From Candidatus Peribacteria bacterium (GTDB lineage: Bacteria > Patescibacteriota > Gracilibacteria > UBA1369 > LOWO2-01-FULL-3): a stretch of 35,942 nt of DNA. The stretch covers positions 1 to 35,942 of the forward strand of contig CALRGV010000010.1 of the NCBI GenBank assembly GCA_943358175.1. Direction: 5' to 3'. A program made the position numbers and the translations under genes. Below are positions 1-35,942 of this stretch, piece by piece. A model generated the notes under the pieces. It was not told the origin of the DNA and made no database searches. It saw nothing but the letters and a program-made list of their open reading frames with translations. Position 1 is the stretch's first letter. Each line of letters opens with the position of its first letter.

Positions 1-228
1 CCAAATTAAAGGGATTTAGAGCTTTGGTTCGGGGCGTTCGTGATATGAAATTCTTTCTTTTTCGCATCTCAACTTTCTATGCCTAAAATCATCGTCAACT
101 ATTTATTCAAAGAAATTATCTACTGATCCACAATTATTCCGGAAACTATAAGTATTTTTTTATTCATTTGGGCTTTATGTGTTTAGTTGATTTTCTTGAA
201 TTTATAGTATTGGCATATTTTTGTCTAT
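1..228. other. Non-coding window edge
   Basis: AT-rich stretch at the left edge with no open frame that looks like a protein and no tRNA-like T-loop on either strand. It lies beyond the tuf terminator. I see nothing identifiable in it; a gene whose body lies outside the window could end here. Confidence 0.5.
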
Positions 229-261
229 AAAAAAAATCCCTGCCTCTCGGTAGGGATTTTT
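229..261 (-). terminator. Rho-independent terminator of tuf
   Basis: The arms AAAAATCCCTGCC and GGTAGGGATTTTT pair with one G-T wobble around a TCTC loop. Read on the minus strand, the stem is followed by a run of eight T. It lies about 50 bases past the tuf stop codon, so it is the natural end of the tuf transcript. Confidence 0.85.
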
Positions 262-310
262 GAATTTGTGTGGGGGAATCAATGCCGCTCGCTTTCGCTC
301 GCGCTGGCTG

Positions 311-1501
311 TTACTGCAAGATCTTTGCAACAACTCCGGCTCCTACTGTTCTGCCGCCTTCACGGATAGCAAAACGTGTGCCGTTTTCGAGAGCGATAGG
401 TGAGCCGAGAGTAACGATCATCTTGATGTTGTCTCCAGGCATTACCATTTCTACATCCGGTGGTAATTCAACAGAACCGGTAGCGTCTGTAGTACGAAGG
501 TAAAATTGTGGTTTGTATCCTTTGAAGAATGGAGTATGACGGCCACCTTCATCTTTAGTCAAAACGTAAACCTCAGCTTCGAATTTTGTATGTGGAGTGA
601 TTGAACCAGGTTTAGCAATAACTTGACCTCTTTCAATATCTTCTCTTTCAATACCACGTAGTAAAAGACCAACGTTGTCTCCGGCGCGTCCCTCGTCAAG
701 AAGTTTACGGAACATTTCAACACCTGTAACAACTACTTTTCTTGTTGGGCGAATACCAACGATTTCAACTTCTTCATTGATTTTAACGATACCTTGGTCA
801 ACTCTTCCAGTAGCTACAGTACCACGACCTTTGATTGAGAATACGTCTTCAACAGACATCAAGAAAGGTTTGTCGAGAATACGAACCGGGTCTGGGATGT
901 ATGAGTCAAGAGTTTCGAGAAGTTCAACGATTGGTTTACGAGCAGCTTCGTCATCCGGATTTTCAAGAGCTTTAAGAGCTGAACCACGGATAACAGGAGT
1001 TGTATCTCCAGGGTAACCATTCTTTGTAAGAATTTCACGAACTTCCATTTCTGCAAGGTCAGCAATTTCAGGATCTGCAACGTCGATTTTGTTCAAGAAA
1101 ACAACAATGAATGGAACGTTTACCTGACGAGCAAGCAAGATATGTTCACGAGTCTGTGGCATCGGACCATCCGCAGCTGAACAAACGAGAATTGCGCCGT
1201 CCATTTGGGCAGCACCTGTAATCATGTTCTTTACGTAATCGGCATGTCCAGGACAATCTACGTGAGCGTAGTGACGTTTTGCTGTGGAGTATTCCTGATG
1301 TGAAGTCGCGATAGTAATACCACGTGCCTTTTCTTCAGGGGCGTTGTCGATTTGGTCGAAAGCAACCGCTTTATTTCCAGGGTATACTTTTGAGGCTACA
1401 GTTGTAATTGCAGCTGTAAGAGTAGTCTTACCATGATCTACGTGTCCAATTGTACCCACGTTGACGTGGACTTTACTTCTATCAAATGCTTCTGTAGCCA
1501 T
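311..1501 (-). CDS. tuf: Elongation factor Tu
   Basis: GTPase that carries aminoacyl-tRNA to the ribosomal A site; cytoplasmic. The 396-residue length is normal. Motifs seen: P-loop GHVDHGKT at 19-26, RGIT at 60-63 (switch I Thr63), DCPGH at 82-86 (catalytic His86), NKID at 137-140 and SALK at 174-177. The strand after switch I reads IATSHQEY, where most bacteria have INTAHVEY. The start is fixed by the conserved N-terminus [11 protein letters not shown]. Upstream are a sigma70-like promoter (1571-1599) and a leader of about 65 nt with a hairpin; no Shine-Dalgarno motif precedes the ATG. In most bacteria tuf directly follows fusA. Here a DUF4256-like gene and an AbiE pair separate them, and tuf has its own promoter and terminator. 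Confidence 0.98.
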
Positions 1502-1544
1502 ACTTATTAGTGTTAGGTGATGTGTTTAAATGTATAGTTATCCT

Positions 1545-1560
1545 ACGAGCGCAAGCTCAT
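1545..1560 (-). other. Hairpin in the tuf 5' leader
   Basis: On the minus strand TATGAGC and GCTCGTA pair (one G-U) around a TTGC loop, about 45 nt before the tuf start codon and inside the predicted leader RNA. A similar short GC hairpin lies in the rpoB leader. The function is unknown; it could stabilise the mRNA or bind a regulator. Confidence 0.5.
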
Positions 1561-1570
1561 AAGCGGGGGC

Positions 1571-1599
1571 ATAGTATATTAAGAATTTATCATTGTCAA
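1571..1599 (-). promoter_or_regulatory. tuf promoter
   Basis: Minus strand: a perfect -35 TTGACA at 1594-1599. The -10 is either TATACT at 1573-1578 (15-nt spacer) or TACTAT at 1571-1576 (17-nt spacer). It is placed to give a leader of about 65 nt for tuf. Confidence 0.7.
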
Positions 1600-1712
1600 A
1601 TGGGATTTTATTAGTATTTAGTAGAGGTTTGGTGGATGATTTTTTGAATCTGCAAAAGTTATCCCCGGGGATACTTTGTATAGATTGAGATAGTGTTTTC
1701 AGGCGCAACTAG

Positions 1713-1741
1713 TTGACAAGTCGCTAGAACGTGTGATAAAC
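1713..1741 (+). promoter_or_regulatory. Promoter of the DUF4256-like gene
   Basis: Perfect -35 TTGACA at 1713-1718, then GATAAA at 1735-1740 (16-nt spacer), about 30 nt before the start codon. The downstream part GTGTGATAAAC resembles the PIN-toxin promoter (GTGCGATAAAC near 21306). Confidence 0.55.
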
Positions 1742-1769
1742 CAGGTTTAGTAAAAATAACTTCAACTTT

Positions 1770-2588
1770 ATGGCATCAGCTAACGAAAGACGTCAAGAAC
1801 ATACTCCGGATCAAGAATTTGCCGGCCTGGCAGCTCGTTCCCTGAGAGAAGGTGTGCCGGTTGATGAATTAGAATTAAGATTGCAAAATCGTGATGGGTC
1901 TGTCGGACCCGATGCAGAAAAAGTAGAGGAGCTTCGTGGTGGTGCTAATTCAAAATTACTGGCTATGGCGGGCTATACTACGGAAAAAGCTGCGGCAGAA
2001 TTACAACCGATAGTTGTTGAAAAACCAGCGCTCGAAGCAGCTCAACAAGATGCTGTTTTTGAGGCATCCGAAGGCCGTTTTACTCTTAGTGAACAAACCA
2101 TGCTTTTTTCTGCAATCGAAGACCGTTTTACTTCCCAGCCGGAACGTTATAATGGCATTCAATGGTCTGGTGTAAAAAGGGCGCTTGAAGCAGCGGATAA
2201 AAGTGTTATAGCTGGTCTTATTAAAATGGAAGAAAATGGGCATGAAGTTGGCGTAACTCCTGAAGAAAAAGGTGGTAAAAAAGGATTCCGTTTTGATAGT
2301 TGTTCAAAATCATCTCCTGTCGGTATAAGAGATGTTGATTATGCTCAGGCGGAAACTGTTGCTAAAGGATGGAACGTGGACTTAATGGGTGATGATGTAT
2401 TTGAGAAATTAAGAAAAGCTGGAATTATTACAGAGAGTGGTACTTGGAGTCATCTTAAAACTGATGAGAAAACATTAAAAGGCGGTCTGTCGTGGTATGG
2501 TTTTGATAATGGCGTGAACAAGTACAATGCCAACGCTCACGATCTTAATGGCGGCTTTCGTTGCTCGCTATGGGTTCCGGAGGTGTAA
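1770..2588 (+). CDS. DUF4256-like protein
   Basis: Protein of 272 residues with no known function. From about residue 108 to the end it resembles the DUF4256 family as I remember it: a ...RF...Y.GI.W..V..AL start, a FDSCSKSSPVGIRDVDY block near the middle, GGLSWYGFDNGVN later, and a GGFRCSLWV end. Family members are small, probably soluble proteins of unknown activity. The first ~105 residues are Glu/Ala-rich, have no domain I recognise and may be a lineage-specific extension. It has its own promoter on the plus strand, divergent from tuf, and ends one base before the AbiEii toxin gene, which runs toward it. It is part of a block inserted between fusA and tuf. The family call comes from memory of the motif pattern, not a search. 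Confidence 0.65.
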   Translation: MASANERRQEHTPDQEFAGLAARSLREGVPVDELELRLQNRDGSVGPDAEKVEELRGGANSKLLAMAGYTTEKAAAELQPIVVEKPALEAAQQDAVFEASEGRFTLSEQTMLFSAIEDRFTSQPERYNGIQWSGVKRALEAADKSVIAGLIKMEENGHEVGVTPEEKGGKKGFRFDSCSKSSPVGIRDVDYAQAETVAKGWNVDLMGDDVFEKLRKAGIITESGTWSHLKTDEKTLKGGLSWYGFDNGVNKYNANAHDLNGGFRCSLWVPEV

Positions 2589-2589
2589 A

Positions 2590-3423
2590 TTACGCCAAGT
2601 ATTTTGAAGCGGCTTGTTCAAAAGCCGCGTGATAGTTTTTTAATACTGTTTCTTCGGTGGAATCTTCCAGAAATCGGCTAAGGTCTTTCATGATGTCTTC
2701 TATGCTTACGGTGGCAATTTTTGTTCTGAGTTTGTCTATTACCTCGTTGGCATCTTTGAATTTCATTTTTATGCCGGCCTGTTTCATCGCATTGTTCAGG
2801 TACGAGAGGTTGATTTTTTCCTTGCGATTCAGGTACCATAAGAGATCATAAAAATCTCTGCCTTTTACATATTCGCGGTTAAATACCGCGCACAATTTTC
2901 CGGCAAATAAAGTGTTATCACTGTGTTTCAAAATTGGAAACATCTCATTGAATTTCGTGACGAAAAATGTCTCAATTTCTGTCGGTAAAATTTTAACCGG
3001 ATTTATGTCAACCTCCAGTTTAACGTGAATTTTATGGCTTTTCAGGCCGCTAATCCCAAAAAGGTGGAGAATCTTGCCTACACGAATAAATGATTTTTGA
3101 ACCGTTTTATCCTCACTAATTTTAGTCTCAACTTCAAAATCCGTATTTTCCAAAAAAGTGATAACGGCCTGATTCAACTCCTGAAATGAATATTTGGGTG
3201 TTTTGTTGTCTAATGTAAAGTCCAGATCTTCGGAATATCTTTTCAGGTCATGGCAAATTCTCAAACAAGTTCCTCCCATAAAGCTTAAACTGCTGCCATA
3301 TTTGGACTGATAAATTGCTTTCAAAATTAAAACCTGGAGATATTCTCTGATAATGTTGAGAATTCCACCGCTATTGACTCCTTTCTTTTTTGCTTCGTTA
3401 ATAATTTTGGTGAGATTTTGCAT
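2590..3423 (-). CDS. AbiEii/AbiGii-type nucleotidyltransferase toxin
   Basis: Toxin half of a type IV toxin-antitoxin or abortive-infection pair. These proteins are nucleotidyltransferases; characterised relatives modify tRNA 3' ends or bind GTP. The signature is clear: GG at 50-51, then RYSEDLDFTLD with the catalytic pair Asp66/Asp68, and a later KLCAVFNREYVKGRDFYDLLW block typical of the family. The 277-residue length is normal. Its start overlaps the end of the antitoxin gene by 26 nt, so the two are co-translated. No active-site residue appears lost, so it looks intact. It ends tail-to-tail with the DUF4256-like gene, one base apart. The family is certain enough; the actual target is unknown. 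Confidence 0.9.
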   Translation of the reverse strand: MQNLTKIINEAKKKGVNSGGILNIIREYLQVLILKAIYQSKYGSSLSFMGGTCLRICHDLKRYSEDLDFTLDNKTPKYSFQELNQAVITFLENTDFEVETKISEDKTVQKSFIRVGKILHLFGISGLKSHKIHVKLEVDINPVKILPTEIETFFVTKFNEMFPILKHSDNTLFAGKLCAVFNREYVKGRDFYDLLWYLNRKEKINLSYLNNAMKQAGIKMKFKDANEVIDKLRTKIATVSIEDIMKDLSRFLEDSTEETVLKNYHAAFEQAASKYLA

Positions 3424-4006
3424 ATGAATGGAAACTGTTAAGTAGTAGTTCTAATTTTTTTGAGTTGAAAAATTTTGCATAAGCCAGGGCTTTTTTAAAA
3501 TTAATTTTTGTTACGCCGGCTTCAAGTCGTGACTCTTTCCAGAAAGAATTGGAGGCTTCGAGTTTTCCACTGTTGAGATAGAAATAATCCACCAAGGCTT
3601 TTTCTTTTTCCGCCATCAGAGTCTTTGAATCGAAACCGGTGAATGCTGTTTTTTTAATTTTCTGATAGGTAAACGTCCCGACATCTGTCTCAAAGTGCCG
3701 CGTGGCCTTGGTGCTGACCAGGGTGTATTGAAAAACCGTCTCTGTCATAATGCCGTAAAAATTCAGGGCGTATTCCAGGCTGAAGTAGCAGGGATAGTAC
3801 AGGCTTTGTACAAGCTCGGAAATTTCGTAATTTCTGCCTGTAAACATATACAGTCCTCGTTTCAGGGAAGTCAGATCACCACTTTTGGTCCACTGATGAA
3901 GCTGCAGGTTTAGCACTTTTGGCTTATCGCGAAAGCAGATAACCCGGGCTTCCGCTACAGAAAAAATGTTTTTTTTCATCTTTTTGCTAAAATCCTTTAG
4001 TTTCAT
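3398..4006 (-). CDS. AbiEi-type antitoxin / transcriptional regulator
   Basis: Antitoxin half of the AbiE pair, 202 residues. The N-terminal part looks like the AbiEi winged helix (SVAEARVICFRDKPKVLNLQ, then W-x-K-x-G-x-L-x-x-L-x-R-G-L-Y at about 40-54). The C-terminal part has the family pattern YYPCYFSLEYALNFYG and a later AEKEKALVDYFYL stretch. AbiEi proteins repress their own operon and counter the toxin. It is first in the operon, just upstream of the toxin and overlapping it by 26 nt. A strong promoter (4036-4064) lies 29 nt before the start, directly behind the fusA terminator, so the pair is transcribed separately from fusA. Confidence 0.88.
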   Translation of the reverse strand: MKLKDFSKKMKKNIFSVAEARVICFRDKPKVLNLQLHQWTKSGDLTSLKRGLYMFTGRNYEISELVQSLYYPCYFSLEYALNFYGIMTETVFQYTLVSTKATRHFETDVGTFTYQKIKKTAFTGFDSKTLMAEKEKALVDYFYLNSGKLEASNSFWKESRLEAGVTKINFKKALAYAKFFNSKKLELLLNSFHSYAKSHQNY

Positions 4007-4035
4007 TTGATTGTATATTTTTATAATTTACTGAA

Positions 4036-4064
4036 ATAATAGCTGTTCAGGGTAGGAAAGTCAA
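4036..4064 (-). promoter_or_regulatory. Promoter of the AbiE operon
   Basis: Minus strand: -35 TTGACT at 4059-4064, 17-nt spacer, -10 TATTAT at 4036-4041. The -35 box lies directly beyond the T-tract of the fusA terminator. AbiEi may bind here, but I cannot define an operator. Confidence 0.75.
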
Positions 4065-4067
4065 ACT

Positions 4068-4101
4068 AAAAAGCCCCTGAATTTTTGGTTCAAGGGCTTT
4101 T
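4068..4101 (-). terminator. Rho-independent terminator of fusA
   Basis: Stem AAAAGCCC/GGGCTTTT, extended by TGAA/TTCA, with T residues following on the minus strand. It lies 25 bases past the fusA stop and ends the str transcript before the AbiE promoter. Confidence 0.85.
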
Positions 4102-4125
4102 GGAGTTTTAGTGCGTGGGCGCGGA

Positions 4126-6216
4126 CTACTTTGTTGTGCGTTTCGCGATAATCGCATCTGCTACGTTCTTGCTTACTTTTTCGTAGTGACCGAATTCCAT
4201 GGAATAGTTACCGCGACCTTGACTCATAGACCTCAAGTCAGTGGCGTAACCGAACATTGTTGCCAAAGGTAGATTACACTTAATGAACTTGATTACTCCA
4301 CGATCACCGGTTTCAATAATTTGACCACGGCGTGAATTGATATCACCCATAACATCACCGAAATTATGTTCAGGACAAGTAACTTCTACGATCATGATAG
4401 GCTCAAGAATAACCGGCTGAGCTTTTTTACAAGCGGCCTGAAAACACATGGAACCTGCAATTTTGAAGGCTATTTCAGATGAATCCACATCATGGTAACT
4501 TCCATCATAGAGTTCGACTTTTACGTCCACGATAGGGTAGCCGGCGAGAATACCTCTGGTAAGAGCTTCGCGAACACCTTTATCAACTGCCGGAATAAAT
4601 TCTCTTGGAATTTTACCTCCGACGATAGCGTTTTCGAATTCATAACCTTTACCCGCTTCTTGTGGATAAACTCTCATTAATACGTGTCCGAACTGACCAC
4701 GACCACCGGATTGTTTAGCGTATTTTTCTTCAGCTTTGGCTTCGATAGTAATTGTTTCACGGTAGGCTACCTGTGGAGCACCAATGTTTGCTTCCACTTT
4801 GAATTCACGGCGCATACGATCAACGATGATATCAAGATGTAGCTCGCCCATACCGGCGATGATTGTTTGACCTGTTTCTTCATCTGTATTTACGCGAAGG
4901 GTAGGATCTTCTTCAGTAAGTTTTTGTAGAGCGAAGCCCATTTTTTCTTGATCTTCTTTGGATTTCGGTTCTACGGCAATTCTGATAACCGGTTCAGGGA
5001 AAGTAATAGATTCCAAAAGAATTGGCTCATCCGGATCGCAAAGAGTGTTACCGGTAGTAGTTTTTTTCAAACCTACGATAGCGGCGATATCTCCGGCTTT
5101 TACGGATTTAATTTCTTCTCTTTTGTTGGCATGCATTTGAAGCAAACGACCAACGCGTTCTTTATTACCTGTTGAAGTATTAATGATGTAGCTTCCGGCA
5201 TCGAGCTGACCTGAATAAACACGGAAGAAACAGAGAGTTCCTACGAATGGATCAGTAGCGATTTTGAACGCAAGAGCGGAAAATGGTTCATTGATATCAC
5301 AATGTCTGAGCATTTCTTCACCTGTTTTTACGTCGTGACCTTTGATCGCTTCTACGTCTGTAGGAGCTGGAAGGTAAGCGCAAACTGCGTTCAATACCAA
5401 CTGAACACCTTTGTTCTGTAGAGCTGTTCCGCAAAGAACCGGATAGATCTTGCTGCCAATTGTAGCGCGGCGAATACCGGCTTTTAATTCTTCAATTGTA
5501 ATTTCTTGACCACCCACGAATTTTTCCATAATAGAGTCGTCGTTTTCACCAACTTTTTCGATAAGCATGCCACGGTATGTTTCCATCTTTTCTTTCATGT
5601 CTTCCGGAACCGGAATTTCTACGATGATTTCTCCGTTCTTGCCATCAAAAGTATAGGCTTTGCGTTCTACGATATCTACCATTCCCGAAAATCCATTTTC
5701 TTCGCCGATTGGTAATTGAATGGCTACAGCATTTGGGTTTAATCTTGTGTGAATACTCTTCATGCACATGTAGAAATCTCCACCAACCTTGTCCATTTTA
5801 TTTACAAAAGCGATACGTGGAACATTGTATTTATCAGCTTGTCTCCATACTGTTTCGGATTGTGGTTCTACACCCATCGCACCGTCGAAAACGGCAACAC
5901 CTCCATCAAGTACGCGGAGGGATCGTTCTACTTCTACTGTAAAATCCACGTGTCCAGGAGTATCGATGATGTTGATTCTGTGTGGGTCTGAAGTTCCGGT
6001 TGGTGTCCAGAAACATGTGGTACAAGCGGAAGTAATTGTAATACCTCTTTCTTGTTCTTGCTCCATCCAATCCATTTGGGCGGCGCCTTCATGTACCTCA
6101 CCAATTTTGTGAGTTTTTCCGGTATAAAAAAGTACACGTTCAGTTACAGTTGTTTTTCCCGCATCAATATGCGCGATAATTCCAATGTTACGTAATTTAC
6201 TCAGGTCGTCGGCCAT
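4126..6216 (-). CDS. fusA: Elongation factor G
   Basis: Translocation GTPase; cytoplasmic. The 696 residues match the usual length. Seen: P-loop AHIDAGKT at 15-22, RGITI at 57-61, DTPGH at 85-89, NKMD at 139-142. The domain IV region carries the GGRGQFGHV pattern and the C-terminal part the [11 protein letters not shown] block. The start gives the normal N-terminus and is preceded by a C-rich stretch, not a Shine-Dalgarno motif. It is downstream of rpsG but separated from it by a terminator-like hairpin, and it has a near-consensus promoter of its own. Its dose can therefore be set independently of rpsL-rpsG. It ends at its own terminator. Confidence 0.98.
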
Positions 6217-6256
6217 ATGGTGGGGGTTTAAATTAGTTTAAATTTAGTGCTAGGAG

Positions 6257-6284
6257 ATTATAGGGACAGAGGTGCTTAAGTCAA
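6257..6284 (-). promoter_or_regulatory. fusA promoter
   Basis: Minus strand: -35 TTGACT at 6279-6284, 16-nt spacer, perfect -10 TATAAT at 6257-6262, about 40 nt before the fusA start. It begins four bases after the T-tract of the upstream terminator. Confidence 0.8.
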
Positions 6285-6288
6285 GGAT

Positions 6289-6319
6289 AAAAAAACCTCG
6301 TACAGTAGTACAAGGTTTT
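6289..6319 (-). terminator. Terminator or attenuator between rpsG and fusA
   Basis: AAAACCT and AGGTTTT with GTAC/GTAC inside (one mismatch) form a stem around an AGTA loop. On the minus strand seven T follow. It should stop or reduce read-through from the rpoB-rpsG transcript into fusA. Confidence 0.75.
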
Positions 6320-6336
6320 GTAATTTTGTTGGGAAG

Positions 6337-6360
6337 GAAATTTTGTAGAAACAAAATTTC
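6337..6360. repeat. Perfect 10-bp inverted repeat after rpsG
   Basis: GAAATTTTGT and ACAAAATTTC flank an AGAA loop two bases past the rpsG stop. There is no T-tract on the minus strand next to it. It may protect the mRNA 3' end or act together with the terminator at 6289-6319. Confidence 0.6.
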
Positions 6361-6362
6361 TG

Positions 6363-6818
6363 TTAGTACTTAGCCAAGTGAGCGAAGGCTTTGTTTGCTT
6401 CTGCCATACGTACTGTGTCGTCTTTCTTCTTGATAGCGGCGCCGGTGTTGTTTGAGGCGTCGATCAATTCGTTGGCGAGTTTTTGGGACATAGGAGCTCC
6501 TTTTTTGCTGCGAGCACCACCGATTAACCAGCGACAAGCTAATGCCAACTGACGTTCCGGTTTTACTTCACGAGGAACTTGGTAAACTGCTCCACCAATT
6601 CTTTTTGGTTTAACTTCCAAAGGCGGTTTTACATTATCTAAAGCTGTTTTGAAAACTTTGTCGGCATCGGGATTATTTGTTTTCTTGCTGATGATTTTCA
6701 AGGTTTCGCTGAAAATTCCTCGAGCAATGGACTTTTTCCCTTGCATCATAATATAATTCACGAATTTCTCTTGCATAGGAGTTGATCCTTCCGGAATTTG
6801 TAGAGCGCGTTTTTTCAT
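6363..6818 (-). CDS. rpsG: 30S ribosomal protein S7 (uS7)
   Basis: Small-subunit protein that nucleates the 16S rRNA 3' domain and lines the E site. The 151-residue length is close to the usual ~156. Recognised by KFVNYIMMQGKKSIARGI near the N-terminus and KPKRIGGAVYQVPREV and RWLIGGARSKKGAPMSQKLA in the middle and C-terminal halves. It follows rpsL by about 100 bases in the usual str order. In many bacteria S7 represses its own operon by binding the mRNA; I cannot point to such a site here. There is no Shine-Dalgarno motif before the ATG. Confidence 0.97.
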   Translation of the reverse strand: MKKRALQIPEGSTPMQEKFVNYIMMQGKKSIARGIFSETLKIISKKTNNPDADKVFKTALDNVKPPLEVKPKRIGGAVYQVPREVKPERQLALACRWLIGGARSKKGAPMSQKLANELIDASNNTGAAIKKKDDTVRMAEANKAFAHLAKY

Positions 6819-6868
6819 TGATGATTAAGTTGAGATTATTAAATTATTTTTTAGTAGGTTACCCAGCA

Positions 6869-6888
6869 TGGCGGGGTCTTAGCCTCGC
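6869..6888. other. GC-rich hairpin between rpsL and rpsG
   Basis: GGCGGGG and a GCCTCGCC-type arm pair (one G-T wobble) around TCTTA, in an otherwise AT-rich spacer. It is one of several short GC-rich hairpins dispersed in this window. Pairing is better on the plus strand, so its role in the minus-strand mRNA is unclear. Confidence 0.4.
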
Positions 6889-6901
6889 CTTAGCTCGGCA
6901 G

Positions 6902-6926
6902 AAAAAATAGTAAAAGACTATTTTTT
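6902..6926 (-). terminator. AT-rich hairpin over the rpsL stop codon
   Basis: AAAAAATAG and CTATTTTTT pair around a 7-nt loop. The left arm on the minus strand contains the rpsL stop codon and the right arm ends in six T. It looks like a weak terminator or attenuator inside the operon. With no GC in the stem it probably allows read-through to rpsG. Confidence 0.45.
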
Positions 6927-7325
6927 CTTGGCACCATACTTGCTTCGGCTCTTTTTTCTGCCTTGGACTCCTTGCGTATCGAGAAGACCGCGAACGATAT
7001 GGTAACGAATACCAGGTAAATCTTTAACACGTCCTCCACGGATGATTACCACACTGTGCTCTTGAAGATTGTGTCCTTCACCAGGGATGTAAGCGTTAAC
7101 TTCCATTCCGTTTGTAAGTTTCACTTTTGCAACTTTACGAAGAGCGGAGTTCGGTTTCTTTGGAGTCATTGTGCTCACCTTGGTGCAAACACCACGCTTG
7201 ATAGGTGAGTTGAGCTTGATTTGAGTGTTCTTCAAGTGATTGAATCCAAATATTAACGCAGGAGTTTTGCTCTTGTGTCTTGGATTGCGTCTTGGCTTTC
7301 TAATTAACTGATTTATTGTTGGCAT
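6918..7325 (-). CDS. rpsL: 30S ribosomal protein S12 (uS12)
   Basis: Decoding-centre protein. It is 135 residues against about 124 in E. coli. The extra length is a ~11-residue insertion between KSKTPAL and SPIKRGVCT, of a kind I recall in some other lineages. The accuracy-determining stretches [11 protein letters not shown] and [12 protein letters not shown] are intact, so the usual streptomycin-resistance substitutions are absent. The start gives the standard [10 protein letters not shown]-terminus. It is 46 bases downstream of rpoC, so it is probably co-transcribed with it. The stop codon is part of an AT-rich hairpin. Confidence 0.98.
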
Positions 7326-7371
7326 AGCGGGGCCTAATTTATAGTATGTTTTTGATTATTGCAAGGAAAAA

Positions 7372-10300
7372 TTACAGTACAGGTAGTTTTTTATCATTTT
7401 CTATTGTTTCTTCAGGTGTTTCTTCAGGAGAAGCAATGAACTTTGACGTGACTTTGTTTAGTCTGCGGAAGGTTTCGCCGGCTGGAATTAATTTACCGAT
7501 GATAACGTTTTCTTTAAGACCTTCAAGTTTGTCAATTTTGTTTGTAGTAGCGGCTTCAACGAGTACGCGGATAGTTTCCTGGAAGGAAGCGGCAGATAAC
7601 CAGCTGTCGGTATGAAGAGCGATTCTTGTAAGACCAAGTAGGAGTCTTTCAATTTTGGCTTTTTTACCTTTTTTAAGCGCGGCGTTGATTTTATTGAATT
7701 TAATGATGTCGATAATTTCTCCAGGTAAAAGATCAGTATCTCCGCTGTCGATAATTCTAACTTTTGAAAGCATTTGGCGAGCAATAATTTCAATATGCTT
7801 GTCATTGATACTTTGACCTTGTGAAGCGTAAATACTCTGTACTTCAGTCATGATGTACTTTTGAACAGTATATTCATCAGTCAAGAACATCAATTCTTTC
7901 AAGTCCAAATGTCCAGTGGTCAATGGTTGACCCTTTTGTACGGTAGTGTTGTCTTTAACTTTGATTGTTCTGGATGGTGGAACAAGATAGCTTTTCTTGA
8001 TTTTGCCATCTGTAATAATAAAGATATGGCCTTCTTCTATTCTGACCACTTTACCGTCTTCGTTACATTTCAAAGTGCCTTTCTGGTTTTCTTCCTTTGC
8101 AATTACTTGTTTAGGTTTCACGTGTTCACCAATTTTTACGATTGGTTTCATTTCGCCGAGGAGAGTGTAGCCGATTTCTACTGAGTCGTGAGAGGTAACA
8201 GTAATTTCAGTAATTTTACCATTTTGTTGAATATGAGCTTTTCCTTCAATCTCTGAAAGTACACCGGCGTTTCTAGGACAACGAGCTTCGAAAAGTTCTT
8301 CAACACGTGTAAGACCCTGGGTGATATCTCCGCCTTCCGCCACACCTCCCATATGGAAGGTACGCATAGTCAGCTGAGTACCAGGCTCACCGATACTCTG
8401 AGCGGCGATAATACCAACGGCCGTTCCGATTTGTACTTCTTTGTTTGTGCCGAGATCTTTACCGTAGCATTTGATACAAATTCCGTTCAAAGTCTGACAA
8501 GTCATTACTGAACGAACTTCGATATCATCGAGTTTTTCATCTCTAATAATCTTGAGAGTGCTCTTTTCGATAATTGTGTTTTTCTTGGCATATACTTTGC
8601 CTTTTTTATCTTTCAAATCTTCAGCAAGAGTACGGCCATAAAGTCTTGTTTCAAATTTTTCACCAATTTGTTCAGATTCGAGACGAGTAAGGGTATGGAA
8701 GTGTGTAGAACCACAATCTTCTTCACGAATAACCACATCTTGATTTGAATCAACGAGACGACGTGTGAGGTAACCCGCTTCAGCAGTCTTAAGCGCTGTA
8801 TCTGATTTACCTTTACGTCCTCCATGCGTAGCAATAAAGTATTCCAAAATCTTGAATCCTTCTTTAAGGTTTGATTTAATTGGGAGCTCGATAGTTTTAC
8901 CGGCCGGATTGGCTACGAGACCTTTCATACCGCAGAGCTGAGTAATTTGTCCCCAGTTACCACGAGCGCCTGAGTCGATCATGTAGAATACGTTGTTTTC
9001 CTGGTCGATACTATTGACCATTTTTACAGTGATCTCAGCTTTAGTTTTGGACCAAATTCTGATCGTGCTGTTGTATCTTTCGTCTTCAGTGATAAGACCT
9101 TTCCAGAATTGGTTGTTGATTTGTTTTACCACTTCGGAAGCGGCCTCTACCATCTGTTCTTTTTCTTTTGGTACAATCATATCAGCCTGGCTGAAAGAAA
9201 TTCCTGATTTAGTAGCAAATTTGAAGCCCAGGTCTTTCAGATTATCCACAAGGCGGGCTGTCGGTTCGATGCCGAGAAGTTCAAAACATTCTGTCACGAT
9301 TTCGGCGAGTTTCTTTTTACCAATGTTTTCATTGTAGTAGGGAAGAGCTTTTGGAATGAAACTGTTTAAGATTAAGCGACCGAGAGTTGTTTCAATGAGC
9401 TCACCGTCATTACGGCATTTGATTTGAGCTTGTAGGTGCAAAAATCCGTTTTGGTAAGCCAGTACAGCGTGTTCGATACTTGGGAAAACCATACCTTCGC
9501 CCTTCTGACCTTTAGTTCCTTTTGTGAGGTAGTAACAGCCGAGTACCATATCCTGAGTAGGAGTAATGATAGGTTCACCGGCAGATGGTTTGAGAAGATT
9601 TCTCTTTGAAAGCATGAGAGTCTTGGCTTCCATTTGAGCGTTCTTTGAAAGTGGGATGTGGATGGCCATTTGATCTCCATCGAAATCCGCGTTGAAGGCG
9701 GCACAAACGAGTGGATGAACCTGAATAGCTTTACCTTCGATAAGTACAGGTTGGAAAGCCTGGATACCGAGACGGTGAAGTGTAGGAGCACGATTTAGGA
9801 GAACGTAGTGATCTTTTGTAACCAATTCGAGAATATCCCAAACTTCTCTCTTACCCATTTGAATAAGTTTTTCAGCGTTTTTTATATTGTGAGCAAGTGA
9901 GTCGCGGATCAAGTGACCAATAATAAATGGTTTGAAAAGTTCCAAAGCCATGATTTTTGGAATACCACATTGATGTAGTTTTAATTTTGGACCGATGATA
10001 ATTACAGAACGACCGGAGTAATCCACACGTTTACCCAACAAGTTTTGACGGAAACGACCTTGTTTACCTTTCAACATATCTGAAAGTGAACGAAGTTTTC
10101 GTTTGTCGCCTGAGCTGAATACTGTTTTACCCTGGCGTGCGCTGTTGTTCAAAAGTGTATCGACAGCTTCCTGCAACATACGTTTTTCATTTCTGCAGAT
10201 AACTTCCGGAGCACCGATAGACATCAGTCTCTTCAAGCGGTTGTTTCTATTGATAACACGGCGATATAGATCGTTTAAGTCTGAAGCGGCGAAACGTCCA

Positions 10301-11295
10301 CCATCGAGCTGTACCATCGGACGAAGATCCGGTGGGATGATAGGCAAAATTGTCATGACAAACCATTCCGGCTTGATGCCTGATTTGAGCAAGCTTCCTG
10401 CCAATTTAATTCTCTTGATGATTTTTTTCTGTTTCTGTCCGACACTGTTTTTAGAATCTTTCTTTAACTTTTCGATTAAAGCTTCCAGGTCGAGACTACC
10501 GATGATATTACGAATTGTTTCAGCACCTGTGCCGGCTTTGAAAATGTGTCCGAAGCGTAGTGACATATTTCTATAGTCGATTTCAGAATAAACTTTGCTT
10601 ACAGTTAATTTTTCGAGAGAATCTTTGTTGTCGGAGTGTTGAAAATCGTATTCTTCAATTTTGTGGCTGTATTCAGCTTCAAGATCAGTTTTAGCTCGCT
10701 TTGCCATTTTTGGATCTTCAATCTTTTCAAGATCGAGAGATTTCATTTTGAATTCATCCTGGATTTTTTTCTTGTGAGTTTTGAATTCAGTGGCAAGATC
10801 GAGAAGGGCTTGCTCTTTGGCTTTTTCGTCAACTTCGGATACAACGTAAGCGGCAAAATAAACAACTTGTTCCAAAGTCTTAATTGGGAGATCCAGCAAA
10901 AGGCCAATACGACTTGGAGTGGAACGGAGGAACCAAATGTGGGTTACCGGAACGGCCAATTTGATGTGAGCCATTCTTTCACGACGTACCGAAGATCTCG
11001 TAACTTCAACACCGCATTTTTCACAAACTACACCTTTGTAACGAATTCTCTTATATTTTCCACAATAACATTCCCAGTTTTTCGTAGGACCAAATATTTT
11101 TTCACAGAAAAGTCCATCTCTTTCAGGCTTTTGGGTGCGATAATTGATGGTTTCAGGCTTTTTTACTTCTCCGTGTGACCAAGCCAGAATTTCTTCCGGC
11201 GAAGCTACGGAAAGACTGATAGCATTAAACACATCTTTTTTTGTATTCTTAGGATCCTCGAATTGTTGTTGAGGCTGAGATTTTGGGTGTGCCAT
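7372..11295 (-). CDS. rpoC: DNA-directed RNA polymerase beta' subunit
   Basis: Catalytic subunit of RNA polymerase, 1307 residues (E. coli 1407). It has the N-terminal zinc site Cys76, Cys78, Cys91 and Cys94, the catalytic [10 protein letters not shown] motif near residue 533 with its three Mg-binding Asp, and a second zinc-site half reading [13 protein letters not shown]. The bridge-helix region [19 protein letters not shown] is present. The difference in length from E. coli fits the lack of a large lineage-specific insertion. It is separated from rpoB by ssb, which is unusual, with short gaps of 32 (to ssb) and 46 bases (to rpsL), consistent with one operon. The ATG has no Shine-Dalgarno motif. 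Confidence 0.98.
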
Positions 11296-11327
11296 GGTTT
11301 ATTGGTTAAGTTGGCTGTATATAAAGC

Positions 11328-11867
11328 TTATAGACCTAGGTCTTTAGAGATAGGGTCGTCACCGAAAGAACCACCGCCATCGTTGGCAGCAGCTGGAGCG
11401 CTTGCCACCGGAGTGGCTTGCTTCGCTGGTTCGCTGTGAGGCGTGTGATGAGATTTTTGAGGAGCAGAGTGGTGATGTTCTGCGTGATTTTCGGTTTCTT
11501 CCGGAATATAGTCCGGTTCGTTTGCAGCGTCTTTAGGACGTTTTTCGAGACGTATCATGTCTTTTACCACGATTTCAGTTTTGAATTTCTTAATGCCTTC
11601 CGGACTATCCCAACTGCGTGTTTTCAAATAGCCTTCAACATAAATAAGGTGACCTTTGTGTAAATATTTTTGACAAATTTCTGCGAGGTGAGCCCAGGCT
11701 ACGCACTCGTGAAATTCCGCTGAGTTATTACGTTCACCGCTTTTTGTTGTCCATTCGCGGTTTGTAGCCATGCCAAAGGTGGTGACGCTTTGACCGTTTG
11801 GAGTTTGTCTCAATTCAGGATCTCTAGTTAAGTTTCCGATTAAAATTACTTTATTTATGCTGCGCAT
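11328..11867 (-). CDS. ssb: Single-stranded DNA-binding protein
   Basis: Binds single-stranded DNA in replication, repair and recombination. Residues 1 to ~110 form the OB fold, recognised by MRSINKVILIGNLTRDPEL, GQSVTTFGMATNREW and YVEGYLKTRSW. A His/Pro/Ala-rich linker follows, then a short acidic tip. The usual C-terminal DDDIPF peptide, which recruits partner proteins, is not present; the protein ends in DDPISKDLGL. The acidic pair is kept but the last residues differ. The gene lies between rpoB and rpoC, 32-54 bases from each, and is likely co-transcribed with RNA polymerase. In most bacteria ssb sits with rpsF/rpsR or uvrA. Confidence 0.96.
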   Translation of the reverse strand: MRSINKVILIGNLTRDPELRQTPNGQSVTTFGMATNREWTTKSGERNNSAEFHECVAWAHLAEICQKYLHKGHLIYVEGYLKTRSWDSPEGIKKFKTEIVVKDMIRLEKRPKDAANEPDYIPEETENHAEHHHSAPQKSHHTPHSEPAKQATPVASAPAAANDGGGSFGDDPISKDLGL

Positions 11868-11921
11868 GTGTAGTTGTTTAATGTAATGGGGATAGGTGTT
11901 TCGCCGGCCGAACGCTTCGCT

Positions 11922-14900
11922 TTACTCAGCGTTTGCACTAATATTCGCCTCTGTAATTCCTTCCAATTTGCCGATGTCTTTTGAAGTGCCTTCACTTTCT
12001 TTTTCGATTTCTCTCTTGATGTTGCCTGGAATTTCATCCATTTCTTCCGGATCTTCTTTCAGATATTCGGCGTCTTCAAAGTCGGCGCGACGGCCTTCTT
12101 CAGTTTGCAATAATTTCACGGAAAGACCGAGAGATTGTAATTCTTTAGTAAGAACGTTGAAGGATTCCGGTACACGTGGTTTGCGTATCATTTCGCCTTT
12201 AACAATAGATTCGTAAGCTTTTGAACGTCCGTACACGTCATCTGATTTAATTGTAAGCATTTCCTGCAAGATATGAGCAGCACCGTATGCTTCAAGCGCC
12301 CACACCTCCATTTCTCCGAAACGCTGACCACCATGTTGAGCTTTACCTCCTAGTGGTTGCTGAGTAACGAGAGAGTATGGACCGACTGAACGAGCATGGA
12401 TTTTATCTTCAACCAAATGGTTCAATTTAAGCATGTAGGCGATACCGACAGTTACTTTTCTGTCGAACGGTTCACCAGTTTTTCCGTCGTAGAGAGTGAT
12501 TTTACCATCTTCAGGAAGTCCGGCGTGTTTCAATTCTGCAGCGATTTGATCAGTAGTAATACCGTTTAGAGTAGGAGTAGCTACAGTAATGCCTTGTTCT
12601 TTCGCAGCCCAACCAATATGTGTCTCGAGAATCTGACCGATGTTCATACGACTGGAAACTCCGAGTGGATTCAAAACGATATCTACCGGACGACCATCTG
12701 GTAAGAATGGCATGTCTTCTTGTGGAACGATAATTGAGCAGACACCTTTATTACCATGACGACCGGCGAATTTATCACCAATTTGTACTTTTCTAGTCTG
12801 AGCAACGTTTACTTTAATTTGTTTGAGAACTCCGGTAGTCAATTCGTCTCCGGCTTCTTTGGTGAACATTTGAATAGCTACAACTTTTCCACCTTCACCA
12901 CCAGGGAGGCGGAGTGAAGTGTCTTTTACGTCGCGGGCCTTATCACCGAAGATTGCACGTAGCAATCTTTCTTCAGCGGTTAATTCTGTTTCACCTTTTG
13001 GTGTAATTTTGCCGCAAAGAATGTCTCCTTCTTGTACAGTGGCACCGATTCTAACGATACCATCTTCATCGAGATCTTTTAATTTAGCTTCACCAACATT
13101 TGGGATATCGCGAGTAATAATTTCAGGTCCAAGTTTTGTTTCACGGACATCTACAACGTAACTTTCAATATGAATTGAATCGTAATAACCTTTTCTGGCG
13201 ACTACATCCGAGAGAATTACCGCATCCTCAAAGTTGTAACCTTCCCAGGACATATAGGCTACGAGAAGATTTTTTCCGAGAGCGAGCTCACCGTTTTCTG
13301 TAGCTGAACCGTCAGCGAGAATATCTCCCTTACTAATTTTTTGACCTTTAGTTACTCTGGCTCTCTGGTGAAGACAAGTACCCTGATTTGATCTTTCGTA
13401 AGTTTGTAATGAATAGGTTACTTTTCTGCCGTTTGAGTATACGATTGTGATCATATTGGCATCAACGTAAGAAATTTCTCCATCCATTTCAGCAAAGGCT
13501 ACTTGCCCGGAACTTTTGGCGGCAATTTCTTCGATACCGGTACCAACTATCGGAGCGTCGGGAGAAATAAGAGAAACGGCCTGACGTTGCATGTTTGAAC
13601 CCATGGATGCACGAGTATTATCATCATGTTCCAAGAACGGAATAAGCGCCGTAGTAATCGAAATAATCTGTTTTGGAGAAACGTCGATATGAGTTACGTC
13701 GTTGACGTGAGCAAGAGTAGGTTCACCATTTTTACGGGTGGAAATACGGGTGCCGACGAGTTGTCCGATTTCATCTACCTCGGAGTTTGCCTGGGCGATA
13801 ATTAATTCCTGTTCTTCTTCCGCATCATAGTAGTTGATTTTATTTGTGGTGTATGGACGAACCTTTATTTCTTCGAGGTTTGTTTTAGCAATTTTTTTAG
13901 CGGCGGCTTCGTCAATTACTTCACCGGCTTTTACGATAACATGGCCGTGACCTTCGATTGTTTCACGAGCAACATGTCCAACCATAGCGCTTTCGCTGTT
14001 TTTCATTACATCGGAAACTTCTCTAAATGGAGTTTCGATAAAACCATATTCGTTAATTTTTGCGTAAGTGGCCAAATGCACAACGAGACCGATATTTGGT
14101 CCTTCCGGTGTGGCAATAGGACAGATACGACCGTAATGGGATTGATGTACGTCACGTACGTCGAAGGATGCTCTTTCTCTGGAAAGACCTCCCGGACCCA
14201 TCGCGGAAAGACGACGTTTGTGTTCGAGCTCGGCTAATGGATTTGTTTGATCCATGAATTGGGAAAGCTGTGAGCTGGCGAAGAATTCACGGAGAGCAGC
14301 GGTGATCGGACGAGAGTTTACTAATTGAGTAGGAGTAACTGTTTCGAGATCCATAACAGTCATACGATCTTTTGCGATACGATCGGTACGGAGTAAACCT
14401 ACACGGAATTTGTTTTGTACCAATTCACCAACGGCACGGATACGACGATTGGAGAGATGATCGATATCATCAGGACGCATTTCACCGTTGTTGAGTCTCA
14501 TTAAGTGCTTGAGAATGTAAACGAGGTCTTCCACTTGGAAAGTGTGGAATTTTTTCTTGTTTGGAGTTTCGAGTTTGAATCTCTTGTTTAATTTGTAACG
14601 AGCCACGGGACCCATGTCGTATTTTCGGTAATCGAAGAACATGGATTTGATAAGCGCCTTGGCGTTTTCCGGAGTGGCGAGGTCGCCGGGACGGATTTTT
14701 TTATAGATATTTTGGTAAGCATCTTCTACGGTCTTTGAGCCGTCTTTTTCTAGAGTATTGAGAATGAAATCATGCTCGGGATCTAAAATTACATCCTTGA
14801 ATAGTTCGAGAATCTGGCTGTCTTTATCAAATCCGAATACGCGAAGCAGGGAAGTGATTGGGATTTTACGTTTGCGATCGATTTTTACTGTAATGATGCC

Positions 14901-15581
14901 TTTTTTGTCAGTTTCGATTTCGAGCCAAGCACCACGTTTTGGAATAATTTTTGCAGAGTGCATGTCTATAGCGGAGGAATTCTTTGAAAAGAAAACACCT
15001 GGGGAACGCACGATCTGGCTTACAACTACTCTTTCAATACCGTTAATAATGAAAGTACCGCGATTAGTCATCAGTGGTACGTTGCCCAAAAATACGTCCT
15101 GTTCTTTAATTTCTCCAGTCTCTTTGTTGATAAGCTGAACGTGTACTTTTAATGCGGCTTCGTAAGTAAGATTTTTGTTCTTGGCTGTTTCGGCATTATA
15201 TTTGGCTTCAGCAACAGAATGTTCGATGAAGTGTAATTCAAGTTTTTTACCGGAAAAATCTTGGATAGGCGTAATTTCTTCGAGAAGTTCGCGAATACCT
15301 TCGTTTAAAAACCAGTTGTATGAGTCTAGTTGAATTTCGATAAGATTTGGAATTTCTACTTTTTGATCAATTTGATGACTGAAGTATTTGCGCTTGTTCT
15401 TCAGGATAATTGGTTCTTTACGCAAACTGATTTCTGAAGGATTGATGATGTTTTTATCCTTCTTTTCTGAGAGTTTTTGTTCTTTTACGATATCTTCTTT
15501 GTGAGCTTTTTTGGCCACAGCTTTAACTTTAGCGGGAGCTTTTTTTGCCGGCTCCTTAGCTTTTTTTTCTTTTTTCGACAT
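11922..15581 (-). CDS. rpoB: DNA-directed RNA polymerase beta subunit
   Basis: Beta subunit of RNA polymerase, 1219 residues. The rifampicin region FFASSQLSQFMDQTNPLAEL and HKRRLSAMGPGGL keeps the wild-type Asp, His and Ser, so no classic resistance change is seen. The catalytic-side block GDKFAGRHGNKGV and the C-terminal GGQRFGEMEVWALEAYGA are present. Two oddities: about 57 extra N-terminal residues, very rich in Lys and Ala (the conserved LDSYNWF is at 85-91; in E. coli the equivalent is near 30), and a ~60-residue acidic C-terminal tail rich in Glu/Asp. The ATG at 15581 gives the longest frame; a later internal start would remove the basic tail. It is first in the operon, driven by the promoter at 15699-15726. 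Confidence 0.98.
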   Translation of the reverse strand: MSKKEKKAKEPAKKAPAKVKAVAKKAHKEDIVKEQKLSEKKDKNIINPSEISLRKEPIILKNKRKYFSHQIDQKVEIPNLIEIQLDSYNWFLNEGIRELLEEITPIQDFSGKKLELHFIEHSVAEAKYNAETAKNKNLTYEAALKVHVQLINKETGEIKEQDVFLGNVPLMTNRGTFIINGIERVVVSQIVRSPGVFFSKNSSAIDMHSAKIIPKRGAWLEIETDKKGIITVKIDRKRKIPITSLLRVFGFDKDSQILELFKDVILDPEHDFILNTLEKDGSKTVEDAYQNIYKKIRPGDLATPENAKALIKSMFFDYRKYDMGPVARYKLNKRFKLETPNKKKFHTFQVEDLVYILKHLMRLNNGEMRPDDIDHLSNRRIRAVGELVQNKFRVGLLRTDRIAKDRMTVMDLETVTPTQLVNSRPITAALREFFASSQLSQFMDQTNPLAELEHKRRLSAMGPGGLSRERASFDVRDVHQSHYGRICPIATPEGPNIGLVVHLATYAKINEYGFIETPFREVSDVMKNSESAMVGHVARETIEGHGHVIVKAGEVIDEAAAKKIAKTNLEEIKVRPYTTNKINYYDAEEEQELIIAQANSEVDEIGQLVGTRISTRKNGEPTLAHVNDVTHIDVSPKQIISITTALIPFLEHDDNTRASMGSNMQRQAVSLISPDAPIVGTGIEEIAAKSSGQVAFAEMDGEISYVDANMITIVYSNGRKVTYSLQTYERSNQGTCLHQRARVTKGQKISKGDILADGSATENGELALGKNLLVAYMSWEGYNFEDAVILSDVVARKGYYDSIHIESYVVDVRETKLGPEIITRDIPNVGEAKLKDLDEDGIVRIGATVQEGDILCGKITPKGETELTAEERLLRAIFGDKARDVKDTSLRLPGGEGGKVVAIQMFTKEAGDELTTGVLKQIKVNVAQTRKVQIGDKFAGRHGNKGVCSIIVPQEDMPFLPDGRPVDIVLNPLGVSSRMNIGQILETHIGWAAKEQGITVATPTLNGITTDQIAAELKHAGLPEDGKITLYDGKTGEPFDRKVTVGIAYMLKLNHLVEDKIHARSVGPYSLVTQQPLGGKAQHGGQRFGEMEVWALEAYGAAHILQEMLTIKSDDVYGRSKAYESIVKGEMIRKPRVPESFNVLTKELQSLGLSVKLLQTEEGRRADFEDAEYLKEDPEEMDEIPGNIKREIEKESEGTSKDIGKLEGITEANISANAE

Positions 15582-15649
15582 ATTTGAAAATTGAGTTATG
15601 GGCTAGTATATAAGGAGTTCACTGTCGCGAACAACTTAGATTACTATCC

Positions 15650-15663
15650 AGGCGCAAGCGCCT
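15650..15663 (-). other. GC hairpin in the rpoB leader
   Basis: AGGCG and CGCCT flank a CTTG loop on the minus strand, about 70 nt before rpoB, in an AT-rich leader. CUUG is a known stable tetraloop. It may regulate or stabilise the leader of the RNA-polymerase operon; I know of no specific regulator. Confidence 0.5.
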
Positions 15664-15698
15664 TCAATAACTCATTCAAAGATTTTGATAGCAGCCTG

Positions 15699-15726
15699 AT
15701 TCTAAGTGTATTTTCCGGATAGTCAA
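15699..15726 (-). promoter_or_regulatory. Promoter of rpoB-ssb-rpoC-rpsL-rpsG
   Basis: Minus strand: -35 TTGACT at 15721-15726, 16-nt spacer, -10 TAGAAT at 15699-15704. The leader is about 110 nt and contains a GC hairpin. The -35 box is one base away from the -35 box of the divergent gene at 15793. Confidence 0.75.
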
Positions 15727-15727
15727 G

Positions 15728-15756
15728 TTGATTTTTTATTGTGAGTGTAATATCTT
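15728..15756 (+). promoter_or_regulatory. Promoter of the orphan/DUF1624 pair
   Basis: -35 TTGATT at 15728-15733, 17-nt spacer, -10 TATCTT at 15751-15756, about 36 nt before the start codon. It lies back to back with the rpoB promoter. Confidence 0.55.
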
Positions 15757-15792
15757 GGGCTCCTTTTGATGGTTTTAGTTAATTAAATTTTT

Positions 15793-16575
15793 ATGAGTGA
15801 AGCTGATTTGTCGGGTGGCACAAGAAGGTTAAGTTTGATTTCCAGTCCTGCTCCCGAGAAGGGGAAGCGACTTTCACCGGATGAATTTTTTCAGACGGGA
15901 GTTTTGCCTTCTTTGAAGCGAGTTGCGGCAATCGTGTCCGGCGAGGATGGTTCTGCGGATTATGAGGTCATAGAGGTTTCAGATCAAATAGCTGTGGGAT
16001 TGAGACGAATATTGGTTTCTATGGCTTTGAAAGTTCCAAAATTCAAAGGACTTGCCGATAAAGCTGCTTGGATGGAAGGGAAAATTGCCGTGAGGTTGGT
16101 GGAAAATTACTCATGCCATGTTGTGGTGTTAAAAGATGCTGAGGATATGGATTTAGATGAATTTGCATCCGGTAAACATTATTATTTTGAGGCTGCCGGT
16201 TTTGTTCAAACTGAGGGTGATAATGTTTCGTATGGGGATAGTAATTATTGGCAAATTAAGAAAGCTATTGAAAAAAAGGAGGGTAGAAATTCCGAAGCGG
16301 CAAAGGATATAAGAAAAGTAATTAAGTTAATTAGGGCTTTGTTGTATAAACCGAAGTTGAAGGAGAAAAACAGGGAAACGTTAGCGTCTGAATTGTGTGA
16401 GTTGAGGATGAAGGTTGGCGAAGCTGCACGAGCTGTTGTTCACGATTTTATTAGAGATTATGATGAGAATGATGGATGGGTTGAGGTTATCGATGACGTC
16501 GAGGCAAATGGGTCTTATGGGCAAGCAATGAGAAGGTTGGAAATTGGTAAATTTGATTTGCGTAGATTGGTATGA
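15793..16575 (+). CDS. Hypothetical protein coupled to a DUF1624-type gene
   Basis: 260 residues; I do not recognise a family. No signal peptide or membrane segment is visible; it looks soluble. It is Lys/Glu-rich in the middle (around 150-210, with helical repeats of charged residues) and has a short acidic run DYDENDGWVEVIDDVE near the end. The start is the first ATG after a plausible promoter. Its stop TGA overlaps the start of the next gene as ATGA, a standard sign of translational coupling, so the two proteins may act together. It is divergent from rpoB. The function is unknown. Confidence 0.75.
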   Translation: MSEADLSGGTRRLSLISSPAPEKGKRLSPDEFFQTGVLPSLKRVAAIVSGEDGSADYEVIEVSDQIAVGLRRILVSMALKVPKFKGLADKAAWMEGKIAVRLVENYSCHVVVLKDAEDMDLDEFASGKHYYFEAAGFVQTEGDNVSYGDSNYWQIKKAIEKKEGRNSEAAKDIRKVIKLIRALLYKPKLKEKNRETLASELCELRMKVGEAARAVVHDFIRDYDENDGWVEVIDDVEANGSYGQAMRRLEIGKFDLRRLV

Positions 16576-17378
16576 TTTGCTTGTATAGATTTATGCAAAA
16601 GCGTTATGCGGAATTGGATTTTCTGAGAGGTTTGGCCATAATTTGTATGGTGATTTACCATTTCTTTTTTATTTTGGATTTTTTTGGTGTTTATGGTGTG
16701 GATTTTGAAAATTTGGTGGTTAGAATTTTTGCGGCAGTTGTTAGGTTCGATTTTTTGGCTTTGGTTGGGGTGGGAATGGTGATTTCATATTATAGAGTTT
16801 TGGGGCGTCGGTCGGTCGGGCGTGAGTTTCGCGCGGCAGATAGAGCGGCGGCGATTTTTAAGCAGTGGAAAAGGGGAGCGATGGTGGGTGCATGCGCTTT
16901 GGTGGTGATGGCCGCGACTTATTGGTTTATTCCGGAGTATTTTGTGAGATTTGGAATTTTGCATCTCATTGCGGTGAGTATTTTTTTCTGGAGTTTTTTT
17001 GTGGAGTGGAAGTGGGTGGTTTTGGGTTTGGCTTTGGTGAGTTTTTGGCTGGGTTGGGGTGGAGTGGATTTTACTGAAATTTTGTTTGGGTATTTTTTGC
17101 GGGATATGCTGTGGAATATTGCGGGACTGGATTATTTCCCTTTGTTTCCGTGGATGGGAATGGTGGGTATGGGGGTGTTTTTGGGTCAAGTGTTTTATCC
17201 GAAGGGAGTGCGGTGCATCGGCCGCGCACTCGAGCAGCAGCGAGTGTCCGAGAGGACCCGCGTGATACCGCGTTTTAGAGTTGTCTGCTTTTTGGGTAGA
17301 CATTCTTTGGCGGTTTATATGATTCACGTGCCAGCGATTTTGGTGGTGTTGTGGGTGATGGGGTTGGTGAGGGTTTGA
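16572..17378 (+). CDS. DUF1624-type membrane protein (acetyltransferase-like)
   Basis: 268 residues, a polytopic membrane protein. The N-terminus RYAELDFLRGLAIICMVIYH matches the DUF1624 / heparan-alpha-glucosaminide N-acetyltransferase-like domain, and the C-terminal LGRHSLAVYMIHVP matches the end of the same domain. I see about seven hydrophobic segments between. Relatives may move acyl groups across the membrane onto sugars; the substrate here is unknown. The start is the ATG at 16572 inside the ATGA overlap; a second ATG at 16593 (MQKRYAEL) would also fit the family. Two stretches, about residues 79-95 and 213-235, are Arg-rich and GC-rich and look like in-frame insertions in membrane-external loops. 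The second carries a perfect inverted repeat. Confidence 0.82.
   Translation: MICLYRFMQKRYAELDFLRGLAIICMVIYHFFFILDFFGVYGVDFENLVVRIFAAVVRFDFLALVGVGMVISYYRVLGRRSVGREFRAADRAAAIFKQWKRGAMVGACALVVMAATYWFIPEYFVRFGILHLIAVSIFFWSFFVEWKWVVLGLALVSFWLGWGGVDFTEILFGYFLRDMLWNIAGLDYFPLFPWMGMVGMGVFLGQVFYPKGVRCIGRALEQQRVSERTRVIPRFRVVCFLGRHSLAVYMIHVPAILVVLWVMGLVRV
17210..17271. repeat. Palindromic insert within the DUF1624-type gene
   Basis: GC-rich segment with CACTCG (17227-17232) and CGAGTG (17241-17246) around AGCAGCAG, bounded by GCGGT and ACCGC as outer arms. It stays in frame and encodes an Arg-rich loop between two membrane segments. Confidence 0.5.
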
Positions 17379-17432
17379 GTGGCGCGAAGATTAGTATTAA
17401 TGATGGATGAATTTGGATGTCGTGTGCATGTG

Positions 17433-17455
17433 GTGCTCTTGGCACAGTGGTTTTT
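17433..17455 (+). terminator. Possible weak terminator after the DUF1624-type gene
   Basis: GTGC and GCAC around TCTTG, then five T a few bases later, in the 87-base gap before the convergent HNH gene. The stem is only four base pairs, so this is weak. Confidence 0.3.
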
Positions 17456-17465
17456 GTTTGGATAT

Positions 17466-18578
17466 TCACGTTTGTTGCGATACCGTGTTTCTTATTTTTT
17501 GATATTTTAAATTTACCGCATGCTCGAGTTCATGGTGCGCTTTGCAGAGCGGTATTATGAATTTCGGATTATGGGTTTTGCCTATTGAAAAGGGTAAAGT
17601 GTGATGAAGATTTTCTGCGTATTTCTGGCAATTAGGTACTGCGCATTTTGTGCCATATTCGTCGTGGAGAATTTTTTTGACAGCAACTGGTACATGAGGT
17701 CTGCTCTGAGCTTTCAAAAAAACAGGTTTTTGAAGAATGTATTCGCTAATATCGTATCTTGAGTTCATTTCCATGACTTTGATTTGCTCTTGTTCTTGCT
17801 TTTCCTGTTCTCTTTGCAAAACTTTTTTACTTATTTCTTCTTTCTTTTCGGCAATTTCAATTTCGCGTTTTTGTAAAAATTCTAGGAGAATTTTATTTAC
17901 GTCGAGGCCTTTTTGTTGGAGGTTGAGGAGTTTTTCTTGAACTTCAGGGGAGAGATGGAGGTATTGATCGTCTAAATGAATGATTGATGATTGTGCGGAT
18001 TTTCCTGTGGAGGTATTTGACTCAGCGGAAATAGATTGTAAAAAAGTTTGCATATGCAAAGATTCTGCCTCGTTTTTCGTTTTCAATAAGCCGTTTTGAC
18101 TTTGATCAGGCATCGTGAAATCCTGGTGATTTTTTGTCCATTTTGTATCTCTAACTAAAGTTTCGATTGCCGCGCTGGACAATATTTTTACCTGATTTGC
18201 TAAGAACTCTTCGTTTTCCAGATTTACAATCGAAGCAATTCTAATCAATTTATTTACGCTAACCTCACTATTGAGTAATAAACTTTTCAGAATGGGTAGA
18301 TTTTTAAATTTTTTCTCTAAATTTAATGCTAATCTTACTTGTTTTTCGCTCAATCCTGCTAATTTATAGGCAAATACAAAAATTGAGGGGAAGCCTTTTT
18401 TCTCGAATAATCTGCGCTTGTTTACTTCCGGTAAAAGTCCCGTGAATTTGCGGCGCCATTCGAGCGCGCGTGAGCCGTAGGTTTGGCAAAGATGGTAGAG
18501 GTTTTGGTCGGTGAGGAGGGTATGGTTTGAGGGCATGGATGTGGGTGGGATGATGAGGTTTTCGTGGAATATTTGCAT
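17466..18578 (-). CDS. HNH endonuclease-like protein
   Basis: 370 residues. The C-terminal ~70 carry an HNH zinc-nuclease module: C-x4-C (CAVPNC), then LHHTLP with the metal-side His pair, then PLCKAHHELEHA. The N-terminal two-thirds is helical and Lys/Glu-rich, with a coiled-coil-like stretch around 240-265 (EIAEKKEEISKKVLQREQEK). This arrangement resembles DUF222/13E12-type HNH proteins, but I cannot assign it with certainty. Possible roles are DNA cleavage in defence or in a mobile element. No transposase or intron is seen around it. The start at 18578 is the first ATG; another Met is at residue 15. It ends tail-to-tail with the DUF1624-type gene. The key His and Cys residues look intact. 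Confidence 0.8.
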   Translation of the reverse strand: MQIFHENLIIPPTSMPSNHTLLTDQNLYHLCQTYGSRALEWRRKFTGLLPEVNKRRLFEKKGFPSIFVFAYKLAGLSEKQVRLALNLEKKFKNLPILKSLLLNSEVSVNKLIRIASIVNLENEEFLANQVKILSSAAIETLVRDTKWTKNHQDFTMPDQSQNGLLKTKNEAESLHMQTFLQSISAESNTSTGKSAQSSIIHLDDQYLHLSPEVQEKLLNLQQKGLDVNKILLEFLQKREIEIAEKKEEISKKVLQREQEKQEQEQIKVMEMNSRYDISEYILQKPVFLKAQSRPHVPVAVKKILHDEYGTKCAVPNCQKYAENLHHTLPFSIGKTHNPKFIIPLCKAHHELEHAVNLKYQKIRNTVSQQT

Positions 18579-18639
18579 AGAGTTGAATGTTTAGAATTTT
18601 AGTTAAAAGCAACTCTAATTTTGCTGTTTTTTATTGAAA

Positions 18640-18655
18640 ATTTCCAGTCGGAAAT
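18640..18655. repeat. Inverted repeat upstream of the HNH gene
   Basis: ATTTCC and GGAAAT flank AGTC; perfect 6-bp arms, about 62-77 bases before the HNH start. Could be an operator. Confidence 0.4.
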
Positions 18656-18688
18656 GCTATTTCTTGCTGACAGGAGGGATAAAATGTT

Positions 18689-18706
18689 GGTGAGTACGCG
18701 CTCACC
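18689..18706. repeat. Inverted repeat GGTGAG/CTCACC
   Basis: Perfect 6-bp arms around TACGCG at the left edge of the GC-rich island. Role unknown. Confidence 0.45.
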
Positions 18707-18785
18707 TGCGAGATTGAACGAGGGTGGTTGGGTTGAAAAAATGTGTGGTGAATGGTGGTATGTGGAATATGGCGTAATTTGAAAA

Positions 18786-18807
18786 GCCGGCGATTTTGGT
18801 CGCCGGC
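18786..18807 (-). terminator. Strong GC hairpin, terminator-like on the minus strand
   Basis: GCCGGCGA and TCGCCGGC are perfect 8-bp arms around TTTTGG. On the minus strand TTTTC follows. It could end a short minus-strand transcript of the island, but the T-tract is short. Confidence 0.45.
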
Positions 18808-18972
18808 AGTTCTTGTCGAGATTTGCCGAGGCCGGAATCGCCGAGGGCCGACTTGAAGGTGCCGAAGGAGGCGAGGAGGACGGCGAAGTTCTGGAAGGTT
18901 TTCATGACGTTGAGGCTCCGTTGTCGATGTGATGCGTCCGCCACGGTGGGTCGGAGCGCGATCATGGGGTGA

Positions 18973-19010
18973 GAGTTGCATTGGCGAAGTGCCGTTGCAA
19001 ACTCATTTTT
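18973..19010 (+). terminator. Terminator-like hairpin on the plus strand
   Basis: GAGTTGCA and TGCAAACTC pair with one bulge, with an inner GGC/GCC stem, followed by ATTTTT. It could end a plus-strand RNA from the GC-rich island. Confidence 0.45.
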
Positions 19011-19062
19011 ACTCTAAATCGTTCGGCAACACGCCTGGCGATCCTGTTTCCTACAATTCTTT

Positions 19063-19083
19063 CACGGACTCAGAAGAGCCGTG
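19063..19083 (+). other. Hairpin CACGG-CT/AGCCGTG
   Basis: Seven base pairs with a one-base bulge around CAGAAG, right of the terminator-like hairpin. Supports a structured RNA region; no T-tract. Confidence 0.35.
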
Positions 19084-19145
19084 CGATATCGTCGATTCAG
19101 CAAGCTGCTAAAAAGAGTTTTTTAACAAGTTGATGAATCGAAAAT

Positions 19146-19277
19146 ATGCCGAAAGAATCTATACCTAAATTCCAATTTTTAGAGGACAAGTTCCTGCACT
19201 CCGCTAAAGAGCGAGTTGCAAGACAAATAGAGTATCATCTAATAAATGGTTTGTCGATCTGTTTTTGGCGTGAATAG
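19146..19277 (+). CDS. Possible small protein (43 aa)
   Basis: ATG to TAG frame giving MPKESIPKFQFLEDKFLHSA and then KERVARQIEYHLINGLSICF. The amino-acid mix is protein-like (amphipathic, Lys/Glu-rich) and the frame has a clear stop just before the permease end. It could be a real small gene, the remnant of a larger one, or chance. No family recognised. Confidence 0.25.
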   Translation: MPKESIPKFQFLEDKFLHSAKERVARQIEYHLINGLSICFWRE

Positions 19278-19297
19278 GCTGCCAACGTTGAACCTGT

Positions 19298-20581
19298 CTA
19301 CAATCTATTCAACGCCACCATCGGGCTGATGTTGGCCGCTTTTTGGGCTGGAATGATGCCGGCGAGGATGCTAAGGAGAGTCCCGAAAAATATGGCTTCC
19401 AGAATGAGAGTTGGAGTGATGTGGAAGACGCTTTCGGGATGGAAGGTGGTTTGGGCAAGCTGAGCGATACTGAGTTTGTCGATGATTTTGCTGGCTATGA
19501 ATCCTACTATTACGCCCATGCCGCTGCCGATAATTCCGGTGACGCCGGCTTCGATTAAAATGAGGGTGCGGATGTGATTTTTGCTTGCGCCGAGAGCGCG
19601 GAAGAGACCGATTTCTTTGGTGCGTTCGGCAATTGTTGCCAAGAAAGTACTGATAATAGCGATGGTTGCCGTAAGGAAAATGATCAGGCTGATGGCGGTG
19701 AGCGAAATTTTCAAGTAGGTGAATTTGGCGTCGATGTCTTGCAGATTTTTTTGGTAATAACCGGTATTTAGGCCGAGAGCTTCAATTTTTTTGGCAACGT
19801 CTACCGTTTCGCTCGCATCGGAAGTTTCCACAAAAAGTTCGAGATAATTTTTGGGTGTGGTCGCATTTTGCCCTCCATATTTTTCATTTAAGTTTTGCAC
19901 GATAGTGTCCGGAAGGGTTACGCCAATCAAATTAACCTTGTCGGAAAATCCTACGACTTCCAGGCGGATGGTGGCGGTTTTATTATTGGATGAGGGGAAA
20001 AAAGTGGAGTAATTAGGGTAATAGGTGAGCTCTTTACCGATGAGTCCATCTTCGGTGAGTGCAGGCAGATTTTGAGGTGAGGCGATGGCGAGATTGTAGA
20101 GGTCGAGAAGTTTACGTGGAATCAAAGCGGGGTAGGGTTCTGTGTTTTTGTCCCAAACTTCCGGAGAGGGAAGATCATTTTTTATGAATTCCTTTGGTAC
20201 GCCGAAGGCCATGGTTTCCGTGGAAAAAGTCATGCCGAAAATTGGAATTTCCAGGGAAGAAAAATTGTTATATTGAATTTCGGGGTAGATGTTTTTTACG
20301 CCGTCTATTGCGGAAATTTTGTTAATCGTGTCGTTGGTCAGTTTACCTTTTTGAGATTGTTTGAGAATGGAAACTACGCCGCTATTTTTAATTTTTGGAG
20401 TGACGGTGATTTGAGTGAGTGGGCTCTTTTTTTCAATTTCGCTAAAAGTGGCTTGTTGAATGCCGTTGCTCAGTCCGAGAAAAACGATCAAAGAAGCTGT
20501 GCCAATAGTAATGCTGAAACTGGCTAGCAGAGTGCGGAATTTGCGTTCCTGAATATTTTTTATGGCGAGAGAGAGAAGCAT
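19298..20581 (-). CDS. ABC transporter permease, MacB/FtsX type
   Basis: 427 residues. One membrane segment near the N-terminus (TLLASFSITIGTASLIVFLG), a large extracytoplasmic domain (~50-280), and three membrane segments in the C-terminal third (ISLTAISLIIFLTATIAIIS onward). The C-terminal TKEIGLFRALGASKNHIRTL stretch is the hallmark of the FtsX-like permease domain. Such permeases work by mechanotransmission with a cytoplasmic ATPase and export peptides, lipoproteins or drugs. The ATPase gene lies just upstream, 18 bases away, in the same operon. No membrane-fusion partner is in the window. The substrate is unknown. Confidence 0.93.
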   Translation of the reverse strand: MLLSLAIKNIQERKFRTLLASFSITIGTASLIVFLGLSNGIQQATFSEIEKKSPLTQITVTPKIKNSGVVSILKQSQKGKLTNDTINKISAIDGVKNIYPEIQYNNFSSLEIPIFGMTFSTETMAFGVPKEFIKNDLPSPEVWDKNTEPYPALIPRKLLDLYNLAIASPQNLPALTEDGLIGKELTYYPNYSTFFPSSNNKTATIRLEVVGFSDKVNLIGVTLPDTIVQNLNEKYGGQNATTPKNYLELFVETSDASETVDVAKKIEALGLNTGYYQKNLQDIDAKFTYLKISLTAISLIIFLTATIAIISTFLATIAERTKEIGLFRALGASKNHIRTLILIEAGVTGIIGSGMGVIVGFIASKIIDKLSIAQLAQTTFHPESVFHITPTLILEAIFFGTLLSILAGIIPAQKAANISPMVALNRL

Positions 20582-20599
20582 AGTTTTGAGATATGGTGT

Positions 20600-21259
20600 T
20601 TATACGAGATGGCCATCTTCTACGTTTATAATTTTTTCCGCCGCTTTGGCAATGAGGGGATCGTGAGTGGCGATGATGAGAGTGATGTTGTGAATTTTTT
20701 GCAATTTTTTCAGCAGGTCAATAATGGTCTGGCCGGTTTTCAAATCGAGGCTTCCTGTTGGCTCATCTGCGAGGATTATTTTTGGCTTATTGATCAAGGC
20801 TCTGGCGATTGCTGTGCGTTGTTTTTGACCACCGGAAAGTTCATTTATTTTACTGTCTATTTTGTTTCCCAGGTCCACTTCCTTGATTAATTTTTCGGCG
20901 TAAATTTCGTCGTGTTTAGAAGGGTGATTGAAGTAAGTTGGCAGGAGTACATTGTTTTTCACCGTCATAAAAGGTTCCAAATGAAATTCCTGAAAAATGA
21001 AGCCAATAGTATGATTGCGGTATTGGGAAAGTTTCTTGTCTTTGTATGAAGCTATATCTTTTCCTTCAACAAAAATTGAGCCTTCACTTGGTGTGTCGAG
21101 TCCGCCGATGAGATTTAAGAGCGTTGATTTACCGGAGCCGGATGGTCCCATTAAGGCGATAAATTGCCCTTCCTTGATATCTAAATTTATATCTGAAAGA
21201 GCATTAGTCGAAGATTTGCCGGAGACAAACTTTTTGGAAATATTTTTGAGTTGAATCAT
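20600..21259 (-). CDS. ABC transporter ATP-binding protein, MacB/LolD type
   Basis: ATPase partner of the downstream permease, 219 residues with the start chosen here. Walker A GPSGSGKST is at 38-46, the signature LSGGQKQRTAIARAL and Walker B IILADEPTG follow, and the H-loop ATHDP is present. The MacB/LolD class is shown by FIFQEFHLEPFMTVKNNVLLP. A start 36 bases earlier (21295) is possible, but it would add MSTSFVKQPIHP and run into the tandem TTGACA boxes of the divergent toxin-antitoxin promoter; the ATG at 21259 gives the standard MIQLKNISK start. First gene of a two-gene operon. Confidence 0.93.
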   Translation of the reverse strand: MIQLKNISKKFVSGKSSTNALSDINLDIKEGQFIALMGPSGSGKSTLLNLIGGLDTPSEGSIFVEGKDIASYKDKKLSQYRNHTIGFIFQEFHLEPFMTVKNNVLLPTYFNHPSKHDEIYAEKLIKEVDLGNKIDSKINELSGGQKQRTAIARALINKPKIILADEPTGSLDLKTGQTIIDLLKKLQKIHNITLIIATHDPLIAKAAEKIINVEDGHLV

Positions 21260-21275
21260 TGGGTGGATGGGCTGC

Positions 21276-21317
21276 TTGACAAAACTGGTTGACAAGCTGG
21301 TGTTTGTGCGATAAACT
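21276..21317 (+). promoter_or_regulatory. Promoter and tandem repeat of the PIN toxin-antitoxin operon
   Basis: Two direct copies, TTGACAAAACTGG (21276-21288) and TTGACAAGCTGG (21289-21300). The second TTGACA is a perfect -35, 17 nt before TAAACT (21312-21317), about 27 nt ahead of the antitoxin start. The repeat could be the operator for the antitoxin. Confidence 0.6.
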
Positions 21318-21344
21318 TACTGTGTTCAATATAACTTATTTTTT

Positions 21345-21566
21345 ATGAATTTAACAGTTACGAATAGGGATTTGTTAAGAAACTATAAGGAGTTAAAGGG
21401 CAAACTTTTAAATGGTGATATTGATCAAGTTTTGATTCCTCAAGATGATGGAATGGTAATTAAAGTTTCGGTAGAAAGGGTTCTTACGCCTGTTCAGCAG
21501 TTGATCGCTATGATTAAGAAGAAACCGATTCTCAATGTTAAACGTCCTGAACAAGATATTTTTTAA
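21345..21566 (+). CDS. Antitoxin of a PIN toxin pair
   Basis: 73-residue protein next to a PIN-domain toxin gene. I do not recognise its fold with certainty. The N-terminal MNLTVTNRDLLRNYKELKGK resembles the DNA-binding start of Phd/YefM-type antitoxins, and the Pro-rich tail (LNVKRPEQDIF) could wrap the toxin. It starts 28 nt after a good promoter and ends 12 bases before the toxin start. Small first gene, toxin second, is the usual order. Confidence 0.75.
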   Translation: MNLTVTNRDLLRNYKELKGKLLNGDIDQVLIPQDDGMVIKVSVERVLTPVQQLIAMIKKKPILNVKRPEQDIF

Positions 21567-21578
21567 TTTTTATTGTGA

Positions 21579-21956
21579 ATGTATTTACTTGATACTAATA
21601 TTTTAATTTATTTTTTGCAGGGGAAGAAATCTGTTATGAGTTTTATTAATAAGTCTGGTCAAAGCCGCTTTTCTATTAGTATTATTTCAAGATTGGAATT
21701 TTTATTAGGTCTGCAATATCCAATTTTTGTTTCTAAGGAATTTGATCAGTATTTGGATTTATTTGAAAATATAAATTTAGATAAATTGATTGTTGCTGAA
21801 GCTGTATCTTTGTCTTCAAAATTAAATAAAAAGTTGAAATTTAAAGATCTAATTATTGCTGCAACGGCAATCCTTACTGGTAAAACTATCGTTACAGCGG
21901 ATAAAGATTTTAAAAAATTGCCAGGTTTGAATGTGAAGCTGATTGAAATTGATTAA
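21579..21956 (+). CDS. PIN-domain toxin, VapC type
   Basis: 125 residues, a likely ribonuclease (VapC relatives cut tRNA or rRNA). The acidic metal site is intact: Asp5 (LLDTN), Glu40 (ISRLEF), Asp90 (KDLIIAATA) and Asp108/Asp110 (TADKDF). Length and motif order match VapC. Paired with the antitoxin 12 bases upstream. Its stop lies four bases from the end of the convergent TIM-barrel gene. Confidence 0.92.
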   Translation: MYLLDTNILIYFLQGKKSVMSFINKSGQSRFSISIISRLEFLLGLQYPIFVSKEFDQYLDLFENINLDKLIVAEAVSLSSKLNKKLKFKDLIIAATAILTGKTIVTADKDFKKLPGLNVKLIEID

Positions 21957-21960
21957 GCCT

Positions 21961-22758
21961 CTAGAACGCTTCGGATGCCATATTGAATTTGTCGTTTTTG
22001 GCTGTGCCACCGTCTACTTTGCCGTAGAATTTTTCGTAGAATTTTTTGGCTTTTACTAGTTCTTTTACTGTTCTTTCGTTGTCTCCGCAGTGGAGATATT
22101 TTGGTAAAATTTTCATGGAAATTGCGCCCGGATAGCCATCTTCTTTGAGTTTAGTCATGAAGCTTTCAAGAGGCATAATACCTTCTTGTGGAGGGGCGTA
22201 TTTTTTGCCGTGATAAAAGTTTGAAAGGTGAATATGAACGAGAAATTTTTTGAGGGCGGTATATGCGCGCATCAGATCTTTGCGTTGTTCTCCAAGACGA
22301 GAAACATCGAGACAAACGTGTTTGAAATCCTTGAGGTCGGAGGCACTGCCCATGGCGTGGTCCGGAATAATGCCGAGGAAAGTGCCGGCGGGAGCGTTTT
22401 CAAGAGCGATGGAAATGCCTTCTTTTTCGCGTAATTTCGGAATCTCACTTTTCATCCAGCTGGCCATTTTGAAATCGAGAATTTTTGGTGGCTGAAGCAC
22501 TACTACTTTAGCGCCAATATTTTTGGCTAATTTTACAATTTCTTCAATTCTTTTTGGAGCAATTTCGGTTGGGGCGGTGACTGCATGAACAGGAAGTTTG
22601 TATTCCTGAATCAATTTTTTGATGTAATCGCCGTTATTGGTGTCGAATTGGCCGTAATCTACGGCAAGATCAAGACCGTCATATCCGGCTTGTTTCGAAA
22701 GATCAAAAATGCGGCTTAATCCATAACCTCTCAAGGAATCTGTAGAAATAACAATCAT
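21961..22758 (-). CDS. TIM-barrel sugar-phosphate isomerase/epimerase-like protein
   Basis: 265 residues, of the xylose-isomerase-like TIM-barrel family (AP endonuclease 2 fold). Seen: SKQAGYDGLDLAVDYGQFDT early, then GAKVVVLQPP, ALENAPAG (metal-side Glu), VCLDVSRLG (Asp), HIHLSNFYHG (His) and GAISMKILP near the end. This family isomerises or epimerises sugars, or cuts abasic DNA; the lack of the full endonuclease IV zinc set makes an isomerase more likely. Substrate unknown. Last gene of the epmA-efp-serS operon, 22 bases after serS. Confidence 0.85.
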   Translation of the reverse strand: MIVISTDSLRGYGLSRIFDLSKQAGYDGLDLAVDYGQFDTNNGDYIKKLIQEYKLPVHAVTAPTEIAPKRIEEIVKLAKNIGAKVVVLQPPKILDFKMASWMKSEIPKLREKEGISIALENAPAGTFLGIIPDHAMGSASDLKDFKHVCLDVSRLGEQRKDLMRAYTALKKFLVHIHLSNFYHGKKYAPPQEGIMPLESFMTKLKEDGYPGAISMKILPKYLHCGDNERTVKELVKAKKFYEKFYGKVDGGTAKNDKFNMASEAF

Positions 22759-22780
22759 ATTTTTTATTTTAAATCATAGG

Positions 22781-24109
22781 CTATTTTACCACGTTTGGAT
22801 GGGTGGCGGCAATGGTGCTCGCTTGCGGAATTCCTATTTGTGTTCTACCTCCGAGGTAGGGTTGAAGTACTGCCGGTATGGTGACTGAGCCGTCGGCGTT
22901 TTGGTAGTTTTCCAGGATGGCGACGAGAGTGCGAGTCATGGCGCAGGCGGTTCCGTTCAAAGTATGAATATATTCATTTTTTCCGGCGGCGGTTTTATAA
23001 CGGATTTTGCTGCGGCGAGCCTGGAAATCGGTGCAGTTTGAGCAAGATGTGAGTTCGCGGAATTTGCCTTGAGTTGGAATCCAAACTTCGATGTCGTATT
23101 TTTTTGCTGCAGGCATACCGAGGTCGCCGGCGCAGATATTCAAAACTTGATAATGGAAACCGAGTTCCTGCATGATTTCTTCTTCGATGCTGCGGATTAA
23201 TTCGTGTTCTTCCTCTGATTTATCAGGATGGCAGAAGCTGAACATTTCGATTTTGTCGAATTGGTGCACGCGGATAATTCCGGCGGTATCTTTTCCATAT
23301 GATCCGGCTTCGCGGCGGAAACAAGTGGAGAAGCCTACGTAGCGGATGGGTAATTTTTCTTCAGGGAGAATTTCGGTGTAGTGAAGCATGGTTAGTGGAA
23401 CTTCCGATGTTCCGGCGAGATAAAGATCGTCGTTTTCAGGATTTGCTTCGGATTTTGGATTTACGTGGTAGATTTCATTTTTATCAGCCGGGAAAAATCC
23501 GGTCGCAAACATCGCTTCTTCTTTTACGAGCACAGGTGGAATTATTGGCTGAAAACCTTTGGCCATTAACTTGTGAAGGATGTGTTGTACAAGAGCGAAT
23601 TCGAGTAGCACGGCTTCATTTTTGAGATAGTAAAAACGCGTGCCGGAAGTGCGAGTACCGCGTTCCAGATCGAGGAGATTTAGGGAAGTGCCCAGTTGAA
23701 TATGATCTTTTGGTTCAAAGTCGAATTTCGGCTTTTCTCCATGAGTTTTACATGGTTTATTGTCGGCTTCAGTGCCGTCAGGAGTGGATTCGCCAGGGGG
23801 ATTTGGCACCATCACGGCGAGGTCGTCGATTTCTTTTTCCAGTCTGGTAACTTCCGGTTCGAGTTCTTTTAGTTCCTCTTTAAGTTTGGTCATTTCTGCG
23901 ATGAGTTTGGCTTTTTCCTCTTTCGGAGCGTCTTTTACTTTGGTGCTTTGTTCGTTTTGTTTAGCTCGAATCAGCTCAAACTTCTGCATCTTTTCGTTGC
24001 GCTCGTTGTAGAGTTTTACGATTTGGTCAATGTCGGCATGGGCGTGTTTGCGGGCGACACCTTGTTTTACGAGGCCTGGATTTTCTATGATAAATTTTAT
24101 GTCGAGCAT
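22781..24109 (-). CDS. serS: Seryl-tRNA synthetase
   Basis: Charges tRNA-Ser, and tRNA-Sec if present. 442 residues, slightly longer than the usual ~425. The N-terminal long coiled-coil arm (about 30-105, Lys/Glu-rich) binds the tRNA variable arm. The class II core is present: GTSEVPL, FRREAGSYGKDTAGIIRVHQ (motif 2) and the ELTSCSNCTDFQARR block, then LNGTACAMTRTLVAILE and the final motif 3 region. Start fixed by the conserved MLDIKFIIENP. 25 bases downstream of efp, in the same operon; no T-box-like leader can be seen. Confidence 0.97.
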   Translation of the reverse strand: MLDIKFIIENPGLVKQGVARKHAHADIDQIVKLYNERNEKMQKFELIRAKQNEQSTKVKDAPKEEKAKLIAEMTKLKEELKELEPEVTRLEKEIDDLAVMVPNPPGESTPDGTEADNKPCKTHGEKPKFDFEPKDHIQLGTSLNLLDLERGTRTSGTRFYYLKNEAVLLEFALVQHILHKLMAKGFQPIIPPVLVKEEAMFATGFFPADKNEIYHVNPKSEANPENDDLYLAGTSEVPLTMLHYTEILPEEKLPIRYVGFSTCFRREAGSYGKDTAGIIRVHQFDKIEMFSFCHPDKSEEEHELIRSIEEEIMQELGFHYQVLNICAGDLGMPAAKKYDIEVWIPTQGKFRELTSCSNCTDFQARRSKIRYKTAAGKNEYIHTLNGTACAMTRTLVAILENYQNADGSVTIPAVLQPYLGGRTQIGIPQASTIAATHPNVVK

Positions 24110-24134
24110 TGGAAGAAAATTTATTATTTTATAC

Positions 24135-24692
24135 TTAGCCTTTGCTGACGTAGTTTCCTTCCGCGGTGTTTACCATAATTATGTCTCCTTCTGAAATGAA
24201 GAGTGGTACTTTTATGGTGGCGCCGGTTTCGATAGTAGCATCTTTTGAACCGCCGGTGGCAGTGTCGCCTTTATATCCCGGAGGGGCGGAAATTACTTTG
24301 AAAGCCATTTTTGGCGGAACTTGAATGCTGACCGGAATGCCATCGATATACATGGCGTAGCATTCGGTGTTTTCAATTAGATATTTGACGGCGTCGCCGA
24401 TTAATTCTTTATCAAGACCGAATTGTTCATAATTTTCATTGTCCATGAAATTGTAGGTTTCGCCGTCGTTGTAGAGGTATTGGCATTTGTTGCGGACCAC
24501 ATCAACTAATTCTACGGCTTCGCCGGATTTGAAGGTATGTTCAACAACTTGACCTGTTTTTAGTTGGCGGAGTTTAGCTCTTGTGAAAGCCGAGCCTTTA
24601 CCCGGATTTACGAATTGAGCTACGGCGATGAGCCATGGGTTTCCTTTGTGTAGAATGGTAAGGCCTTGTTTTAGATCTGTGGTGCTGGACAT
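24135..24692 (-). CDS. efp: Translation elongation factor P
   Basis: Rescues ribosomes stalled at polyproline stretches by entering between the P and E sites. 185 residues, three-domain length. The tip loop reads NPGKGSAF; Lys32 matches the E. coli Lys34 that is beta-lysylated. The tip sequence is of the PGKGQAF (EpmA-modified) type, not the arginine-rhamnosylated type. The gene next to it, 48 bases upstream in the operon, is epmA, the enzyme that adds the lysine. EpmB, which makes beta-lysine, is not in this window. Confidence 0.97.
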   Translation of the reverse strand: MSSTTDLKQGLTILHKGNPWLIAVAQFVNPGKGSAFTRAKLRQLKTGQVVEHTFKSGEAVELVDVVRNKCQYLYNDGETYNFMDNENYEQFGLDKELIGDAVKYLIENTECYAMYIDGIPVSIQVPPKMAFKVISAPPGYKGDTATGGSKDATIETGATIKVPLFISEGDIIMVNTAEGNYVSKG

Positions 24693-24740
24693 AGTGTGGG
24701 AATTATTTATTGTGTGCGCAAATTTTCGAACATTTGGAAT

Positions 24741-25925
24741 TTACCTTTGGGCGAGAGTATTTGCAAGAGAAGTGAGGTTGTTCATCGGAAATAGCAACAC
24801 TTCTTCGATGGATTTTTTATCGAGGAGGAGCATGATGAGGCGGTCGAGGCCGAGGGCGATGCCTGAGGTGGGTGTTGCGATTTTGTCGAGGGCGGTGAGG
24901 AATTCTTCGTCGATGGGGAAGACGGTTTTGTCGAGCTGTTTGCGGAGATTTTGTTCTTCCTCGAGGCGTGCGCGTTGTTCCTTTGAATCTGTTAATTCGG
25001 AAAAAGCGTTGGCGAGTTCTATGCCTTTGATGTAGAGCTCAAAGCGTTCGGCGAAGAAGGTATTATCGGCTGAGCGTTTTGCGAGGGCGGCTTGTGATGA
25101 AGGGTAGTCGTAGATGAAAATCGGTTGATTGATTTTTGCGAGTTCCGGTTCTATATAATTTAAGAAAATTTTGAAATAGAGGTCGTCCCAGGTGGCGCAG
25201 CCGGATGAGTCAAAGGGGAAGGGTGATGCAGAGCTGGATGGGACGGTGTGACTTGAGGCTTTTTCATCGATAGTTTTTTTGAAAGTGGCAAAGTCTTGGT
25301 TTTCCAGCAGATCTAGGTCGCAATATTTGATGAAAAGTTCATTGGTAGTGAAGCGCGGCCAAGGGGTGGCGAGGTTGATGGTCGAGGATTGGTAAGAGAG
25401 GGACTTAGTGACTTGACTAAGTATGGAATAATTTTGTGTCTGACCGTTGACGGTCAAATTGTCGGTAGTTTGTGTGTTTACGGATTGATTGGCCTCCCTA
25501 GGGAGGATTTTACAGATTAGAAATGTAACAAGATTTTCGCAATCATTCATCAAATCTTTGTAATCTGCATTTTTTCTATACCACTCGAGCATAGTGAATT
25601 CCGTATTGTGCAGCGGGCCGTCCATTTCGCCGTTGCGGAAAACTTTGGTTATATTGAAAATTTTGTCGAAACCTTCGGGTGAGCCGAGCAGCTTTTTCAT
25701 TTGTAACTCGGGGGAAGTATTGAGGTACATTGGAATTTTGGTGGCAGAGGAGAGTTGCGAAATTGCCGGTGGGGTGAGAGTGGTTTCAAAAGGCGTGAGG
25801 TGAGGTTCCATTCCCGGAATTGGTGTCATGATTGGGGTTTCCACTTCCAGAAAATCATTTTGCACGAAAAAATCGCGGATTTTTTGAATGATGAGGCTGC
25901 GGGCCCGGGTGGTGATTTTATTCAT
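24741..25925 (-). CDS. epmA: EF-P--(R)-beta-lysine ligase
   Basis: Attaches beta-lysine to EF-P. 394 residues, a class II lysyl-tRNA synthetase core without the N-terminal anticodon-binding OB domain, exactly the EpmA layout. Seen: FLEVETPIMTPIPGMEPHL, YLNTSPELQMKKLL, VFRNGEMDGPLHNTEFTMLE (motif 2), YKGIELANAFSELTD and SGIALGLDRLIML (motif 3). Ala357 in this last motif fits EpmA; true LysRS has Gly there. It is ~70 residues longer than E. coli EpmA because of two Ser/Thr-rich inserts, about 141-182 and 225-243; the first contains three inverted repeats. First gene of an operon with efp. The alternative, a truncated LysRS, is less likely. Confidence 0.93.
   Translation of the reverse strand: MNKITTRARSLIIQKIRDFFVQNDFLEVETPIMTPIPGMEPHLTPFETTLTPPAISQLSSATKIPMYLNTSPELQMKKLLGSPEGFDKIFNITKVFRNGEMDGPLHNTEFTMLEWYRKNADYKDLMNDCENLVTFLICKILPREANQSVNTQTTDNLTVNGQTQNYSILSQVTKSLSYQSSTINLATPWPRFTTNELFIKYCDLDLLENQDFATFKKTIDEKASSHTVPSSSASPFPFDSSGCATWDDLYFKIFLNYIEPELAKINQPIFIYDYPSSQAALAKRSADNTFFAERFELYIKGIELANAFSELTDSKEQRARLEEEQNLRKQLDKTVFPIDEEFLTALDKIATPTSGIALGLDRLIMLLLDKKSIEEVLLFPMNNLTSLANTLAQR
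25403..25506. repeat. Three palindromes in the insert of epmA
   Basis: Within 104 bases: ACTTAGT/ACTAAGT (25403-25422, 6-nt loop), TGACCG/CGGTCA (25441-25456, TTGA loop) and the perfect 14-bp palindrome CCTCCCTAGGGAGG (25493-25506). They fall exactly in the part of EpmA absent from known relatives, and the frame stays open. Confidence 0.6.
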
Positions 25926-25931
25926 GGGGGT

Positions 25932-25961
25932 ATTTTATGTTGGATGTTGACAAATTGGCAA
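25932..25961 (-). promoter_or_regulatory. Promoter of the epmA operon, near-leaderless
   Basis: Minus strand: -35 TTGCCA at 25956-25961, 18-nt spacer, -10 TAAAAT at 25932-25937. Only six bases separate the -10 from the epmA ATG, so the mRNA should begin at or next to the start codon. It is interlocked with the punA promoter on the other strand. Confidence 0.6.
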
Positions 25962-25975
25962 GCTGAAGGTACTTT
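25947..25975 (+). promoter_or_regulatory. punA promoter
   Basis: Perfect -35 TTGACA at 25947-25952, 17-nt spacer, TACTTT at 25970-25975, about 26 nt before the start codon. It overlaps the epmA promoter on the opposite strand. Confidence 0.6.
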
Positions 25976-26001
25976 TGACCGCCTAAATTTAAAAATATTT
26001 T

Positions 26002-27036
26002 ATGGCAAACGGTAATGAAAGGTTTGGTTATAGTGATGCTTCGAGAGCTGAGAGAGAAATTGGTTTGATATTGAGAGATCATGGAATGGATAGGTCAAAG
26101 GTGAAGCAGATGGTTGTTTTGGGTTCCGGATTGGGTGATTTTGCGGATGGATACATGGATGCGGAAAAGGCTTGGCAACCCAGCGGGCCGGTGAAAATTC
26201 CTTTTAATCAAATTTACGGCAAGTTTAATGGAGGAGGAGTGGAGATGTTGGGTGAGGGTGTTCCTGGGCATGATAGATCTTTGATTATTGGTCCTTTGAA
26301 TGGTTCGACAGACGGAAGTTTGGTAATGGCACAGTCCGGGCGTGAACATCCTTATGAAGGAGTGAGTACGCGCAGATCTACTTTTTGGCTTAGAGTAGCT
26401 CAGTTGATGGGTGTGCAGGATTTGATTGGTTCCAATGCTGCAGGAATTTTGACTCCACAAACTTTGAAGAAAAATGCTTTGATGTTGATGCATAGCGATA
26501 TGGATTTTGGTGGAGATAATCCTTTGATTGGCCAGAATAATGAGGACTTTGGTCCGAGATTTCCACATAGAGCGGATTCTTATCCGGTTGAAACGAGAGA
26601 TATTGTTAAGAGGCTTGCCGAGGAGATGGGTATAGCTTTAGATGAGGGTACTTACGTGAGAGTGTCGGGGCCTAATTATGAAAGTACCGAAGATGTATAT
26701 CGTTTGAGGCATTTGGTGGAGGAGATGTGGTATCAAGGTAGAGTCGAAAACGATCCGAGATTTCAGAAATTTACCAAGGCTACCGTGGGAATGTCCTCTA
26801 CCTTTGAAAATATGGTGGCGCAACATGCTTCACAGTCTGAAAGATATCCGGCTTTTCAAAACAGAGCTTATCTTAGTGTAGCTACTAATTATGCAGCGAT
26901 GCTTGGTCCGGATGGGCTGATCAAAGGTGAGGTTTTGAAGCATGCACATGTAAAACAATCTGCAGATGAAGTAAAAAACCATATTGGTAGATTGGTGCAG
27001 GGGGTTTTATTGGAATTGAGAAAAAAAGTGGCTTAA
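26002..27036 (+). CDS. punA: Purine nucleoside phosphorylase (PNP/MTAP family)
   Basis: Splits purine nucleosides with phosphate into base and sugar 1-phosphate, for purine salvage. 344 residues, longer than the usual ~270-290. Seen: VVLGSGLGDFADG (phosphate-binding Ser), SGREHPYEGVSTRR (catalytic His), GSNAAGILTP, LMLMHSDMDFGGDNPLIG, and YVRVSGPNYESTEDVYRL, then TVGMSSTFENMVAQHAS. Extra length is spread over an N-terminal ~30 residues and loops. Guanosine/inosine or MTA specificity cannot be told from here. It has its own promoter and converges on pgl with one base between. Confidence 0.93.
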   Translation: MANGNERFGYSDASRAEREIGLILRDHGMDRSKVKQMVVLGSGLGDFADGYMDAEKAWQPSGPVKIPFNQIYGKFNGGGVEMLGEGVPGHDRSLIIGPLNGSTDGSLVMAQSGREHPYEGVSTRRSTFWLRVAQLMGVQDLIGSNAAGILTPQTLKKNALMLMHSDMDFGGDNPLIGQNNEDFGPRFPHRADSYPVETRDIVKRLAEEMGIALDEGTYVRVSGPNYESTEDVYRLRHLVEEMWYQGRVENDPRFQKFTKATVGMSSTFENMVAQHASQSERYPAFQNRAYLSVATNYAAMLGPDGLIKGEVLKHAHVKQSADEVKNHIGRLVQGVLLELRKKVA

Positions 27037-27037
27037 A

Positions 27038-27796
27038 TTATGGCGTGGAGCGTATGCTGAGATTTTTGTGAGTGAGGAGTTTTAGGGCTGGGAAATTCGT
27101 GAAAGATTTGAGGTCTGTTTTTTTTGTGTTTTGAAGTTTCGCGAGAATTTCCGGCTTGTTTTTGAGGAGGACGAGGAGATTTTTGGATTTTAGAATTGGG
27201 CCGAAAGTGAGAGTGAGGCGATTTGGGATGGCAAATGGCTTTATTGGTAGAGCTCGCTGCGTCTCCCGACTGGCAGAGCCAGTTCGTTCGTCTTGCTGCG
27301 TGCTCGCACCTTGTGCTCGCATGATGCTGTGGACAACTGTTTTCTTACTCGTGAGCTCTTTTGAGTTTGGGAAAAGTGAGGCGGTGTGACCGTCCGGGCC
27401 TATGCCGAGAATCATTAAGTCAAAAGTTTTTGGTAATTCTTTGGAATATTTTGCGAGGGATTTTTCGATGGGGAGAGAGGTGTCGAAAAAATGAAAGTGC
27501 ACATTTGAGGCGGCTGAGGAATTTGTTAGTGGCGCGAAAGATTCTGTGATCATTTTTTGATTGGAATCTTTATTAGTGGAAGGGACGTAGCGTTCATCAA
27601 CTTGGTAAAAATGGAGAGGATTTGCGAATGGCATGAAGCTCAGCTTTTTGGCTAAGGATTCGTAAATTTCTTGTGGCGTTGTGCCGCCGCTGAGAGCGAT
27701 GTTGATGCGAGTTTTTTTTTCACGAATAATTTTCAGAATAAAGTCCGCGGAGACATTGATGAAATCGTGGGGACGGGTGATGGATTGGAGGTTCAT
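27038..27796 (-). CDS. pgl: 6-phosphogluconolactonase
   Basis: Hydrolyses 6-phosphogluconolactone, step two of the oxidative pentose phosphate path. 252 residues. Family motifs: SGGTTPQEIYESL, FYQVDERYVPS, LMILGIGPDGHTASLFP and the RLTLTFGPIL strand. An insertion of about 29 residues (159-187), GC-rich and Arg/Gln/Ser-rich, separates GHTASLFP from RLTLTF, where relatives usually have a short loop. It contains a perfect inverted repeat in the DNA. It follows zwf by 26 bases in the same operon. Confidence 0.93.
   Translation of the reverse strand: MNLQSITRPHDFINVSADFILKIIREKKTRINIALSGGTTPQEIYESLAKKLSFMPFANPLHFYQVDERYVPSTNKDSNQKMITESFAPLTNSSAASNVHFHFFDTSLPIEKSLAKYSKELPKTFDLMILGIGPDGHTASLFPNSKELTSKKTVVHSIMRAQGASTQQDERTGSASRETQRALPIKPFAIPNRLTLTFGPILKSKNLLVLLKNKPEILAKLQNTKKTDLKSFTNFPALKLLTHKNLSIRSTP
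27236..27322. repeat. GC-rich in-frame insert in pgl
   Basis: About 87 bases encoding residues 159-187. Contains ACTGGC/GCCAGT around AGA (27269-27283) and two copies of TGCTCGCA. Base composition is clearly unlike the flanking pgl sequence. Confidence 0.55.
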
Positions 27797-27822
27797 GGAA
27801 TGGTGGTAGGTTTTTCTTGCGC

Positions 27823-29238
27823 TTACTTTTTTTCTGGTATGTCAAACCATTTGAAATCGTCGATTGTCGTGAGCTGATCTTGTCCTGTTGGTCCCGGTGA
27901 AAAATCTGGATATTTTTCCGGTTTCAATTTTGCTTTTTCGATGAAGGCCAGAATTTTGTCGGTGATTTGCCAAGTGGCGATGATCTCTTCGAAACTTAAG
28001 AAGTGGAGGCGACGTTTTCTGATTACGTCGAGGAGAAGCATGGAGTGTTCCGGCATAGATTCCGTGGTACTGCTTACGGTGCCCGAGGTACTAATTTCCC
28101 CACCGACAAGGCGAATATTGATTCTTTCATTCGGTTGTAATTCAAAAATTAAACGGTTTGGTTCTTCATCTTTTGGTTGAAAAGCAAATTTTTTTAATTC
28201 CACCACGACGTAAGTATGTTTTTCATCAAGTTTTTTCCCGGTGCGAATGTAAATTGGAGTTTTGTACCAACTTTCACGGTCGATAAAAAGTCTCATGGCT
28301 GCGAAAGTTTCAGTCTTGGAATTTTTTGGAATATCTTTTTCTTTGTTGTAACTTTCGTATTGGCCGAGGACGATATTTTTTCTGGATTCAATGAATTTCA
28401 AAGCGGAAAGAATACTGTATTTTTCCCGATGTAAGCCAACGGCATTTTCCGTAATTGGTATGGACATTGTGATAAGCGCGAGAATTTGCAGAAGGTGAGA
28501 TTGCACCATATCTTTAATGGTTCCCACTTGGTCAAAATATCCGGCGCGAGAGGTCACGCCGAGTTTTTCAAAAGCGGTAATTTGGATGTTTGCAACTTCC
28601 GGTCCTTTCATCATCATATTGATGAGACGATTGGAGTGGCGGAGGTGAAGAAGGCTTTGTACTGCGGCTTTTCCGAGGTAGTGGTCCAGCAGATAAATAT
28701 TTTCTTCCTTGAAATAACGAGCCACAAAGTGGAAAAGTTCACGCGCGGATTCGGTATCTTCTCCAAATGGTTTTTCTAAAATTAGGCGAATGTCTTCGTT
28801 TTCATGACGCTTTGTTTCACCAAGATTTCCGATGATATTTTGGAAAACTTGAGGAGGGACGGAAAAATAGGCGAGTGTGGTGATTTCTTTGTTGTTTGTT
28901 ATTTTGCTCAAGTGGCTGCGGAGTTTTTTGAAGTCGTCCAGTTTGTCGTATTGGCCGGAGACGTAGCTGACGTGTGAGGTTAGTTCTTTGAGAATTGTTT
29001 CGTTGAGATGCGATTTTGTCGCATGTTTGAAATGATTTTTTATGCTGTCCGAGAATTCTTTTTGGAAATTTTCTTTTTCGATTTTGGTCCTGGCGTAGCC
29101 AACAATATGGTATTCTTTTGGCAGATGTTTTTGTTCCGCCATACTGTAAAGAGCTGGAAAAAGTTTGAGTTTTGCTAGATCTCCGGAAGCACCGAAGATT
29201 ATGAGAGCGAAAGGTTTTTCGATGTGGTAGGAATTCAT
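27823..29238 (-). CDS. zwf: Glucose-6-phosphate dehydrogenase
   Basis: Oxidises glucose 6-phosphate to the lactone and makes NADPH; cytoplasmic. 471 residues. The coenzyme motif GASGDLAKLKL is at 16-26, the substrate motif LLDHYLGK near 183-190, and EKLGVTSRAGYFDQVGTIKD follows. The residue after DHYLGK is Ala, where the family usually has Glu; otherwise the active site looks normal. Promoter at 29266-29293. Upstream gene of a zwf-pgl operon. gnd, the third enzyme, is on the same strand but separated by a toxin-antitoxin pair on the other strand. Confidence 0.96.
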   Translation of the reverse strand: MNSYHIEKPFALIIFGASGDLAKLKLFPALYSMAEQKHLPKEYHIVGYARTKIEKENFQKEFSDSIKNHFKHATKSHLNETILKELTSHVSYVSGQYDKLDDFKKLRSHLSKITNNKEITTLAYFSVPPQVFQNIIGNLGETKRHENEDIRLILEKPFGEDTESARELFHFVARYFKEENIYLLDHYLGKAAVQSLLHLRHSNRLINMMMKGPEVANIQITAFEKLGVTSRAGYFDQVGTIKDMVQSHLLQILALITMSIPITENAVGLHREKYSILSALKFIESRKNIVLGQYESYNKEKDIPKNSKTETFAAMRLFIDRESWYKTPIYIRTGKKLDEKHTYVVVELKKFAFQPKDEEPNRLIFELQPNERINIRLVGGEISTSGTVSSTTESMPEHSMLLLDVIRKRRLHFLSFEEIIATWQITDKILAFIEKAKLKPEKYPDFSPGPTGQDQLTTIDDFKWFDIPEKK

Positions 29239-29265
29239 AGAGAGAGATGATGAGGAAACATTTTT

Positions 29266-29293
29266 ATTATAGACTCTTTTGATTTCACTACAA
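29266..29293 (-). promoter_or_regulatory. zwf-pgl promoter
   Basis: Minus strand: perfect -10 TATAAT at 29266-29271, 16-nt spacer, weak -35 TTGTAG at 29288-29293, about 28 nt before the zwf start. Confidence 0.6.
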
Positions 29294-29373
29294 TAATTGT
29301 TTTGAGTTTATTTTGGATTAGCTATTCTTATTATTTTTGTCTTTTTTTTCTGAGAAATTTGTTGAGGTTGGCC

Positions 29374-29402
29374 TTGTTATTTTTTATCTTTCTTGATATA
29401 CT
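29374..29402 (+). promoter_or_regulatory. Promoter of the AbrB/RelE-type operon
   Basis: -35 TTGTTA at 29374-29379, 17-nt spacer, -10 TATACT at 29397-29402, 28 nt before the antitoxin ATG. The repeated CTTATTT units between -10 and start could bind the antitoxin. Confidence 0.55.
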
Positions 29403-29430
29403 ATTTACGTACTTACTTATTTGCTTATTT

Positions 29431-29661
29431 ATGGTTAAGGTTTTGCATTCTACTTCCAGAGGTCAGATTACTCTTCCAAAAGAGTGGAGGGATGGTTTTG
29501 ATACTGATTATTTCAAGGTTGAAATTCAAAAAGATAAATTGATTATTGTTCCGATGAATCCGGAAAAATCATTTAAAAATAGGGTGGAAGAATCTTGGCA
29601 GCAATATGAAGATGGAATGTTTATCAGTAATGAAGATTTGAAGAAAAAATATGGTTTATAG
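29431..29661 (+). CDS. AbrB/MazE-like antitoxin
   Basis: 76 residues from the chosen start. The N-terminus MVKVLHSTSRGQITLPKEWR is the swapped-hairpin AbrB DNA-binding fold. An earlier in-frame ATG at 29302 would add a 43-residue very hydrophobic leader, but that is translation of a T-rich promoter region; the promoter lies inside it. It overlaps the toxin start by 11 nt. Confidence 0.88.
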   Translation: MVKVLHSTSRGQITLPKEWRDGFDTDYFKVEIQKDKLIIVPMNPEKSFKNRVEESWQQYEDGMFISNEDLKKKYGL

Positions 29662-29923
29662 TCTTGTTTATACTAATCAGGCAGAAAAAGATTTGGACAG
29701 GATTGATAAGGTTATGGCTGTTCGAATTTTGAAGAAAATGGATTCTTTTGTGAAGTTATCTAATCCTTTGGTTAAGGCGAAGCAGTTAACTGGATTCGAT
29801 ATTCCAACTTATAGATTTAGAGTGGGCGACTATAGAATAGTTTTCAGAAAGGATATTAAAACTAATTGTTTAGTGATATTGGTGGTATTGAGCGTAGCGC
29901 ATAGGAAAGAGGTTTATAAGTGA
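29651..29923 (+). CDS. RelE/ParE-family toxin
   Basis: 90 residues, a RelE-like fold: YTNQAEKDLDRIDKVMAVRI in the helical start, then PTYRFRVGDYRIVFRKD and a final VLSVAHRKEVYK. The closing pattern R-x-x-x-Y is typical of mRNA interferases; this fits a ribosome-dependent mRNA nuclease, but a gyrase-type ParE cannot be excluded. Overlaps the antitoxin by 11 nt. Ends two bases before the end of the convergent gnd. Confidence 0.92.
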   Translation: MVYSLVYTNQAEKDLDRIDKVMAVRILKKMDSFVKLSNPLVKAKQLTGFDIPTYRFRVGDYRIVFRKDIKTNCLVILVVLSVAHRKEVYK

Positions 29924-29925
29924 TT

Positions 29926-31362
29926 TCAATCCCACTCCGTGTGAAATGAACCTTTTTTGTCGGTGCGTTCGTAGCCGTGGGCGCCGAAAAAGTCGCGTTG
30001 GGCTTGGATGAGATTCTGGGGGAGATGTGCTTTGGCGTAGGAATCGTAAAAATTTAGTGAGGCGGAGAAAGCGGGGATCGGGATTGCGGATTCGAGAGAG
30101 AGTGTGAGAAGTCTGCGCCAGGATTTTTGTTTTGGGCCGGCGAATAGGTTTGTGATTTTTTTGAATATTTTTGTTGCGGCAGTTTTGTCTTTGCCGAGAC
30201 CGATTGTCAGATTTTTCAGGTAGGTTGAGCGAATGATACAGCCGCCTTGCCAAATGCGAGTGATTTCCGCCAGGTCGAGATTCCAGTTATATTCTTTGCT
30301 GGATTGAGTGAGTAGGCCTACGCCTTGTTCGTAGCAGAGAATGATGGAGAGTTCGAGAGCGTTTTCTAATTGAGTGATGAGATTTTTCTTTCCGCTTGAT
30401 GTGAGTTTTTTGGCTGTGGGAGTGAGTTTTAGGACTTTGCACATTTGGCGGCCTTTAGTATCGCCGGAGACTATGCGGGCGTCGACGGCGGCGTTGATGG
30501 TTGGGATGAATACGCCTAAGTCATGTGCAATTTCCGTGGTCCATTTGCCGGTGCCTTTTTGGCCGGCGGAATCTTTGATAAAGTCGATAAGATAGGCATC
30601 TTTTTTAGATGATTCCGGGTCTTTTTTTGCGAAAATTTTCGCGGTGATTTCGATGAGAAAAGATTTGAGATTCGGATTTTTATTGTAGCCGGAGAATATT
30701 TTTGCGAGTTCGGGATTGCTGAATTTTCCGAGATTTTTGAGAATGTCGTAACTCTCAGCTAGAAGCTGCATGATGGCGTACTCGATGCCGTTGTGGACCA
30801 TTTTTACAAAGTGGCCGCTGCCGAAATCTCCAAGATGTACGACGCAGGGTTTTCCTCCGAAATCTTTTGCGGCGATTTTTTCAAAAATTGGACGAATTTT
30901 TTCCCAAGCGGATTTGTCTCCGCCGGGCATGAGTGATGGGCCGTGGAGGGCACCTTCTTCACCGCCGGAAATTCCGCAGCCGATGAAGTGAAGATTGCGA
31001 GTGGCGAGCTCTTTTTGTCTTCTTTCGGTGTCCTTGAAGTGTGAATTTCCACAGTCAATGATGATGTCGTTTTTGTCTAAGAGAGGGCTTAATTCGGTAA
31101 TCATGTCATCTACCGGTTTGCCGGCTTTTACGAGGAGAATTATTTTGCGTGGAGTTTCGAGACTGGCGACGAATTCTTTGAGAGTTTTACTGCCGTGTAA
31201 TTTATCTCCAGATTCTTTTCCAAAATCTTTAATAAACTTATCAGTCTTTTCAGTGGTGCGATTGAACACGCTAATTGAGAATCCTTTATTCGCAATATTG
31301 CGAGCGAGATTCGCGCCCATTGTGGCGAGGCCGATGAGACCGATGGCTGATTTATCTTTCAA
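29926..31362 (-). CDS. gnd: 6-phosphogluconate dehydrogenase (decarboxylating)
   Basis: Makes ribulose 5-phosphate, CO2 and NADPH. 478 residues. Seen: GLATMG (11-16) in the NADP fold, GCGISGGEEGALHGPSLMPG, GSGHFVKMVHNGIEYA with the catalytic Lys and His/Asn, and QAQRDFFGAHGYERTD near the end. The start codon is TTG: upstream in frame there are only ATT/ATC before a stop, and the TTG lies inside the end of the LOG-family gene (11-nt overlap). This suggests coupled translation. It ends in TGA. Confidence 0.95.
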   Translation of the reverse strand: MKDKSAIGLIGLATMGANLARNIANKGFSISVFNRTTEKTDKFIKDFGKESGDKLHGSKTLKEFVASLETPRKIILLVKAGKPVDDMITELSPLLDKNDIIIDCGNSHFKDTERRQKELATRNLHFIGCGISGGEEGALHGPSLMPGGDKSAWEKIRPIFEKIAAKDFGGKPCVVHLGDFGSGHFVKMVHNGIEYAIMQLLAESYDILKNLGKFSNPELAKIFSGYNKNPNLKSFLIEITAKIFAKKDPESSKKDAYLIDFIKDSAGQKGTGKWTTEIAHDLGVFIPTINAAVDARIVSGDTKGRQMCKVLKLTPTAKKLTSSGKKNLITQLENALELSIILCYEQGVGLLTQSSKEYNWNLDLAEITRIWQGGCIIRSTYLKNLTIGLGKDKTAATKIFKKITNLFAGPKQKSWRRLLTLSLESAIPIPAFSASLNFYDSYAKAHLPQNLIQAQRDFFGAHGYERTDKKGSFHTEWD

Positions 31363-32044
31363 GATAATGTTTGTTACTTAGTTCTGTTCCATTTGCGAAT
31401 TTTTCATGAGCCTTCAAGATTATTTTCATCGCTTCTTTATTGTTTTTTGCGATGTGTACACAAGTCATTTCATGTGGACTGATTAGGCCGTCTTTCAAAG
31501 GATATTTCTTGACCCATTTCATTAATTTTTTCCACATTTTTCCTACGAGAATAATTGGGATTGGATGAATATGTCCCACTTGAATTAATTGCCAGGTGTA
31601 GAAAAATTCCAGACAACTGCCGACTCCACCGGGCATGACCACCACAACGCTGGAGAGTGCCATAAAATTATCCAGACGATCTGAGAATTTGGCGAAATGT
31701 TTGCGAAGATCGAGATGTTTGTTGTCGCCTTGTTCGTGAGGTAATTTAATTGCTAAACCGATGCTGTCGGAATGATTTTTGGGATCGCCGGCTTCGTGAC
31801 CGGCATTGCCGGCATCCATTAGTCCGGGACCACCACCGGTTACGACATCAAAGCCTTGTTCACCAATTTCTTTAGCTAAATTGAAAACTTGTATGTAAAT
31901 TTTATCATCGGGCTTGGTGCGGGCGGAACCAAAAATTGTCACGCGAAAATCTGAGCGACGCAGTTCTTTCAGTAGACTGTTGCGACGACTGCGTACTTTC
32001 TTAATTGTTTTTTTGATCGATTCTTTGGTGATTTTTTTAGGCAT
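31352..32044 (-). CDS. LOG-family nucleotide phosphoribohydrolase-like protein
   Basis: 230 residues of the LOG/TIGR00730 (lysine-decarboxylase-like) family. Characterised members cut nucleoside monophosphates to base and ribose 5-phosphate. Seen: VTGGGPGLMDAGNAGH and VVVMPGGVGSCLEFFYTWQL, matching the PGGxGTxxE catalytic motif with Ser-Cys in place of the usual Thr-x; the Glu is kept. The N-terminal ~30 residues are Lys/Arg-rich. First gene before gnd, with an 11-nt overlap, so the two are one operon. Ribose 5-phosphate release would feed the same pathway, but this is inference. Confidence 0.88.
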   Translation of the reverse strand: MPKKITKESIKKTIKKVRSRRNSLLKELRRSDFRVTIFGSARTKPDDKIYIQVFNLAKEIGEQGFDVVTGGGPGLMDAGNAGHEAGDPKNHSDSIGLAIKLPHEQGDNKHLDLRKHFAKFSDRLDNFMALSSVVVVMPGGVGSCLEFFYTWQLIQVGHIHPIPIILVGKMWKKLMKWVKKYPLKDGLISPHEMTCVHIAKNNKEAMKIILKAHEKFANGTELSNKHYLER

Positions 32045-32073
32045 GAGGATGGAGGATTATTTTTCTATTGTTG

Positions 32074-32102
32074 ATTCTAGCAAATTGAATTGAAAAAGAT
32101 AA
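32074..32102 (-). promoter_or_regulatory. Possible promoter of LOG-gnd
   Basis: Minus strand: TAGAAT at 32074-32079 with a poor -35 TTATCT at 32097-32102 (17-nt spacer), about 29 nt before the start. Confidence 0.4.
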
Positions 32103-32199
32103 TATTAATTAGCCATTATTTTACCTTTTTAGTAAATATGTTTTAGGGTTTTATTGTTGTATTTAGCGGTTTATTTCTGTTACCTTGCTCTCCTTTAAG

Positions 32200-32205
32200 T
32201 ATATT
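32200..32205 (+). promoter_or_regulatory. Possible -10 box of gltB
   Basis: TATATT only six bases before the ATG at 32212. No good -35 is visible at the right distance. If real, this mRNA would be leaderless. Confidence 0.35.
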
Positions 32206-32211
32206 TGGGCA

Positions 32212-35200
32212 ATGTTTACGGAAAATAGACTGATTTACAAAGAGGGTAAAGAGTATGATCGTCTTCAGGGAGTTGGTCCTTTTTGGCGCAATGTTCCTAA
32301 GGATCATGATAGTTGTGGTATTGGCTTTGTTTCAACAAAGGAAGGGACAAGAAGTGCGGTAGATTTGGCTTTGACCGGACTTTGTGGAATGAAGGATAGA
32401 ACCGGTGAGGCTTTTAAAGCGGGAGATGGTGCCGGTGTGATTTTTGAAACTGGGAGTTCCAGGGATTTTTGGGCGAAACAATATGCTGAGGCTCATCCCG
32501 GGAATGGTATGAATATTGAAGGACATGATCAACTTTCCGTTGGTATGTTCTTTTTTGAACCGGAACTTGGTGAAGATCCTAAATCACAGAAAAAAAGAAT
32601 TGAATCGATAATGAAGCAGCAAGGTGTGCATGTGCATGGTTGGAGGAAGGTTCCTCTTAATGATTCCGTTTTGCCCGGCCATGTGAATGCCACAAGGCCT
32701 TCTGTTTGGCAATTGATGTATTCCCCAAAGCCGGGAATGTTGAAACATCATTACGATCAACAACTTTTTTATGCTCAACAAAGAGTGGAGAGGGAAATGC
32801 GCGGGGTATATCCGGTTTCTTTGAATGCGGCGACAGTAACCTATAAAGCTAAAGCAACACCAGGACAATTCAGGCATCTTTATACAGATCTTAATGATCC
32901 AATGTTGGTTTCCAGAAATATTGGTTTTCATGCCAGAATGGGTACAAATACCGAAGTGACTTGGCCTAATACTCAGCCCGGAAGAAAGCTATTTCATAAC
33001 GGAGAACTTGTGAGTGATGCGGCTCAAAGTAGCGCGCAGGCTGATCTGGAAAGACGTTTGGGTATAACTGGTGAAGGGGAGGATTGCGTGACTGTTTCAC
33101 ACGGTAGAAGTGATACCATGCATCTTGATGGAATGGTTCAGGTTTTAATGGCTCATGGAGTGCAATCCCATCAGGCATTGCTGAGAAGAATGGCCAGGGC
33201 GACTGATGATAAATGGAGATATTCTGATAAAGTAAATGCTTTAAATGATGATATTTGGCGTACTCAGGGACCTTTGGGTTCCGGACAGGGTCCTGCGGCA
33301 ATTGTGTCTGTCACGGGAAAGAGAATTAGTATAGCGATGGATAATATGGGTCTTAGAACTTTTTGGATTTATGGAAATGATAAGGTGGTGGTTGGTAGTT
33401 CGGAAGTTGGTGCTCCCGCCGTAAATTTGAGTGAACTGAAATTTGCTCATAGATTGCAAGGTGGTGATATTGCTTATGTTGATAAGGGACATTTGGTGCT
33501 GCCGGAAGTGGCTATTGAAAGAATTGCTCAGCAGACTCGTTTGAAAGTGACCGGTGATAAGCGTTTCTTTTTTCTTGATCAAAAGCCTCATGAATTAATT
33601 TCCGAGGGGGCTGAAAAACCTTCAGCGGAACTTTTAATTAAACTTTGGAATCAGATTGGTGGTGATCAATATGCAATGGAAGTGATTAAAAGCATGGTGG
33701 TGGATTCGAAGGAGCCAATTAAGGGAATGGGAGATGATAGGCCTTTGCCGATATTGTCTTTGGCGCGTTTGAGGGTGGCGGAATATTTTGCTCAAATGGG
33801 TGGTGTGGTGACAAATCCTCCGGTGGATCCACTCCGAGAAGGCGATGCTATGGATACCAGAGTAACTCTAGGAAAGGATCCAAAGCAATTAGATCAGTAC
33901 GATCCTGATAATTACGAATCCTATGCTGAGTTTATTGCAGAATCTTCTTTGTTGAATCCGGCTCAATTCAAGGAACTTATAGAAGGTAATAAATTGGAGA
34001 ATGGTGATAAGCCAAAGCATGTGGTGATAGATACTACTTTTGATGGAGCATCTGGTTCGGATATGCAGAAAAGATTGGATGAAATAATTGCAGGAGTGGT
34101 TGAAATTGCGGATGAGGAAGGGGCTCCGCCGATAATTGTTTTAAGTGATAAAGCTTGTGGAAACAGTGAAAGGCTTTTTGTTCCACCGGTATTTTTGGTG
34201 TCCGGTATACATCAGGCTTTGAGAGCAAAAGGTCTTAGGGATAATGTGAAATTGGTTTTTGATACGATGGATGTCGTGGAAACTCATGATATGGCGCTTT
34301 TGGTGGCTCAAGGTGCCGATGCTGTCTATCCACGTCTTTTATGGGAGATGGTTAGCAGTGATGCCGTGAAGTTTAAAAATGATAAAAAGGAAGATGTTCC
34401 GGTCGAACAGCGTATGGAAAATTTGCAAAAGGCGATGATTGAACAGTTTAAAGTGGTGATGTCTAAGTATGGAGTGGTGACAAATGGTGCATATAAGGGG
34501 TCGTGCTATTTTGAGATTTTGGGGCTTTCACATGAGATTGCGCAGAAATATTTTCCATATAACGCTTCACGTATAGGAGGTTTGGATTTTGATGATTTGG
34601 TGGAAGATCAGATTGAGAGGTTGAAAGAGAAAGCCAGGTTTAGAAGTGTGAAAGAAGCTAGTTCACGTAAAGGTCAAGTGATGAAATGGATGAACCAGAT
34701 TTTGTTGCAAGAAGACGTTAAAACTCCGGATGAGGCTTATGAAAAATTGGTTGAGTATATTGATAATGAGCGTGATCCGATTTTCTTGCGTGATTTGTTG
34801 GATTTTGTCTGGGGATCGGAAAGAGAAGATGGCTGTGAGTTGCCACTTGGGGAAGTAGAATCCGTAGCTTCAATTATTTGTAGGCATTTCAGAGGGGCAC
34901 AGATGTCTGATGGTGCTTTGAATGGTGTGGCGCACGCGGCTATTGCAGTAGCAATTAATGAATTGGCGGAAGAATTGATGCCGCAAATTTATGATCCTTC
35001 GCACAAAATGTGTAATGGTGAATTGCCATTGGGATTTGCTCCAAAAGATTTTGATAAAGGTTACAGCAAGAGACTCGATCCACGTCCAAAGTCCGGTAGT
35101 GGTGAGGGTGGTGAGGATGCTTCACGACATCCGGGTGCGGAATTTGCGGAAGCATGTAGCATGTCTAAACAAATTGCTTCCGGACGTTTTGGTGTGGATG

Positions 35201-35942
35201 CCTATTATATTATGAGTGTCGGGGATGATGGTGAAATGCAAATAAAGATTGGGCAGGGTGCAAAACCATATGAAGGTGGGCACGTGAAAGGTCATAAGAT
35301 TGATAAACGTTTGGCTAAACAAAGAGGTACGCGCGAGGGCAATGATTTGATTTCACCGCCAACTCAGCATGATATTTATTCGATTGAAGATTTGATGAGA
35401 TTGATTTGGGATATCAGAGCGGTGCATCCGCAAATCAAGACCGTGAGCGTGAAAGTTACTACAAAAGCCGGAATTGGTACTATCGGAGTCGGTGTGGCAA
35501 AAGCCGGGGCTGATAAGGTTACAGCGAGTGGTCGTGAAGGTGGTACCGGTGCGGCTAAGTCCAGCGCTACCAGACATACCGGTTCACCGCTTGAGCTTGG
35601 TATTTTGGAAATGTTTGCGAGTTTGAAGAAAGTGGGCATGGTGGATAAAATGAGAATTGAGGTTGATGGGGGAATTATTACCGGAGCTGATGTAGTGAAA
35701 TTGGCCATTATGGGTGCGGATGAATTTGGTTTTGGTACTTCTTTGTTGCAGGCCGGTGAAGGATGTATTTTCTGTAATGCTTGTGCGGACGGTACGGAGG
35801 AGACTGGTTGTCCGGTGGGAATTTGTATTCCACCTGAGGATGGAGGTGCGAGACTTGGATTTGGCGCGAAGGCGGTGAAATATCTTAAGAAGGGTGACCC
35901 GATGAAATTTGATGATCAGCTAACTAAATGTAAGAATGCCAC
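32212..35942 (+). CDS. gltB: Glutamate synthase large subunit, divergent (3' end cut)
   Basis: Open from the ATG to the window edge, 1243 codons of an expected ~1500. N-terminal class II glutaminase: nucleophile Cys35 (DSCGIGF), then HARMGTNT, FHNGEL and GRSDTMHLDG. Cys35 is preceded by a 34-residue leader that would be cut off. The usual HRGA near the N-terminus is replaced by KDRTGEA. The FMN synthase domain is clear: SGEGGEDASRHPG, IASGRFGVDAYYIMS, IGQGAKPYEGGH, ISPPTQHDIYSIEDL, VSVKVTTKAGIGTIGVGVAKA and GREGGTGAAKSS. The iron-sulfur region has Cys at 1185, 1188, 1191, 1200 and 1205, unlike the normal three. The family makes two glutamates from glutamine and 2-oxoglutarate with NADPH or ferredoxin as donor. 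The C-terminal domain lies outside the window. Confidence 0.92.
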   Translation, partial: MFTENRLIYKEGKEYDRLQGVGPFWRNVPKDHDSCGIGFVSTKEGTRSAVDLALTGLCGMKDRTGEAFKAGDGAGVIFETGSSRDFWAKQYAEAHPGNGMNIEGHDQLSVGMFFFEPELGEDPKSQKKRIESIMKQQGVHVHGWRKVPLNDSVLPGHVNATRPSVWQLMYSPKPGMLKHHYDQQLFYAQQRVEREMRGVYPVSLNAATVTYKAKATPGQFRHLYTDLNDPMLVSRNIGFHARMGTNTEVTWPNTQPGRKLFHNGELVSDAAQSSAQADLERRLGITGEGEDCVTVSHGRSDTMHLDGMVQVLMAHGVQSHQALLRRMARATDDKWRYSDKVNALNDDIWRTQGPLGSGQGPAAIVSVTGKRISIAMDNMGLRTFWIYGNDKVVVGSSEVGAPAVNLSELKFAHRLQGGDIAYVDKGHLVLPEVAIERIAQQTRLKVTGDKRFFFLDQKPHELISEGAEKPSAELLIKLWNQIGGDQYAMEVIKSMVVDSKEPIKGMGDDRPLPILSLARLRVAEYFAQMGGVVTNPPVDPLREGDAMDTRVTLGKDPKQLDQYDPDNYESYAEFIAESSLLNPAQFKELIEGNKLENGDKPKHVVIDTTFDGASGSDMQKRLDEIIAGVVEIADEEGAPPIIVLSDKACGNSERLFVPPVFLVSGIHQALRAKGLRDNVKLVFDTMDVVETHDMALLVAQGADAVYPRLLWEMVSSDAVKFKNDKKEDVPVEQRMENLQKAMIEQFKVVMSKYGVVTNGAYKGSCYFEILGLSHEIAQKYFPYNASRIGGLDFDDLVEDQIERLKEKARFRSVKEASSRKGQVMKWMNQILLQEDVKTPDEAYEKLVEYIDNERDPIFLRDLLDFVWGSEREDGCELPLGEVESVASIICRHFRGAQMSDGALNGVAHAAIAVAINELAEELMPQIYDPSHKMCNGELPLGFAPKDFDKGYSKRLDPRPKSGSGEGGEDASRHPGAEFAEACSMSKQIASGRFGVDAYYIMSVGDDGEMQIKIGQGAKPYEGGHVKGHKIDKRLAKQRGTREGNDLISPPTQHDIYSIEDLMRLIWDIRAVHPQIKTVSVKVTTKAGIGTIGVGVAKAGADKVTASGREGGTGAAKSSATRHTGSPLELGILEMFASLKKVGMVDKMRIEVDGGIITGADVVKLAIMGADEFGFGTSLLQAGEGCIFCNACADGTEETGCPVGICIPPEDGGARLGFGAKAVKYLKKGDPMKFDDQLTKCKNA

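Follow-up and report, generated by a model that had tools for sequence, protein, structure and literature searches.

Does an extra cysteine in the cluster loop of a glutamate synthase give the enzyme a [4Fe-4S] cluster in place of the usual [3Fe-4S] one, and what would then feed electrons into it? The locus that raises this question lies on contig C10 of assembly G000, from a tiny groundwater bacterium that we take to belong to the Peregrinibacteria (Patescibacteria) and whose genome is 99% complete; the whole contig (35,942 nucleotides, 41.9% G+C) was analysed and is called the window below, and its 3′ end falls within the gene concerned, gltB. Among the questions debated in the enzymology of glutamate synthase (GltS) are why its cluster is [3Fe-4S] and not [4Fe-4S], and how the potential of that cluster suits the FMN step; a full-length GltB that naturally has a fourth ligand would allow the effect of cluster type on electron entry to be tested.

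The window holds codons 1–1243 of the 1609 codons of gltB (32212–35942, forward strand, as are all features of the gene given below), with an ATG start at 32212 and a frame that stays open to the contig end. The assembly has the rest on another contig, C6 (minus strand from 91940). Because the ends of C10 and C6 are identical over 39 bp within gltB (window 35904–35942, locus L002 6903–6941) and the frame continues on C6, we infer that the two can be joined into one gene encoding a protein of 1,609 residues. Pfam places the glutaminase domain GATase_2 (residues 35–431, 32314–33504), the central domain Glu_syn_central (residues 490–773, 33679–34530) and the FMN/synthase domain Glu_synthase (residues 960–1205, 35089–35826, with conserved KQIASGRFGV, QGAKP and SPPxxHDIYSIEDL motifs) in the window part, and GXGXG in the part on C6. 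These domains stand together in a single chain of the roughly 1500-residue class that marks bacterial GltB; by its domain content, the product belongs to the bacterial type of glutamate synthase large subunit and is full-length, with all four domains; it would be expected to have glutamate synthase activity. Cys35, conserved in all eight relatives that cover the position, corresponds in the alignment to the catalytic N-terminal Cys, which implies a 34-residue propeptide. The alignment also reveals an insert of about 40 residues near residues 920–958 (34969–35085), directly before SGSGEGGED, which is shared only with G015/L086 and is shorter there.

The cluster loop (35764–35811; its translation reads GEGCIFCNACADGTEETGCPVGIC) has the pattern Cys1185-x2-Cys1188-x2-Cys1191-x8-Cys1200-Pro, with the four Cys codons at 35764–35766, 35773–35775, 35782–35784 and 35809–35811 when translated from ATG 32212. 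Aligned with the solved GltBs (B. subtilis 7mfm, Azospirillum 1ea0/6s6s and Synechocystis Fd-GltS 1llw), Cys1185, 1191 and 1200 match the C-x5-C-x4-C that holds the [3Fe-4S] cluster, as the original prediction had proposed, and Cys1188 is indeed extra: the solved proteins have Met, Val or Ala at this +3 position. The same alignment bears out an unusual four-residue expansion between the last two Cys (35797–35808, the placement within the loop being approximate). Of all the genes sampled, this one alone has the resulting x8 spacing, the others having x3–x5 (among class relatives, x4 in most, x5 in G061 and x3 in G092). The proposed closeness to a 4Fe-4S ferredoxin motif holds only in part. That motif is C-x2-C-x2-C-x3-C-P, and its last Cys binds the other cluster; the C-x2-C-x2-C portion is present, but the final spacing is not x3 but x8 in this protein and x4 in most of its relatives, and, unlike in the ferredoxin motif, all cluster ligands of GltB lie within one loop. 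Cys1205 (35824–35826) does follow where it was said to, but it is conserved in only three of the 10 relatives, and we rejected it as a fifth ligand on that count; since an equivalent is also found in Azospirillum GltB (CPVGVC), it is not part of the four-Cys signature.

A search of 353 genomes of the class yielded 11 with a full-length GltB, this one included, and five shorter matches. (A PF01645 profile search of 380 genomes of the phylum returned mostly weak matches to proteins of differing sizes, which we attributed to other barrels of the FMN/IMPDH type and set aside.) All 10 relatives have the three classical Cys; at position 1188, nine of them have Cys and G092 has Gln. The relatives are 34–61% identical to this GltB in the synthase domain, and those with Cys1188 span several GltB subclades. 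Apart from Cys35 and the residues of the cluster site, no Cys of this protein is common to more than two of the 10; the retention of Cys1188 in nine, while the others are mostly not kept, argues that it is not there by chance.

Outside the class, the fourth Cys recurs with x4 spacing in two settings: the archaeal-type GltB found in Bacillota (CHLCQKCHTGLCAWGI) and a single Bacteroidales GltB (CVMCRKCNTDTCPTGI). Archaeal-type GltB, first described from M. jannaschii (PMC2483277), has about 490–590 residues, with an N-terminal 2x[4Fe-4S] ferredoxin domain ahead of the synthase domain. Of 398 genomes from the phylum to which the Clostridiales relative belongs, 52 matched in a scan for the four-Cys pattern; three of the 20 loci that we read (L122, L133 and L134) encode such proteins, with the ferredoxin domain before Glu_synthase and C-x2-C-x2-C-x4-C at the place homologous to the GltB cluster loop. 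Several other matches were recognised from their translations as unrelated iron-sulfur proteins and set aside. The Bacillota proteins at L124–L132, of about 340–390 residues, carry an N-terminal C-x2-C-P-x-C-D-G-R-x-C-P-T-G-V that resembles the GltB cluster loop. For Bacteroidota, we scanned 247 genomes from the phylum that includes the Bacteroidales relative for the GltB-type C-x5-C-x4-C pattern: among the matches listed (150, of which 149 are stop-free), the +3 Cys is present in one and absent in 148, and the one genome with it was the centre of the scan, its GltB having been fetched beforehand. By this count, the four-Cys pattern is rare in ordinary GltB. The original prediction had named non-conservation of Cys1188 as counting against it; what we found is Cys in nine of 10 class relatives and again in archaeal-type GltB. 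A tree of 20 synthase domains places the full-length GltBs in one clade (support 100/100), separate from archaeal-type GltB, and leaves the order of the Peregrinibacteria subclades relative to ordinary GltB unsettled; the fourth Cys would be either old or gained repeatedly. On the evidence of these alignments, this is a real, if modest, conserved four-Cys variant of a well-known enzyme.

Three-iron ferredoxins lack one of the ligands of C-x2-C-x2-C, namely the middle Cys. The C-x5-C segment of GltB has the same sequence spacing, so that a Cys at +3 takes the place expected of a fourth ligand. In form, a [3Fe-4S] cluster is like a [4Fe-4S] cube minus one iron (PMC8097209). We infer a ligand role for Cys1188, and the cluster is likely to be [4Fe-4S]: it would be held next to the FMN by Cys1185, 1188, 1191 and 1200, with Cys1188 filling the position that is left ligand-free in the [3Fe-4S] site and is Met, Ala or Val in ordinary GltB. 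The [4Fe-4S] suggestion made originally thus agrees with the conservation of Cys1188, the cluster type itself being read from sequence. Two points count against it: the unique x8 spacing could distort the loop, and G092 has Gln at the 1188 position. An AlphaFold2 model of residues 440–1243, built with five usable sequences, was too poor for side-chain geometry (mean pLDDT 41, pTM 0.37). We put the probability of the explanation as a whole, a four-Cys GltB loop holding a [4Fe-4S] cluster that is served by a one-electron soluble carrier without GltD, at about 0.55.

In NADPH-GltS, the [4Fe-4S] clusters of the partner subunit GltD pass electrons to the [3Fe-4S] cluster, and in Fd-GltS reduced ferredoxin is the electron source (PMC8097209). 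The N-terminal domain of GltD, Fer4_20 (PF14691), was found neither in this genome, 99% complete as it is, nor in the 10 other Peregrinibacteria with full-length GltB (five of them at least 90% complete); it was found in all three outside genomes with GltB. The few Patescibacteria that have GltB thus encode it without GltD; the enzyme would appear to operate without its usual partner subunit, in which case it would need a soluble donor, as Fd-GltS does. We rejected the fourth Cys as a sign of ferredoxin dependence by itself, because the Bacteroidales genome encodes a four-Cys GltB and GltD together. Neither gltD nor a ferredoxin, either of which had been suggested as a possible neighbour beyond the window, adjoins gltB there or within it, and no clear bacterial dicluster ferredoxin was found in the genome. 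The sole ferredoxin found is a small [2Fe-2S] protein encoded on contig C9 (15758–15991), far from gltB. (Several CxxCxxCxxxC matches in the genome proved to be something other than ferredoxins; the only clear protein among them resembles, by eye, the epoxyqueuosine reductase QueG.) This donor search covered GltD and ferredoxins. The ferredoxin-like donor of the original prediction is therefore favoured by the absence of gltD from all 11 GltB genomes and weakened by the Bacteroidales pairing and by the [2Fe-2S] type of the only ferredoxin found. A soluble carrier nevertheless seems plausible: the cluster would take electrons singly from it, the lone [2Fe-2S] ferredoxin being the best candidate found, and pass them to the FMN, where they would reduce the 2-iminoglutarate that forms from 2-oxoglutarate and ammonia released from glutamine. 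The ferredoxin loop of Fd-GltS, which we take to sit after the GGED motif, is absent in our alignment: the corresponding stretch of NADPH-type GltB is at least as long. The insert at residues 920–958 lies elsewhere than the site of that loop and is unrelated to it; it might help a donor to dock, which is a guess.

As regards the donor only, and for either type of cluster, we entertain as a tentative alternative that NADPH reaches GltB through an unrecognised flavoprotein other than GltD. The NADPH-producing genes zwf, pgl, gnd and tkt lie beside gltB here and in several relatives, and the genome encodes two candidates, a thioredoxin-reductase-like and an NDH-2-like protein. However, neither candidate adjoins gltB, the thioredoxin-reductase-like one retains its CxxC (CALC), and gene neighbourhood tells little about the donor.

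It is unlikely, in our judgement, that the cluster stays [3Fe-4S] through Cys1185, 1191 and 1200, with Cys1188 nearby as no permanent ligand, or that the site alternates between [3Fe-4S] and [4Fe-4S] as redox state or iron supply changes. The classical three Cys are invariant and Cys1188 is not, and G092 manages without it, as such a reading would have it, but a mere spectator is hard to square with a Cys kept at exactly the vacant-ligand position across divergent and archaeal-type GltBs. That the four-residue insertion reflects a loop drifting in one lineage, with a partly non-functional cluster or enzyme, is very improbable: no other gene sampled has the x8 spacing, and stops break up gltB in the nearest relative, G015, but here all 1,609 codons are open, the insertion is in frame, and the catalytic motifs and the classical and extra Cys are intact.

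Among known systems, bacterial NADPH GltB, or alpha-GltS (Azospirillum 1ea0, 6s6x; B. subtilis 7mfm), has the same domain order, size, synthase motifs and three classical Cys as the four-Cys GltB; the latter differs in the +3 Cys, the x8 spacing, the insert at residues 920–958 and the lack of gltD in the genome. Fd-GltS (Synechocystis 1llw/1ofd) likewise shares the domains and the three classical Cys and is a large subunit without GltD, but here nothing is inserted between GGED and KQIASGRFG, the extra Cys is present, and a different insert lies upstream. The archaeal-type GltB of Bacillota shares the fourth Cys in the homologous loop; that type differs from the GltB here in having a ferredoxin domain, no glutaminase or GXGXG domain and a separate clade in the tree.

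The surroundings of gltB recur in similar form in relatives. Upstream and divergent from it is a gene for a LOG/TIGR00730 family protein (31352–32044, minus strand), the same neighbour in six of the relatives that were examined, and 3′ of gltB on C6 are an RNA-binding protein gene and, farther on, transketolase. Against the same-genus genomes G002 and G003 (loci L036, L037 and L038), GltB is 29% identical, whereas the flanking genes are 65–96% identical (gnd 77–78%, zwf 87%, tkt 83%, the RNA-binding protein 94–96%, LOG 67–76% and pgl 65%). Such a difference within one slot suggests that gltB was replaced in situ, or that ancient paralogues were sorted differently. Against G015, which belongs to a different genus, GltB is 52% and gnd 56% identical; the G015 gltB (contig 29, L030 5625–10296) is broken into several frames by stops and may be a pseudogene or carry sequencing errors. 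The fourth Cys is retained across these putative replacements. It is possible, although we regard it as doubtful, that full-length GltB throughout the Peregrinibacteria is natively [4Fe-4S] and fed directly by a [2Fe-2S] ferredoxin without GltD, with divergent alleles swapped in one slot beside pentose-phosphate genes. The genes flanking gltB, pgl (6-phosphogluconolactonase, 27038–27796), zwf (glucose-6-phosphate dehydrogenase, 27823–29238) and gnd (NADP-dependent 6-phosphogluconate dehydrogenase, 29926–31362), all on the minus strand within 27038–32044, together with transketolase (L002 617–2668), are those of the oxidative pentose-phosphate pathway, whose distribution in Patescibacteria is reported to be patchy (PMC7304191).
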